Source: Deltaproteobacteria bacterium
GTDB taxonomy: Bacteria; Myxococcota_A; UBA9160; UBA6930
Direction of reading: 5' to 3'
NCBI GenBank assembly: GCA_016875395.1
Contig: VGRF01000003.1
Location: 62,001 to 126,000, forward strand
Length of the DNA: 64,000 nucleotides
The notes below the pieces were generated by a model. The model saw nothing but the letters and a program-made list of their open reading frames with translations. It had not been told where the DNA came from and made no database searches. This document shows, one piece after another, positions 1 through 64,000 of this stretch. Both the position numbers and the translations under genes were made by a program. Every line of letters begins with the position of its first letter. The stretch's first letter is position 1.

Positions 1-41
1 ACGTGCATCTCTCGCAAGCTCGTAACGAGAGGGGAATCGCG

Positions 42-3000
42 ATGTCGTTCGATGCCGTGCTGATCGCCAACCGCGGGGAGATCGCGATTCGCGTCGCGCG
101 CGCGTGCGCAGAGCTGGGGCTGCGTAGCGTCGCGGTGTACGCGGAGGACGACGCGCGCTCGCTGCACGTGCGGCGCGCGGACGCGGCGGTCGCGCTGCGC
201 GGCAGCGGACCCGCGGCGTATCTCGACATGGCGCAGCTCGTTGCCGCGGCGCGCGCGAACGGCTGCGGCGCGATCCACCCCGGCTACGGCTTTCTCTCCG
301 AGAGCGCGGCGTTCGCGGCGAAGTGCGCGGAGGCGGGCGTCGTTTTCGTGGGCCCGAGCGTCGAGGCCCTCGACGCCTTCGGCGACAAGAGCAAGGCGCG
401 CGCGCTCGCGGAGAAGTGCAGCGTGCCGGTGCTGCGCGGCACGAACGGGCCGACGTCGCTCGCGGACGTGCGCGCGTTCTTCGCCGAGACGGGCGCGGTG
501 ATGATCAAGGCGATCGCCGGCGGTGGCGGGCGCGGCATGCGCGCGGTGGCGCGCGCGGAGGAGCTGGAAGAGGCGTATGCGCGCTGCCGGTCCGAGGCCG
601 AGAAGGCCTTCGGCGTCGCAGACGTGTACGTGGAGGAGTGGCTACCGCGCGCGCGGCACCTCGAGGTGCAAGTCGTTGTGGACGGGACGGGCGCGGTCTC
701 GCACGTGTGGGAGCGCGAGTGCACCGTGCAGCGCCGGCACCAGAAGATCGTGGAGCTCGCGCCGAGCCCAGCGCTCGATGCCGACGCGCGCTCGCGCCTG
801 CTCGCCTACGCGGTGAAGCTCGCGAAGTCCGTGAAGTACCGCGGGCTCGGCACGATCGAGTTCCTGCTCGATGCGGGCGATTCCTCGCGCATCGCGTTCA
901 TCGAGGCGAACGCGCGGCTCCAGGTGGAGCACACCGTCACCGAGGTTGTTACGGGCATCGACCTCGTGCGCGCACAGCTCGAGATCGCGCGCGGCAAGAC
1001 GCTCGCGCAGCTCGGCCTCGCGCAGCGCGAGATCGCGGCGCCGCGCGGCCACGCGATCCAGCTGCGCGTGTGCACCGAGACGATCGCGCCCGACGGCGGC
1101 GTGCGGCCGACGGGCGGCACGCTCGCGGCGTTCGACGTGCCGAGCGGCCCCGGCCTGCGCGTCGATCACTACGGCTACGCCGGCTACACGACCAACCCGC
1201 GTTACGACTCGCTGCTCGCGAAGGTGATCGCGCACGCGCCGGGAACGCACTTCGCCGACGCGATCGCGCGCGCCGACCGCGCGCTGTCCGAGCTGCGCGT
1301 CGAGGGCGTCGCCACGAACGCCGCGTTCTTGCAGGCGATCCTGCGCCACCCCGACTTCGCGGCCGCGCGCGTGACGACGCGCTTCGTCGACGAGCACGCG
1401 GCCTCGCTCGTCGCCGCCGCTGCGAACGCAGACACGGAGCCTGCGCTCAACTTCGCGTCGAGCGAGCTGCCCCAGGCGCGCACTGCCGCGAGCGCAAAGC
1501 CCGTGCTCGCAGGCGCAAGGCTCGGCACCGCCGATCCGCTCGCGGTGCTCGATTACGGCAAGGGCGGCGCAGACGTCGTCACGGAGACGCCGCCGCAGGC
1601 AGAGGCCGCGATCCTCGCGTCGAGCGACGAGGATGCGCCCGCGGGCACGGTCGCGGTGCGCGCGCCGCTGCAGGGCACGATCGTCTCGGTGGACACACGC
1701 GAGGGCGCCGAGGTCGCGCAGGGCGCGCAGCTGCTCGTGATGGAAGCGATGAAGATGGAGCACGTCGTCGCCGCGCCCGCGAGCGGCATCGTGCGCGGCG
1801 TGGCGGTCGCGAAGGGCGACACGGTGTTCGAGGGCCACGCGCTCGTGTTCCTCGAAGAGGCGAGCGTGTCCGTAACAACCGAGGCCAAGCAAGCCGACGC
1901 GGACCCGAACTACATCCGCCCCGATCTCGCCGAGGTGTTTGCGCGCCACTCCGTCACGCTCGACGAGAATCGCCCTGCTGCGGTCGAGCGCCGGCGCAAA
2001 ACGGGGCAGCGCACCGCGCGCGAGAACGTGAACGAGCTGCTCGATCCCGGCTCCTACATCGAGTACGCGCCGCTCGTGGTCGCGGCGCAGCGGCGGCGGC
2101 GCAGCATGGACGATCTGATCGCGAATACGCCGGCGGACGGCATGATCGCCGGCATCGGCAGCGTGAACGGCGACCTGTTCACCCCTGAGAAGTCGCGCTG
2201 CGTCGTGATGTCGTACGACTACACGGTGCTCGCGGGCACGCAGGGCGGGCAGAACCACCGCAAGAAGGACCGCCTGTTCGAGCTGGCCGAGCGCATGCGG
2301 ATGCCGGTCGTGTTCTTCGCCGAAGGCGGCGGCGGGCGGCCGGGCGATACCGATGGCATCGGCGGCGCGGGCCTCGATTGCCTCGCATTCCAGTACTGGG
2401 GCCAGCTATCAGGGCTCGTGCCGCTCGTCGGCATCACGAGCGGCTTCTGCTTCGCGGGCAACGCCGCGATCCTCGGCTGCTGCGACATCGTGATCGCGAC
2501 CAAGGGCTCGAACATCGGCATGGGCGGCCCGGCGATGATCGAGGGCGGCGGGCTCGGCATCTTCAAGCCCACCGAGGTCGGGCCGCTCGACGTGCAGTTC
2601 CGCAACGGCGTCGTCGACATTCGCGTCGAGGACGAGCGCGAAGCCGCGCAGGTGGCGAAGAAGTACCTCGCGTACTTCCAGGGCCCGCTCGCGAGCTGGG
2701 AGTGCGCGGACCAGCGCTTGTTACGGCGCGCGATTCCCGAGAACCGGCTGCGCATGTACGACATCCGCGCGCTGATCGCGACGCTCGCCGACGCCGGGAG
2801 CGTGCTCGAGCTGCGCCGCGGCTTCGGCCACGGCATGGTGACGGCGCTCGCGCGCATCGAGGGCCGCCCCGTCGGAGTCGTCGCGAACAACCCCGCGCAC
2901 CTCGCGGGCGCGATCGACAGCGAGGCTGCCGACAAAGGTGCGCGCTTCCTCCAGCTCTGCGACGCCTACGACATCCCCGTCGTGTTCCTGTGCGACACGC

Positions 3001-3470
3001 CGGGCATCATGGTCGGCCCCGAAGTCGAGAAGACCGGCCTCGTGCGCCACGCCTCGCGCCTGTTCGTGATCGGCGGCTCCCTGACCGTTCCGTTCGTAAC
3101 GATCGTGCTGCGCAAGGGCTACGGCCTCGGCGCACAGGCGATGGCGGGCGGCAGCTTCAAGGCGCCGATCTTCACCGTGTCGTGGCCGACGGGCGAGTTC
3201 GGCGGCATGGGCCTCGAGGGCGCGGTGAAGCTCGGCTACCGCAAGGAGCTCGCCGCGGAGACCGACCCGGCCAAGCGCAAGGCGCTGTTCGATCAGATGG
3301 TGAAGCGCATGTACGACCACGGGAAAGCCGTGAGCACCGCGAGCACGTTCGAGATCGACGACGTGATCGACCCCGCCGACTCGCGCCGCTGGATCACACG
3401 CGCGCTCGTATCGTCACCGCCGCCTCTGCCGCGCGCGGGAAAGAAGCGCCCGTGCGTGGATACGTGGTGA
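42..3470 (+). CDS. Single-chain biotin-dependent acyl-CoA carboxylase (BC-BCCP-CT fusion)
   Basis: This 1142-residue protein carries all three parts of a biotin-dependent acyl-CoA carboxylase. The N-terminal third is a biotin carboxylase (LIANRGEIAIRV at the start, ATP-grasp glycine loop GGGGRGMR near residue 163, EANARLQVEHTVTE near 290). A biotinyl domain follows, with EAMKMEH and the biotin-accepting Lys571. From about residue 620 there is a carboxyltransferase of the propionyl-CoA carboxylase beta type with both crotonase-like halves. Such chains (about 1100 residues) include the single-chain long-chain acyl-CoA carboxylases; acetyl-, propionyl- and longer acyl-CoA are possible substrates and the sequence does not decide. 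I chose ATG 42 because GAGAGGGG precedes it by a few bases; an in-frame upstream ATG at 3 has no room for a binding site. The next gene starts 4 bases after its stop. Confidence 0.93.
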   Translation: MSFDAVLIANRGEIAIRVARACAELGLRSVAVYAEDDARSLHVRRADAAVALRGSGPAAYLDMAQLVAAARANGCGAIHPGYGFLSESAAFAAKCAEAGVVFVGPSVEALDAFGDKSKARALAEKCSVPVLRGTNGPTSLADVRAFFAETGAVMIKAIAGGGGRGMRAVARAEELEEAYARCRSEAEKAFGVADVYVEEWLPRARHLEVQVVVDGTGAVSHVWERECTVQRRHQKIVELAPSPALDADARSRLLAYAVKLAKSVKYRGLGTIEFLLDAGDSSRIAFIEANARLQVEHTVTEVVTGIDLVRAQLEIARGKTLAQLGLAQREIAAPRGHAIQLRVCTETIAPDGGVRPTGGTLAAFDVPSGPGLRVDHYGYAGYTTNPRYDSLLAKVIAHAPGTHFADAIARADRALSELRVEGVATNAAFLQAILRHPDFAAARVTTRFVDEHAASLVAAAANADTEPALNFASSELPQARTAASAKPVLAGARLGTADPLAVLDYGKGGADVVTETPPQAEAAILASSDEDAPAGTVAVRAPLQGTIVSVDTREGAEVAQGAQLLVMEAMKMEHVVAAPASGIVRGVAVAKGDTVFEGHALVFLEEASVSVTTEAKQADADPNYIRPDLAEVFARHSVTLDENRPAAVERRRKTGQRTARENVNELLDPGSYIEYAPLVVAAQRRRRSMDDLIANTPADGMIAGIGSVNGDLFTPEKSRCVVMSYDYTVLAGTQGGQNHRKKDRLFELAERMRMPVVFFAEGGGGRPGDTDGIGGAGLDCLAFQYWGQLSGLVPLVGITSGFCFAGNAAILGCCDIVIATKGSNIGMGGPAMIEGGGLGIFKPTEVGPLDVQFRNGVVDIRVEDEREAAQVAKKYLAYFQGPLASWECADQRLLRRAIPENRLRMYDIRALIATLADAGSVLELRRGFGHGMVTALARIEGRPVGVVANNPAHLAGAIDSEAADKGARFLQLCDAYDIPVVFLCDTPGIMVGPEVEKTGLVRHASRLFVIGGSLTVPFVTIVLRKGYGLGAQAMAGGSFKAPIFTVSWPTGEFGGMGLEGAVKLGYRKELAAETDPAKRKALFDQMVKRMYDHGKAVSTASTFEIDDVIDPADSRRWITRALVSSPPPLPRAGKKRPCVDTW

Positions 3471-3474
3471 GCGC

Positions 3475-3987
3475 GTGAGGCGATCGATCGATCACGCAGA
3501 GCTGCACCGCATCGTGAACGACCGCTCGCTCGGCGCGCGCTTCTTCGAGGTGTTCTGCGATCACTGCCACCCCACCGACTCGCTCTATCTCGACCCGATC
3601 TTCGGCGCGTTCTACGGCCGAGAAGCGATCCGCGCGTGGCTGGTGCCGGTGATGACGATGGTCGGCAACGTGAGCTTCGATGCGACCGAGCCGCCGCTCT
3701 TCGTGCGCGGCGCGAACGGCGAGGACACCTCGCTCGACGAGTGGGTGCTCCAGGCAGTGCTTCCAGACGGCTCGAAGGTCCCGTTCACGCGCGGCGCCAG
3801 CGTGCGCAAGTTCCGCGACGGCTGGGTCGTCTACGCCGCCGACTACTTCGATACGCATCCGATGCGGCTGGCGCAGGTGCAAGCGGCTTCGGAAGCCGCC
3901 GGCTCGAGCGTGGGCGTGAACGACGTCTCACGCTTCGGCGGCGTCACCTCGCTCGCGGAGCAGCTCGCGCGCGACCGCAAGCGCTGA
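3475..3987 (+). CDS. NTF2-like / SnoaL-type protein
   Basis: A 170-residue protein with the look of the NTF2/SnoaL fold: an N-terminal helical stretch, then a metal-poor cone of strands ending in a tryptophan-rich strand (GWVVYAADYFDTHPM). NTF2-fold proteins act as isomerases, cyclases, hydratases or small oxygenase partners, so the substrate cannot be named. It starts at GTG 3475, four bases after the carboxylase stop, which argues for co-transcription and perhaps for a role in the same acyl or terpenoid pathway. The gene ends just before a strong hairpin terminator. Confidence 0.75.
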   Translation: MRRSIDHAELHRIVNDRSLGARFFEVFCDHCHPTDSLYLDPIFGAFYGREAIRAWLVPVMTMVGNVSFDATEPPLFVRGANGEDTSLDEWVLQAVLPDGSKVPFTRGASVRKFRDGWVVYAADYFDTHPMRLAQVQAASEAAGSSVGVNDVSRFGGVTSLAEQLARDRKR

Positions 3988-3997
3988 GACACGAAAC

Positions 3998-4022
3998 GCC
4001 CGCAGCGTCTCCGCTGCGGGCG
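3998..4022. terminator. Bidirectional hairpin terminator
   Basis: An 11-bp perfect stem (CGCCCGCAGCG pairing with CGCTGCGGGCG) with a 3-base loop lies between two convergent genes (stops at 3987 and 4044). It is followed by CTCGTTGTT on the plus strand and by TTTCGT on the minus strand, so it can serve both directions. Confidence 0.8.
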
Positions 4023-4043
4023 CTCGTTGTTAGGGAACCTCGG

Positions 4044-6485
4044 CTAGTAGTTGACGCGCGTCGTGAAGCCGAAGGTGCGCGGCTGGTTCGTCAGGAACCC
4101 CACGCGCGCCCGGCCTCCGCGCTCTCGGTCGAGCGCCAGCTCGGCGCGCTCGTCGCCGAGGTTGTTGACGTAGAAGGCCAGCTCCCACCTCTCGTTGCGA
4201 ACGCCGAGGCGGATGTTCGCGAGGTCGTAGGAGCTGAGCTTCGGGTCGAAGCTGAGCTGCGAGACCGATGTGTTGCCGACGTTGGTGAAGAGGTTCACGG
4301 GGTTCAGGAACGAAGGATCCTGATCGCCCGTCTGCGTCCAGCGCGAGCCGACGTGCTGGTACGAGACCGTCGCAAAGCCGTCCATGTCCTTCACGATCGC
4401 GGGCGCGGTGTAGGTGAGCGCGGCCGAGAGCTGGAACTTCGGGATCGTGGGCAGCCGGCGGCCCTTCTTCAGCCCGCCCACCACGACCGGCGGACCGACC
4501 GGCGGCTGTGACGTGACGGTCGAGCGCAGCTCCGCGTCCGTGTAGTTCGCGGCGAACTGCACATCGACGTTGTCGATCGGGCTCGCCGCCAGTTCGAACT
4601 CGATGCCCATCGACTGCGCCTTCGGCACGTTGAACACGATGCGCGAGGAGCAGGTACCGGCGTCGAGGGTCGCCTGCAGATCGCGAATCTTCGTGAGGAA
4701 GCCGGCGACGTTCGTCGTGAGGCGCCCACCCATGAACTGCGTCTTCACACCGATCTCGTGGTTGAGCACTCGCTCGTCGCTGAACGTGTCGAAGCCGCCG
4801 AAGGTCTGCGCGTCCTGGGGCGTGCAGATCGGGAGGTTCAGCGGGTCGTTGATGCCGCCGAGCCGGAAGCCTTCGGCGACCTGGTAGCTGACCTCGATGT
4901 TTTCCGTCGGCGTGAGCGAGATGATGCCGCGGCCGTTGAAGCCGTCGGACGAGGTCGAGCCTTCGAGACCGATCGTCTGGTCCGCGAAGATGCCGTCGAA
5001 GTTCAGCGTGCGGTCCTCGTGGAACGTGTACCAGCGCACGCCACCGGTGAGGTGCACGAGACCGGCCCACGACAGCGTCGTCTCCGCGAAGATCGCTTCC
5101 TGCTTGAAGTCGTACGGGATGCGCGAGAAGAACAGCTGATCGGTGCCGGCGATGATGCCCGCCGTCGGGATCCCGGAGAGCGTCTCGAAGCCCGGGACGT
5201 TGAGCGTCTGCCCGTAGTCGCGGTCGATGTTGCTGTAGAAGTAGCCCGCGACCCAGTCGATCGTGTCGATCCACGGCTGGTCGATCTCGTGAGCGCCCGC
5301 GGCCCGGAGCTCCTGCGTGATCGTCTTCACGTCGGTCGCATCATCGAGCGGCGCGTCGAGCATGTAGATGCTCGGGCCGAACCCGATCGAGCCGCCCGTG
5401 ATGCTCGCCGTCAGCTGCGTCGCGTCGCGCTTCATCAGGATGTCGCGATCGCTGAACGACGTGATCGAAGTGATCGTGAGCCAGTCGGTGGCGTTGATCG
5501 TGATGTTCAAGTCGGCGAGCAGAAACTTGTCGATGAACTTCTCGGTCAGCTGCCGGAACTGCTCGCGCTTGCCGAGGCTCACCGGAGGCTGCGTGATCGC
5601 CGTCGTGAACTCGTTCGCGAGAATGTTGAAGCGGTCGACGCGATTCATGCCGTCGACGTCGACCTGCTGGTAGACGATGCGCGGCGTGATGCTGACGACG
5701 TCGCTCGGCTGGAACAGCAGCGACGCGCGGAAGCCCCAGCGATCGCCTTCGTTCACATCGTGGTCTTTGCCGTTCGGCGTCCGCGCATCGAGGAAGCCCG
5801 GAAACGCCGTCCAGTAGCCGGCCACGCGTAGACCGAGCTTGTTCTCGATCAGCGGGTAGTTGATCACGCCCTTGAGGTCGCCGCCGCGTCCGCCGTCCTG
5901 CACGAAGTTGATGCCCGCTTCGAGCGCGGCGTCCACTTCCTCGAGGTTCGGCTGGTTCGTGATGTAACGGACCGTGCCCGACACCGAGCCCGAACCGAAC
6001 AGCGTGCCTTGCGGCCCGCGCAGCACTTCGACGCGGTTCAGGTCGAACAGGTCGAGGTCCGGCGTGAACAGCGAGAGCGAGACCACCGACTCGTCGAGGT
6101 AGATGCCGACCTGCTCCTTCACGCCGGGCTGGTCGCGCACGATCTGGCCCGCCGAGATGCCGCGCATGGCGACCTGGCTCTGGCCGGGGCCGAGGTTCTG
6201 CACCGAGAGGCTCGGCACGATGCGCGCGATGTCCTCGAGGTTGCCCGAGCCCGCCTCGCGCAGGTCTTCGCCGGTCTTCGCGCTGATCGCGAAGGGCACG
6301 TCCTGCACGCTCTCCTCGCGCTTGCGCGAGGTCACGATGATCACCTCGGCCTCGTCCTCCTCGGGCGCTGCAGGCGCGTCTTGGGCGGCGGCTGCGATCG
6401 GCAGCGCGAACGACGCCGCGAGCAGCCAGCGGAGCCAATGGTGCTGTGAAATGAGGTCCCCTTTTGTTCCATCGCGCGGGCCCAA
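4044..6485 (-). CDS. TonB-dependent outer-membrane receptor
   Basis: An 813-residue TonB-dependent receptor. Residues 18-34 form a signal peptide ending AAAA-QDAP. A TonB-box-like segment (EVIIVTSRKREES, about 47-59) leads into the plug domain (DVPFAISAKTGEDL, VAMRGI, VEVLRGPQGTLFGSGSVSGTV). The rest is a 22-strand-type barrel ending in an aromatic-rich strand, TTRVNY. The family imports siderophores, vitamins, glycans or hydrophobic molecules using TonB energy; this subgroup, close to the IroN/FyuA-like receptors of lipid and terpenoid degraders, is often beside catabolic genes. The start is unclear. The reading frame opens with TTG 6485, but AAAAGGGGA sits just ahead of an in-frame ATT (protein would begin MSQHHWLRW), so a rare ATT start is possible. 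Confidence 0.92.
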   Translation of the reverse strand: MGPRDGTKGDLISQHHWLRWLLAASFALPIAAAAQDAPAAPEEDEAEVIIVTSRKREESVQDVPFAISAKTGEDLREAGSGNLEDIARIVPSLSVQNLGPGQSQVAMRGISAGQIVRDQPGVKEQVGIYLDESVVSLSLFTPDLDLFDLNRVEVLRGPQGTLFGSGSVSGTVRYITNQPNLEEVDAALEAGINFVQDGGRGGDLKGVINYPLIENKLGLRVAGYWTAFPGFLDARTPNGKDHDVNEGDRWGFRASLLFQPSDVVSITPRIVYQQVDVDGMNRVDRFNILANEFTTAITQPPVSLGKREQFRQLTEKFIDKFLLADLNITINATDWLTITSITSFSDRDILMKRDATQLTASITGGSIGFGPSIYMLDAPLDDATDVKTITQELRAAGAHEIDQPWIDTIDWVAGYFYSNIDRDYGQTLNVPGFETLSGIPTAGIIAGTDQLFFSRIPYDFKQEAIFAETTLSWAGLVHLTGGVRWYTFHEDRTLNFDGIFADQTIGLEGSTSSDGFNGRGIISLTPTENIEVSYQVAEGFRLGGINDPLNLPICTPQDAQTFGGFDTFSDERVLNHEIGVKTQFMGGRLTTNVAGFLTKIRDLQATLDAGTCSSRIVFNVPKAQSMGIEFELAASPIDNVDVQFAANYTDAELRSTVTSQPPVGPPVVVGGLKKGRRLPTIPKFQLSAALTYTAPAIVKDMDGFATVSYQHVGSRWTQTGDQDPSFLNPVNLFTNVGNTSVSQLSFDPKLSSYDLANIRLGVRNERWELAFYVNNLGDERAELALDRERGGRARVGFLTNQPRTFGFTTRVNY

Positions 6486-6578
6486 TCGGCGCGCGAAGCC
6501 GCCCTTCTACCCCTGACGTTTCGTGACCGCCAGCACTTTCCGCCGACTCTCAGTCGCTGTGGCACCCTCGAGCGCCCG

Positions 6579-8214
6579 ATGCACACCCACTTCTCCTACC
6601 TCTGGGAACGAGTCGCCGACGCCACCCCGAATGCGCCCGCGGTGGTCCAAGGCGCGCGCGCCTTCAGCTGGCGCGAGTACGACACGCGCGCAGCAAGGCT
6701 CGCGCAGGCCTTCCTCGATGCCGGCCTCGGCGCCCACTCCAAGGTGGGCATGTACCTCTACAACTCGCCCGAGTACTGCGAGACGAACTACGCGGCGATG
6801 AAGATCCGCGCGGTGCCGGTGAACGTGAACTACCGGTACCTCGACGACGAGCTCGCCTACCTGCTCGACAACTCCGACAGCGAGGCGCTCGTCTATCACA
6901 GCTCGCTCGCGGATCGCGTCGCGCGCGTCGCGCCGCGCATGCCGAAGCTGAAGCTGCTGGTCGAGGTCGACGACGGCCCCGCGAGCGACGGCGCGCACGA
7001 CGTCGCGCGCGCAGTGAGGTACGACGACGTGCAGCGCACGAAGTCGCCCGCCGCCCGCGTCGCGCCACACGGCGACGAGATCTACATGTTCTACACCGGC
7101 GGCACGACGGGCATGCCGAAGGGCGTGATGTACCCGCTGTCGGGCTTCACCGAGTTCTTCCTCAAGACGTACCCGCAGATGGTCGGGCTCGCGCCAGTGC
7201 CCGATCCGAGCGCACTGCCCGGCCTCGCGAAGCAGCTGCGCGACGCGGGCCAGGCGACCGTCGCGATGTCGGGGCCGCCGCTGATGCACGGCACCGGCTG
7301 CTGGCTCGGCATGATGGTGCCGCACCTGCTCGGCGGCACCGCGGTGTTGTTAGAGAAACGCGGCCTCGATCCGGTCGAGCTGTGGAGCACGGTCGCGCGC
7401 GAGCGCGTGAACCTGCTCGTCGTCGTCGGCGACGCGTTCGCGAAGCCGATGCTGCGGGCGCTCGAGGAGAACCCCGGGGCGCTGGGATGCGTCGTGCCTC
7501 GGCCTGATGGTCTCGAGCGGCGCGATGTTCTCGCTCGAGGTGAAGCAGGCGCTCACCGCGCAGCTGCCGAGCCTCACGATCGCGGACGTGCTCGGCTCGA
7601 CGGAAGGCGGCATGGGCATGTCGTTCGCGAAGAAGGGCGCGACCGCCGAGACCGCGAAGTTCCGCCTCAACCCGACGACGCGCGTGTTCAAGGACGACGG
7701 CACGGAGGTGAAGCCGGGGTCGGGCGAGATCGGCATGATCGCCAACGGCGGAATGGTGCCGCTCGCCTACTACAAAGACCCTGAGAAGTCCGCGCGCACG
7801 TTCAAAGAGGTGAACGGCCAGCGCTACTCGTTCCCCGGCGACATGGCGACGGTCGAGGCCGACGGCACGATCACGCTGCTCGGCCGCGGCTCGAACTGCA
7901 TCAACACGGGCGGCGAGAAGGTCTTCCCCGAGGAGGTCGAGGAGGCGCTGAAGAAGCACCTCGCCGTCGAGGACGCGCTCGTGTTCGGCGTGCCCGACGA
8001 TCGCTTCGGGAATCGCGTCGTCGGCGTCGCCTCGCTCGCCGCGGGGGCCAGCGCGAGCAGCGACGACGTGCTCGCCGACGCGAAGCGCAGGCTCTCGTCG
8101 TACAAGCTCCCGAAGCAGCTCGTGCTCGTGCCGCGGGTCCCACGCGCGCCGAACGGCAAGGCGGACTACGCCGGCGCGAAGAAGCTCTTCGAGGCGGCGC
8201 AAACGAAGCGCTGA
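6579..8214 (+). CDS. AMP-dependent acyl-CoA synthetase, broken by a single-base frameshift
   Basis: A fatty-acid/aryl acyl-CoA synthetase of the ANL family, about 544 residues after correction. It shows the adenylation signature MFYTGGTTGMPKG, then GSTEGG, the hinge region NGQRYSFPGDMATVEADG, and the C-terminal INTGGEKVFPEEVE with the terminal lysine-bearing PNGKADY. Frame 6579 runs cleanly to NPG at about 7476, while the matching continuation RWDASCLGLMVSSG is in the next frame. One extra G in the CCCCGGGG run (7471-7478) explains this. Either the gene is broken or, more likely, the assembly has a homopolymer error. It diverges from the TonB receptor, consistent with activating an imported acid. 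Confidence 0.85.
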
Positions 8215-8315
8215 GATGCGGCGCTTTGCCGCGCAACGGCCGCTGCGCGCAACCCGCGTTGCGCTGACGAGCACGCGGCGCGCGCAGCAGATTCATGGCC
8301 TCGCTCGGAGGGCAC

Positions 8316-9173
8316 ATGTCCGCGGCTCGCATCGCGTTCCGCGCAGCGCTGATCGCGGCTTCTCTCGCCGCGATCTTCGGCGCGCTCATCGCTGCGGACG
8401 TCACGCACGCACTCTGGGTCGCGACGCTCGCCGCCGTCGCCGCGTTCTACACGTTCGCGCACGCCGCGCCGCGCACCGTCTTCCGCCTGCAGTCGATGCC
8501 GTACACCTACCAGATCCATAACAACTGGGGCCCGCGCGCGTTCGAGCTGCAGAACGTCACCTACGCCGCGTACCACACGCACTGGTACAACCACGCGACG
8601 CACGCGGCGTTCCCGCTCGAAGCGGGGCTCTGGTTCGTGGCGATCGCGTACTGGGGCGGGCCCGCGGCGAGCGCGCTCGCGTGCGCGGCGCTGTGCGCGC
8701 AGGCGTTCAGCTTCGGCGAGCGGCGCTTCGCGATCGCACTCTGCGCGTTCTGGGTCGCGCTCTCCGCAAGCGGGGCGTGGGCGAGCGCCGCGCTCGGCGC
8801 ACGCGGCTACGAGCTCGCGCAGCTCGGACTCGTCGGCCTCGGCTTCTGGCGCTTCACGGGCCACTGGGTCGAGCCGCTTCCGCCCGGCGTGTTGGGGAAC
8901 CGCGCGTTCGTTCCGCTCGCCGAAGCCGGCGTCGACGCCCGCCTCCTGTGCCCCATGGCCCTCGGCTACCTCTCCGAATTCAGCGCCGGTCTCCCCTTCC
9001 GCCTCGTGAACAGCTGGCTCTTCCGCCTCGCGCAGCGCCTCGGCTACCAGCCCGCACGTTCCCTCGACACGCACACCACAACCAAAGCCGCCGCCGCAAT
9101 CCACCGCGAAGGCTGGTCCGCACAGCCGACAACCCGTGAGATCGTCTTCGCCGCACGCGAGCTGACGGCCTGA
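8316..9173 (+). CDS. Polytopic membrane protein of unknown function
   Basis: A 285-residue protein with about five to six hydrophobic segments (for example ALIAASLAAIFGALIAA, LWVATLAAVAAFYTFAHA, LWFVAIAYWGGPAASALACAALCA). A histidine-rich stretch YAAYHTHWYNHATHAAF lies between them and could bind metal, as in membrane hydroxylases, but no standard His-box pattern is complete. I do not recognise the family. ATG 8316 is preferred over the in-frame ATG 8295 because GGAGGG lies directly upstream. It follows the acyl-CoA synthetase by 101 bases and ends before a long inverted repeat. Confidence 0.7.
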   Translation: MSAARIAFRAALIAASLAAIFGALIAADVTHALWVATLAAVAAFYTFAHAAPRTVFRLQSMPYTYQIHNNWGPRAFELQNVTYAAYHTHWYNHATHAAFPLEAGLWFVAIAYWGGPAASALACAALCAQAFSFGERRFAIALCAFWVALSASGAWASAALGARGYELAQLGLVGLGFWRFTGHWVEPLPPGVLGNRAFVPLAEAGVDARLLCPMALGYLSEFSAGLPFRLVNSWLFRLAQRLGYQPARSLDTHTTTKAAAAIHREGWSAQPTTREIVFAARELTA

Positions 9174-9220
9174 GCCGCGCCAACAACGAAATGGTCGCGA
9201 CCAACGCGGTGCCTCCGAAA

Positions 9221-9259
9221 GTGAAGTTAACGGCGGCTCAATGCCGCCGTGAACTTCAC
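9221..9259. terminator. 39-nt inverted repeat, probable terminator
   Basis: Two 17-nt arms pair at 16 of 17 positions (GTGAAGTT-a-ACGGCGGC against GCCGCCGT-g-AACTTCAC) around the loop TCAAT. It lies 47 bases after the stop of the membrane protein. There is no clear U-run on either side, so an operator or processing site is an alternative. Confidence 0.55.
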
Positions 9260-9594
9260 CTTCCCCCTAACAGTCAACGCGCGCGCTACGAGCAAAAGCG
9301 CGCAGCGGGCGGGGCGGGATCGGGGTGTGGACGCGGAGGGCCGGCTACCGGCACCCAAGGCTGCACGGCACGCCGCCGGAACACACGTCGGGCGCCCGTG
9401 ACCACCCAGGTCCCCAGCCAACCGGCGCGACGAGCACCGCGCATCACCCACCCAAACGACCGCTGATCTCCCTGCACGCAAGGCAACCACGAGTAGGCCC
9501 GCAGTCGGCCAGCACCCCTCCCGCCCCGCCCGCGGAGCGCGCTGCCCGCACGCCTCCTCCGAACCACGCACACGCATCAACCACCGCGCAACGC

Positions 9595-9621
9595 AGGGCG
9601 GCGAGTCTTCGACGCCGCCCT
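9595..9621 (-). terminator. Hairpin terminator after the selenoprotein operon
   Basis: A 9-bp stem (AGGGCGGCG with CGCCGCCCT) closes the loop AGTCTTCGA, 12 bases beyond the stop of the minus-strand redoxin gene. The same loop and the same flank (GTTGCGCG on the minus strand) recur in the hairpin at 34973-34996. Confidence 0.6.
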
Positions 9622-9633
9622 CGAGTTTCGGAC

Positions 9634-10233
9634 CTACTCGACCTTCCCCAGCGCCTCGCGAATCACCGCCGGATCGAGCCACACGTGGTAGTCCTCGCGC
9701 ACGTCGACGAAACGCACCACGCCGCCGCGATCCAGTAACAACGTCGTCGGGTGCGGGACGCCCGCCTCGATCGGCTCTGCGTTCGGCCGTCGCAGCCCGA
9801 GCGCATCGATCGCCCGCGAGTCCGGGTCTCGCCAGAAGTGAACTCGGCCGCGCAGGTTGTAGTCGTCGACGAAGCGATCCGAGCGCGCGTTGTACTGCGC
9901 CTTCGCCATCACCCACACCACCGCGAGCTCCGGCTCGTCGGCCAGCAGACTCCGCAGCTCGACGAGCCGCGCCTTGGTGAAGGGTCACCAATCCACGCTG
10001 CGTTCGAAGATCAGCAAGATGGGGCGATCGATCAGATCGCCGAGCCGCACCGCGCGGCCAGAAGCGTCTTCGAAGGCGAGCGCGGGCAGCGGCTGCCCCA
10101 CGAGCTGTGCCGCCGCCGCGACGTGCGCGCGCACCTCGCGTTCGGTCACGCGCCGGCCGAGCGCGCTGCTCGGCAGGTACGCGTTGAGCACGAACAGCAA
10201 CACGATGAACGCCGTGGCGATCCCGCGCATCAT
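9634..10233 (-). CDS. Redoxin-fold protein, candidate selenoprotein with in-frame UGA (Sec83)
   Basis: Read through one in-frame TGA (9985-9987), this is a 199-residue peroxiredoxin/thioredoxin-fold protein. Residues 1-25 form a signal anchor (ATAFIVLLFVLNAYL). The fold starts at VGQPLPALAFEDASG; the strand PILLIFERSVDW runs straight into the UGA, then PFTKARLVELRSLL, the position where relatives have the catalytic Cys of W-C-P-[FY]. Downstream GVPHPTTLLLDRGGVVRF supplies the cis-proline motif, so coding clearly continues. Bases 14-32 after the UGA fold into an 8-bp stem with loop GUC, fitting a bacterial SECIS (loop 22 bases after UGA). The usual second cysteine is Thr (U-x-x-T). The start ATG 10233 overlaps the upstream stop as ATGA. 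The alternatives are a nonsense mutation or a sequencing error. Confidence 0.85.
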
Positions 10234-10637
10234 GACCAGATCTTCCTCTGCGCGCGGTCCGGCCGCAGCCACACGAAGGCGAGGGCTGCGGCGAGGAAAA
10301 CCGCCGCCTCGATCCGCGGCAGCTCGCCGGCGCCGTAATAATCGCCGTTGAACCACGCGAGCATGCGCATCAACGCGAGCAGCACGAACGCGAGGGCGCT
10401 CGCGGTGCCGAGCGAGCGCGACAGCTCGTTGCGCACGGCGCCCGCGAGCAACGCTCCGCCCCACGCGACGAGCGCGCAGCCGGCGGTCGCCGCGAAGTAG
10501 TGCGCGTGCGGGCCGCCGGGCAGCGGCGCCTCGCTGCCGGGCTGCTGGTACACGAAGAAGCTCGCGAAGAACGTCGCGCCACCCGCCGCGAGCGCGGCGC
10601 CGACGATGCCAGCGAGGATGCGATACGCGATCTGCAT
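10230..10637 (-). CDS. Four-helix membrane protein, operon partner of the selenoprotein
   Basis: A 135-residue protein with four hydrophobic helices (ILAGIVGAALAAGGATFFASFFV, AATAGCALVAWGGALLAGAV, ASALAFVLLALMRMLAW, IEAAVFLAAALAFVWL) and short loops. The family is not recognised. ATG 10637 follows a weak GGGTCGGA site; the longer frame to 10715 adds an unlikely hydrophilic tail. Its stop overlaps the start of the redoxin gene by four bases, so the two are translationally coupled. A quinone- or thiol-linked membrane redox pair is possible but is inference only. Confidence 0.7.
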   Translation of the reverse strand: MQIAYRILAGIVGAALAAGGATFFASFFVYQQPGSEAPLPGGPHAHYFAATAGCALVAWGGALLAGAVRNELSRSLGTASALAFVLLALMRMLAWFNGDYYGAGELPRIEAAVFLAAALAFVWLRPDRAQRKIWS

Positions 10638-10767
10638 TCCGACCCGCGAGTTCCCGTGCTGCCGCGCGGCAGGTTCACCCAGTCCGTGAGAGGCGTGCTG
10701 TGACGCGGCTCGCATACCGTACGCCGCTGAACGACTGACGACGCGAAAAAGTTACGGCGGAGGCGAC

Positions 10768-11846
10768 GTGGCCGACTTCGGGATCGACGCGGGCGAGATC
10801 TCGAGGCTCGAGGGCTGGCTCGGGGGGCAGCTGGGCGCCGAGCGCGTGCGTCTCGCCCCGCCGCGCCGGCTGTCGGGCGGATACTCGGCGGAGACGATCG
10901 TGCTCGACGCGACGGTCACGCGCGCGGGCGCGGAACAGGCCGAGCGTTACGTGCTCCGGCGCGAGATGCCCGAGCCCGCGGTGTATCCGCAGCAGGCGCC
11001 CGGGCTCGATGTCGAGATCGAGATTCAGTGGCGCACGATGCGCGCGCTGGCGCAGCACTCTCGCGTACCACTGGCGCCGCTCGTCGGATTCGAGCGCGAC
11101 GCGGCCGTGCTCGGCGCGCCGTTCTTCGTGATGGGCTTCGTCGACGGCGTCGTCCCCGGCGTCGCGCCGCCCTATGCCGCGCAGGGATTCTTCGCGGAGG
11201 CGAAGCCCGAAGAGCGCACGCGCCTCCTCGACGACGGACTGCGCGTGCTCGCCGCGATTCACGCCGTCGACTGGCGCGCCGCGGGCTTCGGCTGGCTCTC
11301 GCCCGCCGGCACGATGCCCGGAACGCTGCGCCAGATCGAGCTGTGGTCGAGCTACGCCGAGCGCGAGCTCGCGGGCCGCAGTCACCCCCTGATGACCGAC
11401 AGCTTCGCGTGGCTGCGCGCGAACGCGCCGCACGGCGAGGAGCTGGTGCTCTCGGGGGGCACTCGCGCATCGGCAACATGATCTGGCGCGACTTTCGCTG
11501 CGTGTGCGTCACCGACTTCGAGAACGTCGCGATCGCGCCGCGCGCCTACGACGTGGGTTGGTGGCTGATGTTCGACCGCTGGAGCCACGAGTCGATGGGC
11601 GGCGTCCCGCGCCTGCCCGGCGAGCTGACGCGTGACGAGCAGCGCAGTTGTTACGAGAAACACGCGGGCGTCCGCGTCGGCGATACCTACTTCTACGAAG
11701 TGCTCGCCGCCGCGCGCTACTGCGCGATCGTGGTGCGCGTGATGAACCGCGCCGTCGCCCGCGGCGAGATGCCCGCCGACCAGCGCGTATGGCTCGAGAA
11801 CCCCGCGACGGTGTGCCTGCAGCAGCTGCTGGCGGAACGGGCGTGA
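10768..11846 (+). CDS. Phosphotransferase-family (APH-like) protein, frameshifted
   Basis: A protein-kinase-fold phosphotransferase of the aminoglycoside phosphotransferase superfamily, about 359 residues once repaired. The N-terminal lobe has LSGGYSAETIVL and YVLRREMP, followed by FFVMGFVDGVVPG. The catalytic loop should read VLSGGDSRIGNMIW, and TDFENVAIAPRAYDVGWW gives the metal-binding Asp. The two halves lie in different frames and join near 11455-11464, in a run of six G; adding one base (GGC-GAC) restores the loop. Relatives are common next to acyl-CoA dehydrogenases, where they may act on hydroxyacyl-CoA. GTG 10768 has GGAGG four bases upstream. Confidence 0.8.
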
Positions 11847-11917
11847 GCCGCGTGGCTCGAAATCGCGGAATCCGCGTCTGACGCTGGCACCGCGATTCGG
11901 ACGGTTTCGCCTCCGCG

Positions 11918-12682
11918 TTACGCCCGCGTCACACCGAGCCCGAGTCCGCCGTCGACCTCGAGCACCGCGCCCGTGGTCCACTCGGCGCACACCAGGTGCT
12001 CCACCGCTTCCGCGACCTCGGCGCCGCTGCCGATGCGCCCGAGCGCGTGCATCGCGGCCATGCCTTCGAGGCGCGCGCGATTCTCCGCGTCGGTCGCGAG
12101 GCCCGCGCGCACGTTGATCTCGCTGGGCACGGCGCCCGGCACGACGCAGCTCACGCGGATGCCGCGCGGGCCGAGCTCGGCGGCGAGCACTCTTGTTATG
12201 GACTCGAGCGCGCCCTTGGTGGCGGCGTAGGCGCTGGCGCCGGGAAATGCGCGGCGCGTGTGCACCGAGCCGAAGAACACGACCGCGCCGCGCGCGGCGG
12301 CGAGCGCATCGACGCTCGCGCCCACGAGCGCCATGTGGCCGACCACGTTCGTGTGGAACAGATCGAGCACGGCGCGTTCGTCGAGCGCCTCGATCGGCGC
12401 GCGCAGCATGTTGCCCGCGGCGCACACGAGCGCGTCGAGCCGCCCGCCGTGCGCGAGCGCGGCGTCGCGCATGCGCGCGCGGTCCGCCGCGCTCGTCACG
12501 TCCCCGACCACTGCGACACACGCGGGGCCGATCTCGCGCGCGACCGCCTCGACTCGCTCGGCGCGCCGTCCCGCGATCGCGACGCGCGCGCCGCGCGCGG
12601 CGAAGTGGCGAGCGGCGTCGGCGCCGAGGCCGGAGCCGCCGCCCGTCACGAGCACGCTCAGCCCGCGCGCGTCGCGGCTCAC
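11918..12682 (-). CDS. Short-chain dehydrogenase/reductase (SDR)
   Basis: A 254-residue classical SDR. It has the nucleotide-binding TGGGSGLG near residue 12, the acidic/NAG region written here as VCAAGNM, the catalytic Ser in FFGSVHT and YAATK. Final strand VLEVDGGLGLG is typical. The substrate alcohol or ketone is unknown. GTG 12682 overlaps the stop of the upstream SDR (GTGA), making this the last gene of the six-gene minus-strand operon that starts with the aldehyde oxidoreductase. Confidence 0.9.
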   Translation of the reverse strand: MSRDARGLSVLVTGGGSGLGADAARHFAARGARVAIAGRRAERVEAVAREIGPACVAVVGDVTSAADRARMRDAALAHGGRLDALVCAAGNMLRAPIEALDERAVLDLFHTNVVGHMALVGASVDALAAARGAVVFFGSVHTRRAFPGASAYAATKGALESITRVLAAELGPRGIRVSCVVPGAVPSEINVRAGLATDAENRARLEGMAAMHALGRIGSGAEVAEAVEHLVCAEWTTGAVLEVDGGLGLGVTRA

Positions 12683-13440
12683 TCCCCGCGCTCCACGTGA
12701 GCAGGCCGCGGCAGGTGGGCGATGATGCTGTGCGTGACGCCGCCGTCGACGAGCAGGTTCTGCCCCGTCACGTAGCTCGCCTCGTCGCTCGCGAGGAAGA
12801 GCACGGCGCGCGCGATGTCGTCGCCGGTGCCGAGGCGCCCGAGTGGGATCCGCTCCTCGCGCGCGCGGCGTACGGCCGGATCCGCGAGGATGCGCGCGCT
12901 CATGCCCGCATCGATCAGGCCCGGCGCGACCGAGTTGGCGCGAATGCCGAAGCGCCCCCACTCGAGCGCCATCTGCTGCGTGAGCAGCGCGACGCCCGCC
13001 TTCGTCGCGGCGTACGCGCCCGAGGTCGGGCCCGCGACGACGCCGTTCATCGAGGTGATGTTCACGATCGCACCGCCGTGTCCGCGCGCGATCATGCGCT
13101 TCGCTGCCGCGCGCGCGCCGACGAACGTGCCCACGAGGTTCACGTCGACCGCGGCGCGAAACTCCGCGAGGGGAAGCTCGGCGAGCGGCCCGAAGCGCAC
13201 GATGCCCGCGTTGCTCACCCACACGTCGCACGCGCCGAATGCATCGAGCGCGGCCTCGACCTGCGCCTCGTCCGAGACGTTCGCGACGAGCGGCACCGCG
13301 TTCGCGATCGTGGCTGAGGCCGCGCGCGTCGCGTCGGCCTGAAGATCGAGCACGCCCACGCGGTAGCCCGCGGCGCTCGCGCGCTCGGCGATGGCGCGCC
13401 CGATGCCACCCGCAGCGCCCGTAACGAGCATCGACCTCAC
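12679..13440 (-). CDS. Short-chain dehydrogenase/reductase (SDR)
   Basis: A 253-residue SDR resembling 3-oxoacyl-ACP reductases: TGAAGGIG at the N terminus, VSNAGIV, the catalytic Ser in NITSMNG, YAATK and the C-terminal NLLVDGGVTHS. GTG 13440 overlaps the P450 stop (GTGA) and its own stop overlaps the next SDR. The tight coupling to a P450 suggests that it oxidises the alcohol which that enzyme makes, or a later intermediate; this is inference from context. Confidence 0.9.
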   Translation of the reverse strand: MRSMLVTGAAGGIGRAIAERASAAGYRVGVLDLQADATRAASATIANAVPLVANVSDEAQVEAALDAFGACDVWVSNAGIVRFGPLAELPLAEFRAAVDVNLVGTFVGARAAAKRMIARGHGGAIVNITSMNGVVAGPTSGAYAATKAGVALLTQQMALEWGRFGIRANSVAPGLIDAGMSARILADPAVRRAREERIPLGRLGTGDDIARAVLFLASDEASYVTGQNLLVDGGVTHSIIAHLPRPAHVERGE

Positions 13441-14624
13441 GCGGCATCCTCCAGCACGAGCGGGTAGCGCGCCCAGTTCTTGCGCGCCGTGTTCGCGTCG
13501 GGAACGGGCGGCTGCGCGGGATCGCGGCGTGCGCCGCGCGCGAGCAGCGCGTGGGCGAACAGCGTGAGCGAGCCGAGCAGGCGCTCGCCTTCGCCGCGTG
13601 TCACGGTTCCGGCCGCGAGGTCGCGCCCCATGCACGCGTGCAGGCCCGGCCCAAACGTGACGCCGAACGGCAGCACGCCCGGCGGCAGCGAACGCTCCGG
13701 GAGGAACTCCTTCGCGTCGGCGCCGAACACGCGCGGGTCGCGGTTCGCGGCGTCCATGTCGAGCACGAGCAGCACGTCGGGCGTGAGCTGGGCGCCCGCG
13801 ACCTCGCACGGCTCCACCGCGCGCCGCCACGCGACGGGGCTCGCGGGATGCAGGCGCAGCGCCTCGTGGATGCAGCGCTGCAGGAAGAGCGCGTCGCGCC
13901 GTGCGCGCGCGAGGTCCGCCGGCGCGCGCGCGCCGTGCTCGAACAGCTCGTGCAGGGCGTGCGCGAGCGCGTTCGAGGTGGAGTGCGCGCCGGCCTGCAG
14001 GAAGAACGCGACCTCGCGGCGCACCACGTCCGGCGGCAGCGCGAGGCGATCCTCGTTCCGTAACAACACGGTGAGCACGTCCCGCGGCAGCGCGCCATCG
14101 GCAATCGCGCCCGCACCGAGCTGCTCGAGCAACGCGCGGCGCCGCGCGATCGCGGCGCGCAGGAAGGTCGCGTCGAGCTCCTCCAGCGCCGCGCGCACCT
14201 CGGCGCGCACTTCCTCCTTGTCGCGCTTCGAGTGCACGAGCGTCGCGCCCTCGCCGAACTTCGTGACGAGGCGCAGCAGGTCCGCGTGCTGCGCGGGCGC
14301 AACGTCGATGCCGGTGATGCGCGCGGTGAGATGAAAAGCCGCGCGCCGCCCGAACGCGACCGCGTCGACGCGCCCGTGCTGCACGCACGCCGCCAGCGCA
14401 TCCGCGATCGCGTGCGGCACCACCTCGCGCTCGTACTCGCGGAACACGTCCGCCTTCAGCACGCGCGCTTCGAGCCGCCGCCGCGCGAGGTGCGCCTCGC
14501 CGTGCAGCGCAAGCAGCGTGTCCGCCGTAACGACTGCGCCCTCGTCGTAGAGCGCCTGCCGCAGCGCGGGGTGGCGGAAGGCGGCTTCGACGTCCTCGAA
14601 GCGGGAGAGCGTGACCGACTGCAT
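13437..14624 (-). CDS. Cytochrome P450
   Basis: A 395-residue soluble bacterial P450. Visible landmarks are the I-helix AGAHSTSNAL (acid/alcohol pair degenerate: Ser-Thr), the K-helix EALRLHP (ExxR) and the haem loop FGPGLHACMG with Cys331 as proximal ligand. It needs a ferredoxin and reductase, neither of which is encoded nearby. I chose ATG 14624, which begins one base after the stop of the secreted protein (TGA-C-ATG); the longer frame to 14672 would overlap that gene. Substrate unknown; operon context suggests lipid, terpenoid or aromatic. Confidence 0.92.
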   Translation of the reverse strand: MQSVTLSRFEDVEAAFRHPALRQALYDEGAVVTADTLLALHGEAHLARRRLEARVLKADVFREYEREVVPHAIADALAACVQHGRVDAVAFGRRAAFHLTARITGIDVAPAQHADLLRLVTKFGEGATLVHSKRDKEEVRAEVRAALEELDATFLRAAIARRRALLEQLGAGAIADGALPRDVLTVLLRNEDRLALPPDVVRREVAFFLQAGAHSTSNALAHALHELFEHGARAPADLARARRDALFLQRCIHEALRLHPASPVAWRRAVEPCEVAGAQLTPDVLLVLDMDAANRDPRVFGADAKEFLPERSLPPGVLPFGVTFGPGLHACMGRDLAAGTVTRGEGERLLGSLTLFAHALLARGARRDPAQPPVPDANTARKNWARYPLVLEDAA

Positions 14625-14625
14625 G

Positions 14626-15147
14626 TCAGTGGAGGCAGCCGTGGTAGACGTCCTCGGCCTTCGCGTACGCATCCGGAATTTTCTTGCGAACGGACACGGC
14701 GAAGGCCTGCATCTCTTTGGGTTCCCCGGTCGCCGCGATCACGACGAAGAATCCGGGGCGCATCGACCGGTAGGCGTCGGAGCGCTCGATCGAGACGTAG
14801 TGCTTCGTGCCTTCCCAGCGTCCGCGGGCCGTGTAACACGGATACGGATACAAGGGATCCTCGGCGCACGATTCACGCGACCAAGTCAGGCCGTGCTCCG
14901 GGTCGTGAATCAGGCCGCGCAGGTCGAGGGGAACGTCGAGCCAGCGGCTTGCGCGTTTCGCGAAGCGCAGTGCGTCCGCGTAGTCGCGCGTCGAACGAAG
15001 GACGACGAATCCCATCGGCACGAACGGACCGGCCCCATCGATGGTGTATGTGCCGTCACTGTTGTCGACACGCTCTTGGCTGAGGGCGCCGCTTGGCGTG
15101 AGCGCCCCGAGTGCAACCACCGTGAGCAAAATCGGCAGCGTTTGCAT
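14626..15147 (-). CDS. Secreted protein of unknown function
   Basis: A 173-residue protein beginning with a Sec signal peptide (MQTLPILLTVVALGALTPSGALS-QE). The mature part has four cysteines (SCAEDPLYPYPCY and a C-terminal GCLH among them) and many aromatic residues, as in small periplasmic proteins. I do not recognise a family. Its ATG overlaps the amidohydrolase stop by one base (TGATG). GC content looks lower than in the flanking catabolic genes, and a periplasmic protein between a P450 and an amidohydrolase is odd, so it may be a later insertion into the operon. Confidence 0.7.
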   Translation of the reverse strand: MQTLPILLTVVALGALTPSGALSQERVDNSDGTYTIDGAGPFVPMGFVVLRSTRDYADALRFAKRASRWLDVPLDLRGLIHDPEHGLTWSRESCAEDPLYPYPCYTARGRWEGTKHYVSIERSDAYRSMRPGFFVVIAATGEPKEMQAFAVSVRKKIPDAYAKAEDVYHGCLH

Positions 15148-16472
15148 CACCCCTCCGCCATCTCCCGCGTCAGCACCTGCCGCGAGTAGTGGCTCACGCG
15201 CTCGCCCGAGATCGGCGCGCGCGTGGGCCACGGCTGCGTGAGGTCCGTCGCGACGCCGCCCTTCCACACGCCGCGAATCTTCTCGCGGCGCCCGAGCACC
15301 GCGACGTCGGCGCTCGGGTCGCCGTCGACGGCGAGCAGGTCCGCGTACGCGCCGGCTTTGATCGCGCCCAGCTCGCCGGGCCTGCGCATCGCAAAGGCGC
15401 CGTTCGCGGTGGCGCAGCGGATCGCTTCGAGCGGCGAGAGGCCGAGGTGCTTCACGAACACCTCCAGCTCGCGCCAGTGCCAGTGGCCGTAAGGTGTTAG
15501 GGAGAAGCCGCTCTCGCTGCCGCATAGCAGGGGCACGCCCGCGTCGTAGGCGCGGCGGAGCGCGCCGGCGCTGCCGGAGATCTCGCGGCGGAACAGCTCC
15601 ATCAGCGCGGGATCGCTGCCCACCTTTGCGCCGTGCTCGGCGAGGTTCACCTGGAAGGTGAGCGTGGGGACGAGCGGCACCTTGCGCTTCACGACGGCGT
15701 CGAGCGCGTCGTCTTGCATGAACGTCGCGTGCAGGATCAGATCCACGCCGGCGATCGCGCAGTCGCGCGTGGACGAGCTGTTGCGGCAGTGCGCGACGAC
15801 CGGCACGCCGAGGTCGTGCGCCGCGCCGACCACGGTGCGCAGCTCGTCGAGGCTCCACACCTGGATCTCGCCCTGCTCGCGCTGCCGCGGGTAGAGCCCG
15901 GTCGCGTGCACCTTGATCCAGTCCACGCCCGCTTTGATCTGGCGCCGCACCTCGCGCACGATCTCGTCCTTCGTGCCGACGATCTGCGCGTAGCCGCGCT
16001 CGCCCTCGTCGGGGAACAAGCGGCCCGCGGTGCCGCCGACCGAGGTGAGCAGTGCGTGGGCGCCGGTGCTCATGCGCGGGCCGAGCACCGCCCCGCTGTC
16101 GATCGCGTCGCGCAGGTCGATGCCGAGATCGAAGATCGTGTCGGCGTCGAGGAAGCTCGTCACGCCGGCCAGTAACAACTTGCGCACGTTGAAGGCCGCA
16201 ATGATCGCGGCGAGGCCTGGGCGGCGGTGGAAGAACAGCTCGTCGTTGCTGACGGGCTCGTCGAACGTGACGTGACAGTGCGCGTCGATCAGGCCCGGCA
16301 TCAGCGTGAGCCCGCTGAGGTCGACGCGCGTCGCGTTCTCCGCCGCGGCGCGCTTCTCCGCTTCGGCGCCGAGGGCGGCGATGCGCTCGCCCGCGACGAG
16401 CACCGCCTCGCGGCGCGGCGCGGCACCGCTGCCGTCGATGAGGTTCGCTCCCGTGAACAGCGTGAGATTCAT
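15147..16472 (-). CDS. Metal-dependent amidohydrolase (imidazolonepropionase-like)
   Basis: A 441-residue amidohydrolase-superfamily enzyme. An N-terminal small beta-domain leads to PGLIDAHCHVTFD (metal-binding HxH), WIKVHATG (bridging Lys), VVAHC and LILHATF (two His) and a C-terminal GAIKAGAYADLLAVDGDP, which is the typical end of this family. Members hydrolyse cyclic amides, dipeptides or related C-N bonds. It lies nine bases downstream of the aldehyde oxidoreductase and is co-oriented with it. The specific substrate is not visible. Confidence 0.9.
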   Translation of the reverse strand: MNLTLFTGANLIDGSGAAPRREAVLVAGERIAALGAEAEKRAAAENATRVDLSGLTLMPGLIDAHCHVTFDEPVSNDELFFHRRPGLAAIIAAFNVRKLLLAGVTSFLDADTIFDLGIDLRDAIDSGAVLGPRMSTGAHALLTSVGGTAGRLFPDEGERGYAQIVGTKDEIVREVRRQIKAGVDWIKVHATGLYPRQREQGEIQVWSLDELRTVVGAAHDLGVPVVAHCRNSSSTRDCAIAGVDLILHATFMQDDALDAVVKRKVPLVPTLTFQVNLAEHGAKVGSDPALMELFRREISGSAGALRRAYDAGVPLLCGSESGFSLTPYGHWHWRELEVFVKHLGLSPLEAIRCATANGAFAMRRPGELGAIKAGAYADLLAVDGDPSADVAVLGRREKIRGVWKGGVATDLTQPWPTRAPISGERVSHYSRQVLTREMAEG

Positions 16473-16481
16473 CGCGTGCTC

Positions 16482-18209
16482 CTACGCAGTGGTCTTGATC
16501 GCGAACAGCTCGTCGCGCACGGGCATGCGCTCGTACACGGCGCGGATCACCGCGTCCGGCACGTCCCACACCGCGTTGTTGGGGCCGAGCGGCTCCTTCG
16601 CCATCCACGCGGGCAGCTTGTCGCCCTCGCGCGTGATGCCGGCGCGGCGGTTGAACTCCCACTCGTCTTCGAGGATGCGCCACGCCATGTCGGCGATCTC
16701 CGCGCGCGAGACCTCGCGGCCATAGAACGCGCCGTAGAGCGCGCGCAGATGGTCGAGGGTCGTCTTCAGGAAGTGGCAGCAGCCCGAGGAGTCGTTCGCG
16801 GCGATCACCTGCTGCAGCTCCTGCGAAGTGCGCGCGAGCTGGTCCAGCGGGATCGAGGGATCGAGCACGAGGCCGGCGGTGTGGTCCGCGCCCTGCCCGC
16901 TCGTGGCATAACAAACGCCGGTGGCGTGAAGCGTGCGCGGCTCCCACGCCGCGATCGACTGCCCCTTCACGACGGGCACGCGCGCGTGGCCCGTGGCCGC
17001 GCCCACCGCCGCGGCGCCATTGCCGATCAGCATGCCGAGCTCGCTGCCCCGCGCGATCTCGTCGAAGAGCGCGTGCATGCCCGCTTCGTCACCGAACGCG
17101 AGGCGCCCCGCGTCCATCCACACGCCGATCGCAGCGCCCGTCTCGATCGTGTCGAGGCCGAGGTCGTCGCACAGGCGGTCGAGCTTCGCGACCTGGTCGA
17201 TGTGCTCGAGCCCGCAGTTCGAGCCGAGCAGCGCGACCGTCTCGAATTCGAGCGCGGAGGTGACGTAGTTGCCGTTCGCGTCGTGCACGCGGTTGCTGCA
17301 CTGCACGATGCAGCCCGTCATGCAGTTGTGCATGCCGCCGCCGCGCGTCGCGAAGCCCTCGACGATGCGCTGGCCGTCGAGCGAGTGCGCGTGGGGCGAC
17401 TGGCCATGACGCCTGTTGTGCGTGGGCAGCGAGAACAGCACGTTCGCCGCGCCCACGAACACACTCGTGCCGTAGTTGAAGATCTGCTCCTTCTCGAGGT
17501 AGTGCTTCGAGAACGACTTGCAAATCTCGTTGAACTTCTTCGCGTCCGCGGGCGCGCGCGTCTTCGCTTTGCCCGGATCGATCGCGACGTACTTGAGGCC
17601 CTTCGTCCCCATCACCGCGCCGAGCCCGCCGCGCGCGGCGTGGCGCGTGGGCAGGCGCTCGCCCTTGTCGGTGCACGCGATCGACGCGCCCTTCATGCCG
17701 TACTCGCCCGCCGGCCCCGTCACGATGAACGAGGCGCGCGCGTCGTACTTGGCGGAGAGCGCCTCGCACAAGGCGTAGTTGCGCGCGAATGCGAGCTCGT
17801 CCGCGGGCACGAGGCGCGCGCCGCTCGCGTCGACTTCGAGCGCGAGCCTCCGGCCCGCGGGCGCCGCACCTGTTACGGCGATGGCGCGAATGCCGAGCTT
17901 CATCAGATGCTGCCCCGGCTCGCCGCCGGCGTTCGCTTCCTTCGTGCCGCGCGTGAGCGGGCTCTTCGCGCTGAACGAGATGCGCCCCGAGGTCGGTGCG
18001 ATCGTCCCCGAGATCACGCCGGGCGCCATCACCAACAAGTTGCCGGGCCCGAGCGGGTCGCACTGCGCATCGCATTCTTCGAGCAGCATGCGCGCCCCGA
18101 GCGCGCGGCCGCCGAGCAGCTGCCAGTGCGCGGGGAACGCCTCGAAGCGCACGCTCTGCGCGCTGAGGTCGACGCGCAGGATGCGGTCGCTCGCGGCGGG
18201 ATCGGTCAT
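16482..18209 (-). CDS. Aldehyde:ferredoxin oxidoreductase family (tungsten/molybdenum pterin) enzyme
   Basis: A 575-residue member of the AOR family. The N-terminal pterin-binding domain has LLGGRALGARMLLEE and GRISFSAKSPLT; the central part has RGGLGAVMGTKGLKYV and the C-terminal part carries Fe-S ligands in CMTGCIVQC plus the late SSGCC. Typical members oxidise aldehydes to acids with a W or Mo bis-pterin cofactor and a 4Fe-4S cluster. This is slightly shorter than the roughly 600-residue archaeal enzymes. ATG 18209 is preferred over a frame that extends to 18281. It is the first gene of the operon. Confidence 0.9.
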   Translation of the reverse strand: MTDPAASDRILRVDLSAQSVRFEAFPAHWQLLGGRALGARMLLEECDAQCDPLGPGNLLVMAPGVISGTIAPTSGRISFSAKSPLTRGTKEANAGGEPGQHLMKLGIRAIAVTGAAPAGRRLALEVDASGARLVPADELAFARNYALCEALSAKYDARASFIVTGPAGEYGMKGASIACTDKGERLPTRHAARGGLGAVMGTKGLKYVAIDPGKAKTRAPADAKKFNEICKSFSKHYLEKEQIFNYGTSVFVGAANVLFSLPTHNRRHGQSPHAHSLDGQRIVEGFATRGGGMHNCMTGCIVQCSNRVHDANGNYVTSALEFETVALLGSNCGLEHIDQVAKLDRLCDDLGLDTIETGAAIGVWMDAGRLAFGDEAGMHALFDEIARGSELGMLIGNGAAAVGAATGHARVPVVKGQSIAAWEPRTLHATGVCYATSGQGADHTAGLVLDPSIPLDQLARTSQELQQVIAANDSSGCCHFLKTTLDHLRALYGAFYGREVSRAEIADMAWRILEDEWEFNRRAGITREGDKLPAWMAKEPLGPNNAVWDVPDAVIRAVYERMPVRDELFAIKTTA

Positions 18210-18297
18210 CGCGGGGCCTCGGCGTTCGCGGTGAGAACGCCCGCGAGCGTAGTCCAGCGAGGGCATATCCTGCGCCGCCAACAGAAGAGGTGACGCG

Positions 18298-18528
18298 ATG
18301 ACGCCGCTGGTGCCGAACCCGATGAATCAGCTCGCGCGCGTTGGTGTGGGTCTCGCCGCCTCCGCGATCACTCTGGCGACCACGCTCGGCCTTTATCCGA
18401 AGGGCGAGATGCGCGACGGGCAGTTCGTACGCTTCGCAGGTTCGTTCGCTGCAGCCACGATCAACCTCGTCGCCGCGTGGCTGCTCTGGCGCCACGCGCG
18501 CTCGCTCGCGGCGAAGCTCGTCGCCTGA
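18298..18528 (+). CDS. Small two-helix membrane protein
   Basis: A 76-residue protein with two hydrophobic helices (VGLAASAITLATTLGL and FAAATINLVAAWLLW), a charged loop between them (YPKGEMRDGQ) and a basic C terminus. GAAGAGGTGA precedes ATG 18298 at good spacing. It is divergent from the AOR operon. No family recognised. Confidence 0.55.
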   Translation: MTPLVPNPMNQLARVGVGLAASAITLATTLGLYPKGEMRDGQFVRFAGSFAAATINLVAAWLLWRHARSLAAKLVA

Positions 18529-18552
18529 GCGAGCGCGCTCTCGGCCCGCGCT

Positions 18553-18930
18553 TCAGCGCTTGATGCGATGCAGCGCGCAGATCTTGTTGCCCGACGGGTC
18601 GCGCAGGTACGCGAGGTACATGCCCGAGCCCGGCCGCTCACCCGGCGGGTCCTCGCAGGTCTTGCCGCCGTTCGCGACGCCGGCGTCGTGCCAGGCCTTC
18701 GCCTGCTCCGGTGACGCGGCGGCAAAGCCCACCGTGCCGCCGTTCGCCGCGCTCGCCGCCGCGCCGTTGATCGGCTTCGTGATCGCGAAGATGCCGCCCG
18801 GCGTGAAGTAGAAGCAGCGGCCCTTGTCGTCCATCGTGCCGGGCTTGTGGCCGAGCGCACCGAGCACGGCGTCGTAGAACTTCTTCGAGGCGGCGACGTC
18901 GTTCGCGCCGACCATGACGTGACTGAACAT
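18553..18930 (-). CDS. VOC (glyoxalase/bleomycin-resistance) family protein
   Basis: A 125-residue single-domain-pair VOC protein: MFSHVMVGANDVAASKKFYDAVL at the start, then GTVGFAAASPEQAKAWHDAGVANGG and the closing LRDPSGNKICAL. The His near the start and Tyr/Glu-type positions near the end are the usual metal ligands, though the final Glu is not obvious. Family members are glyoxalases, dioxygenases or resistance proteins. AAGGAG precedes ATG 18930. Confidence 0.85.
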   Translation of the reverse strand: MFSHVMVGANDVAASKKFYDAVLGALGHKPGTMDDKGRCFYFTPGGIFAITKPINGAAASAANGGTVGFAAASPEQAKAWHDAGVANGGKTCEDPPGERPGSGMYLAYLRDPSGNKICALHRIKR

Positions 18931-18959
18931 GAGAACTCCTTGGTTGTTTGGTGTTGAGG

Positions 18960-19007
18960 AATCGCAAGCGAAGCGCGCAGCGAGGCGAAGCCGAGCGTAG
19001 TCAACGC
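18960..19007 (-). repeat. Dispersed copy of the 46-bp repeat
   Basis: On the minus strand this segment reads nearly the same as the repeat units at 54881-54930, sharing CTCGGCTTCGCCTCGCTGCG and both flanks. It begins inside the last codons of the phosphotriesterase-like gene and supplies its TGA stop. Confidence 0.7.
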
Positions 19008-19996
19008 GGTAGCGGGAGCGGCTCGCCGGCGAAGTACCTGCGCGGGTTGTGGACGAGCAGCGTGTCGATGTCGGCCTTCGTGGCGCCGCCTTCGAGCAGC
19101 TGCGGAACGATGTGGCGCGTGAAGTGCGACGGCGTCCACACCTGCTCCATCTGCGCGAGCGCTGCGGGGTTGCCGATCGGGTCGCCCTTCCAGCACCACA
19201 CGCTGTCGTGCGAGACGACGACGCGCGACGCCGCACCGTTCCTGATCAGGCGCAGCAGCGAGGCGACGCGCTCCTTGTCGGGATGCACGACGTCGAGGCC
19301 GAAGCGGTCGAAGCCGAGGTACGAGCCGCCGCGCACGATCTGCATGTGGTAGTCGGTATCGCTCGTGCCGCAGCAGTGGCCGACCACGATGCGGTGCGCG
19401 GGCACGCCGAGGTCCTTCAGGAACTGCTGCTGCTCGGGGCCCATCGTGCCGCGGTCGGTGTGCGACGTGATCGGCGTGTTCGTCGCGATCGACGCCTTCG
19501 CGGCCGCGCGCAGCGTCGTCTTCTCGTACTCCGTAATCACTCCCGCGCTGGTCGCGACCTTGATGATGCCGGGCTTGATCCCGCTCCTTCCCACGCCCTC
19601 CGTCAGCTCCTTGATGAACAGCTCCGCCATCGCGTTCTCTTGCGGGCCGGCGAAGGCCGCGCGCGACTTCCAGTGCGGCGAGCCGCCTTCGTGCTCGTGG
19701 TAGAGGCCGGTCGCCGCGACGATCGGAAACTTCGCGCGCTGCGAGACCTCGGCGATCAGCTCGATGTCGCGGCCGAGGTCGACCGGGCACGGATCGATCA
19801 TCGCCGCGATGCCCTCGGCCTTCATCTCTTCGATCTTGTCCGCAGCGCGCGCGAGCATCTCGCTGCGCGACATGCCGGGGCGGATCCAGTCGACCTCCAC
19901 GCCGGGGTAACCGACCAGCACGTGCTCGTGCATGAGCGTGCGGCCGAGCTGCTCGGGTCGAATCCTGCCAGTGACGGTCTGGATCGTCGCAGACAT
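19001..19996 (-). CDS. Phosphotriesterase-like lactonase/hydrolase
   Basis: A 331-residue TIM-barrel metal hydrolase of the phosphotriesterase-related family. It has the binuclear-metal set: H23-x-H25 (LMHEHVL), Lys in GIIKVATS (carboxylated lysine), His in ITSHTDRG, His in VVGHCCG and Asp in VVSHDS. Relatives hydrolyse lactones or phosphotriesters. GAGGAGG lies eight bases before ATG 19996. The last codons and stop sit inside a copy of the dispersed repeat, suggesting that the C terminus was reshaped by repeat insertion. Confidence 0.88.
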   Translation of the reverse strand: MSATIQTVTGRIRPEQLGRTLMHEHVLVGYPGVEVDWIRPGMSRSEMLARAADKIEEMKAEGIAAMIDPCPVDLGRDIELIAEVSQRAKFPIVAATGLYHEHEGGSPHWKSRAAFAGPQENAMAELFIKELTEGVGRSGIKPGIIKVATSAGVITEYEKTTLRAAAKASIATNTPITSHTDRGTMGPEQQQFLKDLGVPAHRIVVGHCCGTSDTDYHMQIVRGGSYLGFDRFGLDVVHPDKERVASLLRLIRNGAASRVVVSHDSVWCWKGDPIGNPAALAQMEQVWTPSHFTRHIVPQLLEGGATKADIDTLLVHNPRRYFAGEPLPLPR

Positions 19997-20150
19997 CGCG
20001 GCCTCCTCGCGCGCGCGGCGCGCTGTGGTTCGAGGCTGCGACGCTATGACAGCGAAGGCACGGCGCGCAGCAGCCCAGAACGGCTGCACGACCGGCGCGC
20101 GCGGCGCCGCGGCGTGCGACGCTGGGGCAAAGCGGAGCAGCACGGAGCGC

Positions 20151-20909
20151 ATGACCACGACGAATCAAGCAGTCGCCCTCGTCACGGGCGCATCGCGCGG
20201 CATCGGCGCCGCCACGGCGAGACTCGCCGCCGCGCACGGTTTCGCGGTCGCGGTGAACTGGCTGCGCGACGAAGCGGCGGCGCACGCGGTGGTCGCGGAG
20301 ATCACGCGCGCGGGCGGGCGCGCGCTCGCGCTGCAAGGCGACGTCGCGCGCGAAGCGGATGTCGTGCGCGTGTTCGCGGAAGTAGACGCGCGGCTCGGGC
20401 GCATGAACGCGCTCGTGAACAACGCCGGGGTGTGCGCGGTGCAAGCGCGCGTCGAGGCGATGACGGAGGAGCGCCTGCGCTGGGTGTTCGGCGTAAACGC
20501 GATCGCGCCGTTCCTGTGCGCGCGCGAAGCACTGAAGCGCATGTCGACGCGGCACGGCGGCGCGGGCGGCGCGATCGTGAACGTGTCTTCCGGCGCGTCG
20601 CGGCTCGGCTCACCGAACGAGTTCGTCGACTACGCCGCGACCAAAGGCGCGCTCGACACTTTCACGCTCGGCCTCGCGCGCGAAGTCGCCGACGAAGGCG
20701 TGCGCGTGAACGCGGTGCGCGCTGGGCTGGTCGTTACGGACATCCACGCCAGCACCGGCGAGCCCGGCCGCCCCGACCGCATCGCGCCCACGATCCCGAT
20801 GAAGCGCGCCGGCACGCCGGAGGAGATCGCGGAGTCGATCGTGTGGCTGCTCTCGCCGGCCGCGAGCTACGTGACCGGCGCGCTGCTCGACGTGACGGGC
20901 GGCCGCTGA
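20151..20909 (+). CDS. Short-chain dehydrogenase/reductase (SDR)
   Basis: A 252-residue SDR with TGASRGIG, NNAGVC, VSSGASRLG and YAATK, ending in ALLDVTGGR. It resembles glucose- or 3-oxoacyl-type reductases; NADP preference is suggested by the Arg after the second strand (NWLRDE). It is divergent from the phosphotriesterase-like gene across 154 bp. ATG 20151 follows GGAG. The stop lies four bases from that of the converging MFS gene, with no room for a terminator. Confidence 0.9.
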   Translation: MTTTNQAVALVTGASRGIGAATARLAAAHGFAVAVNWLRDEAAAHAVVAEITRAGGRALALQGDVAREADVVRVFAEVDARLGRMNALVNNAGVCAVQARVEAMTEERLRWVFGVNAIAPFLCAREALKRMSTRHGGAGGAIVNVSSGASRLGSPNEFVDYAATKGALDTFTLGLAREVADEGVRVNAVRAGLVVTDIHASTGEPGRPDRIAPTIPMKRAGTPEEIAESIVWLLSPAASYVTGALLDVTGGR

Positions 20910-20913
20910 GCGC

Positions 20914-22182
20914 TCACGCCACCGCGCGCAGCTCCTCCCGCAAGGTGCGCGTGCCGAGCGCGTAGTGCGCGGCGGCCCAGATCGTGCTGACGACGGCTGT
21001 CGCGAGTGACGCGTAGCGGATCGCGTCGACTCCGAAGCGCGGCGTGATCGCGTCCGAGAGCAGGCCGACGAAGAGCGGGCCGAGACCGAGGCCGATCGCG
21101 TTGATCACGAACAAGAGCACGGCCGAAGCGAGCGCGCGCATCTCGGGGCGCACGAGGCCCTGCGTCATCGCGAAGGTGGGGCCGAGGTACATGATCCCGA
21201 ACACGGACGCGGGCGCGGACAGCACGATCGCGGTGCGGCCCTCGGGCCAGAGGTAGTAGAGCGCGCTGAACGGGAGGCTCAGCAGCGCGGCGATCGCGGG
21301 CAGGCCGAGATACCAGCGCGCGTCGGCGCGGCCGAAGCGATCGGAGAGCGCGCCGCCGAGCCAGGTGCCGAGCGCGCCTGCGCCGAGCGCGATGCCGCCG
21401 AGCCAGCTGCCGACCTCGCCCGTCGAGAGGTGATGCACGCGCTCGAGGAACACGGCGCTGAAGGCGCCGGTGCCGTAGCCGCTGAAGGCGAGCAGCGCCG
21501 CGCCGCTCGCCATGTGCACGAACGAGCGGCGCTTCGCCATGAACGTGAAGCCCTCGAGCATGCTGGCGCGGCTCGCGGCGTGCGTGCGCGGCGGCTCGCG
21601 CAGCGTGAGCCGCACGACGAGCGCGAGCGCGATGCCGGGCAGGCCCACCGCGGCGAAGGTCCAGCGCCAGCCAATCCACTCCTCGAGCCATCCCCCTAAC
21701 AACAAGCCGAGCGCGCCGCCGATCGAGACGCCGAGCGCGTAGGTGGAGAGCGCCGAGGCGCGGCGCTCGGGCGGAAACAAGTCCGAGATGATCGAGTGCG
21801 CCGGCGGCGTGCCGCCCGCCTCGCCGAGGCCGACGCCGAGCCGCGCGAACGCGATGTGACCGAGGTTCTGCGCGAGCCCGGAGAGCGCCGTCATCGCGCT
21901 CCACACGAACAACGCGAGCGCGATGATCGAGCGCCGCACCCCGATGTCCGCCCAGCGCGCGATCGGAATGCCCGCGGTCGTGTAGAAGAGCGCGAAGACC
22001 GGGCCGGCGAGAAAGCCGAGCGCGCCGTCGCTCAGCTGCAAGTCGCGCGAGATCGCCGGGTTCAAGATCGTGAGGATCTGCCGGTCGAGGAAGTTGAAGA
22101 CGTAGACCGTGAGCAGCAGACCGAGCGCGTAGCGGCGATAGCCCTCGCTCGGGCTCGCCGCGCTCGCCGTTTCCGCGCTCAT
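20914..22182 (-). CDS. MFS transporter (spinster-like)
   Basis: A 422-residue, twelve-helix major facilitator. The first helix YALGLLLTVYVFNFLDRQILTILNP, the loop GVRRS and ARLGVGLGEAGGTPPAHSIISD match the spinster-type MFS group often found beside steroid and aromatic degradation genes. It would move a small organic substrate across the inner membrane by proton coupling; direction and substrate are unknown. The alpha/beta hydrolase 44 bases upstream is on the same strand and probably co-transcribed. Confidence 0.9.
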   Translation of the reverse strand: MSAETASAASPSEGYRRYALGLLLTVYVFNFLDRQILTILNPAISRDLQLSDGALGFLAGPVFALFYTTAGIPIARWADIGVRRSIIALALFVWSAMTALSGLAQNLGHIAFARLGVGLGEAGGTPPAHSIISDLFPPERRASALSTYALGVSIGGALGLLLGGWLEEWIGWRWTFAAVGLPGIALALVVRLTLREPPRTHAASRASMLEGFTFMAKRRSFVHMASGAALLAFSGYGTGAFSAVFLERVHHLSTGEVGSWLGGIALGAGALGTWLGGALSDRFGRADARWYLGLPAIAALLSLPFSALYYLWPEGRTAIVLSAPASVFGIMYLGPTFAMTQGLVRPEMRALASAVLLFVINAIGLGLGPLFVGLLSDAITPRFGVDAIRYASLATAVVSTIWAAAHYALGTRTLREELRAVA

Positions 22183-22226
22183 GGCGAGACGCTGTCACGA
22201 GTTCTCAGGGCGGCGCAAATCGCCGC

Positions 22227-22997
22227 TCAGCGCGCGCGCTCGACCTCGGCGAGGAATTCGCACACGACGCGCTGGAAGCCCGCATCCGCCACGACGGAGA
22301 GGTGGTCGCGCTCGGGGATGCGCACCAGCCGCGCGCTCGGGATCGCGGCGGCGAGCAGCGAGTCGGTCGCGACGTAGGGCCGATCCTCCGCCCCGTTCAC
22401 GATCAGCACGGGCGCCCGCGCCTCTGCGAGCGCGGCGCCGCCCAGCGCGCGCGGGTAGCCCTGCGGCCACATCTCCGCCGCCGAGAGCGCGAGCGCCTCG
22501 AAGTCGCTGGCCGGGTTCTGCGCGACGAACGCGCGCGTCGCCTGCGCGAGCGGGTGCGACGTCGGCTCGCCGCGCAGCGCTCGCGCGATCTCCGCTCCCG
22601 CCGCGGCGCTCTCCGGCGTCTCGTCGCCGATGCCGCCGAGCACGAACGCGCGGAAGCGCGCGGGCTCGTCGGCGAGCAGGCACCCGCCGAGGAATGCGCC
22701 GAGCGAGTAGCCGAAGAAGTCCGCGCGCGAGACGCCCGCATGGTCGAGCACCGCGATCACGTCGCGCGACATCGCGCGATAGCCGTACAGGCGCTGCTCG
22801 CGCGGCTTCGCGCTGCGGCCGTGGCCGCGCGAGTCGAGCGCGATCACGCGGCGCTGCGCGGCGAGCGCCTCTACCCAGCCCGTCGCGACCCAGTTGTGCG
22901 CGAGGTCGGAGCCCCAGCCGTGCGCGAGCACGAGCGGTGCGCCCGCGCCGAAGCACTCGTAGTGGATCGCGAGGCCCGCGCAGTCGGCGACCGGCAT
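22227..22997 (-). CDS. Alpha/beta hydrolase
   Basis: A 256-residue alpha/beta hydrolase. The oxyanion region is LAHGWGSD, the nucleophile elbow GYSLGA, the acid Asp in VNGAEDRPY and the catalytic His in PERDHLSV. The lid region is short and polar. Esterase, lactonase or C-C hydrolase activity is possible. It starts at ATG 22997, divergent from the GNAT gene, and probably forms a transcription unit with the MFS transporter. Confidence 0.9.
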   Translation of the reverse strand: MPVADCAGLAIHYECFGAGAPLVLAHGWGSDLAHNWVATGWVEALAAQRRVIALDSRGHGRSAKPREQRLYGYRAMSRDVIAVLDHAGVSRADFFGYSLGAFLGGCLLADEPARFRAFVLGGIGDETPESAAAGAEIARALRGEPTSHPLAQATRAFVAQNPASDFEALALSAAEMWPQGYPRALGGAALAEARAPVLIVNGAEDRPYVATDSLLAAAIPSARLVRIPERDHLSVVADAGFQRVVCEFLAEVERAR

Positions 22998-23078
22998 GAA
23001 CGCGTGTTAGGTCCGCGTGCGGGCAGCGGCAACCCGCGCACCTGCGTCATGCTCGGGCCGCGCGCCGAGGAGTCCGCC

Positions 23079-23687
23079 GTGAGCACCGTGCTGCCGCTTC
23101 GCGAGACGCAGATCGAGCACGCCGGCTTCGTGCTCGCGCGCTCGTTCTTCGACGACCCGTTCATCAGCTACGCGTTCCCGGACCCCGATCACCGCTTCCG
23201 CGAATCGCCTTGGTTCTTCTCGGTCGGCGTGCGCGCGGTGCTCGGCGTCGGACGCGTACACACGGACGCGCGGGTCACAGGCGCCGCGGTGTGGATGCCG
23301 CCTGGGACTCCGTCGCTGTCGGACGAAGCGTTCGCCGCTGCGGGCTTCAGCGACGCGCCGCGCCGACTCGGCCTGGAGGCGCTGACCCGCTTCGGACAGA
23401 ACATGAGCCACCTCGGCGAGTTGCATGAGCGCCTGATGCCCGAGCCGCACTGGTACTTGATGATTCTCGGCGTCGACCCGCCGCATCAAGGTCGCGGCGT
23501 CGGCGGCGAGCTGATGCAGCCGGTGCTCGCCGAGTGCGACCGCGAGGGACTGCCCGCCTACCTCGAGACGCAGAAGGCGCGCAACGTGCCCTTCTACCGC
23601 AAGCACGGCTTCGAGGTGGTGCACGAGACCGAGGCGCCGACGGGCGGTCCGCATTGGTGGCTGATGCGGCGGCAGCCTCGTACCTAG
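23079..23687 (+). CDS. GNAT-family N-acetyltransferase
   Basis: A 202-residue GNAT protein. The acetyl-CoA pyrophosphate loop is VDPPHQGRGVGGELM, followed by the PAYLETQKARNVPFYRKHGFEVV segment typical of the C-terminal half. The long N-terminal half resembles GNATs with a substrate-binding lid. I chose GTG 23079 because GAGGAG lies six bases upstream; an in-frame ATG at 23049 has no clear binding site. The next gene begins 12 bases downstream on the same strand. Confidence 0.85.
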   Translation: MSTVLPLRETQIEHAGFVLARSFFDDPFISYAFPDPDHRFRESPWFFSVGVRAVLGVGRVHTDARVTGAAVWMPPGTPSLSDEAFAAAGFSDAPRRLGLEALTRFGQNMSHLGELHERLMPEPHWYLMILGVDPPHQGRGVGGELMQPVLAECDREGLPAYLETQKARNVPFYRKHGFEVVHETEAPTGGPHWWLMRRQPRT

Positions 23688-23699
23688 CAAGGAGAGCTC

Positions 23700-25115
23700 G
23701 TGGCAGACGATCTCTGGAAGCTGAGCGCGTGCGAGCAAGCGGAGGGCATTCGCGCACGGCGGTACTCGTGCCGCGAGGTGATGGAGTCGGTCGTCGCGCG
23801 CATACGCGCGAAGAATCCCGCGCTGAACGCGATCGTCTACGACTTCGGCGAGGAGGCGCTCGCCGCCGCGGCGCGTGCCGACGCGGAGCTCGCGGCGGGG
23901 CGCGCCGTCGGGCCGCTGCACGGCGTACCGGTCACGATCAAGTCGAACGTCGACCAGGTGGGCAAGCCGACACCGAACGGTGTCCCCGCCTTCGAGTCGA
24001 TCGTTGCCCCCGACGACTCGCCGCTCGTGCGCAACCTGAAGCGCGCGGGTGCGATCTGCGTGGGCAGCACGAACGTGCCGGAGTTCTCGCTGCGCGTGAC
24101 CACGGACAACCCGCTGCACGGGCGCACCGTGAACCCGTGGCACCCGGACGCGTCGCCGGGCGGCTCCTCGGGCGGCGCGGGCGCTGCAGCCGCGGCGGGC
24201 TTCGGCGCGATCCATCACGGCAACGACATCGGCGGCTCGCTGCGCATCCCGGCGTTCGCGTGCGGCGTCGCGACGGTGAAGCCCACGCAGGGCCGCGTGC
24301 CCGCGTTCAATCCCTCGGCGACGGCGGAGCGCGGCCTGCTCGCGCAGCTGATGTCGGTGCAAGGCGCGATCTGCCGCGAGGTGCGCGACGTGCGCGTCGC
24401 GACCGAGGTGATGGCGCAGCGCGACGCGCGCGACCCGTGGTGGGTGCCGGCGCCATGGATCGGCGAGGCGCTGGCGCGGCCGATTCGCGTCGCGTTCACG
24501 AAGAACGCGCACGGCTACGCGCTGCATCCCGAGATTCGCGCCGCGCTCGAGCGCGCCGCCGCGTGGCTCGCGGATGCCGGTTATCAGGTCGAGGAGGTCG
24601 AGCCGCCGCCGATCACCGAGCCGGCGCGCGCGTGGTTCTCGGTCGCGCTCGCGGAGATGAAGCAGCTGGTCTTCCCGATCGCCGAGCGCGTTGGCAGCCC
24701 GGCGATCCGTAACAGCTTCGCGTGGTACGAGGCGCTCGGGGAGCGCGTCGACGGCGCGGGCTACCTCGCGGGCGTCGCCGAGCGCACGCGCATGACGCGC
24801 GCGTGGAGCGTGTTCCTCGAGGACTACCCGCTCGTGCTGACGCCGTTCCTGATGCGCCCCACGTACGATTGGAACTACGACGCCGAAGGCCCTGCGCAGA
24901 CGAAGGACGTGATGGACGCGCTGATCTACAGCTACGGCGTGAACTACCTCGGGCTGCCAGCGGGCGTCGTCCCCGCCGGCTTCGCGAACGGCCTGCCCTG
25001 CGCGGTGCAGATCGTCGGCCGGCGCTTCCGCGAGGACGCGATCCTCGACGCGCTCGCCGCGATCGAAGCGCGCGCCGGCGTGTTCGCGCACCAGTTGTGG
25101 GCGCGCGAGGCGTAG
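23700..25115 (+). CDS. Amidase (amidase-signature family)
   Basis: A 471-residue amidase-signature enzyme with the Ser-cisSer-Lys triad: Lys in PVTIKSNVD (near residue 81), the glycine-serine stretch PGGSSGGAGAA and the nucleophile loop GNDIGGSLRIPA. C-terminal GLPCAVQIVGRRFRED is typical of GatA-like amidases. It hydrolyses carboxylic amides; substrate unknown. AAGGAGAG precedes GTG 23700. Confidence 0.92.
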   Translation: MADDLWKLSACEQAEGIRARRYSCREVMESVVARIRAKNPALNAIVYDFGEEALAAAARADAELAAGRAVGPLHGVPVTIKSNVDQVGKPTPNGVPAFESIVAPDDSPLVRNLKRAGAICVGSTNVPEFSLRVTTDNPLHGRTVNPWHPDASPGGSSGGAGAAAAAGFGAIHHGNDIGGSLRIPAFACGVATVKPTQGRVPAFNPSATAERGLLAQLMSVQGAICREVRDVRVATEVMAQRDARDPWWVPAPWIGEALARPIRVAFTKNAHGYALHPEIRAALERAAAWLADAGYQVEEVEPPPITEPARAWFSVALAEMKQLVFPIAERVGSPAIRNSFAWYEALGERVDGAGYLAGVAERTRMTRAWSVFLEDYPLVLTPFLMRPTYDWNYDAEGPAQTKDVMDALIYSYGVNYLGLPAGVVPAGFANGLPCAVQIVGRRFREDAILDALAAIEARAGVFAHQLWAREA

Positions 25116-25118
25116 CCG

Positions 25119-25385
25119 TCAACGCACCGCGACGATGTTCACCGTCTCGGTCTTCGCGTCGAACTCGATCCTCGCTTCGCCGCGCTTCAGCTGGCGCATC
25201 ACGTCGGCGATCTTCTGCTCGTGGCTGCGCTCCACCGCGCCGTAGTCCGTGCCCTCGCGCAGCACGAAGCTCTCGATCAGGCCGCGCAGCGCCTCGGGGC
25301 TGAGCGCGTCGAGCGGCACGACGGTCGCAGCGGGCGCGTCGTCGCTCACGTCGATGACGGCGAGCTCGTCGTCGATCTCGCTCAC
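25119..25385 (-). CDS. UPF0270 (YheU-like) protein
   Basis: An 88-residue protein whose C-terminal 65 residues match the UPF0270/YheU family: [22 protein letters not shown], then [19 protein letters not shown] and ETVNI. The family is small, conserved and of unknown function. Here it has an acidic N-terminal extension of about 20 residues compared with the E. coli form. GTG 25385 overlaps the stop of the membrane hydroxylase gene (GTGA), so it is translationally coupled to it, an unusual neighbourhood for this family. Confidence 0.88.
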
Positions 25386-26236
25386 GCGGCGAGCCCGGCC
25401 ATGCGCTTCCGGTCGCTCGCAGTCGCGCCTTCGCCGCGCGGCTTCCAGCCCGGCGCCCGTAACAAGTACGCCGCCGCCTCGCGCCACGAGCCGGCGCGCG
25501 CGGCGTCGCGCACGACGGCGACGAGCTCGTGGAATGCGGCGTAGATCGGGTTGTGCGTGGTGATGTTCTGCGTGAGCCCGTAGCGCACGCGCTCGCCCTC
25601 GGGCTCGAAGGTGCCGAACCAGCGGTCCCACACGATCAGGATCCCGGCGTAGTTGCGATCGAGGTACTGCACGTTCGCGCCGTGGTGGACGCGGTGATGT
25701 GAGGGCGTGTTGAGCACCCACTCGAGCGGGCCCATGCGCCCGATCAACTCGGTGTGGATCCAGAACTGGTAGACGAGGTTGATGCCGTAGGCGGTCGCGA
25801 TCTGCGCGGGCGTGAAGAAGAACGCGAGCACGAGAAAGAACGGCAGGCTCGTGAACGGAAGCCACGGCTGCCGCAGCGCGGTCGCGAGGTTGTAGCGCTG
25901 GCTGGAGTGGTGCGTGACGTGCGAGGCCCAGCAGATGCGCACTTCGTGGTGGATGCGGTGGAACCAGTAGTAGGCGAAGTCGACGGCGATCATCGCCGCC
26001 GCGAACGCCCACGGGCCGTCACCGAGATCGACGACGCGCAGCGCGGAAACTGCGTCCCACGCCCCCACGGTGAGCGCGCCCCAGCCTGCGCCGACGACGA
26101 GGCTGCCGGCGCCGAGCGTGATGCTGGAGAGCGAGTCGCGCGTGGTCTGGATGTCGCGCTGCTGCGCGCGCGCGACGGCGAGCTCCAGCGCGAGCAGCGC
26201 GAGATAGGCGGGGATCGCGACGATCTTCGGGTCCAT
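25382..26236 (-). CDS. Fatty acid hydroxylase / sterol desaturase family membrane protein
   Basis: A 284-residue di-iron membrane enzyme with about five transmembrane helices and the three His boxes: [14 protein letters not shown] and HRVHHG, plus a late NITTHN. These bind two iron atoms that activate oxygen. Members hydroxylate or desaturate sterols, fatty acids or alkylglycerols. ATG 26236 is the in-frame start just before [22 protein letters not shown], the first helix. The P450 gene ends 64 bases upstream on the same strand. Confidence 0.9.
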
Positions 26237-26300
26237 GCGAGCGGGCGAACCTAGCCTCGGCGTTCCTCGGCGCGAATCGCCGGAAGGGTTCCAGGCGCGC

Positions 26301-27515
26301 TCAGCGCCACTCGCAGTGCACGGCCTGATAACCGCGCAGGAAGAAGTGCGGCGTGTGCACGAGCGCCGCGCCAGCAACGAGGCGCAGACCCGGCAGGCGT
26401 TGCGTGAGCGCCTCGAGCGCGACGAGCGTGTCGGTGCGCGCGAGCGGCGCGCCGGGGCAGAAGTGGATGCCGAGGCCGAACGCGAGATGGCCGCGCAGGT
26501 CGTCGCGATCGAGATCGAGCGCGTTGGGATTCGGGAACGCCGCGGGATCGCGGTTCGCGCTGCCGTAGAGGATCTGCACGTGCTTGCCGGCGGGGATCGT
26601 GACGCCATGCAGCGTCACGTCCACGTTCGCGGTGCGGAACAGCGCCTGCGTCGGCGTCTCGAGCCGCAGCACCTCCTCGATGAACGCCGGCATGAGCTGC
26701 GGCTCGCGCGCGAGCCGCTCGCGCACCGACGCGTTCGTGAGCAGGTGCACGAGCGCGCCGCCGATCAGGTTCGTGGTCGTCTCGTGCCCCGCGACGACGG
26801 TCTGCATCAGCGTCGTGAGCTGGTCCTCCATCGACACGGGCGGCTCGGCGAACGCAGCGCGCGCGAAGTCGCCCATGAAGTCGTCGCGACCGTCGCGCTT
26901 CGCGGCGAGGATCAGCTGCTCGAAGTAGCGCTGGAACGCGACGAAGCCGCGCGCCCGCTGCTTGCGGTCCTCGATGCTGAGATCGGGCGAGAAGCGCGCG
27001 ACGAAGTCGCTCGACCACGCCTTCAGCTGCGCGCGGTCGGCCTCGGGGATCCCCATCACCTCGGCGATCACGTTCAGCGGGTACGGCACGCCGAACGCAG
27101 CGATCAGGTCCGCGCGCCCCTGCGCTTCGAACTGGTCGATCAGCGCGTGCGCGAGCGCCTGCATGCGCGGCCGTTTCTGGTCCACGCGCCGCTGCGTGAG
27201 CGCGCGGTTCACGAGCGCGCGGTGACGCGCGTGGCGCGGCGGGTCCGCGGTGAGCAGCGCCTCGGCTTCGGGCCGACCCTCGGCGAGCACCTCGGCCACC
27301 TCGGGCGGCGTGTACGCGAGCGCCGTATTCGCGCCCCGCGAAGAGAAGCGCTCCGTGTCCTTGAGAATCGCCTCCACGTCCGCGTGCCGAGACACGACGT
27401 AGATGTCGAACTTCTCCGCGTAGTGAACCGGCGACTCCTCGCGCAGGCGCGCGTAGACCTCGTTGATGCGCTCGAGCTGATCGGGGTCGGTCGGGTCGTA
27501 GACGAGTCGGCTCAT
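26301..27515 (-). CDS. Cytochrome P450
   Basis: A 404-residue P450 with the I-helix AGHETTTNLIGG, the K-helix EEVLRLETP and the haem loop FGLGIHFCPG (Cys353). The N terminus is soluble, as in bacterial class I P450s. ATG 27515 overlaps the stop of the amidohydrolase (ATGA). Family placement near CYP107/CYP109-like bacterial enzymes is a guess. It shares an operon direction with an amidohydrolase and a di-iron membrane oxygenase. Confidence 0.93.
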   Translation of the reverse strand: MSRLVYDPTDPDQLERINEVYARLREESPVHYAEKFDIYVVSRHADVEAILKDTERFSSRGANTALAYTPPEVAEVLAEGRPEAEALLTADPPRHARHRALVNRALTQRRVDQKRPRMQALAHALIDQFEAQGRADLIAAFGVPYPLNVIAEVMGIPEADRAQLKAWSSDFVARFSPDLSIEDRKQRARGFVAFQRYFEQLILAAKRDGRDDFMGDFARAAFAEPPVSMEDQLTTLMQTVVAGHETTTNLIGGALVHLLTNASVRERLAREPQLMPAFIEEVLRLETPTQALFRTANVDVTLHGVTIPAGKHVQILYGSANRDPAAFPNPNALDLDRDDLRGHLAFGLGIHFCPGAPLARTDTLVALEALTQRLPGLRLVAGAALVHTPHFFLRGYQAVHCEWR

Positions 27516-28501
27516 GGCGATGCGAGCTCCGGCTTGCGTAACAAGCGCGCCGCGTTGCGCGCGAGCGTCTCGCCGAGCGCGCCCACGGGCTGCGGATCGG
27601 CCTGATCCCAGCCCGCGAAGTTCGTGCCGTAGACGAGCCGCGCGTCGCTCACCACGCTCCGTAACAGCTCGAGCGCGCGCGCGTCGTGCACGTGCACGTC
27701 GTACCAGAGGCGCGCGAGGCGCTCTTCGAACGCGCCGTCGGGCTTGATCGCGGCAGGCGCCCAGGCGCGTTTGCGCGCAGCGGCCGCCATGCGCCCCACG
27801 AGGTACGGCGCGGCGCCGCCGCCGTGGCTGATGCACACGTCGAGGTTCGGGTGCCGGTCGAGCACGCCGCCGTAGATCAGCGTCGCGACGCTGAGCGTCT
27901 CCTCCGCGGCGAAGCCCATCACGAGATCGAGGTCGAAGCGGCCGAGGCGTGGGTCTCCCGGCGGGCCGTCGATGCCCGCGGGCGCGGGGTGCAGGAACAG
28001 CGGCACGTCGCGCGCGACGCAGCCCTCGTAGAAGCGATCGAGCGCGGGCGCGTCGAGCAGCGTGCCGAAGTCGGTGCCGATGTAGCCCGCGAGCAGGCCC
28101 AGCTCGCGCGCGCGATCGAGCTCGTCGAGCGCGGCGGAGACGTCCTGCATCGGCAGCGCCGCGAAGCCGAGCAGCCGGCCGGGCCACGCCCGTAACAACT
28201 TCGCGAGCGCGTCGTTGTGGCGGCGGCAGAACGCGATCGCGTCCTTCGCCGCGACGTGGTGGAAGTACGTGAGCGGATTCGGCGAGAGCACCTGCACGCC
28301 GATGTGCGCCGCATCCATCGCGGCGACGCGCTTCGCCGGATCCATGAACGGGCTGCCGCGGTAGCGCACGCCGCGCAGGCAGTACGCGCCGACGCGAAAC
28401 ACCGGCACGCCGTCCTCGTCGCTCAGCGTGGGGCCGTGCGCGCCCGCGGTGCCGAACGTCTCTTCGAGGACGACGTGGGCGTGAACGTCGATCGCTCGCA
28501 T
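27512..28501 (-). CDS. Amidohydrolase-2 / ACMSD-like metal-dependent hydrolase
   Basis: A 329-residue TIM-barrel protein of the ACMSD (amidohydrolase-2) group. DVHAHVV supplies the HxH metal ligands, LFLHPAP and CISHGGGAAPYLVGR two more His, and YGTNFAGWD the acidic residue. Relatives are decarboxylases, hydratases or hydrolases of ring-cleavage products. It is 12 bases downstream of the SPFH gene and overlaps the P450 start by four bases. Confidence 0.9.
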   Translation of the reverse strand: MRAIDVHAHVVLEETFGTAGAHGPTLSDEDGVPVFRVGAYCLRGVRYRGSPFMDPAKRVAAMDAAHIGVQVLSPNPLTYFHHVAAKDAIAFCRRHNDALAKLLRAWPGRLLGFAALPMQDVSAALDELDRARELGLLAGYIGTDFGTLLDAPALDRFYEGCVARDVPLFLHPAPAGIDGPPGDPRLGRFDLDLVMGFAAEETLSVATLIYGGVLDRHPNLDVCISHGGGAAPYLVGRMAAAARKRAWAPAAIKPDGAFEERLARLWYDVHVHDARALELLRSVVSDARLVYGTNFAGWDQADPQPVGALGETLARNAARLLRKPELASP

Positions 28502-28513
28502 GTCGGCGGTCGC

Positions 28514-29410
28514 CTACCGGGTGTCCTTCATCAGCGAGCCGAGGTCGATGATCATGCCGCCCTCGCCGCTGCCGTAGACCGCGGGCAGCTTGCCGTCCCA
28601 CTTCTCGATCCACTCGCGCGAGATCACGAGCGCGCCGCCCTGCACCTTCAGCGCTTCCGCGTTCAGCTTCGCCGCCTCGCTCTTGCCCTGCGCGATCATC
28701 ACCGCCGTTTGCTTTTCGAGCTCCGCTTTCTGCAGCACGTAGCGCTGCTGCTCCGCTTGCTGCTGCGCCACCTGCTTCGCTTCGATCGCGCGATTGAACT
28801 CGTCGGAGAACGCGAAGTTCGTGATCGAGAGACCCGACGGCTCGACCACGAGGTTGTACTTCGAGAGTCGCTGCGTGATCTCTTCCTCGACCTCGGCCTT
28901 CACCTTCGGCCGGAACTTGATCAGCTCTTCGGCGGTGTACTTCGCGGTCACCGTCTTCAGCGACTCCTGCACCGCCGGGTCGATCACCCGCGCCTTGTAT
29001 CCGGTGCCGACGTTCTTGAAGAGCTCGCCCACGCCCGCCGCATCGACGCGAAAGTTGAGCGCCAGAGAAGTCGTGACGTTCTGCAGGTCGCGCGACGCGG
29101 CGGTCGCCTGGCTCTCCTCCTTCTGCGTGCGCACCTCCATCAGCTCGACCGTGTTCACGAACGGAATGATCAGGTGGAAGCCTTCGTTGAGCGTGCCCTG
29201 CACCGCGGCGAAGCGAAGCAGTACGCCGCGGAAGCCGGCGGGCACGATTACCGCGCTGCCCACGAGCACGCCGACGACGACGAGCAGCACGCCGAGCGCG
29301 CGTGTCATCCACGCGGCGCGGCTGGCTTGGCCGCCCGGCGTGCGCGTCGCGAGCCCGCCGAGCATGAACGAGAGCGCGAGCAACATGAAGCCGAAGACTG
29401 CGATCGCCAT
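28514..29410 (-). CDS. SPFH/prohibitin-domain membrane protein
   Basis: A 298-residue protein with two N-terminal transmembrane helices (residues 3-20 and 36-57) and a prohibitin-type SPFH domain starting at VPAGFRGVLLRF. A glutamine/glutamate-rich coiled coil (FNRAIEAKQVAQQQAEQQRYVLQKAELEKQ) follows. The family builds large ring or cage scaffolds in the inner membrane and guards proteases or membrane domains. GGGGAGG precedes ATG 29410. Its placement ahead of hydrolase and oxygenase genes may reflect membrane stress from hydrophobic substrates, an inference. Confidence 0.88.
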   Translation of the reverse strand: MAIAVFGFMLLALSFMLGGLATRTPGGQASRAAWMTRALGVLLVVVGVLVGSAVIVPAGFRGVLLRFAAVQGTLNEGFHLIIPFVNTVELMEVRTQKEESQATAASRDLQNVTTSLALNFRVDAAGVGELFKNVGTGYKARVIDPAVQESLKTVTAKYTAEELIKFRPKVKAEVEEEITQRLSKYNLVVEPSGLSITNFAFSDEFNRAIEAKQVAQQQAEQQRYVLQKAELEKQTAVMIAQGKSEAAKLNAEALKVQGGALVISREWIEKWDGKLPAVYGSGEGGMIIDLGSLMKDTR

Positions 29411-29584
29411 GAGACCTCCCCTCGGTGCGCGCGCACATGATTCCCCGCGCGCGCGGCCGCGTCACGGGGATTCTCGCTGCGCGCGGCGCGCTTCGGCGTT
29501 GCTCATGCGCGTCCGCGCGCGATCTCGCTGAAGCGGGCCTCGTCATTCGCGCCGAAGCGCGCGCGACTCGGCTCGGCCGCGCGC

Positions 29585-30334
29585 CTACAAGAGATGGGGA
29601 TCTGCGCCGCCGTCCACCGGTACTGCGGCGCCGGTGATGAACGCGGCGTGCTGCGAGCACAGGAACGCGACCACGTGGCCGAACTCGTCGGCCGTGCCGA
29701 GGCGGCCCACCGGGATGCCGCGCGCCATCTCCTCCATGGTCGCGTTGCCGCGCATGCCCTTGATGCGCTCGGTGTCGTGCACGCCGGGCAGCACGGAGTT
29801 CACGGTGACGCCGTCCTTCGCGACCTCGCGCGCGAGGGTCTTCAGGAAACCCGTCGCGCCGGCGCGCGCGGTGTTGCTGAGGATCAGGTGCGGCAGCGGC
29901 GTCGCGACTGCGATCGACGTGATCGCGACGACGCGGCCCCACTGCTGCGCCTGCATCGCCGGCACGGCCTCTTTGCACATCGCGATCACGCTCATCAGGT
30001 TGAGCTCGATCGCCTTCGGGTACGCCTCGACCGGCGTGCTCGCGAAGTTCCCGGGCGGCGGGCCGCCCGCGTTCGGCACGAGAATGTCGAGGCCGCCGAG
30101 CGCCGCGCGCGCATCGCGCACGAACTGCGCCGCGCCGGCGGGCGTGCTCACGTCCGCGACGAGCGGCAGCGCGTTCGCGCCGATCGCGCGCGCGGCCGCA
30201 TCGATGCGCGCGCGCTCGCGGCCGCAGATCGCGACCCGCACACCGTCGGCTGCGAGCGCCTTCGCAGTCGCGAAGCCGAGCCCCGCGGACGCTCCCGCCA
30301 CCGCCGCGCGCCTTTCACGAATCCCGAGATCCAT
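29585..30334 (-). CDS. SDR-fold protein lacking the canonical catalytic Tyr
   Basis: A 249-residue SDR-fold protein. The nucleotide loop AGASAGLG and VPNAGGPPPG are clear, and NSVLPGVHDTERI and AVPVDGGADP close the fold. At the active site, however, the Ser-containing strand ITSIAVATPLP is followed by LILSNTARAGATG, where the YxxxK pair should stand. Subgroups of 3-oxoacyl-reductase-like SDRs with this SN-type site are known, so it may have altered chemistry or be non-catalytic. ATG 30334 has GAGGAG about nine bases upstream. The 174 bases beyond its stop, before the SPFH gene, hold no gene. Confidence 0.85.
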   Translation of the reverse strand: MDLGIRERRAAVAGASAGLGFATAKALAADGVRVAICGRERARIDAAARAIGANALPLVADVSTPAGAAQFVRDARAALGGLDILVPNAGGPPPGNFASTPVEAYPKAIELNLMSVIAMCKEAVPAMQAQQWGRVVAITSIAVATPLPHLILSNTARAGATGFLKTLAREVAKDGVTVNSVLPGVHDTERIKGMRGNATMEEMARGIPVGRLGTADEFGHVVAFLCSQHAAFITGAAVPVDGGADPHLL

Positions 30335-30464
30335 CTCGCAGCTCTCCTCGTTGTGGGCGTCCATGCTCGCCCAGCGGGGACTTTTCTGCGCAGACGCAAC
30401 TCGCCTTGCATTGTGGCGCGCGCGTGTGTCGGATTTGCTCGCTCTCCAGCGACGGAGAGCCGCG

Positions 30465-31322
30465 ATGCGGGATCGAGACTTCGCGATCGGCGTGATGGCG
30501 TGCGACGAGGGCGCGTCCGTGTGGATCCTCGACATCGGCGGCTTCACGGTGCTCGTCGACAGCTGGCTCGGCGATCCATACTTCTCTGGCCCGCGCGGCT
30601 TCTTCACCGGGCACCGCGTGCACGCTCCCGTGATCCCGCTCGAGGAGCTGCCCGAGATCGACGCGGTGCTGCTCACGAGCTTCGAGCAAGATCACACGCA
30701 TCAACCCTCGCTCGAGCGCATCTCGCGGCGCGCGCTCGTGATCGGCCCGCCGGCGTGCGCGCAGCTCGCGAAGCAAGTCGGCTTTCACCGCACCGTCGCG
30801 CTGGAGCCCGGTGGGCGCGCGCTGATGCTCGAAGACTCGATCACGCTGCTCGCGCTGAAAGGCTATGCCCGCAACACCGCGTACGTGCTGCGCGACAACT
30901 TCTCGCGCGAGCGGCTGTGCATGGCGCCGCACGGGGTTCACGCGGGCTGGTTCGCTGCGAACGAGAAGCGCGTGCTCGGCGCGGAGTTCGCGCTCGATCA
31001 GCGCGGCCGCTACGTGGACACGCTCTGCATCGGCATCCACACCACGCTGCTGCGCCCGCCGCGCGTGCCGCCCGGCCTGCTCGGGAGCGCGGGCACGATC
31101 GTGCCCGACCCGGAAGAGAGCGCGCACATCGTCTCCGTGCTGAATCCGCGGCGGGTCGTGTTCGGGCACTTCACGCGCGAGCACGAGGAGGGCTTCGCCG
31201 TGAGGCATCTGCTGCAGTACCCGACGGGCGAGCGCGACGTCGAGCACGCGCGCAGCGTCTTCGCAGCGCGTTGCCCGCAAGTGTTCATCACCGGCGCGCC
31301 GCCGCCGGGAAAGTTCGCCTGA
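30465..31322 (+). CDS. Metallo-hydrolase-like protein (degenerate beta-lactamase fold)
   Basis: A 285-residue protein that begins with paired strands like a metallo-beta-lactamase fold (ASVWILDIGGFTVLVDSWLGDPYF) and then reads DAVLLTSFEQDHTHQPSLERI, the place where HxHxDH is normal; only Asp-His remains. It resembles the UlaG/lactonase-like branch weakly. Late conserved parts are RRVVFGHFTREHEEGF and VFITGAPPPGKF. ATG 30465 follows CGGAGAG. Function unknown. Confidence 0.7.
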   Translation: MRDRDFAIGVMACDEGASVWILDIGGFTVLVDSWLGDPYFSGPRGFFTGHRVHAPVIPLEELPEIDAVLLTSFEQDHTHQPSLERISRRALVIGPPACAQLAKQVGFHRTVALEPGGRALMLEDSITLLALKGYARNTAYVLRDNFSRERLCMAPHGVHAGWFAANEKRVLGAEFALDQRGRYVDTLCIGIHTTLLRPPRVPPGLLGSAGTIVPDPEESAHIVSVLNPRRVVFGHFTREHEEGFAVRHLLQYPTGERDVEHARSVFAARCPQVFITGAPPPGKFA

Positions 31323-31408
31323 ACCAGGGCGCCGCTCCGTAACAACTCGAACGCGTTGGCTTCGGCGCCCGATCGCGCGCACACTGCGCCGCTCACCGGA
31401 GGTGCGTG

Positions 31409-32173
31409 ATGCGCGTGAGGGATCAGGTCGTGGTGGTGACGGGCGGCGCGAGCGGCATCGGGCGGGCGCTGTGCCTGCGCTTTGCGGCGGATGGCGCGCG
31501 CAAGGTCGTCGTCGTCGACCGAGACGGCGACGGCGCCGCGAAGGTGGCCGCAGAGGTCGGCGGCGAAGGGCGGCGCGTCGACGTCGCGCGCGAGAGCGAG
31601 ATCGCCGAGCTCATCGAGCACACCGAGCGCGTACACGGACCGATCGCGCTGTTCTGCTCGAACGCCGGCATCGGCATCCACGGCGGCGCCGAGGTCGCGG
31701 ACAGCGAGTGGCAGCGCATCTGGGAGATCAACGTGATGTCCCACATCTACGCCGCGCGCCATCTCGTGCCGCGCATGGCGAAGCGCGGCGGCGGCTACCT
31801 GCTGAACACCGCGTCGGCCGCGGGCCTGCTCACGCAACTCGGCTCTGCGCCGTATGCCGTGACGAAACACGCGGCCGTCTCGTTCGCCGAGTGGATCGCG
31901 ATCACGCACGCGCGCGACGGCATCAAGGTCTCGGTGCTCTGCCCGCAAGCCGTGCGGACCGCGATGACCGCGGGCAACCCCGACGGCGTCGCGAGCGTCA
32001 ACGGCATGATCGAGCCCGAGCAGGTGGCGCAGGTCGTTACGGAGGCGCTCGCCGAGGAGCGCTTCCTCGTGCTGCCGCACCCCGAAGTGGCGACCTACAT
32101 CCAGCGCAAGGCGGGCGACTACGACCGCTGGATCCGCGGCATGCAGCGGCTGCGGGAGAAGTACGAGGGCTGA
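31409..32173 (+). CDS. Short-chain dehydrogenase/reductase (SDR)
   Basis: A 254-residue SDR with [15 protein letters not shown], the Ser in NTASAAGLL and YAVTK. The C terminus ([25 protein letters not shown]) matches SDRs that accompany acyl-CoA and steroid degradation. GGAGGT lies five bases before ATG 31409. The gene ends just before a bidirectional terminator. Confidence 0.9.
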
Positions 32174-32191
32174 GCCGCTCGCGCCAAAGCA

Positions 32192-32227
32192 AACGCCCCG
32201 GAGCGATTGCTCGCTCTCCGGGGCGTT
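32192..32227. terminator. Bidirectional hairpin terminator
   Basis: AACGCCCCGGAG pairs with CTCCGGGGCGTT (12 bp), with further pairing inside the loop (GCGA with TCGC). It lies between the converging SDR (stop 32173) and TonB receptor (stop 32247), with GTTGTTG after it on the plus strand and TTTGCTTTG on the minus strand. Confidence 0.85.
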
Positions 32228-32246
32228 GTTGTTGGGAGCGTGCGGC

Positions 32247-34694
32247 TTAGAGCCGAACGCGCAGCTGCAGCAGGATCTCGCGACCGAGCGATGTCGTGGT
32301 CACGCGATCTTGGAGGCCGCCCGGGACCGGCGCGATCGCGCCGGGGCGGGAGCCTTCGCTGAACGCGTAGGTCTTGTCGCCGAGGTTCTTGCCGACCACG
32401 CCAATCTCCCAGCGGCCCTCCTCCGTGTAGAGGCGGATCGCTGCGTCGACGAGAGCGAACGCGTCCTGCTCGAATGCGTTCGGACGCCCCTCGAGCGGGT
32501 AGCCGCTGCTGTACCTCACATCGCTACTGAACCCGACGCGCCAGCCATTGCCCGCATCGAGGTCGTAGGAGGTGCCGACGTAGAAGGCGACGTCGGCACT
32601 GCGCTCGCGCGGATAGCCGTTCAGATCCTGGCCGTCGACCTGAATGAACTGCTTCGTGTAGTCGGCGTCGGTGAGCGCGAAGGCGCCCCTGAAGGTCAGG
32701 CCCTCGACCGGCGTCATCCAGTGGAAGTCGAGCTCGAAACCCTTGGTCGTCAACTCGCTCGCGTTGAACGTGAAGAACTGGATCGCGGTCGAATTGAACT
32801 GCTGTACTTGAAGGTCCTCATACCGGTAGTGGAAGACCGTCGCCGATAGCCGCAGGCTGTTGTCGAAGAGGTTGCTCTTGAGTCCCGCCTCACCGCCCTT
32901 CGCGGTCTCCGAGTCGTAGATCAGGGCTCCGGGGAAGTTGCACTGGCCCGTCACCGGATTCACGGGAGCTGGCGGACAGGTGTTCAAGCCGCTGTTGGGC
33001 AGAACGCTGTTGTCGATGCCGCCCGACTTGAAGCCCTGCTTGTAGGCGCCGTAGACGCTCACCTCGTCAGTGATCGTCCAGTTGAGGGCGACCTCGGGTG
33101 ACCAGTTGTCGTCGTCGAACTCGAGTCCGTCAGAGATGCTGAAGCCACTCGGACGGAATCCGATGGACGCCAAGAACGCGTGCATGTACGGAATGTCGAT
33201 GCGCCCTTGCTTGCTCTCATCCGTGTACCGGACGCCCGCCGTCAGCTCGAGATCGTCCGTGATGTCCCAATAGCCGGCGACGTAAGCGGAGTACACGCGC
33301 GTATCGAGGTAGTGATTCTTGTTGTAGTCGTAGCCGTTGCCGGTGGCGGGATCGCGCCCGTCCGGCAGAAAGCGCGCGGGGAAGATCGCCGGCAGCGCCG
33401 GGGACAAGGCCACGTTCACGGCGTACTGGTATGCCTCGAACACCTGCTCGACGTCCTGCAGGAAGAAGCCTGCCTGGAAGTTGACCGGGAAGTCGAAGTC
33501 GCTCGACAGCCGGAGCTCCTGGGTGATGCCCTTGTAGATGTTGCGGTGCAGGCCGTTGTAGAAGCCGGCAGGCGTCGAGCCATTGGTCGGGCTGCAGTAG
33601 CAATAGATGTCGAGGTCGCGGTGATCGAGGTTCAGGTAGCCGGTGATCGAAGTCAGATTCAGGCCGTCGGTCAGGCCCCAGTTCAGCTCGAGGGACGTGA
33701 GCCACGTGTCCTGATCGAGGAACGGAACGCCATCGTCGCCGCCGTAGGGAAGGCCGATCGCTTGCTTCGGTGTCACGTCGGAGATCGCAAAGTTCCCGTT
33801 GAACTTGCAGTCCTCACTGAAGTTCGTGAAGACACCACCGAAGCCGGAGTTCGTGCGCTGCTGCGCTCCATTGGCGCCAAGGCAGCGCGATTCCGTGATT
33901 CCGTTCGAGCCGTTGTTCTGGTACTTCGAGAAATTCAGCTTGAAGCGCGCGGTGAGGTTGTCGAGCGGATCCCACACGACCGTGAGGCGCGCGTTCGCCG
34001 ACTCATCGCCGCGCCAGTGGTGCTTCGCGGCGGTCGACAGGTTTTCGCGCAGCTTGTCGGCTTTGCTCCAGCCCGCCGCGAGGCGCACTCCGAGCGTGTC
34101 GGTGACCGGGGTTGAGACGATCGCCTCGGTGTAGAGCTGGGAGTAGCCGAACTCGTAGCCCGTCATCAGCTCGACCTCGAGCTCCTCGCCGGGATCCTTC
34201 GTGCGCACCGAGACCACGCCAGCGGTCGCGCTCTTTCCGAAGTAGAGGCTCTGCGGGCCTTTCAGGACCTCGAGCTGCGCCATGTCGAGATAGGCGTTGT
34301 GGATGAGCCGGCCGATGTTGCCGACGACGCCGTCCACGTTGATCGCGACGGATTGATCGAAGGCAGCGCTGATCGAGCTCGAGCCGACGCCGCGGAGGTA
34401 GAGGTTCGAGCCGTTGCCCGAGTTGCCCTGAACGATCTGGAAGTTTGGGACGAGCTTTGCAGCCTCTTGAAGGTTCTGGACGTTGTAGCGGTCGAGGTCC
34501 ATCTCCGTGAACGCCGCGACCGTCACCGGCACGTCCTGAAGCGTCTCTTCCTTCTGCCGCGCGGTCACCATGATCTCTTCGACGCCCGAGTCGCGGTCGG
34601 CAGGTGCCGCCGTGGGCGCCGCATCTTGCGCGAATGCGGGGAGGGCGATCGCCCACACGAGGGCGGCGATCCCAAACCTGAAGTGCTTGGCCAC
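32247..34694 (-). CDS. TonB-dependent outer-membrane receptor
   Basis: An 815-residue TonB-dependent receptor. The signal peptide ends ALPAFA-QDAA near residue 22. A TonB-box-like VEEIMVTARQKEE precedes the plug domain (VPVTVAAFTEMDL, YLRGVGSSS, LEVLKGPQSLYFGKSATAGVVSV). The barrel ends in a strand LLQLRVRL rather than the common aromatic F/Y/W. GTG 34694 has GAAGGAG six bases upstream. The gene stands alone between a terminator and a hairpin. Its GC content looks lower (about 60% in places) than that of its neighbours. The substrate is unknown. Confidence 0.93.
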   Translation of the reverse strand: MAKHFRFGIAALVWAIALPAFAQDAAPTAAPADRDSGVEEIMVTARQKEETLQDVPVTVAAFTEMDLDRYNVQNLQEAAKLVPNFQIVQGNSGNGSNLYLRGVGSSSISAAFDQSVAINVDGVVGNIGRLIHNAYLDMAQLEVLKGPQSLYFGKSATAGVVSVRTKDPGEELEVELMTGYEFGYSQLYTEAIVSTPVTDTLGVRLAAGWSKADKLRENLSTAAKHHWRGDESANARLTVVWDPLDNLTARFKLNFSKYQNNGSNGITESRCLGANGAQQRTNSGFGGVFTNFSEDCKFNGNFAISDVTPKQAIGLPYGGDDGVPFLDQDTWLTSLELNWGLTDGLNLTSITGYLNLDHRDLDIYCYCSPTNGSTPAGFYNGLHRNIYKGITQELRLSSDFDFPVNFQAGFFLQDVEQVFEAYQYAVNVALSPALPAIFPARFLPDGRDPATGNGYDYNKNHYLDTRVYSAYVAGYWDITDDLELTAGVRYTDESKQGRIDIPYMHAFLASIGFRPSGFSISDGLEFDDDNWSPEVALNWTITDEVSVYGAYKQGFKSGGIDNSVLPNSGLNTCPPAPVNPVTGQCNFPGALIYDSETAKGGEAGLKSNLFDNSLRLSATVFHYRYEDLQVQQFNSTAIQFFTFNASELTTKGFELDFHWMTPVEGLTFRGAFALTDADYTKQFIQVDGQDLNGYPRERSADVAFYVGTSYDLDAGNGWRVGFSSDVRYSSGYPLEGRPNAFEQDAFALVDAAIRLYTEEGRWEIGVVGKNLGDKTYAFSEGSRPGAIAPVPGGLQDRVTTTSLGREILLQLRVRL

Positions 34695-35048
34695 GGAGGC
34701 TCCTTCGTTCGTTAGAACGAGTTTTATGCCTCAGCCTGCGCACCGCGGTCAACGGGATTGCGAGGGCTGGCCTGGTGGTGACCGGGGCCGCGCGGCTCGC
34801 GCGCCTTCGCGCCAGCGCTGCGAACTGCAATGCGACCGCGGTCGCCCCCGCAACCGAGGCTCTGGAGCGACGCGACCGCTGGGTGTTGCCGCGCCGACGA
34901 GACGACGGCGCGTCCTCCGGGGGACACGCTTCTCTGCGCAGATCAGCCGAGGCCGCCGGCGAAGCGCGCAACAGCGGGCGAGTCTTCGAGCCCGCTGCGG
35001 GGTGAACGTGGAGAACCGTGAGCGTCGGTGCGCCTGCGCGGATCGCGC
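34695..35048. other. 354-bp intergenic region upstream of the TonB receptor
   Basis: No credible gene. It should hold the promoter of the TonB receptor gene, which I cannot pinpoint, and a hairpin (34973-34996) that ends the surface-protein operon. Open frames here are arginine-rich shadows. Confidence 0.55.
34973..34996 (-). terminator. Hairpin terminator after the surface-protein operon
   Basis: AGCGGGC pairs with GCCCGCT around a GAGTCTTCGA loop, 52 bases beyond the stop of the 1853-residue barrel protein. The loop and the GTTGCGCG flank match the hairpin at 9595-9621. Confidence 0.55.
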
Positions 35049-38000
35049 TCAGCGCTGACCTCGCCCGCCCGCGAGCCAGCGAGAAGCGCGCGGGCTCCAC
35101 TCGAGCCAGTCCCGCACGTTCTCCCCATCCACCTTGACGCGCAGGCGGAGGAACGCGCCCTTCGCGGTGTAGTCGGCCTGGGAGAACTCGTCGTCTTCGA
35201 AGCCGATCACGTTGTATCCGACGCTCGCCCAGACGTTGCGGTAGAGGCGGCGGCCGAGGCTCGCGCCCACCGAGTAGTGGCCATCGGTCGCGCGGTCGGA
35301 TTCGATCTGACGCGCGCGGGCGTGGAAGGCGATGTCCCAGCCCTTCGCGAAGTCCTGGCGCGCCTCGATGCCGAACAGGTGGCCGAGCGAGTCGTACGTC
35401 GCACCGTCGATGCGCTCCTTTACCCATTTCGCGGAGTACTGGAGCGCGATCTGCGTGCGCTCGTCGCGCGTGTAGTTGAGCTTCAGGTGGTTCACGACCC
35501 GGTCGCCGCGCAGGCCGGAGCCCGACGTGGTGGACAGGCCGTGCTCGAACTCGAGCTGCTCGAGCAGGATCCAGCGCGTGTCGAGGGGCCGATAGGCGAG
35601 CGAGAGGCGCGCCGCGTAGGTGTCCTCCTCGGTGGGCGCGGGGCCGGAGCGCTCGGCGCTGAACACCTCCACGTTCGCGGAGTACGAGGTGCGCTCGTGC
35701 TCGCGCAGCGCGCCGAGCATGAGGTTCCAGCCGTCCTCGATCTCGCCGCGGCGCGTCTCGACGCGCGTCGTGATCGCGGTCGGACCGTGGCTGTAGCCGG
35801 CGCCGATCGAGATCGCGGTGTAGTCGTCGTCCGCCGGGCCTGAGAAGGTGGGGACGTCGGGGTCGAAGGCGGGCGTGCTTCCGCCCGAGATCGTCTGCGA
35901 GCGGTCGATCGAGAGATCGAAGCCCCAGCGCTCGAACAGGTTCCAGTGCTGCGCGATGCCGAGGTTCGCGTACGTGCGCGGGCCGTACTCGCCGAGGGTG
36001 CTCGCTGTCGGAGTGGCGCCCAGGCTCGAGGTCGCCGACGCACCGGCCGCGCCTTGGGTGGGAAGACCGCCGCGGCCGAGGCTGAGCGCGACCTGCCCGC
36101 CCTCCCAAGGCGTGACGTTCGCTCCGACGCGCGTGTCCTGCCCGCGGCGCGTGTCGCCGAACGTGATCTCGTGCTGCGCGAAGAGCGTGAGCCAGTCGGT
36201 GAGCTTGTAGTCCGCGCCCGCGCCGACGCGGTCGGCGTAGTCCCCGTGCGGTCCCTCGCTGCCGAAGCCGACCTCGCTGCCGCCGCGCAGCGTGAGCTTG
36301 TCGCCGAACAGCTGATAGTGGCCGCCCAGCAACAGCTGCCCCGTGCTCTCGCCCGTCGCGGGAGCGGAGTCGCGCACGTAGCGCGCGCCGGCGTGCACTC
36401 CGCGGCGGCCCCCGTCGTCCCACTTCATCAGCGACTCCGCGATCTGGCGGTCGTCGTTCGTCGCGAGGTTCTGCTCGTGGAAGCTGCTCGTCTCGAACGT
36501 CCAGCGCTCGCGGAAGCGCCAGCGCAGATCGGCGCCGACGCGGCGCGCGCCTTGGTCGATCGCCGAGAGCTGCCCGAGGCCGAAGCCGTCCTGTTGTTCG
36601 CGTGCGTACGCCTCGAGCTCGAGGCTCTCGCTGCGATGCTCCGCAGACACGAGCCACGCAAGCGCGCGCTCGGAGCTCGTGAAGGTCGTGCTGTCGCTTC
36701 CCGCCCACTCCGCGCGCAGCGTGTTCGCCTCGTCCCATTCATAGGTGAGGTCCACGCCGACGAGATCGCCCTTCTGGGCGCCGCGCCCTTCGTGGATGCC
36801 GGTCGCGCCGATCTCGAGCGCACCTCCGAGGAAGAGGCCCGCGATGCGGCCGCCGCCGGAGATCGCATCGCCGGGGCCGTCCACCTCGTACTCGATGACG
36901 ATCAGCACCGGGTTGAGCTGCGCGTCGCGGCTCGGCACCGGCGAGCGGAAGTGGAGCGTGCCGCTGTACGGATCGAGGTCGTAGTCGATCTGCGCCGTCT
37001 GCGGCCTCACGTCGAGCACGCGGCCGGGGCGGAAGCGGTCGCGCACTTCGATGCGCACGCGATCGCTGCCCACGAGCACCGGCGACTGCGAGAGGCGGTA
37101 GAGGCCCGAGGTGCCGTTGCCGCGAATCTCGTCGCGCGCGAAGGACTGGCCGGTGTCGCTCGCGAAGCCGCTGAAGCGCAGCTTCTCGCCGTAGTACTCG
37201 CTCTTCAGACCCGTGACGACCCGCTCGTAGCGCGAGAGGTCGTTCCCCGAGAGCGCCGTCTCGGCATCGCCGTAGAGCGCGTAGAAGCGGTCGCGCTGCA
37301 CCTTCAAGAAGTAGCCGTTCGCGGTGGGCGCTTCGTAGCGCTGCTCGGTGGCGTCGCCGTAGAGCGCGAAGTGCTCCTCGGTGTCGAGCGTGCTCCGCAG
37401 CCTCTCGCCGGGCGCAGTGCGCTCTGCGTCGCTGTCGTAGGCCGCGGTGACCTGCCAGTCGCCGCGCACGGTGCCGGTCGCGAACAGCGCGGCGCGGCCC
37501 TGCTGGTCGGAGGCGTCGACCTTCGCCGCGCGGCGCGTGCCGTCGTCGCCCGAGTTGTCGCCGAAGCCGAGCTCGCCGGTGCCGAGCGCGACGAGCGTGA
37601 ACTCGCGGCGGCCAGGCGAGAGCCACCCTTCGATCTCTTCGCGGCGCTCGTCCGCGAGATCGACCGTGAGTGCGAAGCGTCCCGTGGTCGTCGTGGGCTC
37701 GAGCTCGATGCGCGCGATGCCGCCCTTCCCCACCACGAACTCGGTTGCGCCGAGATTCGGCACCGCGAGCTTGCGTTCGCGCGCGCGCTCCACCGACTCC
37801 TTCGCGCGATGCGGCGCCGCCACCTCGAGCCTCCCGCTCATGCCCTCGCGCACCGGCTGGCCCCAGCGGTCGAACATTTTCAGCGCCACGACCGGCACGA
37901 TGCGGCCATCGGCCACGAGCGTGGAGAGCGTCGGCATCAGCTCTGCGCTCACCGGCGGTCCCGAGGAGTGGAGCTTCTCCTGGATGCTCGCCACGACTTC

Positions 38001-40610
38001 GCCGCGCTCGTTCAGCAGCTCGGCGAGGAAGGTGTTGGGGCCTTCGCGAAGGCCGACGCCGCGCCAGCGCGAGATCGCGGTGGTCTGCGACGCGTTCTTC
38101 TGTGCGCCGTCGTAGCTGAGCGGCGGCACGAGCTCGCCGTTCAGGAACAGGCGCACGCTCAGATCCGGGTCGTGCTGGATGCCGACCTTCGTCGACGGAA
38201 TGCGCAGGATCGCGAGGGGGTTGGGATAAACCCAGCGGTTCTCAGGCTCCACCTGCGCGAGCCACGCTGCTCCGAACGCGGCGTCGGGCGGCAGCTCCTC
38301 GGGCTCCTTCGGCGGCGGAGGCGGCAACTCGTCCCAGGTCGCGGTCTGCGTGAACGAGCGCTTCGCGTCGAGCGCAGTCTTCACGACGGGCGTACGCACC
38401 GGCTCGCCGGTGCCGCGGCGTCCGCTCGCCATCGCGTTCACCTGCACGCTCGGGTCCACTGCGAGCATGAAGCGCAGCGTCACCTCTCCGCCTGGCGCCA
38501 CCTGCGCGGCGCGCACGGTCGGAACCGGCGCCGACGCGTCCACCTCGGCGCCGGCGCCGATCACCTCGAGCGATCCGGGCACGGGCTGCACGCCATCGGG
38601 CAGCATCACCACGCCGGAAATGCCCTTCAGCGTTGCGCCGCCGACGCTCACGCGCAGCTCGACGTGCTGCCGCTCGCCAGCCGGCGTGACCGTGAGCTGC
38701 TGATGCAAGCCGCGCGCGGTGGGCGCGCGCTCGAGGAAGAAGTCGGTGCGCCAGAGCGAGCCGCGCTGTGGCTCGACGAACTGCGAGTAGGCGCGGCCCG
38801 CGAAGCGCGAGCCCTCGCACGCGGCGGGCGTGAGACCGTCGGGCAGCGTCTGCATGTCGAGCTGCGCGACGTGCGTGTCCGCGCTCACGAGCGGGAAGTG
38901 GAAGCGGCCGAGCTCGTCCGTGACGACGCTCGTGCCGTCTTCGAGGAAGATGCGCACGCCCGCGACACCCTTGTGCGCGACGTCGCGCGGATCGGCGCAG
39001 CTGCCTTCGAGCACGCGGCCCACGAGCGTGGCGCGCTCGCTGAGCAGATCCGCGACGACGAGCATCGTCGCGCGCGCGGCGTTCGAGGAGAGGATGCCGG
39101 CGCGCACGATCGCCTCGTTCACGGCCTTGCCGCCGCGCACGCCCGCACCGAGGCGCGCGACGTAGCGGACCTCCACCTGTGCGCCGGCCGCGAGCACGCC
39201 GAGCGGAATCGAGAGCGTGCGGCCGTCGGCCGTGACCGCGGGATCCGGCGCGGGCAGGCCGCCGATGCGCAGCGAGCCGCGCTCGAAGCGGAAGCCGGGC
39301 GGGAGGCGGTCTTCGATGAACGCGGGCTGGCCGGCGCTGCCGTTCGGGGCGCCCGCGAGAAGCGTGTAGGGGACGAACTCACCCGGTCCCGCGGTGGCGC
39401 GACCGGCGCGCTTCACCAGCGTGAATGCACCGCTCGGATTCGCGGTGTCGACGGGCACGTCGACCGTCACGATCGGGCCGATCGGGACGGGGAAGTCGTT
39501 GCCGCGCGAGCCGGGCCCTAACACATAGGGCGCGCCGGGAAGCAGCTGCAGCGCGGCGTCGGGAACGCTGGATGGGAACGTGTGCGTCGCGGGCGGCACG
39601 ACTTGAAGGCGGTACGTGCCCGGCGCGACGAGGGGGAAACGGAAGCCGCCCGGCGGGAAGGCGTAGTTGGTGCCGCCGGAGTCCATGACGACTCCGCCCG
39701 AGCTGACGGTGGACGGGAACGTGGACACGCCGTCGTCGCCGAAGACGGCGGCGGGAAGGCCGGTGCCCGAGTCGATCAGCGTGATCTGCGCGCCGTTCAC
39801 GGGTGCGCCGGTCTGCGAGTCGAAGACGACGCCGAGCGGATCCACGAGGACTCCGGCGCTCGTGCTGTCGGCGGCGTCGGCCGGATCGCGATAGGTCGCG
39901 ACCGAGCTGTCGCCCGAGGCGACGGAGAGCACGCAATCTCCGGAAACGGCGGGCGGCGGCCCGCTCATCAGATACCCGACGAACACGCCCGTGTTCGGGC
40001 CCGTCTCCGCCGCGCGCACGACTTCGCTGTCGCCCGCGAGCTGAGAGTCGACGGTGACGAGCACGGACTCCGCGACCAGCGGATCGAGGTTCTGGTCGGC
40101 GTCCGAAACGCGAACGAAGAACGCCTCGCCCTGGTGGTAGGCGCCTCCCCCTAACAAATCGACCGGCGCGCCGAGATTGATCGGCGCGCCTAGGAGATCC
40201 GTGGGGTTCGGCGATGCCACGAACGGGCCGGCGAGCGTGCCGCTCGTGCTGCACATCGCGGCGCCGACGTTCGTCGCGACCGCGCCCAGGTAGCCGGGCG
40301 CGTAGTGAAGGAACTGGGTCGTCGAGGGAGTGCGGATCGTCGTCGTGACGATCGTGTCGGTGTTGGAGAGCACCGCGCTGGGCACGCCGCCGGGCGGCGT
40401 GAACACGCCCTGCGCGGTGTTGGAGATCGGCGTGCCCGGGGGCGTCTGCGCATGGCCGGCGAGCGCGAACAGCGCGATCGCCAGCCACGCGCAGATCCAG
40501 CTTCCGGCGCGCGAACGCACGAAGCCCGCAGCGGGCGCCGCGCGGAGTCGCGAAGACTCCGCGCGGGCCCGCCGGGGCCCATGCATCGGGTTCGGAAGCT
40601 GAGCGCTCAC
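35049..40610 (-). CDS. Giant outer-membrane protein with DUF11/SdrD-like repeats and a C-terminal barrel
   Basis: An 1853-residue exported protein. A signal peptide (WLAIALFALAGHAQ, about residues 39-53) is followed by Ig-like regions: TVDVPVDTANPSGAFTLVKRAGRATAGPG and later a DUF11-type domain (VPYTLLAGAPN to VEVRYVARLG). A carboxypeptidase-regulatory/SdrD-like domain then shows GVAGVRIFLEDGTSVVTDELGRFHFPLV. From about residue 1090 to the end the pattern is alternating amphipathic strands with repeated YGD motifs (FALYGDATEQ, FYALYGDAETAL) and many aromatic girdles, as in large barrels; the last strand region is LRVKVDGENVRDWLEW. Function unknown; a surface anchor, porin or secretion barrel for the small proteins upstream is plausible. 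GTG 40610 lacks a clear binding site, so the start is uncertain. Confidence 0.85.
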   Translation of the reverse strand: MSAQLPNPMHGPRRARAESSRLRAAPAAGFVRSRAGSWICAWLAIALFALAGHAQTPPGTPISNTAQGVFTPPGGVPSAVLSNTDTIVTTTIRTPSTTQFLHYAPGYLGAVATNVGAAMCSTSGTLAGPFVASPNPTDLLGAPINLGAPVDLLGGGAYHQGEAFFVRVSDADQNLDPLVAESVLVTVDSQLAGDSEVVRAAETGPNTGVFVGYLMSGPPPAVSGDCVLSVASGDSSVATYRDPADAADSTSAGVLVDPLGVVFDSQTGAPVNGAQITLIDSGTGLPAAVFGDDGVSTFPSTVSSGGVVMDSGGTNYAFPPGGFRFPLVAPGTYRLQVVPPATHTFPSSVPDAALQLLPGAPYVLGPGSRGNDFPVPIGPIVTVDVPVDTANPSGAFTLVKRAGRATAGPGEFVPYTLLAGAPNGSAGQPAFIEDRLPPGFRFERGSLRIGGLPAPDPAVTADGRTLSIPLGVLAAGAQVEVRYVARLGAGVRGGKAVNEAIVRAGILSSNAARATMLVVADLLSERATLVGRVLEGSCADPRDVAHKGVAGVRIFLEDGTSVVTDELGRFHFPLVSADTHVAQLDMQTLPDGLTPAACEGSRFAGRAYSQFVEPQRGSLWRTDFFLERAPTARGLHQQLTVTPAGERQHVELRVSVGGATLKGISGVVMLPDGVQPVPGSLEVIGAGAEVDASAPVPTVRAAQVAPGGEVTLRFMLAVDPSVQVNAMASGRRGTGEPVRTPVVKTALDAKRSFTQTATWDELPPPPPKEPEELPPDAAFGAAWLAQVEPENRWVYPNPLAILRIPSTKVGIQHDPDLSVRLFLNGELVPPLSYDGAQKNASQTTAISRWRGVGLREGPNTFLAELLNERGEVVASIQEKLHSSGPPVSAELMPTLSTLVADGRIVPVVALKMFDRWGQPVREGMSGRLEVAAPHRAKESVERARERKLAVPNLGATEFVVGKGGIARIELEPTTTTGRFALTVDLADERREEIEGWLSPGRREFTLVALGTGELGFGDNSGDDGTRRAAKVDASDQQGRAALFATGTVRGDWQVTAAYDSDAERTAPGERLRSTLDTEEHFALYGDATEQRYEAPTANGYFLKVQRDRFYALYGDAETALSGNDLSRYERVVTGLKSEYYGEKLRFSGFASDTGQSFARDEIRGNGTSGLYRLSQSPVLVGSDRVRIEVRDRFRPGRVLDVRPQTAQIDYDLDPYSGTLHFRSPVPSRDAQLNPVLIVIEYEVDGPGDAISGGGRIAGLFLGGALEIGATGIHEGRGAQKGDLVGVDLTYEWDEANTLRAEWAGSDSTTFTSSERALAWLVSAEHRSESLELEAYAREQQDGFGLGQLSAIDQGARRVGADLRWRFRERWTFETSSFHEQNLATNDDRQIAESLMKWDDGGRRGVHAGARYVRDSAPATGESTGQLLLGGHYQLFGDKLTLRGGSEVGFGSEGPHGDYADRVGAGADYKLTDWLTLFAQHEITFGDTRRGQDTRVGANVTPWEGGQVALSLGRGGLPTQGAAGASATSSLGATPTASTLGEYGPRTYANLGIAQHWNLFERWGFDLSIDRSQTISGGSTPAFDPDVPTFSGPADDDYTAISIGAGYSHGPTAITTRVETRRGEIEDGWNLMLGALREHERTSYSANVEVFSAERSGPAPTEEDTYAARLSLAYRPLDTRWILLEQLEFEHGLSTTSGSGLRGDRVVNHLKLNYTRDERTQIALQYSAKWVKERIDGATYDSLGHLFGIEARQDFAKGWDIAFHARARQIESDRATDGHYSVGASLGRRLYRNVWASVGYNVIGFEDDEFSQADYTAKGAFLRLRVKVDGENVRDWLEWSPRASRWLAGGRGQR
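40539..40565. repeat. 11-bp-stem perfect inverted repeat within a coding region
   Basis: CGCGCGGAGTC pairs with GACTCCGCGCG around GCGAA. It lies in the signal-peptide-proximal codons of the 1853-residue gene, close to its start, and shares the GAAGACTC word with two intergenic hairpins. It could affect translation of the giant gene. Confidence 0.45.
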
Positions 40611-40616
40611 GAGTCG

Positions 40617-41724
40617 CTACTGAATGACGACTCGGAAGCGCACCGTGGCCTGCGACGTCGAGCACGAACTCGCCCTCGTCGTCGGCCGCCGCGTTGGTCA
40701 GCGGCGTCGCAGCGCCGCCGTAGAGGTTCGGCGCCGTGACCTGAATGCCCGCGAGAGGGCCATAGCCATTCAAGTCGAAGTCGACCGTGCCGTTCGCGAT
40801 CTCCGAGGCCAGGCTGTCGCTCACCGCCACGTTCGTGGCGGTCGCGGTGGCGGTACCCGCATTCGAGATCGTGATCGTGTACTCGACCGTCGCGCCGGGG
40901 ATCGCCTTCGGGTTGACGCCGAGGTTGATCGGGTCGCTGATCACGACCGAGGCCTTGGCGACGGTGATCGACGCCGTCTGCACCTGGTACGCGCCGGCAT
41001 CGCTGTGGAGGCCGTCGTTCGCCACGTCGGCGAAGCCGCCGAGATCCGCGAACACGATGTCGACACCCGCCGTGTCCGCGCCCGCGGAGTTCGTGACGAC
41101 CGCGCCGAGACCGGCGGCGCCGCCCGCGCGGACCTGCGCGCTGAGCGTGATCGCCGAGACATCGCCATCCACCCGCCCGACCGGGACGCTGCGAACGACC
41201 CAGACGGTGACGTCGGCGTCTTCAACGAGCTCGTCGATGAACGTCGCGGTGTCGGCCAAAGGCTCGTAGATGTCGTCGCCGTCGTCGACCACGACGGTCG
41301 TTCCCGTCATGTCGAAGTCGTCCGGGCCGACGACGAACGGATCCGTTCCGTTCGTAGCGGTCAGCACGTAGTCCTGCGTCGAGTTACCCGTGTTGGTGAC
41401 GGTGAACTCGAGGACTTCGTTGACACCGTTCACCGGGACGCCCGTGTAGGTGCCGGCCACTTCGTTGACGATGTGGCTGATGCTGTTGTCGACGAGGAAC
41501 GTGGTGTCGGAGCCGTTGTTGACGCCCGGATTGCTGTTGCCGGCGCCCGGCGCCGATTCGATCACCGGCTGCGCTGTGGCGCTGATGTCGTAGGACACCG
41601 TCGCGCGGTTCGCGATGGACGTACCTGAGTCCGTCCCGATGGCCTGCGCACCCTGCGCAGCCACGATCAAGAGCGCGGCCGAGAAGATCCCGGCGCGCGC
41701 GTTGTTTCTCCAAACCCGTTGCAT
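40617..41724 (-). CDS. Secreted DUF11-type Ig-like protein, probable frameshift near its end
   Basis: A secreted protein of about 368 residues after repair. The signal peptide is AGIFSAALLIVAAQGAQA-IG, then a DUF11-like series: TSIANRATVSYDI, VLEFTVTNTGNSTQDYVLTA, ATVEYTITISNAGTATATATNVAVSD. The frame runs past EGEFVLDVA into shadow sequence; dropping one base near 40655 (GCAGGCC) instead gives ATVRFRVVIQ and a TAG at 40617-40619. That ending matches the C termini of the sister genes. AGGAGAAAG precedes ATG 41724. The gene sits seven bases before the giant barrel gene. Confidence 0.75.
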
Positions 41725-41778
41725 GGTCTTTCTCCTGGTTGTTGGGAACGAAGGAACGAGCGAGAGATCCACGCGCCG

Positions 41779-42279
41779 CTACTCGAGCTGCGCGAGGAAG
41801 CGCACCGACCGCTGCTCGGCCGGAGCGAGGGGCGCCGCGAAGACCCAGCGCACGTGCGTGTAATCGCTGGCGAGGGCAGGACGGCGCGTGCCGTCCTCGT
41901 TCGCGACGGTCAGTTTCTCGGGGCGATCGAAGCGGAAGCCGCCGTCGACCGAGAACAGCACCTGTGCGCCCGCGTCCGTCGCGGTGCCGTCCAGGTACGT
42001 CACCTCGGCAGGAATCGGATCCGTGACGACCACGCGATCCGCGTTCTGCTGCGAGATGTTCTTCGCCTCGATCGTGTAGGCGACGACGTCGCCCGGCACG
42101 ACCTCGGCCGCCGGCACGTACAGCTCGGCCGCCGTGCCGTCGGGGTTCTGCGCGAGCACGCGCTTCTCGACCTTCGCCGAGAGCGAGATGCTCCCGGCCT
42201 CGGCGAGTGCGCCCGTCGCGCAAAGCAGCGCGGCGGCCATCGCCGCGCCGAGTCGCATTCGATTCGTGTGAAGAGTCAT
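41779..42279 (-). CDS. Secreted DUF11-type protein
   Basis: A 166-residue exported protein: a signal peptide (GAAMAAALLCATGALA-EA) and one DUF11-like Ig domain (VPAAEVVPGDVVAYTIEAKNISQQNADRVVVTDPIPAEVTYLDGTA), ending RSVRFLAQLE. GGGAGGAAACCC gives an excellent ribosome binding site for ATG 42279. Part of a five-gene minus-strand run. DUF11 domains occur in surface and adhesion proteins. Confidence 0.88.
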   Translation of the reverse strand: MTLHTNRMRLGAAMAAALLCATGALAEAGSISLSAKVEKRVLAQNPDGTAAELYVPAAEVVPGDVVAYTIEAKNISQQNADRVVVTDPIPAEVTYLDGTATDAGAQVLFSVDGGFRFDRPEKLTVANEDGTRRPALASDYTHVRWVFAAPLAPAEQRSVRFLAQLE

Positions 42280-42291
42280 TGGGTTTCCTCC

Positions 42292-43302
42292 CTAATCAAT
42301 CGTGACTTGGAACGTGATCACTTCTGCTGGCCCCCCGGCCGGCAGCGAACCGAGGCCGACGCTGATCGCGCCGGCCGTGGTGAATCCGAAGTCCGCCTCG
42401 TCGACGGGCGAGTCGGCCGCGTCGGTGAGCGGAACCGCGTTGCGCATCATCGAGCCCGGCACGTAGGTCGTGTTCGCCGGGATGGCGTCGGTGAGCGTGG
42501 TCGCGTCGGCGTTGCCGACTCCTGCGACCGTGACGGTGAGCGTGTAGGTGATCGTCGCGCCCGGAACCGGCTGCGCGCCGCCGAACGGGTCTGCGATCGC
42601 CGAGGTCTTCGCGATCGTGAGCGCGACGGCGGAGACCTGATAAGTGCCCTGATCCGAGTCGTCGCCGCCGCTCGTGCCGACGATCGCGTCCGTGCCGAGC
42701 TCGCCGGCGCCGGGGAACACGTCGCCGGGCAAGCCCGTGCCCGTCGTCGACGCCGCGGCCAGGAGACTGTCGCCGAGGTCGCCGCTCACGAGCGGAGCGG
42801 GGATGTCGCTCAGCGCGAACACGACGATGTCGTCCTGCGCGGCCAGATTCGCGTCGAGGACCGGGTCGTTCACGCCGTTGCTGTAGAGCGTGTCGACGCC
42901 GACGTCGTAAACGCCGTTCGCGTTGGCGTCGAGGTAGATCGCCGCGAACACCGGATTGAAGTCGTCGCCCGCGAGACCGTTGTTCACACTGAGCGCGAAC
43001 GCGTCGATGCCGTTGCCGGTGTTCGTGACGCGGTACGTGAGCACGCGCGCGCTCGACGGCGAGTTCACGAGCACGTTGCCGATCGAGAGCAGCGTCACGT
43101 CGACGTCGATCAACTCGGCGACGGTGATCGTGTTCGGCGTGCTGCTCGCCGACACCGGCGAGCCGCCCACGTCCGCGGTCACGGTGGCAGTGTTCACGAT
43201 GTCCGTGCCGGCTGCGGTGCCCAGCGCATGGACGGAGCTCGCAGTCGCGAGCACGCACACTGCGGCTCCGACTGCTCGCCTCAGACTCGCTAGTGACTTC
43301 AT
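42292..43302 (-). CDS. Secreted DUF11-type protein
   Basis: A 336-residue exported protein with the signal peptide VGAAVCVLATASSVHA-LG. The mature part has two Ig-like units: TDIVNTATVTADVGG with ARVLTYRVTNTGNGIDAFALSVNNG, and the DUF11 unit GATITYTLTVTVAGVGNADATTLTDAIPANTTYVPGS. The calcium-like Asp/Asn loop DANANGVYDVGVD resembles SdrD or dockerin-type sites. It ends EVITFQVTID. AGGAGG precedes ATG 43302. It is paralogous to the gene at 40617. Confidence 0.9.
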   Translation of the reverse strand: MKSLASLRRAVGAAVCVLATASSVHALGTAAGTDIVNTATVTADVGGSPVSASSTPNTITVAELIDVDVTLLSIGNVLVNSPSSARVLTYRVTNTGNGIDAFALSVNNGLAGDDFNPVFAAIYLDANANGVYDVGVDTLYSNGVNDPVLDANLAAQDDIVVFALSDIPAPLVSGDLGDSLLAAASTTGTGLPGDVFPGAGELGTDAIVGTSGGDDSDQGTYQVSAVALTIAKTSAIADPFGGAQPVPGATITYTLTVTVAGVGNADATTLTDAIPANTTYVPGSMMRNAVPLTDAADSPVDEADFGFTTAGAISVGLGSLPAGGPAEVITFQVTID

Positions 43303-43324
43303 CTCGAATCCTCCTGCTGTGTCT

Positions 43325-43624
43325 TCACTGCACACGCGCCTGGAAGCGCAGCTCGAAGCTCGGCGTGGCGCTCAGCGATGCGCCGGCGAGCGTCCCGCTC
43401 GGGCGCACGCGCGTTGCACGCGCTGCCGCGTCGCATCCGTCGGCGTCGCGCATCGGCGCGCATGTGAACGTGTTCGCGCCGCTGTCGAGCCCGACGTCGA
43501 AGTCGGGCTCGGCGGAGAAGAGCGCGGCGACGGCGACCAGCGCGCACGCAAGTGTCCGTGCTCTCGCGCAGAGCTCGCGCGAGCAAGCGCGGCCGCCTGC
43601 CACATTTGGGCTACGTAGATTCAC
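43325..43624 (-). CDS. Small secreted protein, first gene of the surface locus
   Basis: About 99 residues: a signal peptide (ARTLACALVAVAALFSA) followed by roughly 60 residues with two cysteines (TFTCAPMRDADGC) and the C-terminal strand SFELRFQARVQ, similar to the ends of the next three proteins. The start is uncertain: GTG 43624 and GTG 43603 are possible, the frame extends to TTG 43654, and none has a good binding site. The 192 bases upstream of it hold no gene. Confidence 0.6.
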   Translation of the reverse strand: MNLRSPNVAGGRACSRELCARARTLACALVAVAALFSAEPDFDVGLDSGANTFTCAPMRDADGCDAAARATRVRPSGTLAGASLSATPSFELRFQARVQ

Positions 43625-43846
43625 CCAGACGGTTTCGTCAGAACGGCAGAGCAATCAACCGGCAAAATGCCCAGGCGGCTCGCGCTCGAACCTCGCTTCA
43701 TGCACCGCGGTTGCGAAGACGCGCAGCCGATCCACGAAGGGCCGTCTCCACGAGGAGTTGCGCAGGCTGGTTGCCGCGCGGTGAGTGTGTTTCCGCCCGG
43801 GGCCCGCGCGCACTGAGCTACCAGTCGCAATTCAAGGAGACGCGAG

Positions 43847-45094
43847 ATGGCGAACGGCGCGGCACCGGAGCCCGTGGTCGAGAGCAAGTACACGCGCAAG
43901 CTGCGCCCGAACACGCGCAAGTCGGAGCACGCAACGCGCGACGAAATCCGCCTGCTCTCGCCGGACTTCTACGCCGACCTTCATCCGCTCTGCACGTGGA
44001 TGCGCGCGCATGCGCCGGTCTACTGGGACGACGCGACCGGAATCTGGGGGATCGCTCGCTACGACGACATCATGACCGTCGCGCGCGAGTGGGAGACGTT
44101 CTGCTCCCGCGAGGGCTCGCGGCCGGACAGCTCGGTGCCGAGCATGATCAACTTCGATCCCCCGCAGCACACGCTGCGCCGCCGCATCATCTCGGCAGGC
44201 TTTACGCATCGCCGCGTGCAGGACCACGAGGTGTTCCTGCGCCGCAAAGTGCGCGAGTTGCTCGATGCGGCCGCGGCGAAGGGCCGCTGCGACTTCGTGC
44301 GCGACGTCGCGACGCCGCTGCCGATGTACATGATCGGCGAGTTGATGGGCCTGCCCGAAGCGGACCACGACACGCTGCTGCATTGGTCCGACTTGTTCGC
44401 GACGGGCAACGCTGAGATCGGCCTGCAGGTGCGCGACGCGGTGATCGCCTACGCCGAGTACATCCAGCGCGTGATCGCGCAGCGCCGCGGCGGGAGCGCG
44501 GAAGATCTCGTGAGCCTGGCGGTGAACGCCGTCGTCGACGGCGAGCGGCTCAGCGAGGACGATCTGATCTTCGAGACGATGCTCGTGCTCGTGGGCGGCG
44601 ACGAGACCACGCGCCACGTGATCAGCGGCGGCCTCGCGGCGCTGCTCGAGCATCCCGCGCAGCTCGCGAAGCTGCGCGCGAATCCGGCGCTCGTGCCGAG
44701 CGCCGTCGAGGAAATGCTGCGCTGGGTGACGCCGATCCAGAACATGAACCGCACCGCGACGCGCGACGCCGAGCTGCGCGGCCAAAAGATCCGCGCGGGC
44801 GACCGCATGCTGCTGCTGTATCCGTCCGGCAATCGCGACGAGGCGGTGTTCCGTGACCCGTTCGCGTTCGACATCGAGCGCACGCCCAACGACCACGTCG
44901 CGTTCGGCGGCTTCGGCCGCCACCACTGCCTCGGCGCACAGCTCGCGCGCCTCGAGCTGCGCGTGCTCTTCGAAGAACTGCTCGCGCGCTGGAGCGACGT
45001 GCGGCTGGCGGAGCCCGCACAGCCGCTGCGCCGGCGCCGCGGCACCTTCGTGCTCGGGATCGAGGAGATGCCGGTCGTGGTGGCGCGCAGCTGA
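43847..45094 (+). CDS. Cytochrome P450
   Basis: A 415-residue P450 with the I-helix LVGGDETTRHVISGG, the K-helix EEMLRWVTP and the haem loop FGGFGRHHCLG (Cys361). These features resemble the sterol and fatty-acid P450 group of actinobacteria and proteobacteria (CYP125/CYP142 neighbourhood), a placement made by eye. ATG 43847 follows CAAGGAGACG. No ferredoxin gene is adjacent. Confidence 0.93.
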   Translation: MANGAAPEPVVESKYTRKLRPNTRKSEHATRDEIRLLSPDFYADLHPLCTWMRAHAPVYWDDATGIWGIARYDDIMTVAREWETFCSREGSRPDSSVPSMINFDPPQHTLRRRIISAGFTHRRVQDHEVFLRRKVRELLDAAAAKGRCDFVRDVATPLPMYMIGELMGLPEADHDTLLHWSDLFATGNAEIGLQVRDAVIAYAEYIQRVIAQRRGGSAEDLVSLAVNAVVDGERLSEDDLIFETMLVLVGGDETTRHVISGGLAALLEHPAQLAKLRANPALVPSAVEEMLRWVTPIQNMNRTATRDAELRGQKIRAGDRMLLLYPSGNRDEAVFRDPFAFDIERTPNDHVAFGGFGRHHCLGAQLARLELRVLFEELLARWSDVRLAEPAQPLRRRRGTFVLGIEEMPVVVARS

Positions 45095-45109
45095 CTCCCT
45101 GCGCGGCGC

Positions 45110-45883
45110 TCACCCCCGCCGCATCTCCTGACCGCCGCCGTACACGTACAGCCGCTCGCCCGTCACGTACGACGCGCGCTCCGACACGAAGAAGCGCACC
45201 GCGTTCGCGACGTCTTCCGGCTGACACACGCGCCCGAACGGCATCGTGCGGTCGAGCTGGTGGATGTCCTCGACGCCCGCCGCCGCCTTCGCGAGCCGAC
45301 GCCCCATCTCCGTCTCCACGAGTCCCGGCGCGACGATGTTCACGTGGATGTTCTTGTGGCGGACCTCTTTCGCGAGCGTGAACGCGAGCGCCTCGAGCGC
45401 CGCCTTGCCCATGTTGTACGGCGCGCCGTTCGCGCCGTAACCGATCGTCGCCGCGCTCGAGATCATCACGATGTCGCCGCGCGGCCGCGCCTTCATGCTC
45501 GGCAGCACGAGCTGGCACAGGTAGTGCGCGCCGAACGCGTGCGTGCGCACCACGCGCTCCATCTCCGCGGGGTCGGTCTTCTCCACGCTGTTGCCGCGGC
45601 TCGCGATGCCGGCGTTGTTGACGAGAATGTCGACGTGGCCGAAGTCGCGCAGGATCGCTTCGACCATGCGCTGGTCCTCGTCGTAGCTGTCGACCGACGC
45701 GGCGTACGCACGCGCGCGGCGCCCGAGCTTCTCGATCGCGGCGACGGTCTCGCGCGCGGCGTCTTCCTCGCGCCGGTAGTTCACCGCGATGTCCGCGCCG
45801 TCTTCGGCGAGCGCGAGCGCGATGCCGCGGCCGATGCCGCGGCTACCGCCGGTGACGAGTGCGACGCGACCTGCGAGGGACAT
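45110..45883 (-). CDS. Short-chain dehydrogenase/reductase (SDR)
   Basis: A 257-residue FabG-like SDR: TGGSRGIG, NYRREED (an Arg-rich loop favouring NADP), NNAGIA, the Ser in MISSAATIGYG and YNMGK as the YxxxK pair. The C terminus YVTGERLYVYGGGQEM has the family's pattern. GAAGGAG precedes ATG 45883. It converges with the P450 across 15 bases and diverges from the metallo-beta-lactamase-fold gene across 78. Confidence 0.9.
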   Translation of the reverse strand: MSLAGRVALVTGGSRGIGRGIALALAEDGADIAVNYRREEDAARETVAAIEKLGRRARAYAASVDSYDEDQRMVEAILRDFGHVDILVNNAGIASRGNSVEKTDPAEMERVVRTHAFGAHYLCQLVLPSMKARPRGDIVMISSAATIGYGANGAPYNMGKAALEALAFTLAKEVRHKNIHVNIVAPGLVETEMGRRLAKAAAGVEDIHQLDRTMPFGRVCQPEDVANAVRFFVSERASYVTGERLYVYGGGQEMRRG

Positions 45884-45961
45884 GAGTGCTCCTTCGTTCG
45901 GGCGCGCGACCGTAGCTACGCGCATTCGCGGCGTGCGACTCTCGCGCGCGAAGGAGCCGCG

Positions 45962-46735
45962 ATGGCGCTGCGCGTCGCCGAGCGTTGGTTCTCGCGCCGC
46001 GAAGTCGGCCGCGGCGTGACGCTCTTGTGGGAGCCGCACGTGGCGCCGCTCCTGCGCTGCAACGTCTGGCACGTGCGCGGCCGCGCGCGCGACCTCGTCG
46101 TCGACACCGGCCTCGGCGTCGCGAGCCTCGTCGACGCCGCGCGCGACCTCTTCGAGCGGCCGCTCGCCGCCGTCGCGACGCACGTGCATCACGACCACAC
46201 CGGCGGAATGCACGAGTTCGCGGAGCGCTGGATTCACGCGAGCGAGGCGGATGCGATGGCGAGCGGCGAGAACAACCTCCCGCTCGAGCTCGCCGCCTAC
46301 GACGACGCGACGCGCAAGTTCTTCGCCAATCTCGGCTACGACCTCAGCGCGGGCCTAATCACTGCGATCCCGCGCGAAGGCTTCGACCCTGCCGCGCATC
46401 GGCTCGCAGCCGCCACCGCGACGCGCGTGCTGCACGAGGGCGACGTGATCGACCTCGGCGACCGCGCGTTCGAGGTGCTGCACCTGCCCGGCCACTCGCC
46501 CGGCAGCATCGGCCTTTGGGATGCGAAGAGCGGCACGCTCTTCTCCGGCGACGCGATCTACGACGGCCCGCTGCTCGACCAGATCCCCGGCGCGAACGTT
46601 CCCGATTACCTGGCGACGATGCGGCGGCTGCGCGAGCTGCCCGTGAGCGTCGTGCACGGCGGGCACGATCCGAGCTTCGGGCGAGCACGGCTCGTCGAGA
46701 TCGCGGACGATTATCTCGCGCGGCGCACCGCGTAG
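45962..46735 (+). CDS. Metallo-beta-lactamase-fold hydrolase
   Basis: A 257-residue MBL-fold enzyme. The metal-binding motif is THVHHDHTGG (HxHxDH), followed by His in LHLPGHSPGSIGLWD, the bridging Asp in LFSGDAIYDGP and the last His in VVHGGHDPSF. Lactonase, glyoxalase II or thioesterase activity is possible. GAAGGAG precedes ATG 45962. Confidence 0.92.
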   Translation: MALRVAERWFSRREVGRGVTLLWEPHVAPLLRCNVWHVRGRARDLVVDTGLGVASLVDAARDLFERPLAAVATHVHHDHTGGMHEFAERWIHASEADAMASGENNLPLELAAYDDATRKFFANLGYDLSAGLITAIPREGFDPAAHRLAAATATRVLHEGDVIDLGDRAFEVLHLPGHSPGSIGLWDAKSGTLFSGDAIYDGPLLDQIPGANVPDYLATMRRLRELPVSVVHGGHDPSFGRARLVEIADDYLARRTA

Positions 46736-46749
46736 ACCCACTCGCTCGG

Positions 46750-47757
46750 CTAGCGCGGTTCCGCCGCCACCCGAATCATGCGCTTGCCGCGGTTCTCACC
46801 GGCCAGCAGCCCGATCAGCGCGCGAGGCGCGTTCTCGAGTCCGTCGATCACGTCTTCGACGACTCTCAGCTTTCCGCTCGCTGCCCACGCGGAGAGATCG
46901 CGCTCGGCTTCGGCGTCCTTGTCGGCAAAGTCCATGACGAGGAAGCCCTCCATGCGCAGCCGCTTCACCACGAGCAGTCCGGGCACGCCGGCGGGGCTCT
47001 TCGGCGCAGCGACGTCGTACTGCGAGACGGCGCCGCAGCACGAGATGCGACCGCGCGGCTTCATCGCGAACAGCGCGGCCTGGAGAATCGCGCCGCCGGT
47101 GTTGTCGAAGTAAACGTCGATGCCCTCCGGCGCTGCGCGCTTCAGCTGCGCCGCGAGGTCGTCCGCCTTGTGGTCGATGCACGCGTCGAAGCCGAGCTCG
47201 CGCACGACCCACGCGCACTTCTCGCTGCCGCCCGCGACGCCGACGACGCGCGCGCCCTTGATCTTGCCGATCTGCCCGACGAGCGAGCCGACCGCTCCGC
47301 CAGCGGCGGAGACGAGCAGCGTCTCGCCCGCTGCGATGCCGGGCACGTGGAGTAAGCCGTGATACGCGGTCTTGCCGGTCACGCCCAACACCGAGAGCTG
47401 ATGCGACAACGGCCGGTGCGCGCTCGCACGTGCGAACGTCTTCGCGTCAGCGGCGCACCACTCCTGCCAGCCGAGCTCGCCGAGAACGAGATCGCCGCGC
47501 GCGAACTTCGGCGAGCGCGACTCGACGACTTCGCCGAGCCCGTAGCCGCTCATCAGCTGGCCCGCTTCGAGCGCGGCGCGGTAGGTCGCCCCTTGCATCC
47601 ACGCGCGGTTCGCGGCGTCGAGCGAGAGCAGCACGCTGCGCACGAGCACTTGTCCGTCGGCAGGCGCCGGAATCGCAGCGCTGCGCGACGCGAAGTGCTT
47701 CTCGGTGAGCGGACCGCGCGGCCGCTCCATCAAGAGGATCTGCGTGTTGTCGGCCAT
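46750..47757 (-). CDS. Zinc-independent NADP-dependent oxidoreductase (CurA/leukotriene B4 dehydrogenase-like)
   Basis: A 335-residue medium-chain reductase without zinc ligands. LSLDAANRAWM and GYGLGEVVES are typical of the prostaglandin reductase/CurA branch; the nucleotide loop is SAAGGAVGSLVGQ and DVYFDNTGGAIL and MEGFLVMDF follow. These enzymes reduce double bonds of enones using NADPH. It is 35 bases from the enoyl-CoA hydratase and in the same direction. Confidence 0.9.
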   Translation of the reverse strand: MADNTQILLMERPRGPLTEKHFASRSAAIPAPADGQVLVRSVLLSLDAANRAWMQGATYRAALEAGQLMSGYGLGEVVESRSPKFARGDLVLGELGWQEWCAADAKTFARASAHRPLSHQLSVLGVTGKTAYHGLLHVPGIAAGETLLVSAAGGAVGSLVGQIGKIKGARVVGVAGGSEKCAWVVRELGFDACIDHKADDLAAQLKRAAPEGIDVYFDNTGGAILQAALFAMKPRGRISCCGAVSQYDVAAPKSPAGVPGLLVVKRLRMEGFLVMDFADKDAEAERDLSAWAASGKLRVVEDVIDGLENAPRALIGLLAGENRGKRMIRVAAEPR

Positions 47758-47792
47758 CGCTCGTTTCCCCTCGGACGGTTCTCAGCGCGCGC

Positions 47793-48575
47793 TCAGGCCC
47801 GCTTCCACTTCGGATCGCGCTTCTCGATGAACGCGTCGATCCCTTCCACCGTGTCGGCCTCCATCATGTTCGAGGCCATGGTGTCGCCGGCGAACTTGTA
47901 GGCGTCGGGAAGCTCCATGCGCAGCTGCTTCTCGAACATCTGCTTGCCCGTGCGCACCGCGACGGGCAGCTGCGCGGAGAGCTTCTTCGCGAGCTTCGCG
48001 ACTTCGGCGTCGAGCTCGGCGAGCGGCACGGCACGGTTGACGAGGCCGACGCTCTCGGCGGTCTTGGCGTCGATCATGTCGCCGGTGAAGAGCAGCTCGA
48101 AGGCGCGCTTCTTCCCGATCGCGCGGGACACGGCCACGCTCGGCGTCGAGCAGAACAGGCCGAGGTTGATGCCCGTGGTGCCGAAGCGCGCGTTCTCGCT
48201 CGCGAGCGCGAGATCGCAGCTCGCGACGAGCTGCGCGCCGGCCGCGGTCGCGACGCCGTGCACGCGCGCGATCACCGGCTTCGGCAGCGCGACGACCTGC
48301 TGCATCATGCGCCCGCAGCGCCCGAACAGATCCTCGTAATAACTCTGGCGCGGGTTCGCGCGCATCTCCTTCAGGTCGTGCCCCGCGCAGAACGCGCGGC
48401 CGGCGCCGGCGAGCACGACCACGCGCACCGTCTCGTCGCTCGCGATGCGCGTCAGCTCGCCCGAGAGCGCGTCGATCAGCGCTTCGCTCAGCGAGTTGAA
48501 CTGATCGGGGCGGTTCAGCGTGAGCGTGGCCACCCCGTCCTTGTCCTCGCGCAGCAGCACGGGTGCGTCGGTCAT
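47793..48575 (-). CDS. Enoyl-CoA hydratase/isomerase family protein
   Basis: A 260-residue crotonase-fold protein. Oxyanion-hole segments are GRAFCAGHDLKEM and VHGVATAAGAQLVASCDLALA. The catalytic-acid pair of classical hydratases is not clear: the second loop reads RFGTTGINLGLFCSTPSVAVSR, resembling the human ECHDC3-like branch. It follows the Rieske gene by one base and probably forms an operon with it and the reductase. Confidence 0.9.
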   Translation of the reverse strand: MTDAPVLLREDKDGVATLTLNRPDQFNSLSEALIDALSGELTRIASDETVRVVVLAGAGRAFCAGHDLKEMRANPRQSYYEDLFGRCGRMMQQVVALPKPVIARVHGVATAAGAQLVASCDLALASENARFGTTGINLGLFCSTPSVAVSRAIGKKRAFELLFTGDMIDAKTAESVGLVNRAVPLAELDAEVAKLAKKLSAQLPVAVRTGKQMFEKQLRMELPDAYKFAGDTMASNMMEADTVEGIDAFIEKRDPKWKRA

Positions 48576-48576
48576 C

Positions 48577-49788
48577 TCAGCCTCCGAACTCTTTGCAGAG
48601 CTCTTCGTCGCTCATCGCGATCAGGCGGTCCGTGTAGCCGTGGAAGCGCTGACCGCCGCTCTCGTTGCGGCCGAACAGTACGTGCGTGCGTGCGCCGCTC
48701 TGCAGCGCGCGCTGCTGGCGCAGACCCGTCGCGTAGTCCTCTTCCCTGACCACGAACTCGAGCATCCCGAACATCTTGTCCGCGCTCTCGCGCTGCTCGT
48801 CGGTCGGCGGCTTCTCCATCAAGTAGTTCTGGACCGTGTACGACTCGAGCGCGCTCTCGCCGGGGAAGAGCTGCGAGATCATCACGCCGCGCCCGCCGCC
48901 GTCGAACGACGCGATCGAGATGTGCGGGAAGATCGTCCACACACCGCTCATCAGAGCCGCGTCCGGCCACTCCTCGGGCGCCTTCAGCTCGTTCGACGAC
49001 GCGGTGCCCGCGCCCACTTGGTCGACGCGCGTGGGCGCGTTGCGGCCGAGCGCGGTCACGCGCTGGTGCGGGCCCCACGGGTAGTAGAGCGCGCGGTTCG
49101 GCATGTCGGGGCCGAAGGTGTTCTTGTGAAGGATGGGGAGGTGATAGAGATCGAGATAGCCGTCGTAGGCGATCTTCCAGTTAGGACCCTTCAGCGTGCG
49201 GCGCGCGAAGAAGTACCAGGACTCGAAGCCGAAGCCGCCGAGCATCTCGTCGTAGCCGCACAGGAAGTTCTCGATCGAGAGCTTGGAGTTGCGATCGAGA
49301 ATCACCCAGATCAGGCCCGCGCGTTCGAGCGTCGGCAGAGTGATTAGGCCGTGCGTCGCGCGGTCGACTTTGCCGAAGTCCTTCTCTTGGAAGACGCCCG
49401 TGAGCTTGCCTTCGAGGTCGTAGGCCCAGGCGTGATACGGGCAGGTGAAGCGCCGCGCGTTGCCGCACGTCTCGGTGATGATCTGCGCGCCGCGGTGCGC
49501 GCACGAGTTCACGAACGCGCGCGCGACGCCGTCGGTCCCGCGCGCGATCAGCACGGGTACAGAGGCCGCCTCGATCGACTTGTAGTCGCCAGCCTTCGGC
49601 AGCTCGCACGACGCCGCGAGCATCAGCGGCACGCGCTTGAAGATCTTCTCCTTCTCGAGCTTCGCGCGCTCTTCGCTGAGGTAGTGCTGCGCCGGGATGC
49701 GCAGCACGTCGGGCGCCTGCTCGACTCGATCCTCCTGCGTGAGGGTCACCATGTGCTTCGCCATCTCGATCAGCTTCGCGCGGGACAT
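48577..49788 (-). CDS. Rieske [2Fe-2S] ring-hydroxylating oxygenase, large subunit
   Basis: A 403-residue oxygenase alpha-subunit. The Rieske cluster ligands are in NSCAHRG and CPYHAWAY. The mononuclear iron pair lies in DGYLDLYHLPILH, with the third carboxylate ligand presumably late in the chain. GGAGGCG precedes ATG 49788. Members hydroxylate or demethylate aromatics and other ring substrates and need an external reductase, which is not present nearby. Confidence 0.92.
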   Translation of the reverse strand: MSRAKLIEMAKHMVTLTQEDRVEQAPDVLRIPAQHYLSEERAKLEKEKIFKRVPLMLAASCELPKAGDYKSIEAASVPVLIARGTDGVARAFVNSCAHRGAQIITETCGNARRFTCPYHAWAYDLEGKLTGVFQEKDFGKVDRATHGLITLPTLERAGLIWVILDRNSKLSIENFLCGYDEMLGGFGFESWYFFARRTLKGPNWKIAYDGYLDLYHLPILHKNTFGPDMPNRALYYPWGPHQRVTALGRNAPTRVDQVGAGTASSNELKAPEEWPDAALMSGVWTIFPHISIASFDGGGRGVMISQLFPGESALESYTVQNYLMEKPPTDEQRESADKMFGMLEFVVREEDYATGLRQQRALQSGARTHVLFGRNESGGQRFHGYTDRLIAMSDEELCKEFGG

Positions 49789-49894
49789 GTCGGCGCCTCC
49801 GTTGCACACGTGCAACCTTAGGCCGCAGTCTACGCCGCTGACCTAGCGTGCGGCACCCGCGCGCCCTGCGGCGCGCCGCCACGAGGAGGCCCCC

Positions 49895-50899
49895 ATGCCC
49901 GGCGACCTGACTTGGCTCGCGCAGCATCGCGAAGACGTGCTCGAGCCCGAGCTCGCGATCTGCGATCCGCACCACCACCTGTGGGACCGCGTCAGCCACA
50001 GCGAGCGCTTCCTGCTCGACGAGCTGCTCGCCGAGTTCGGCGGGCATCGCGTGGTGAGCACCGTGTTCGTCGAGTGCGCCGCGTTCTATCGCGCGGACGG
50101 CGACGAGGCGCTGCGCTTCGTGGGCGAGACGGAGTTCGTGCAGGGCGTCGCGGCGATGAGCGCGAGCGGGCACTACGGCGAAGTGCGCGCGTGCGCGGGC
50201 ATCGTGAGCCGCGCGGACCTGACACGCGGCGCCGACGTGCCGCGCCTGCTCGACGCGCACATCGCCGCCAGCCCGAACCGCTTCCGCGGCATCCGCCACG
50301 CGAGCGCCTTCGACCCGAACCCGGAGATCCGCCGCTCGCACACCGCGCCGCCGGCCGGCTTGTTAGGCGACGCCGCCTTCCGCCGCGGCTTCGCCGAGCT
50401 CGAGCGGCGCGGCCTCAGCTTCGACGCCTGGCTCTATCACCACCAGATCCCCGAGCTCACCGCGCTGGCGCGCGCGTTCCCGAACGTGACGATCGTGTTC
50501 GATCACTTTGGCGGCCCGCTCGGCATCGGGCCTTATCAGGGCAAGCGCGCCGAGATCTTCGCGCAGTGGAAGCGCGACGTGGCCGAGCTCGCGCGCTGCG
50601 AGAACGTCGTCGCGAAGCTCGGCGGCCTGCTCATGGCCATCAACAACTGGGGCTTCGACAAGCGCCCGAAGCCGCCCGGCTCCGAAGAGATCGCCGCCAC
50701 CACGCGCGACTGGTACCTGCACGCGATCGACCGCTTCGGCCCGAAGCGCTGCATGTTCGAGAGCAACTTCCCGATGGACCGCGTCTCGTGCAGTTATCCC
50801 GTGCTGTGGAACAGCTTCAAGCGCATCGCGTCGGGATTCAACGCGGAGGAGAAGAAGGAGATGTTCCGCGGGACGGCGGAGCGGGTGTATCGGATCTAA
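49895..50899 (+). CDS. Amidohydrolase-2 (PDC/lactonase-like) metal hydrolase
   Basis: A 334-residue TIM-barrel protein: DPHHHLWDR near the N terminus is the metal-binding HxH; WLYHHQIPEL, FDHFGGPLG and the final MFESNFPMDR complete the site. This arrangement is that of lactonase-like members of the amidohydrolase-2 family (4-sulfomuconolactonase, fuconolactonase relatives). CGAGGAGG precedes ATG 49895. Its stop interlocks with the stop of the converging gene (CTAA). Confidence 0.9.
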   Translation: MPGDLTWLAQHREDVLEPELAICDPHHHLWDRVSHSERFLLDELLAEFGGHRVVSTVFVECAAFYRADGDEALRFVGETEFVQGVAAMSASGHYGEVRACAGIVSRADLTRGADVPRLLDAHIAASPNRFRGIRHASAFDPNPEIRRSHTAPPAGLLGDAAFRRGFAELERRGLSFDAWLYHHQIPELTALARAFPNVTIVFDHFGGPLGIGPYQGKRAEIFAQWKRDVAELARCENVVAKLGGLLMAINNWGFDKRPKPPGSEEIAATTRDWYLHAIDRFGPKRCMFESNFPMDRVSCSYPVLWNSFKRIASGFNAEEKKEMFRGTAERVYRI

Positions 50900-51420
50900 C
50901 CCTCCGCCGGACCACCTTCGACCTTTTGCGGGTACGGGATTCGCAGATCCCGCGCGATCTGCTCGATACCGGCTTCGCCCTCAAACGAAGAAAGGTCGAT
51001 CCCTCGCGTACGCACCTTCTCCCACGAACTTGAGGTGTCGTGATGCCGCCGAATGAAGTCGACCGGAAAGGTGATGAGTTCCGGCGCACGCGATCCGTCC
51101 TGCGGTTTCGAGTCACGTCGCCGCTTCGCAGAGAAGTGGCCAACGTTCATGAAGGCAGCAATGAGGTAGTCGAAGGACTCGAGTGTCGAGGACTTCACGG
51201 GGAATCCGCGATCGCAATCGGTCGCGAGGCGACTCTTGACCTGAACGCGGATTTGGCGGCCCGAGCGGCGCGAGTCTGGGTGGATGCAGATCAAGTCGTA
51301 ACCGTCGTTCCCGGGAGGCGCCTTGTACGTGAGAATGTTGCGGCGTAACAAGTGGCCCATGACGAGATGCTCAGCCCCGAGCGCGATTGCCGGGTATCGC
51401 GTGAATCGCATCGACGGCAT
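50896..51420 (-). CDS. PD-(D/E)XK nuclease-like protein
   Basis: A 174-residue protein with a nuclease-fold signature: GAEHLVMGHLLRRNI helix, then NDGYDLICIHP (the Asp) and QIRVQVKSRL (the E/Q-x-K strand). This order matches small PD-(D/E)XK proteins with a Gln in place of the usual Glu. No partner methylase is present. GC content is lower than in its neighbours (about 55-63% over several lines), consistent with transfer. It starts nine bases after the stop of the candidate selenoprotein gene, same strand. A role in restriction, repair or defence is inference. Confidence 0.75.
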   Translation of the reverse strand: MPSMRFTRYPAIALGAEHLVMGHLLRRNILTYKAPPGNDGYDLICIHPDSRRSGRQIRVQVKSRLATDCDRGFPVKSSTLESFDYLIAAFMNVGHFSAKRRRDSKPQDGSRAPELITFPVDFIRRHHDTSSSWEKVRTRGIDLSSFEGEAGIEQIARDLRIPYPQKVEGGPAEG

Positions 51421-51429
51421 TCGCGGCTT

Positions 51430-52485
51430 CTACGCCTCCACCCTCGCGTAGTAGTTCTTCGCCCCGATCTTCTTCACGTCGCTGAGCCAGTCGCTGTCGT
51501 AGTGCTCGGTCGGGCCTTGCAGCGGATCCACCATCGACCAGGCCTGGCGCTTGTACGTCCAGTTCTCGGGCTGGAGGCGATGCGCGGCGCGGAAGAACGG
51601 GCGCGCCGCGGCTTCGTGGCCGTTGCGGTGCAAGTGCTGGCCCAGCTCGAAGTTCGCGGCGGCTTCGGACACCGACTTCGGGCGCGCGGCGGAGCGCTCG
51701 ATCACCTGCTCAGGTGTTAGGACGTACCTGCTCTTGGCGCCGTTGCGCGCCCAGTCGCGCAGCATCGTGATGGTGGCCTGCAGGTCGATGTCGAGCTTCG
51801 ACGCTTCGGCCAGCATCTCGCGCATGCGCTGCGGCGTCTCGGGCGGCAGCTCGGTCGCGCCGTAGCCGCGCTCGCGCGGCGCGAAGGCGGGCTCCGCGGG
51901 GCGCACGATCATGCCCGCTTCGTCGATCCACACGCTCATCGGCACGTTGATGATGCCGAGCAGCGCGCCGAGCGAGTGCTCGGGATCGAGCAGCTGCGGG
52001 TAAGTCGTCTTCGCGTCGTCGATGATCGGCGTCGCGGCGCTCGTGTTCGTGTCCATCGCTACGAGCACGATCTCGACGCCGAGGGGGCGCAGCTCGTTTC
52101 GCACCGCCTGCCACACGGGCAGGTCCATGCGGCAGCCTCACCAGCTCGCCCACGAGCACATGAAGACCTTCGTGCCCTTCAGCGAGCCGAGCCGGAACGG
52201 GTTGCCGTCGCGCTGCGGCAGCGTGAGATCGGGCGCGACGGCGGTTGTTAGGGCTCGGCCGCCCGACACGGGGCCGAGCGCCCAGAGCTTGTGCGCTTCG
52301 CTCGCGACGAGCGCCATGCCGAGCGCGTCCGCGACCGCCGGCACGTTCACGCGGCCATCGCTGCGGCGCGCGCTCGCGGGAACCGGCATGCAGACTTCGG
52401 CTTTGCACGCGCCTTCGGGCTTCAGCTCCCAGCCCGTGCCGCGCGCGAACTCGGCGGCGCTGGGATCGAGGCGGTCGAGGATCAT
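51430..52485 (-). CDS. Thioredoxin-like (ResA/TlpA type) protein, candidate selenoprotein with in-frame UGA (Sec116)
   Basis: Read through TGA 52138-52140, this is a 351-residue protein. A unique N-terminal region (about 1-85) is followed by a redoxin domain: APDLTLPQRDGNPFRLGSLKG, the strand KVFMCSWASW, UGA, then GCRMDLPVWQAVRNEL. So the motif is W-U-G-C-R, where ordinary ResA/TlpA proteins have W-C-x-x-C. It continues through VEIVLVAMDTN, the cis-proline NVPMSVWIDEAG and a C-terminal TPR-like stretch (FELGQHLHRNGHEAAARPFFRAAHRLQPE). GAAGGAG precedes ATG 52485. Bases 3-30 after the UGA can form an 11-bp hairpin with loop ACCUGC, closer to the UGA than usual. Confidence 0.85.
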
Positions 52486-52633
52486 GGGCGCTCCTTCGCG
52501 AGAGGGGCCAGCTTACGCCAGTGCTGCGAAGGGCGAGGCACTCGACGAACCGCCGCGCCCCCACGCTCGGGGCCCGACCCTTTCTGGCTCGCCGCGCCGA
52601 TTCCAAGCGCGCCGCTGAGCTACCCCTCGCGCG

Positions 52634-53707
52634 ATGTCGCTCGCGATCCCCACCCCCGAATCGATCACGCCCGCGTTCTTCACCGAGCTGCTGCGCCGCG
52701 CGGGGCACGCGGGCGCGACGGTGGCGCGCTTCGACGCGACGCCCGTCGGCACGGGGCAGATCGGGCGCTGCGTGCGCTTCGCGTTCGAGCTCGCCGGCGA
52801 TGCCGCGGGCGCGCCGCGCACGCTGGTGGGCAAGTTCCCCTCGCTCGACCCGCTCTCGCGCCAAACCGGCGTGCAGCTGCGCAACTACGCGCGCGAGATC
52901 TTCTTCTACCGCGAGCTCGCGGCGCGCATCCCGATCGGGAAGCCGCGCTGTTATTACGCCGAGATCGCGGGCGAGGGCCCCGAGTTCGCGCTGATCCTCG
53001 AGGACATGGCGCCCGCGCAGCAGGGCGATCAGCTCGCGGGCTGCACGCCCGAGGTCGCGCGCGCAGCGCTCGTGGAGCTCGCGAAGCTGCACGCGCCCAC
53101 CTGGATGGACGCGCGGCTGCGCGGGCTCGATCTGATCGCCGAGCCGAACGACGAGCGCGCCGCGCAAGGCCGCGACCTCTACGCGGCGATGCTGCCCGCG
53201 TTCCTCGCGCGTTTCGCGCCGCGGCTCGAACGCGACGAGCAAGAGATCATCGCGGCCGTCGCGAAATCGCAGGGGCCGCCGCACCGCTACCCCGCCACGC
53301 CGTGGGCGCTCGTTCACATCGACTACCGCCTCGACAACCTGCTGATCGACGCGCGCACTTCGCCGCCGCGCGTGAGCGTGGTCGACTGGCAGAGCCTCGT
53401 GCTCGGCTCGCCGCTCTCCGACGCCGCGTACTTCCTCGGCGCCTCGCTCTTGCCCGAGGTGCGGCGCCCGATCGAGCGCGAGCTCGTGCGCAGTTACCAC
53501 GACGCGCTCTGCGCCGGCGGCGTGCGCGGCTACGCATGGGACGCGTGCTGGCAGGACTACCGGCGCGGCGCGTTCGCGGGCTTCGCAGTGACGGTCGTCG
53601 CGAGCGTGATCGTTCAGGGGACCGCGCGCGGCAACGACATGTTCACCGCGATGGCGCGCCGCCACGCGCGCCACGCGCTCGATCTCGGCAGCGCGGAGTT
53701 TCTGTAA
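52634..53707 (+). CDS. Phosphotransferase-family (EcKinase/APH-like) protein
   Basis: A 357-residue kinase-fold protein: an N lobe with VGKFPSLDP, the catalytic loop VHIDYRLDNLLID (HxDxRxxN) and the metal-binding VVDWQSL. It resembles the ecdysteroid-kinase-like/DUF1679 branch of the APH superfamily, members of which occur next to steroid and lipid catabolism genes. Substrate unknown. It diverges from the thioredoxin-like gene across 148 bp. Confidence 0.88.
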   Translation: MSLAIPTPESITPAFFTELLRRAGHAGATVARFDATPVGTGQIGRCVRFAFELAGDAAGAPRTLVGKFPSLDPLSRQTGVQLRNYAREIFFYRELAARIPIGKPRCYYAEIAGEGPEFALILEDMAPAQQGDQLAGCTPEVARAALVELAKLHAPTWMDARLRGLDLIAEPNDERAAQGRDLYAAMLPAFLARFAPRLERDEQEIIAAVAKSQGPPHRYPATPWALVHIDYRLDNLLIDARTSPPRVSVVDWQSLVLGSPLSDAAYFLGASLLPEVRRPIERELVRSYHDALCAGGVRGYAWDACWQDYRRGAFAGFAVTVVASVIVQGTARGNDMFTAMARRHARHALDLGSAEFL

Positions 53708-53745
53708 CAACGCAAGCGCGGCGCAGCCGAGCGAAGCCCACACGA
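53706..53745 (-). repeat. Probable partial copy of the dispersed repeat
   Basis: On the minus strand the segment GGCTTCGCTCGGCTGCGCCGCGCTTGCG resembles the 46-bp repeat in shortened form. It follows the stop of the kinase-like gene and precedes the luciferase-like gene. Confidence 0.35.
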
Positions 53746-53756
53746 CAGGAATCGCC

Positions 53757-54833
53757 ATGACGCAGATGAACGAGCTCGCCTTCTACACGCTCGCGGGGCA
53801 ACCGAACTCGCCGCGCGAGCTGATCGACGAGTTGCAGCAGGCCGAGGCGCTCGGCATCGGCGCGTGCTTCATCTCGGAGCGCTTCAACATCAAGGAGGCC
53901 GCGACGCTCTCGGGCGCGGTAGGCGCCGTGTCGCGTGAGATCGGCATCGCGACCGCCGCCACGAATCACAACACCCGCCATCCGCTCGTGACGGCGTCGT
54001 ACGCCATGACGATGCACAAGCTCACGGGCGGACGCTTCTCGCTCGGCCTCGGCCGCGGCATCGCGCCGATGTTCAAGGCGTTCGGGCTCCCGTCCATCAC
54101 GACCGCGCAGCTCGAGGACTTCGCGAAGCTGATGCGCCGGCTCTGGCGCGGCGAGACGGTGGTGGGCCACGACGGCCCGTGCGGGAAGTTCCCCGTGTTG
54201 ACACTGGGGCCCGACTACACGGGCGAGATTCCGCTCACCTTCACGGCGTTCGGCCCCAACTCGCTCGCGCTCGGCGGCCGCGCGATGGACGCGGTGGTGC
54301 TGCACACGTTCTTCACCGACGAGACGACCGCGCGCTGCGTGCGCGAGGTGAAGGCCGCCGCGGAGAAGGCGGGGCGCGACCCTGCGAAGGTCCGCGTGTG
54401 GTCGTGCTTCGCGACGATCGGCGACCACCTGCCCGAGCCGGTGCGCCTCAAGAAGACCGTGGGCCGCATGGCGACGTACCTGCAGGGCTACGGCGAGTTG
54501 ATGGTGCGCACGAACCGCTGGGATCCCGCGGCGCTCGCGCGCTTCCGCAGCGATCCGCTCGTCGCGAACTTCCGCGGCGCAATCGACGCGCGCGCAACGA
54601 CCGCGGAGCTCGAGCAGATCGCGAAGCTGATCCCCGCCGAGTGGCTCGCGCCCGCGGCGACGGGCAGCCCTGCGCGCTGCGTCGCGAAGATCCGCGAGCA
54701 GCTCGCGCTCGGTTGCGACGGCGTGATCCTGCACGGCGCGAGCCCGACGGACTTGGGGCCGATCGTGCGCGAGTACGCAAAGACGCGGCCGGTGGGGAAG
54801 TACGACCACCTGCATGCGAATCCGGCGGCGTGA
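53757..54833 (+). CDS. Luciferase-like (LLM) F420-dependent-type oxidoreductase
   Basis: A 358-residue bacterial-luciferase-family TIM barrel with GRFSLGLGRGIAPMF, ERFNIKEAATL and NHNTRHPLVTA. The pattern resembles the mycobacterial F420-dependent LLM group around MSMEG_2249; whether F420 or FMN is used cannot be settled here. It would oxidise or reduce a hydrophobic substrate. ACAGGAA precedes ATG 53757. Confidence 0.88.
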   Translation: MTQMNELAFYTLAGQPNSPRELIDELQQAEALGIGACFISERFNIKEAATLSGAVGAVSREIGIATAATNHNTRHPLVTASYAMTMHKLTGGRFSLGLGRGIAPMFKAFGLPSITTAQLEDFAKLMRRLWRGETVVGHDGPCGKFPVLTLGPDYTGEIPLTFTAFGPNSLALGGRAMDAVVLHTFFTDETTARCVREVKAAAEKAGRDPAKVRVWSCFATIGDHLPEPVRLKKTVGRMATYLQGYGELMVRTNRWDPAALARFRSDPLVANFRGAIDARATTAELEQIAKLIPAEWLAPAATGSPARCVAKIREQLALGCDGVILHGASPTDLGPIVREYAKTRPVGKYDHLHANPAA

Positions 54834-54846
54834 CTCTCGGCAACAG

Positions 54847-55021
54847 CTCGGCTCCGAAGACTTCGCCTCGCTGCGCGCTGCCTACCGCGCTTGACTTCGC
54901 TCGGCTTCGCCTCGCTGCGCGCTGCGCTTGCCGCGTTCGACTCCGCTCGGCTTCGCCTCGCTGCGCGCTGCGCTTGCCGCGTTCGACTTCGCTCGGTTTC
55001 GCTTCGCTGCGCGCTGCGCTT
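54847..55021. repeat. Tandem array of a 46-bp repeat (about four units)
   Basis: Units begin at 54847 (divergent, about 53 bp), 54900, 54946 and 54992 (truncated). Units two and three are 46 bp each and differ at one position. The core reads CTCGGCTTCGCCTCGCTGCG. The array fills the gap between two convergent genes, has no spacers, and one more copy lies at 18960-19007 and a partial one at 53706-53745. Confidence 0.85.
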
Positions 55022-55023
55022 GC

Positions 55024-55539
55024 TCAGCGCTCGAGGTCTCCGCGCCGGTACGAGTAGTCGCTCGGCTTGCGGCCGCCGCGCAGGCCTGCGGGCGAGGCGG
55101 TGAAGTAGCCGTCGGCCGCGGGCTCGGTGCGGGCCCAGTCGTTCACCTCGGCGCGGAACGACATCTTCCACACGCCGCCGCGGCGCTCGTAGCGATCGAG
55201 GTAGCGGCCCGCGATGAAGAGATCTTCCTCGGCGCCGTTCGTCACGATGCGGTGAAACGCCTGGAAGTAGACCTCGCCGGTGGCGCGGTCGCCGTCGAGC
55301 TCGATCAGGATCTGCCCGAGCATGTGGTGGTTCGCGAGGTGGTCCTTGAGCGCGCCCATCGCGAAGCCGACGAAATCGCGCGCGGCGCCGGCGAAGAAGC
55401 CGTAGTTCACGCGCGCATCGTCGTGAAACGCGGACGCGACGAGGCCCGGGTCGAGGCGATCGAGCCCGCGCATGTAGGTGGCCGACAGCTCCGCGATCGC
55501 CTGCTTCGCCGCGAGCTCTTGCAGCAGCTGCGTGCTCAC
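55024..55539 (-). CDS. NTF2-like / SnoaL-type protein
   Basis: A 171-residue NTF2-fold protein: the start AAKQAIAELSATYMRGLDRLDPGLVASAFHDDARVNYG and the closing GGVWKMSFRAEVNDW match the SnoaL_4 type. GTG 55539 overlaps the Rieske stop (GTGA). The fold is also that of ring-hydroxylating oxygenase beta subunits, so it may be a small partner of the Rieske protein. Both readings are inferences. Confidence 0.85.
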   Translation of the reverse strand: MSTQLLQELAAKQAIAELSATYMRGLDRLDPGLVASAFHDDARVNYGFFAGAARDFVGFAMGALKDHLANHHMLGQILIELDGDRATGEVYFQAFHRIVTNGAEEDLFIAGRYLDRYERRGGVWKMSFRAEVNDWARTEPAADGYFTASPAGLRGGRKPSDYSYRRGDLER

Positions 55540-56930
55540 GGCTGCATCCACTTGTCGAGCGTCAGGTGGAAGCGGCGGATGCGCACTTCCTGATAATTCC
55601 CGAGCGTCTGCCCCTTCTTGCGCGCGGTCTTCGCGCCGTCGCGCTGCATGCGCAGGTTGCTCGTGTCCTGGTCGTACACGAACGCGAGGCCGGGATCGAA
55701 GCCGTGCACGGTCGTGTACGAGTCGTGCTCGCCGAGCTTCACCACGGGCGCCGGCGGCGGGCGCTCGCCGCTCGCCGGCAGCGGCGCGAGGAAGAGGATC
55801 TCGTGGATGCAGGTGTCGGGATCCATTCCGTTCGGGCGGAAGCGGTAGATCATCGGGAGGTTCACGCCGGGGAACAGGAACATGTTCGGGAAGAGGTGGT
55901 ACTCGATCGAGTCCATCAGCTCGCTCGCGCTGTAGCGCGAGAGGTCCGTGCGGAACTTCTCAGTGAGCCGCGCGCGCACCTTCTCCGCGATCAAGACGCG
56001 CGCCGTCGTGCCCTGCGCGAGGCGCTCCGCGCTCTTCTCATCCCACGCGCCCATCAGCTTCAGCATCTCTTCGTCGTCGGGCGGTCGGCGCAGATGCGGG
56101 CTCGGCGAGCCGATCGTGTGGATGAAGCGCGTCACGTTCTCGCCGAACACGTCGTACTGCGCGTTCGCGTCACCGGCGGTCCTCAGGCCCTCGGGATGCG
56201 TCGCGAGTACGTGGAAGGCCTCGACGAACGCTTCGAGGGTCATCTTCCAGTTCGCGGGAATGATCTTTTCGGTGTGCACCGCGACGTAGCGATCCTCGAG
56301 CGGCCACTTCGCGAAGTGCTCCGGCAGGACGCCGATCGCCTCGCGCAGCGGGCGCGCGTTCGGGTCGGGGTTGATGAACACGAAGCCGCCCCACGTCTCC
56401 ACCTTGGCTTCGTCGGGGCGGAAGGTCTTCTCATCGATGTGCGGAAAATCCCAGCGGCACGGGATTTCGCGCACGCTGCCGTCGAGGCGCCAGCTCATGC
56501 CGTGGAACGGACAGCGAAACTGCGAGCCGGTGTTGCCCGACGTGCCGGGCTGCTTCCACTGCATGCCGCGGTGCGGGCACGAGTTGTAGTAGGCCTTGAT
56601 CTCGTTCGGCGCCGAGCGCACGACCACGAAGGACCAGCGCCCGATGTCGTACACGACGTAGTCGCCGACGCGCGGGATGTGCTCCTCGCGGCAGGCCCAC
56701 TGCCACACGCGCGGCCATAACAAGTCCATCTCGCGCTCGAAGAACGCGCGCGACGTGTAGCGCTCGTACGAGATGTCCTCGTCGCCGAGGAACTGGTACG
56801 ACTCGGTCGTCAGCACGTCGGGCGCGCCGTCGCGGTCGGCGAGGATCAAGTCGCGCGTCGAGGGGCCGGGGCAGCGCGCCGCTCCGGGCGGAAGGGACGA
56901 GTCGGCAGGTCGCGTGAGGTCGTGGGCCAT
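55536..56930 (-). CDS. Rieske [2Fe-2S] ring-hydroxylating oxygenase, large subunit
   Basis: A 464-residue alpha-subunit. Cluster ligands are in NSCPHRG and CPFHGMSW. The mononuclear iron site is in LEAFVEAFHVLATH. It is larger than the other Rieske protein of the window, and its sequence (LLWPRVWQWACREEHIPRVGDY) points to a different subgroup. ATG 56930 begins MAHDLTRP; the frame extends further upstream but only as shadow sequence. It probably belongs to an operon with the VOC gene upstream and the NTF2 gene downstream. Confidence 0.93.
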   Translation of the reverse strand: MAHDLTRPADSSLPPGAARCPGPSTRDLILADRDGAPDVLTTESYQFLGDEDISYERYTSRAFFEREMDLLWPRVWQWACREEHIPRVGDYVVYDIGRWSFVVVRSAPNEIKAYYNSCPHRGMQWKQPGTSGNTGSQFRCPFHGMSWRLDGSVREIPCRWDFPHIDEKTFRPDEAKVETWGGFVFINPDPNARPLREAIGVLPEHFAKWPLEDRYVAVHTEKIIPANWKMTLEAFVEAFHVLATHPEGLRTAGDANAQYDVFGENVTRFIHTIGSPSPHLRRPPDDEEMLKLMGAWDEKSAERLAQGTTARVLIAEKVRARLTEKFRTDLSRYSASELMDSIEYHLFPNMFLFPGVNLPMIYRFRPNGMDPDTCIHEILFLAPLPASGERPPPAPVVKLGEHDSYTTVHGFDPGLAFVYDQDTSNLRMQRDGAKTARKKGQTLGNYQEVRIRRFHLTLDKWMQP

Positions 56931-56968
56931 GGCGCGAGCATAAGTCGGCGGCTCGCGTGGCCGCCCCT

Positions 56969-57655
56969 CTAGGCGTCCACCTTCACGGGCGGGTCCGTGA
57001 TGCTCATACGCTTCGAGAGCTCGTCGTCGTCCATCGCGGCGAGCTGCGCGTAGCCGGGCCAGCCGCGCGGCATGGGCTTGCTCGCGTCGAGCGCCGGCTG
57101 CGCGACGGGCTGCGCGGGGCGCGCGAACTTCGCGGGGCTGCGGAAGCGCGCGAGCTCGGCGGCGTCGATGCCCGCGAGCGCGACCACCTCGGGGTCGATC
57201 CAGGCGCGCCCGTCGATCGCGCGCTCCGAGGTGGAGAGCTCGAGCGAGAGATCCTCGGGGCCCGCGAAGTAGATCGAGTCGCACATGCCGTGATGGATCG
57301 GGCCGACCACCGTGACGCCGCGCGAGCGGATGCGATCGCGGAAGGCGAGCAGCTCGTCGTAGCTGCTCACGTTGAACGCGACGTGCTGCATCGCGCCGCC
57401 CGCGCAGTTGCCGCCGGGGCTCGCGGAGTGCGAGGCGCCGAGCGTGCGCGGGATCTTGGCGATCTCGGGCGTCTGCACGAACGCGAGATAGGAGTGGTCG
57501 TTCAGCTTCAGGAAGCCGTGCCACGCGCCGGGCACGCCGTGCATCCAGTAGAGCGCGACCAGCTCCATGCCGAGCACGTCGTTCATGAACGCGATCTGCT
57601 GCTTGATGTCCGCGGTCGCGATCGCCAGGTGATGAACGCCGTTCGGTCCCGTCAT
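56969..57655 (-). CDS. VOC family (extradiol-dioxygenase-like) protein
   Basis: A 228-residue VOC protein. GVHHLAIATADIKQQIAFMNDVLGM at the start supplies the first His; AMQHVAFNVSSYDELLAF the second half's His; and DLSLELSTS the Glu. That His-His-Glu pattern fits a metal enzyme such as an extradiol dioxygenase. A long C-terminal tail (about 65 residues) is unusual. GAAGGAG precedes ATG 57655. It starts the VOC-Rieske-NTF2 operon. Confidence 0.88.
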   Translation of the reverse strand: MTGPNGVHHLAIATADIKQQIAFMNDVLGMELVALYWMHGVPGAWHGFLKLNDHSYLAFVQTPEIAKIPRTLGASHSASPGGNCAGGAMQHVAFNVSSYDELLAFRDRIRSRGVTVVGPIHHGMCDSIYFAGPEDLSLELSTSERAIDGRAWIDPEVVALAGIDAAELARFRSPAKFARPAQPVAQPALDASKPMPRGWPGYAQLAAMDDDELSKRMSITDPPVKVDA

Positions 57656-57674
57656 GCGCTCTCCTTCGGCGGGT

Positions 57675-58652
57675 CTACGTGCCCACCCCCGACACGCTAC
57701 CGCGCCCTAGCAGCTGCCCCGTCGCGGTGATCAGCTCGACGCGCACGCGCCCTTCGCGCGCAGAGTCGATTCGCGCGCGCGACAGCTCGTCCCACACGCG
57801 GAAGCCGCCGCGGTGCGCCGTGATCTCGATCTCGCGCGTCGTTCGCAGCAGCTCGGCCCCGCGCTCCCAGCGCAGCGTGACGTCCACCGGCACCGACACC
57901 GGCGCCGCAACGCGCGCGATGGCGCGGACACCGAGCGCGCCCGGCTCGAAGGCGAGCGCGGCGAGCCGCAGCGGCGCCGGCGGCACGAGCAGCGGCGCCG
58001 CGAGCAGCAGCAGTGCGAGCGCGCCTGCGGGCAGCGCGCCGAGTAGGCGCGCCGTGCGCTCGGTCCCGCGCGGTAGGCCGACGGTCGCGAGCGCCGCGAG
58101 CAGTGCGAGCCCGAGCGCGAGCGGCTGCGCGAACGAGTACGGCACGCGCAGCGCGAGCGGCAGTAACAACTGCAGCGCGGCGTAGGCGACCGCGAAGAAG
58201 AACGTGGCGGCGAAGGCCGCGCTGCGGCGCAGCAGACGGTCGAACGTGAGGTCGAGGCACGCGAGCACGGCCAGCGCCGCGAGCGCTAGCGTGAACGCGA
58301 GATTCGGCGACGCGGGCGTGGTGGAGCGCACGTAGAACGGGAGCAGGAAGAACAGCGTCTGCTGGTAGAGCACGCGCGTCGCGTACGACGCCGCGCCGAC
58401 GCGCAGCGACTCGGGGCGCGCGTTCACGAGCGCGCTGCGGCAGAAGAAGAGCGTCGAGAGCCACGTCAGCGCGAGCAGCCCGAGCACCCACGCCGCGAAG
58501 TCGGGGCGCTCCTCCGCGAGCACGCCCACCAGCGCGCCCTGCGCGAGCGCCCACAGCGAGTGCGCGATCCAGAACGCGCGCGCATGCCGCTCGCGCAGCG
58601 CGCGGGCGCGCGTGCGCAGCGAGTACCAACGGCGCGAACCCGAGGGCGGCAT
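57675..58652 (-). CDS. Membrane protein, DUF5924/DUF2914-like
   Basis: A 325-residue protein with about seven transmembrane helices in the first 230 residues (for example FWIAHSLWALAQGALVGVLAE, YATRVLYQQTLFFLLPFYV) and a soluble C-terminal region (VDVTLRWERGAELLRTTREIEIT to GQLLGRGSVSV) that resembles DUF2914. The family's function is unknown. ATG 58652 is preferred over a frame to 58733 with an Arg/Pro-rich tail. It is 19 bases from the VOC gene start, so promoter sharing is possible. Confidence 0.8.
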   Translation of the reverse strand: MPPSGSRRWYSLRTRARALRERHARAFWIAHSLWALAQGALVGVLAEERPDFAAWVLGLLALTWLSTLFFCRSALVNARPESLRVGAASYATRVLYQQTLFFLLPFYVRSTTPASPNLAFTLALAALAVLACLDLTFDRLLRRSAAFAATFFFAVAYAALQLLLPLALRVPYSFAQPLALGLALLAALATVGLPRGTERTARLLGALPAGALALLLLAAPLLVPPAPLRLAALAFEPGALGVRAIARVAAPVSVPVDVTLRWERGAELLRTTREIEITAHRGGFRVWDELSRARIDSAREGRVRVELITATGQLLGRGSVSGVGT

Positions 58653-58821
58653 GCCGCGGACCCTAGGAACCCGACCCGGCGCGCGCGACCAATCCGGGCC
58701 TGGCACGAAACGACGATCCGTGCGAGGCCCCAAAACGTCGGCCCCGCGGCGTCGCGACCCCGCTCGCCTCCCCTATCGTGGCTCGCCCTCATCCCCGCGC
58801 AGCACGGAAGGAGCCGCCGTC

Positions 58822-59649
58822 ATGGAGTACACCGTCGTCCTCGTCGACACGCCGAAGCCCGGCGTGAATCGCATCACGCTGAACCGCCCCGAGAAGCGCA
58901 ACGCCCTCAACCACGCGCTGCGCGGTCAGATCCTCGACGCGCTCTACAAGGGCGACGCCGACCCCAGCGTGAAGGTGCAGATCGTGCGCGGCGCCGGGCA
59001 GAGCTTCTCCGCGGGCTACGACCTCGGCGGCGGCAACGAGGGCCAAGCGATGCCGTTCTACACCAGCGACAGCGACGGCCAGTGGCCGCGCCACGTCACC
59101 ACGGGCTGGATGGGCATCTGGGATCTCGGCAAGCCCGTGATCGCGCAGGTACACGGCTACTGCCTCGCCGGCGGCAGCGAGCTCGCGACCGGCTGCGACC
59201 TCGTCTACTGCGCCGAAGACGCGAAGATCGGCTACCCGGCCGTGCGCTTCGGCGTGCCGGACATGCACTTCCACCCGTGGCTCGTCGGCATGCGCATGGC
59301 GATGGAGATGATGGTCACGGGCGACTCGATCAGCGGCACAGAAGCCGCGCAGCTCGGCTGGGCGACGCGCGCGTTCCCCGCGGCGGAGCTCGATGCGCGG
59401 GTGCTCGAGATCGCCGAGCGCGTCACGCAGATTCCGCTCGACGTGCTGCAGCTGAACAAGCGCGTGGTGCACCGGCAGATGGAGATGATGGGCTTCCGCA
59501 CCGCGCTGCGCGTCGGCACCGAGCTGTGCGCGCTCGGCACGCACACGAAGACCCTGCAGGAGTTCGTGGGCAAAGCGCGCGGCGGGCTCACCCAGGCGCT
59601 GACCGAGCGCGACAAGAAGTTCGGGGACTACCGCGAGCGGGAGAAGTGA
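58822..59649 (+). CDS. Enoyl-CoA hydratase/isomerase family protein
   Basis: A 275-residue crotonase-fold protein. The first oxyanion segment is GAGQSFSAGYDLGGG and the second VHGYCLAGGSELATGCDL. Residues near MTV-type active-site Glu are replaced by FGVPDMHFHPWLVGM, so hydratase activity is not certain. GGAAGGAG precedes ATG 58822. Confidence 0.9.
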   Translation: MEYTVVLVDTPKPGVNRITLNRPEKRNALNHALRGQILDALYKGDADPSVKVQIVRGAGQSFSAGYDLGGGNEGQAMPFYTSDSDGQWPRHVTTGWMGIWDLGKPVIAQVHGYCLAGGSELATGCDLVYCAEDAKIGYPAVRFGVPDMHFHPWLVGMRMAMEMMVTGDSISGTEAAQLGWATRAFPAAELDARVLEIAERVTQIPLDVLQLNKRVVHRQMEMMGFRTALRVGTELCALGTHTKTLQEFVGKARGGLTQALTERDKKFGDYREREK

Positions 59650-59731
59650 TTAGGGCGCCGGGGCGCGGGGCGCGAATTGCGAGCCGCGCGGGCGCTCAGC
59701 CAGCGCCTTGCGCGTGATAGCGTGCGCGCCC

Positions 59732-60208
59732 ATGACCACCCCGCCGCGCCCGCTCCTGCTCGCCGCCCTCGCCTGCGTGTGGCTCGCCGCCGCCTGCGAG
59801 TCTGCGCCGCCTCCGGCGCCCGAACGCGTCGTAGCGCCGCCCGACGCGACCTCGATCGTCACACCTCCGCCCAAGGAGCTCTCGATCTGCCAGCGCGGCG
59901 CAAAGCCCACGAGTGGCGGCGACGCCGCCACGGTCGCCAGCTTCGAGGCGTTCTCGCAGATGTGGGTGAAGAAGATGCGCGACATCGCGAACGCGAAGGC
60001 GAGCGCGACTTCGCGCACGACCATCCGTGACACGTTCGAGATGGAGCTGCGCCCGACGAGCAGCGCGCAGGCGCCTTACGTCGGCGTGCTCACCTACTGC
60101 GAGATCGGGAACTCGTGCACCAGCCTCGCGCCGCACACGTGCAAGCCGAGAACGAGCACGGTGGTGAAGGAGATGTTCCGCTTCCAGGCGGGCAAGTGGG
60201 TGTACTAG
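59732..60208 (+). CDS. Putative lipoprotein
   Basis: A 158-residue protein with a lipoprotein signal peptide: basic start, LLLAALACVWLAAAC with the lipobox LAAAC and Cys24 to be lipidated. The mature part is Pro-rich at first (ESAPPPAPERVVAPP) and has several cysteines (SICQRG, YCEIGNSC, HTC). I do not recognise the family. ATG 59732 is used in preference to an upstream in-frame start at 59708. Confidence 0.75.
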   Translation: MTTPPRPLLLAALACVWLAAACESAPPPAPERVVAPPDATSIVTPPPKELSICQRGAKPTSGGDAATVASFEAFSQMWVKKMRDIANAKASATSRTTIRDTFEMELRPTSSAQAPYVGVLTYCEIGNSCTSLAPHTCKPRTSTVVKEMFRFQAGKWVY

Positions 60209-60330
60209 TGGGCTGGCGCGCGCGGTCTTGCTGCGCGAGGTGACTGACGAAGCGGCGGAACGCGCGCGGGCTTGGCGGCGTCCGCGCAGGCTGCCGTAGC
60301 GTCGCGCGATCCAATGAATCCGGAGGCCCC

Positions 60331-61389
60331 ATGCGTATCGGAATGGCCGCGATCTGTCAGAACCCGTTCGACGAGCGCAGCGACGCCGACGTCTACGTGA
60401 ACGAGTTGCGCCTCGCGTCGCTCGCGGAGCCGCTCGGCTTCGACTCGCTGTGGAGCGTCGAGCACCACTTCACCGACTACACGATGGTGCCCGACGTGCT
60501 GCAGTTCCTGTCGTACTTCGCGGGCCGCACGCAGCGCGTTCAGCTCGGCTCGATGGTGGTGGTGCTGCCGTGGCACGACCCGATGCGCGCCGCAGAGGAA
60601 ATCTCCCTAATCGATCACCTGTGCGGTGGGCGATACATCCTCGGCATCGGACGCGGCGCGGGGCGCGTCGAGTTCGAGGGCTTCCGCATCGACATGGGCG
60701 AGTCGCGCGAGCGCTTCGTCGAAGCCGCGCAGATCGTGCTCGGCGGCCTCGAGAGCGGGCACTGCGAGCTCGACGGCAAGTTCTACAAGCAGCCGAAGAA
60801 GGCGATTCGCCCAAAGCCGCTGCGCTCGTTCAAGGGCCGCACCTACGCCGCGGCCGTCTCTCCCGAGTCCGCGCGCATCATGGCCGAGCTCGGCATCGGG
60901 ATTCTCGTGATCCCGCAGAAGCCGTGGGACGTGATCGACGCCGAGCTCGCGATGTATCGAAAGATCTATCGCGAGGTGAACGGCGCCGACGCGCCGAAGC
61001 CGATCATCGCGGGCTGGGTGTTCTGCGACGCCGACGAGAAGCGCGCACGCGAGCAGGCCGTGCGCTGGATCGGCGGTTATTGGGAGAGCGCGCAGCGCCA
61101 CTACGAGTTCGGCGGCGAGCACTTCGCGAAGACCAAGGGCTACGAGTTCTACGCCGCGATGTCGGAGGCGCAGCGCATGTCCGCGAACCAGGCGACCGAG
61201 GCGTACCTCGATCTGCAGGTGTGGGGCACGCCCGCGATGTGCCTCGACCGCATCCGCAAGACCGGCGACCGCATGGGCAGCGAGCACTTCAGCTGCGTGT
61301 TCAGCTACGCGGGCATGCCCTACGCCGAGGCGGAGCGGAACCTGCGGCAGTTCGCGAGCGAGGTGATGCCGAAGCTGCAGCGGGAGTAG
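60331..61389 (+). CDS. Luciferase-like (LLM) flavin-dependent oxidoreductase
   Basis: A 352-residue luciferase-family TIM barrel. FDSLWSVEHHFTDY (the active-site His pair), LGSMVVVLPWHDPMRAAEEISLIDHL and GRYILGIGRGAGRVEFEGF are typical of the group of monooxygenases that use reduced FMN or F420. Substrate unknown. ATG 60331 has GGAGG a few bases upstream. The gene is convergent with the YcaQ-like gene, 7 bases away. Confidence 0.9.
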   Translation: MRIGMAAICQNPFDERSDADVYVNELRLASLAEPLGFDSLWSVEHHFTDYTMVPDVLQFLSYFAGRTQRVQLGSMVVVLPWHDPMRAAEEISLIDHLCGGRYILGIGRGAGRVEFEGFRIDMGESRERFVEAAQIVLGGLESGHCELDGKFYKQPKKAIRPKPLRSFKGRTYAAAVSPESARIMAELGIGILVIPQKPWDVIDAELAMYRKIYREVNGADAPKPIIAGWVFCDADEKRAREQAVRWIGGYWESAQRHYEFGGEHFAKTKGYEFYAAMSEAQRMSANQATEAYLDLQVWGTPAMCLDRIRKTGDRMGSEHFSCVFSYAGMPYAEAERNLRQFASEVMPKLQRE

Positions 61390-61396
61390 GCGCCGC

Positions 61397-62653
61397 CTAG
61401 CCGAGCAGCCCCGCCGCACGTCGCCTCACGTGCGCGCGCAGCTTCGCGGGCATCGCGCGCACATCGACGCGCTTCGCGCCGAACATGCGAGCGAACCTCG
61501 CGAGCCCCGCTGCGAGCGCGTCCGCGAACTCGGGCGTCGCGCGCACGCCGTCCTCGCGCCAGAAACCCTGCACCTGCAGCACCTCGCGCTCGCGATCCAT
61601 GCGCGGGTCGAGACGCGCGGCGAGGCGATCGCCCCAAAGGATGGGAAGCGTGTAGTAGCCCCAGCGCCGCTGGTGCGCGGGCTTGTAGACCTCCCACACG
61701 TAGTCGAAGTCGAACAGCGGCTTCGCGCGCCCGCGCGCCGTCGCGATCTCGAGCGGCGCGAGCAGCGTCATCTCCTCTTCCGTGCCGGCGCCCAACGGCT
61801 TCCACGCGAGCGGCACGCGGTCAGCCTCGAGCTCGCCTAGCAGCGGCAGCCACTCGGGCAGCGTCAGCCACCAATTGCGCGAGCCTTCGAGCCGAACGCG
61901 CGCGAGCTCGCCTCGCTCGATCGCGCGCGCGAGCGTCTTTGCGCCGCGCAGCCGCGCCGCCTCGCGCCCCGCGCGCTTCCACCAGTGCGTGCGCCACGAC
62001 TTCTCGGGCACGAGGCCGTGCAGCGCGACGACGTGGCGCGCGAAGAACGCCTCGGAAGCTGCGCGCGTCGCGGGCAGGTCGTGCTCGCGGGGCAGGACGC
62101 GCTCGCGCAGGTCGTACACGCGATCGAAGCCGGTCCGATCCGCGATCATCACCTCACCGAGCAGCCACAGGAGATGCAGCGCGACCGCCGTGTCCTTGCG
62201 ACCGCGGTAGTTCCACTCGCCGACGTGGTTGCCCTCGATCTCGCGGTTGGCGAGCGGACCGCGCTCGCGCAGAGCGCGCAGTGCGCTCCGCATCGCGCCA
62301 GGGTGCTTCGCGCGAAAGCTCGCGACGTAGGCGTGACTGCGCGCCGCGCGCATCTGCGGGCGCCAGAAGCGGAACGTCTCGATCGGATAGAGATGGAGCC
62401 AGCCGCCGTAGTCGAAGGCGCCGCGCTGCTCGTAGGCGACGCGCCGCAACAACTCGGGCACGTAGCCTTCGACGCGGCCGTAGAGCGCGATGTCCTGGCT
62501 GCGCGCTGCGACGTTCAGCGGATCGAGCTGAAGCGCGTGCATCTCGCGAAGCGCCGCCGCAACGCCCGCTTCGCCCGCGAAGCGCCGGCCGGGCCAGAGC
62601 CCCTGCGCGCCGAGCACGAAACGGCGGTGCGTCTGCTGAGAGACCGTGATCAC
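61397..62653 (-). CDS. Winged-helix DNA glycosylase-like protein (YcaQ/AlkX family)
   Basis: A 418-residue member of the HTH_42/YcaQ family. The catalytic region is ALQLDPLNVAARSQDIALYGR, where Q-x-D matches the motif of YcaQ-type interstrand-crosslink glycosylases. The fold of three winged helices fits the rest (GAFDYGGWLHLYPIE, WRTHWWKRAGREAARL). These enzymes open alkylated bases and crosslinks. GTG 62653 overlaps the upstream stop (GTGA). It may protect against reactive products, an inference. Confidence 0.85.
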   Translation of the reverse strand: MITVSQQTHRRFVLGAQGLWPGRRFAGEAGVAAALREMHALQLDPLNVAARSQDIALYGRVEGYVPELLRRVAYEQRGAFDYGGWLHLYPIETFRFWRPQMRAARSHAYVASFRAKHPGAMRSALRALRERGPLANREIEGNHVGEWNYRGRKDTAVALHLLWLLGEVMIADRTGFDRVYDLRERVLPREHDLPATRAASEAFFARHVVALHGLVPEKSWRTHWWKRAGREAARLRGAKTLARAIERGELARVRLEGSRNWWLTLPEWLPLLGELEADRVPLAWKPLGAGTEEEMTLLAPLEIATARGRAKPLFDFDYVWEVYKPAHQRRWGYYTLPILWGDRLAARLDPRMDREREVLQVQGFWREDGVRATPEFADALAAGLARFARMFGAKRVDVRAMPAKLRAHVRRRAAGLLG

Positions 62654-63330
62654 GCGAACTCCAGCACTCCGAAGTGCTGCGGCAGATGAAACTCCGCGGG
62701 CTCTGCGTACGTCGGCGCCCACGCGCTGAACTCGTCGGGCCCGCCGCGCGGGCGCTCGATGCGAAAGAAGTTCGCGCGCCAGCGCTCGCCCGCGCGCGGC
62801 GGCGCGGCTTCGAGTGACGCGAACGGGATCGCCCACTCGACGGACCAGCCTTCGTCCAAGTCGTCGCGCACGTCGAGCGTTCCCCGCACGCGCACGGCGC
62901 GCTCCCAGCCCGCGCACACCCAGTCGAGGTTGGTGCGCATCGTCGCGCGCGCGAGGTCGGGGCTGTCGATGATGCCTTCCCAGTAGGCGCCGCGCGGGCT
63001 CAACTCGAGCTCGAAGTAGCGGCGCACGTCGCCGTTCGGCGCGAGGAACGCCTCGCACACTTCCTCGTCGTACGGGCGCTCGTTGCGCCCGCGATAGCTG
63101 CCCCACACGTCGCGGTCGGCGCAGTCGAATGCGACGTAGAGCCTCACGCCGTCGTGGCACACGCGCAGCGCAGTCGGCTGCACGCTGCCGCGCGCGTTGC
63201 CGGGGTCGCGGCCGTGCGACGCGGCGAGCGGTGTCGGGGCGAGATGCGTCCACGGGGACTTGTTGAGGTCGCCGTCGATCGGGACTCTTGCCGCGATGCG
63301 CGGAACCCTGAGCAGCGGCAGTTGCGGCAC
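62650..63330 (-). CDS. Carbohydrate-binding family 9-like (CBM9/DOMON-like) protein
   Basis: A 226-residue beta-rich protein: RVPIDGDLNKSPW at the N terminus, DGVRLYVAFDCADRDVW, EAFLAPNGDVRRYFELELSPRGAYWEG and GWSVEWAIPF match the family-9-like carbohydrate-binding/endoxylanase-related domain. No signal peptide is visible. GTG 63330 has GGAGG six bases upstream; the frame continues further but only across the divergent gene. Translationally coupled to the YcaQ-like gene. Confidence 0.85.
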   Translation of the reverse strand: MPQLPLLRVPRIAARVPIDGDLNKSPWTHLAPTPLAASHGRDPGNARGSVQPTALRVCHDGVRLYVAFDCADRDVWGSYRGRNERPYDEEVCEAFLAPNGDVRRYFELELSPRGAYWEGIIDSPDLARATMRTNLDWVCAGWERAVRVRGTLDVRDDLDEGWSVEWAIPFASLEAAPPRAGERWRANFFRIERPRGGPDEFSAWAPTYAEPAEFHLPQHFGVLEFA

Positions 63331-63357
63331 GAGCGGCCTCCGGCGGCGAGTGCGCGC

Positions 63358-64000
63358 ATGAGTAGCTCCGCCGACGAGGCGCTGCTGCGGGAAGTGGCGG
63401 AAGCGTTCGCGCTGCCCGGTCGCTGGCTCGGCTCGCGCGCGTTCGGCAGCGGACACATCAACACCACGGTGCTCGCCGAGCTCGAGACGCCACGCGGCCC
63501 CGCGCGCTTCGTGCAGCAGCGCATCAACCGCGCCGTGTTCCGCGAGCCTGCGCAGGTGATGGAGAACTTCGCGCGCGTGGTCGCGCACCAGCGCCGCGCG
63601 CTCGAGCGCGAGGGCGTGCGCGACGTCGATCGCCACGTGCTCACGCTGGTGCCGACTCGCAGCGGAGCCAGCTTCTTCGTGGATTCTTGCGGCGACACCT
63701 GGCGCACCGTGCCGCTGATCTCGGGCGCGCACACGCAGGATGTGCCGCGCGGCGAAACCGACGCGCGCAGCGCCGCCTTCGCGTTCGGGCGCTTTCTCGC
63801 ACAGCTCGCGGATCTGCCGCCGCCGCGCCTGCACGAGACGATTCCGCGCTTCCACGACGCGCGGCTGCGCTTCGAGCAGCTGCAAGAGGCCGTGCGCGCC
63901 GACGCCGCGGGGCGGCTCGCGGGCTGCCGCGCAGAGGTGGAGCTCGCGCTCGCGCGCGAGCCGGTGGTGGCGCGCTTCGAGGCGCTGAAGCGCAGCGGCG
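63358..64000 (+). CDS. Phosphotransferase (N-acetylhexosamine kinase-like), cut by window end
   Basis: The first 214 residues of a gene that runs off the window. RAFGSGHINTTVLAEL, RFVQQRINRAVF and PAQVMENFARVVAHQ match the N lobe of anomeric sugar kinases of the NahK type in the APH superfamily, which phosphorylate N-acetylhexosamines. The catalytic Asp loop lies beyond the end. ATG 63358 is divergent from the carbohydrate-binding-like gene with 27 bases between starts, so the two may share a promoter and act on sugars together. Confidence 0.8.
   Translation, partial: MSSSADEALLREVAEAFALPGRWLGSRAFGSGHINTTVLAELETPRGPARFVQQRINRAVFREPAQVMENFARVVAHQRRALEREGVRDVDRHVLTLVPTRSGASFFVDSCGDTWRTVPLISGAHTQDVPRGETDARSAAFAFGRFLAQLADLPPPRLHETIPRFHDARLRFEQLQEAVRADAAGRLAGCRAEVELALAREPVVARFEALKRSG

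Follow-up and report, generated by a model that had tools for sequence, protein, structure and literature searches.

A recurring bacterial gene set encodes DUF11 proteins together with a probable large outer-membrane barrel

Bacterial and archaeal cell surfaces commonly bear DUF11 proteins. To our knowledge, little has been established on how diderm bacteria anchor them. The hook protein GhlA of Litorilinea forms a filament built of DUF11 repeats and is a single protein of 6596 residues and 49 domains lacking an N-terminal signal peptide (PMC13319060), and DUF11 proteins have been linked to cell aggregation in methanogens (PMC10787695). The five-gene operon described here (g1 to g5) shares with the grappling-hook proteins GhlA and GhpA (Aureispira) the presence of Ig-like DUF11 domains in large exported proteins. 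In contrast to GhlA, however, its DUF11 domains are spread over small subunits and a stalk fused to a probable outer-membrane barrel. Classical (type Va) autotransporters, the C-terminal domain of which has about 12 strands, resemble g5 in joining an N-terminal passenger-like part to a C-terminal barrel in one polypeptide. The g5 protein differs from them in its barrel region of about 750 residues and in lacking a match to the autotransporter domain; additionally, the stalk and barrel of the operon are sometimes separate genes and are accompanied by several accessory subunits. Chaperone-usher pili offer an analogy only: their Ig-like subunits are secreted, have genes next to that of a large outer-membrane barrel and carry an N-terminal segment following the signal peptide. 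Unlike those pili, the operon matches no usher or chaperone family, and its barrel protein itself bears the stalk.

The locus lies in a metagenome-assembled genome, the 96 contigs of which total 4.51 Mb. The window, that is, the whole stretch of 64,000 nucleotides that was analysed (G000:C3:62001-126000), carries g1, g2, g3, g4 and g5 in that order on its minus strand, from 43654 down to 35049, and the tandem of five minus-strand reading frames described in an earlier note on this DNA is therefore present. Likely starts are at 43302 (g2), 42279 (g3), 41724 (g4) and 40610 (g5), and three of the five reading frames (g2, g3 and g5) are intact. The intact five-gene operons of Myxococcota of the same class encode proteins of about 600 to 1030 (g1), 340 (g2), 165 (g3), 370 (g4) and 1850 (g5) residues. 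All three DUF11 matches of the window's genome fall within the operon. A scan of the genome contigs with a single protein found nothing, and a search for sigma-70-like promoters found none. Directly downstream of g5 lies a TonB-dependent-receptor-like gene (32247-34694), the place of which is taken in loci L021 and L022 by an acyl-CoA-dehydrogenase-like gene.

Two genes of the window copy are damaged. The g1 remnant (43325..43654, minus strand) preserves the C-terminal 70 or so residues, ending LRFQARVQ, of a DUF11 protein of about 600 residues, the 5' part of the gene being missing. In a profile search it matched the g1 profile at positions 560-630 only, of about 630 (E 1.5e-7), and thus corresponds to the 3' end of a gene that elsewhere has about 600-1030 codons; g1 is present at full length in L021, L022, L024 and L070. 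The previous reading of g1 as a complete small secreted protein is therefore abandoned. The hydrophobic stretch first taken for its signal peptide aligns with an internal part of the intact relatives, so that the assignment of signal peptides to all five proteins does not hold for g1. About 190 bases separate the remnant from a divergent cytochrome-P450-like gene just upstream (43847-45094), and a rearrangement at this junction may have been the source of the 5' loss. The second damaged gene, g4 (40617..41724, minus strand), encodes a secreted DUF11 protein (27.3 bits against TIGR01451; cut-off 24), paralogous to g2 and carrying the N-terminal shared segment described below. A frame break close to its 3' end puts VRFRVVIQ, the counterpart of the C-terminus of its relatives, and the stop at 40619-40617 into another frame; in the stretch immediately preceding the last strand, the window copy falls short of its relatives in length. 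Intact g4 is found in L021, L022, L024, L069 and L070. What the window carries is a damaged version of a gene set conserved among bacteria and, since g1 is a remnant and g4 is frame-broken, the system in this genome, as assembled, is probably impaired.

The g2 gene (42292..43302, minus strand) encodes a secreted protein that bears the N-terminal shared segment and, at its C-terminus, a DUF11 domain (39.3 bits against TIGR01451; cut-off 24) ending ITFQVTID. Its likely ATG at 43302 stands behind an aggagg site, the start given by the ORF tool being 43335, and its family alignment (A5) takes in two phyla. The g3 gene (41779..42279, minus strand) encodes a secreted single-domain DUF11 protein of 166 residues, ending VRFLAQLE, which scores 33.8 bits against DUF11 and 42.4 bits against TIGR01451 (cut-off 24). 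It is the most widely conserved accessory gene, with relatives in Myxococcota, Alpha- and Gammaproteobacteria and Cyanobacteria. Matches of g3 to the PDB entries 2cn2 and 2cn3 were short and partial and were not accepted.

The 1853-residue g5 protein (35049..40610, minus strand) comprises, in order, a signal peptide, the N-terminal shared segment, a carboxypeptidase-regulatory-like/DUF11/SdrD-like stalk, Ig-like domains and a C-terminal predicted outer-membrane barrel. The g5 profile shows two well-kept blocks, one at about 380-600 (DUF11/SdrD-like) and one from 950-1320 onward (pre-barrel and barrel). Searched against Pfam, the window copy gave only weak carboxypeptidase-regulatory-like matches below the cut-off, and it has no TIGR01451 match; among its relatives, L021 reaches 28.7 bits against TIGR01451 and L025 83.6 bits against Pfam DUF11. 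The DUF11 and SdrD-like domains that the earlier note had read in g5 are clear in relative L025 (DUF11 and SdrD_B). The PDB chain 9ifr_A matches the stalk (E 5e-7), a match that shows a DUF11-like domain of solved fold in the stalk and nothing more. The pre-barrel Ig-like domains (37590..38195, minus strand; residues 806-1007 or so) are the best-modelled part of the protein, with pLDDT mostly 67-88 and one dip to 42, and show Foldseek similarity to parts of BgaA and BuGH2A.

The C-terminal domain of g5 (35070..37430, minus strand; residues about 1061-1847) is probably an outer-membrane barrel. Strong beta alternation runs across the region, and PF13505 matches occur in 6 of 18 g5 homologues (above the cut-off in L095 and L031), with none in the window copy. 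In a low-confidence AlphaFold model, DSSP assigns about 28 long strands from residue 1250 or thereabouts on, followed by a C-terminal helix, and Foldseek returned weak matches to porins and other barrels, with SlpA weakly in the list. The model of this barrel construct is poor (mean pLDDT 43, the barrel mostly below 50). Its alignment had five rows, because the input consisted of the window and related-locus sequences only, and this probably limited the model. Structure prediction, which had been proposed as a check on all five proteins, was carried out for the barrel construct and for g2, the model of which is also poor (mean pLDDT 41) and usable only for the strand predicted at the very C-terminus. 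With AlphaFold models of this quality, strand number and pore are not fixed. The large barrel that the earlier note saw in g5 therefore draws on the homologues, the strand alternation and the weak porin matches, with a poor model and an unmatched window copy on the other side.

Searches for known families of outer-membrane barrel and exporter gave the following results. No Pfam match to an autotransporter domain was obtained for g5 or its homologues, one of the 18 showing a weak YadA_anchor match (E 0.0032). A TonB plug or TonB-dependent barrel was matched neither in g5 nor in the Roseovarius barrel annotated as such. No usher was matched in the g5 homologues, no chaperone family among the five genes and no DUF560 barrel of the type XI secretion system (T11SS, Slam) in g5 or its homologues. 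No SprA chain appeared among the PDB sequence matches at E <= 1, the g5 model being of too low confidence for a comparison of folds.

The stalk and barrel blocks form one polypeptide in the window family and in giant proteins of up to about 5150 residues. In Cyanobacteria, some Proteobacteria, some Myxococcota and probably also Deinococcus they are adjacent separate genes, as observed in Roseovarius, G055 (L031), G043 (L033), Eleftheria and both cyanobacteria described below. The giant DUF11-OmpA-barrel proteins of Myxococcota and Proteobacteria, annotated as OmpA family, TonB-dependent receptor or SdrD B-like, possess stalk and barrel blocks homologous to those of g5 and in the same order; unlike the window family, which is without OmpA, the giants have an OmpA-like domain, many more repeats or both. 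This OmpA-like (peptidoglycan-binding) domain is situated between the stalk block and the barrel in the giants and also precedes the barrel in the barrel gene of L031. Giants of about 3760-5150 residues ending in the same barrel family were observed at L030 (3290-18727, with an OmpA-like motif between stalk block and barrel), L029 (4223-19570) and L027 (7841-19126, cut by the contig end). A profile search of the genomes with giants found no g2/g4-type genes with the N-terminal segment.

The order g1-g2-g3-g4-g5 is kept in G004 (L021), G009 (L022), G051 (L024, where g5 is cut by the contig end) and G062 (L070, where g5 is also cut, with its remainder on L044). In G066 the genes g2-g5 are present and g1 is absent; the G065 contig begins inside g2 and carries g2-g5; and G011 has g3, an 881-residue g2/g4-like gene and g5. 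In G072 (L067 2866-9043), g3 is downstream of g5 and not upstream. The named barrel-carrying relatives are Myxococcota/Deltaproteobacteria metagenome-assembled genomes. Strong g3 matches (E below 1e-30) were obtained in 9 of the 377 genomes of the phylum, and all nine also have a g5-specific match. The latter occurs in 12 genomes, at a contig edge in two of them (G039 and G068); in G060, which has a g5-like gene, g3 was not detected. With no correction for phylogeny, the hypergeometric probability of the g3/g5 overlap arising by chance is about 6e-16 when genomes are counted and about 2e-11 when genera are counted.

Further cases were traced from a tblastn search of g5 against plasmids (Novosphingobium, Acinetobacter and Pacificitalea) and by using g2 and g3 as queries (Synechococcus NIES-970, Kovacikia and Deinococcus aquaticus). 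A plasmid of Novosphingobium sp. THN1 carries g2, g3, g4 (two pieces) and g5 (pieces), then a g1-like DUF11 gene; in this copy (L094 7592-13699), neither g4 nor g5 is contained in a single reading frame, each being spread over several. Beyond Novosphingobium, reduced gene sets occur in four further phyla or classes. Acinetobacter haemolyticus has genes resembling g3 and, in broken form, g2/g4, together with g5, OmpA and one more DUF11 gene, while Pacificitalea has g3, an 880-residue gene and g5. The order in Synechococcus NIES-970 and Kovacikia is g3, a stalk gene, a barrel gene and a g1-like gene, with a 910-residue gene bearing the N-terminal segment ahead of g3 in NIES-970. The arrangement in Deinococcus aquaticus is looser, comprising a 939-residue g2/g4-like gene, a 921-residue gene (N-terminal segment and stalk block) and a 1678-residue gene with a weak barrel match. 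The synteny asked about in the earlier note is thus conserved as an operon order in Myxococcota relatives and recurs as a neighbourhood in other phyla. The recurring neighbourhood and the co-occurrence of g3 with g5 also support the suggested functional link of the barrel protein with the small DUF11 proteins. Recurrence of the gene set in several phyla suggests an undescribed multi-part surface fibre or adhesin. A full-text literature search found no paper on the g1-g5 operon. LH92_11085 of A. baumannii, described in a review as a Csu-type pilin, was rejected as a relative, and a T11SS cargo paper was set aside as a lead to DUF11 since almost all of its 'DUF11' matches are DUF1194.

A segment of about 44 residues directly after the signal peptide is common to g2, g4 and the g5 stalk (consensus GTxAGTxIxNTAxVxY...SN). 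In the g5 of the window it covers residues 56-88 (40347..40445, minus strand) by the g2/g4-type profile (E 0.0035) and residues 56-99 by a g5-only profile. Across ten genomes, every gene recovered by the segment profile belongs to this operon (G065 has part of its g2 on another contig), and in 377 Myxococcota genomes all 22 matches, in 8 genomes, lie in the operon. The profile was built partly from loci that it finds, and for this reason it was split by sequence type. Built from g2/g4-type sequences alone, the profile picks up the N-terminus of g5 in 11 loci (E 2e-7 to 0.0035); a profile built from three Proteobacteria sequences finds Myxococcota members. Off target, a single weak multi-piece match was obtained among 637 reading frames, in the giant of L029.

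The C-terminal strand pattern to which attention had been drawn is present in g1-g3 of the window and, in another frame, in g4. A strict form of the pattern, set after inspection of the family, ends 33 of 43 accessory proteins versus 0 of 246 other complete reading frames in the collected loci, the sequences being related and not independent; the pattern is thus not due to chance. In the last strand of g2, positions -6, -4 and -2 are invariant and -5 and -3 variable over seven sequences. When the 93 8-mers of the final 100 residues are ranked by conservation, the last one comes 9th in g2 and 42nd in g3. Conservation at alternate positions fits a buried last strand of an Ig fold, which was the alternative that the earlier note itself had given, and its proposal of a recognition signal is not borne out by conservation confined to alternate positions or by the rank of the g3 8-mer. 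Most likely, the strand simply completes the terminal DUF11 domain, and the N-terminal segment is the better candidate for a docking element.

For comparison, 14 control loci with matches to DUF11 were taken from other Myxococcota, and profile searches of them yielded 11 DUF11 or g1-like proteins, one each in 11 loci. None of the 11, a small control set, has such a strand as its end. DUF11 proteins thus do not generally terminate in this way, which leaves some probability to a recognition role for the strand. Nine of the 11 end in hydrophobic-plus-basic tails like C-terminal sorting signals, as judged by eye, while those of L108 and L110 end otherwise; g1-g3 end at the strand, without a tail. 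The tails that by eye resemble MYXO-CTERM are those of L098, L099, L101, L102, L103, L105, L106, L107 and L109. A search of the window's genome with TIGR03901 (MYXO-CTERM) was uninformative, with no match in the controls either.

We estimate at roughly 0.58 the probability that the gene set encodes a multi-subunit DUF11 (Ig-like) cell-surface adhesin or fibre anchored in the outer membrane by a large barrel. The large predicted C-terminal outer-membrane beta-barrel of g5, to which the DUF11/SdrD-like stalk is fused, would provide the anchor. The g1-g4 proteins, as Sec-exported DUF11 subunits with no recognised sorting tail, would most likely associate with the stalk to give a composite adhesin or short fibre, and the segment of about 44 residues in g2, g4 and the stalk may serve as a docking or polymerisation element. 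The gene set with its synteny and homologies, the fusion and fission of stalk and barrel, and the restricted occurrence of the N-terminal segment are observed directly; barrel topology, surface location, physical association and adhesive role are what we infer. A loose cluster of ordinary DUF11 surface proteins, with an independent role for the barrel and common ends that reflect the fold only, would agree with the wide occurrence of DUF11 and with the C-terminal conservation. We nevertheless consider it the least probable of the readings, given the gene order and the fusion and fission of stalk and barrel kept across phyla, the tight co-occurrence of g3 with g5, the confinement of the N-terminal segment to the operon and the finding of DUF11 in the window's genome only there.

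As the earlier note suggested, the barrel might instead export or assemble the small DUF11 subunits, which would pass through it or be polymerised on it. In this usher-like reading, the recognition signal would be the C-terminal strand, the N-terminal segment or both. A predicted barrel far larger than those of classical autotransporters, a separate barrel gene beside stalk genes in several phyla, accessory proteins that end exactly at the strand and a segment common to g2/g4 and the stalk all speak for such a role. It is made distinctly unlikely by the conservation of the strand at alternate positions only, by the lack of usher, chaperone, TonB-plug and DUF560 family matches and by the lack of a pore model of usable confidence. 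The position of the OmpA domain ahead of the barrel in giants means that the stalk could be periplasmic. The stalk and accessory DUF11 proteins would then not form a surface fibre but act as braces from the peptidoglycan to a barrel, much like Deinococcus SlpA. The neighbouring OmpA gene of Acinetobacter and the weak appearance of SlpA in the Foldseek list would also point this way. This arrangement is more doubtful again, as the repeats of the giants extend over thousands of residues, which is long for a periplasmic span, the window family has no OmpA domain and DUF11 repeats elsewhere form external filaments (PMC13319060).

The anchored surface adhesin or fibre thus remains our preferred reading. 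A bolder form of it, which we regard as unlikely, would be an undescribed assembly system distributed over several phyla of diderms. Its very large outer-membrane barrel would anchor or export a DUF11 stalk, to which small DUF11 subunits would be added through the common N-terminal strand segment; such assembly would be analogous to, and not homologous with, donor-strand assembly of pili. The gene set, in tying DUF11 subunits to one family of large barrels, offers a testable hypothesis for their anchoring and assembly. Were the barrel also to export the subunits, this would constitute a new route of secretion or fibre assembly.

What the first reader, a model, noticed from the sequence alone, without database searches (positions are those of the whole stretch)
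51430..52485. Second candidate selenoprotein: UGA in the active site of a ResA/TlpA-like protein
Seen: two same-frame reading segments separated only by TGA 52138-52140; the sequence ...CSWASW-U-GCRMDLPVW places UGA at the first catalytic Cys. The thioredoxin fold continues past it to a cis-proline motif (NVPMSVW). A possible 11-bp hairpin lies 3-30 bases after the UGA, loop 14-19, slightly closer than typical. Inference: a selenol/thiol pair U-G-C with unusual spacing (one residue rather than two), fused to an N-terminal domain I do not recognise and a C-terminal TPR-like stretch.
Basis: partly seen in the sequence, partly recalled or inferred. Interest (0 to 1): 0.9.

Follow-up and report, generated by a model that had tools for sequence, protein, structure and literature searches.

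The report
Known UGC-motif thioredoxin-like selenoprotein gene
The gene very probably makes a selenocysteine-containing redox protein in which an in-frame UGA is read as selenocysteine, but it belongs to a protein family that NCBI has already catalogued (WAxxUGC_long), so it is well supported and fairly ordinary.

Summary
On the minus strand, 51430-52485 is one 351-codon gene with a single in-frame TGA at 52138-52140 and a TAG stop. Read through, it matches NCBIfam NF041054 (WAxxUGC_long, "ResA-like WAxxUGC motif-containing protein") at 522 bits against a cut-off of 300, over its whole length. The genome carries tRNA-Sec, SelA, SelB and SelD above their curated cut-offs. Of 78 named homologues, 62 have TGA and 16 have a Cys codon in the same column; nothing else occurs. 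The tree needs at least five Sec/Cys exchanges. A hairpin just after the UGA (5-6 bp, loop NG[U/G]NN starting 20 nt downstream) is intact in 62/62 UGA genes and only 4/16 Cys genes, and fits the published bSECIS model. The protein has a small N-terminal domain with an invariant Cx4C, a ResA/TlpA-type thioredoxin fold with UGC, and a helical TPR-like tail. It is a new member of a known selenoprotein family. Substrate unknown; the Cx4C as a built-in resolving pair is my inference.

The parts
51430..52485 (-). selenoprotein gene, 351 codons plus TAG stop; member of NCBIfam NF041054 WAxxUGC_long
52138..52140 (-). in-frame UGA, Sec116, first residue of the UGC redox motif (Gly117, Cys118)
52107..52123 (-). 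conserved bSECIS-like hairpin CCUGCC / loop CGUGU / GGCAGG; the loop (52113-52117) starts 20 nt after the UGA
   Evidence: 62/62 UGA homologues keep 5 pairs, 4/16 Cys homologues do; C-G to U-A change on both sides of the outer pair; consensus fold
52264..52485 (-). N-terminal domain, residues 1-74, with invariant Cys27 and Cys32 (Cx4C); found only attached to this redoxin domain in the genomes searched
51736..52254 (-). ResA/TlpA-type thioredoxin-fold domain, about residues 78-250, with UGC motif and cis-Pro segment NVPMSVW
51433..51714 (-). C-terminal helical region with weak TPR similarity, about residues 258-351
   Evidence: TPR_2 E 0.005, below its cut-off; helices in the model

Best explanation
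The gene encodes a selenoprotein of the WAxxUGC_long family. SelB with Sec-tRNA(Sec) reads the UGA as selenocysteine because a bSECIS hairpin follows it in the coding sequence, with its loop 20 nt downstream (supported comparatively, not shown at the bench). The product is probably a cytoplasmic thiol/selenol oxidoreductase: Sec116 attacks a disulfide or peroxide substrate and Cys118 resolves the intermediate as a Se-S bond (inferred from fold and motif). The invariant Cys27/Cys32 pair in the N-terminal domain may then pass electrons to or from the UGC site (inferred, weaker).
For: Full-length match to NF041054, 522 bits, cut-off 300. tRNA-Sec 71 bits with anticodon TCA, SelA 515 bits, SelB 282 bits, SelD 262 bits, all above cut-off. 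Homologues: 62 TGA and 16 TGC/TGT at the same column among 78; all over-cut-off copies in the order-wide and phylum-wide searches have exactly one TGA. Two relatives with Cys lie in the same class. At least five Sec/Cys changes on the tree. Hairpin kept in 62/62 UGA forms and 4/16 Cys forms; five pairs at the same offsets occur at 1.1% of other frame positions. The Leu codon in the 5' arm is CTG in 21/21 order-level copies against 36% usage of CTG in those genes, while other conserved Leu columns vary. Fold: ResA/DsbE-type structures at Z 17-19. Cys27, Cys32, residue 116, Gly117 and Cys118 invariant; Cx4C present in all 78 named homologues. SelA found in 3 of 3 Sec-form genomes tested.
Against: No protein or selenium data. 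The homologues are related, so 62/62 is fewer than 62 independent observations. Frankia torreyi has a Cys form and a SelA match, so presence of the machinery does not by itself predict Sec. The substrate is unknown, and gene neighbours are not conserved.
Confidence: 0.96

Rival explanations
1. The TGA is a true stop: the gene is a pseudogene, or a sequencing or assembly error has put a TGA into a Cys-type gene.
For: The window comes from a draft assembly (96 contigs), and read support could not be checked.
Against: The same TGA is in 62 named homologues and in all 9 over-cut-off copies of the order; the downstream half is conserved, with invariant residues after the UGA; the hairpin is kept in all TGA forms and lost in most Cys forms.
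Confidence: 0.02
2. UGA is read as another amino acid (for example Trp) by a changed code or a suppressor tRNA.
For: None found beyond the in-frame UGA.
Against: Homologues exchange TGA only with Cys codons, never with TGG; a tRNA-Sec with anticodon TCA is present; close relatives such as L026 and L028 use TGA as their own final stop.
Confidence: 0.01
3. It is a selenoprotein, but it acts mainly as a peroxidase (peroxiredoxin-like) and not as a disulfide reductase.
For: AhpC-TSA and Redoxin are the best Pfam hits; peroxiredoxins also align at Z about 15; the 2008 survey called a UGC-containing family Prx-like (PMC2398784).
Against: ResA, DsbE and TlpA score higher in sequence and structure; the site is WASW-U-G-C and not the peroxiredoxin PxxxTxxC/U.
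Confidence: 0.25

Closest known systems
NCBIfam NF041054 WAxxUGC_long (ResA-like WAxxUGC motif-containing protein)
   Same: Whole-length profile match above the equivalog cut-off, same motif and architecture
   Different: Nothing found that sets it apart; nearest named relative is 60% identical (L125)
UGC-containing TlpA disulfide reductase family / Prx-like (UGC-containing) of the selenoproteome surveys (PMC13188914, PMC2398784)
   Same: Same UGC motif, PF00578/cd02966 domain, Sec and Cys forms
   Different: I could not compare sequences with the members listed there, so identity with NF041054 is likely but not shown
ResA / TlpA / CcmG (DsbE) thiol-disulfide oxidoreductases
   Same: Thioredoxin fold, Z 15-19; first redox Cys position equals Sec116
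   Different: They carry CxxC; here U-G-C with one residue between. They are exported or membrane anchored (general knowledge); here no signal peptide is apparent. They lack the N-terminal Cx4C domain and the TPR-like tail
UGSC-containing and other UxxC thioredoxin-like selenoproteins
   Same: Sec in a thioredoxin-like redox motif
   Different: Different spacing and different families

Membership tests
NCBIfam NF041054 WAxxUGC_long | whole-protein score above the curated cut-off of 300 bits | tested here: met
   522.3 bits, residues 1-350 to profile 1-353 of 354
NCBIfam NF041054 WAxxUGC_long | WAxxUGC motif with in-frame UGA | tested here: met
   WASWUGC, UGA at 52138-52140
Bacterial selenoprotein | Sec machinery in the genome (tRNA-Sec, SelA, SelB, SelD) | tested here: met
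Bacterial selenoprotein | Cys homologues at the Sec position | tested here: met
   16 of 78 named homologues; two in the same class
Bacterial selenoprotein | bSECIS hairpin: 3-9 nt loop, 4-16 bp stem, G in the first two loop positions, loop 16-37 nt after UGA (PMC13188914) | tested here: met
   5-nt loop CGUGU with G second, 5-6 bp stem, loop at 20 nt; conserved 62/62. The -7.5 kcal/mol criterion was not computed for this hairpin alone
Bacterial selenoprotein | selenium present in the protein | not testable with these tools
   needs 75Se labelling or mass spectrometry
ResA/TlpA/DsbE-type thioredoxin fold | structural match to that subgroup | tested here: met
   3gl3, 4nmu, 2f9s at Z 17.7-19.1, rmsd 2.2-2.6 over 137-139 residues
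ResA (NF002854) | score above the ResA cut-off of 170 bits | tested here: not met
   50.7 bits; it is ResA-like, not ResA
TPR protein | Pfam TPR score above cut-off | tested here: not met
   TPR_2 17.3 bits, cut-off 27

The most novel reading that the evidence does not exclude
The family-specific N-terminal domain with its invariant Cx4C pair is a built-in redox partner that reduces or resolves the Sec-Cys bond of the UGC site in the same chain, making this a self-contained selenol relay. The domain itself had no convincing match among solved structures by Foldseek.
Probability: 0.3. Interest if true: 0.5.

Novelty: new member of a known kind. Interest (0 to 1): 0.27.

Why it matters
It confirms a selenoprotein call made by eye and shows that the genome holds several more UGA-containing redoxins that ordinary gene calling would split. 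The wide set of Sec and Cys forms, with a hairpin present in all Sec forms and lost in most Cys forms, is a good natural data set for what a bSECIS needs. The invariant Cx4C domain is an uncharacterised part with a direct bench test.

Tried and rejected
Conserved operon partner: immediate neighbours across about 45 loci share no family (the most common, SnoaL_2, is in 7 of 81 neighbours); rejected, although a SnoaL-like gene adjoins several Cys-form copies. N-terminal domain alone against solved structures: no Foldseek match with E below 1; this does not show that the fold is new. N-terminal domain as a stand-alone protein: the 15 matches in 189 genomes lie at the starts of genes of this same family, judged by their coordinates. 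Paper search for WAxxUGC: none; the Haft and Tolstoy 2025 paper is not held.

Full report
OBSERVATION. The finding's coordinates are exact and the gene is on the minus strand. Translation of window 51430-52485 minus gives 351 residues with one TGA, at residue 116 (52138-52140), and ends at a TAG stop. The two table-11 pieces, 52138-52485 (115 aa) and 51430-52128 (232 aa from a downstream ATG), are what an ordinary gene caller would list. An open frame of this length is not very unlikely by itself at 70% GC (about 0.01); the evidence is homology on both sides of the TGA.

FAMILY. The read-through protein matches NCBIfam NF041054, WAxxUGC_long, "ResA-like WAxxUGC motif-containing protein", at 522 bits against a cut-off of 300, residues 1-350 to profile 1-353. 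Pfam gives AhpC-TSA and Redoxin across the UGA and a sub-threshold TPR. The profile is in NCBI's curated library, so the family is known. The 2026 review of prokaryotic selenoproteins lists a "UGC-containing TlpA disulfide reductase family protein" (PMC13188914), and the 2008 ocean survey lists "Prx-like (UGC-containing)" with 46 Sec sequences and 855 Cys homologues (PMC2398784). That these are the same family as NF041054 is likely, but I could not compare sequences.

SEC MACHINERY. The genome (4.5 Mb, 96 contigs, 96% complete) has tRNA-Sec (Rfam 71 bits; ARAGORN anticodon TCA), SelA (515 bits), SelB (282 bits) and SelD (262 bits), all above their curated cut-offs.

HOMOLOGUES. In 80 genomes of the order there are nine copies over the cut-off in eight genomes, and about twenty more distant relatives that match at E below 1e-50; every one has exactly one TGA. 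A phylum-wide sample of 379 genomes adds two relatives without a stop, which read CGC and CAC at the motif. The named-genome scan gave 78 loci: 62 have TGA and 16 have TGC or TGT at the same column; no other residue occurs (for five loci the first automatic motif call missed the site, and one search placed the UGA). The scan's first pattern was written with Cys, so the proportion of Cys forms is not a fair estimate. Sec forms come from Actinomycetota, Chloroflexota, Thermomicrobiota, Myxococcota and Pseudomonadota; Cys forms include Frankia, Patulibacter and Pseudomaricurvus isolates. A tree of 99 proteins needs at least five Sec/Cys changes. The window protein lies near actinobacterial Sec and Cys copies (97/95 support for a set of five), so horizontal transfer is possible. 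L089, titled Myxococcales bacterium UWMA-0315, sits at zero distance from L028, a copy from a genome of the window's own order, so the window is probably from that part of Myxococcota as NCBI names it.

SECIS. The consensus fold of 21 order-level copies is a hairpin with its loop 20 nt after the UGA codon, CCUGCC-(5 nt)-GGCAGG, here at 52107-52123. All 62 UGA homologues keep five pairs and have a loop of the form NG[U/G]NN; only 4 of 16 Cys homologues keep five pairs. Five pairs at those offsets occur at 1.1% of other frame positions in the same genes. The outer pair shows C-G in 54 and U-A in 4 sequences, a change on both sides. The Leu codon in the 5' arm is CTG in 21 of 21 order-level copies, while CTG makes up 36% of Leu codons in those genes and other conserved Leu columns are mixed. 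Relatedness of the sequences weakens all these counts. The hairpin fits the published bSECIS model: loop of 3-9 nt, G in the first two loop positions, mostly followed by G or U, and 16-37 nt from UGA to loop (PMC13188914).

STRUCTURE. The AlphaFold2 model has mean pLDDT 82 and pTM 0.74. Residues 78-250 match DsbE of Chlorobium tepidum and ResA at Z 17-19 (Foldseek E about 1e-10). Residues 1-74 form a small alpha/beta domain, predicted alone at pLDDT 92, with no useful match in the PDB by Foldseek. Its Cys27 and Cys32 are invariant in the order-level alignment, and a Cx4C is present in all 78 named homologues, Sec and Cys alike. In 189 genomes the domain was found only in this family. No signal peptide is apparent from the start MILDRLDPSAAEFARGTGW (my reading, not a prediction tool), so a cytoplasmic place is inferred.

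MECHANISM. Shown comparatively: UGA is kept as a sense codon exchangeable only with Cys, with a conserved downstream hairpin. Inferred: SelB-dependent insertion; Sec116 as the attacking residue; Cys118 as the partner, through a one-residue spacing that the family shares. Speculative: the N-terminal Cx4C as a built-in electron relay. The substrate is unknown. The window neighbours are an ecdysteroid-kinase/APH-like protein, a luciferase-like monooxygenase, an amidohydrolase and a Rieske ring-hydroxylating oxygenase, which points to a catabolic setting, but neighbours are not conserved across the family.

VERDICT. It is a new member of a known selenoprotein family, with a corrected SECIS and an uncharacterised Cx4C domain as the one part worth bench work.

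Noticed in passing
window 9634-10233, minus strand; TGA at 9985-9987: Second UGA-containing redoxin in the window: FERSVDWUPFTKARLVEL in an AhpC/TSA-like protein of 199 residues; weak SelL-related and TlpA matches. No SECIS or homologue test was done.
   Followed up: partly
G000:C29:57335-57934 (L006): A more distant paralogue of the same family in the same genome, motif YSSWUGC, one TGA, 242 bits, under the family cut-off; with its relatives it may form sister subfamilies that NF041054 does not cover.
   Followed up: partly
G000:C1:299563-300081 (L148) and G000:C9:92623-93117 (L155): Two SelL-related redox proteins, each with one in-frame TGA; the first reads RHFGUPICRQ. The genome looks rich in selenoproteins.
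   Followed up: no
L153 (G351:C21:60300-62200): Cys relative with CAC in place of UGC and a hydrophobic N-terminal stretch that looks like a signal peptide, so a possibly exported form.
   Followed up: no
L061, L064, L069, L072, L076, L077, L081, L083, L109, L124: A gene of one cluster (SnoaL-like; SnoaL_2 leads the neighbour tally) adjoins ten copies, all of the Cys form, in some with stop and start overlapping.
   Followed up: partly
G000:C1:239014-239925 (L134): SelD match lies in an open frame of 746 aa, which could be a fusion such as Ndh-SelD.
   Followed up: no
L103: Contig titled Klebsiella pneumoniae (a MAG) carries a copy that clusters with other Pseudomonadota MAG copies; the organism name may be wrong.
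   Followed up: no
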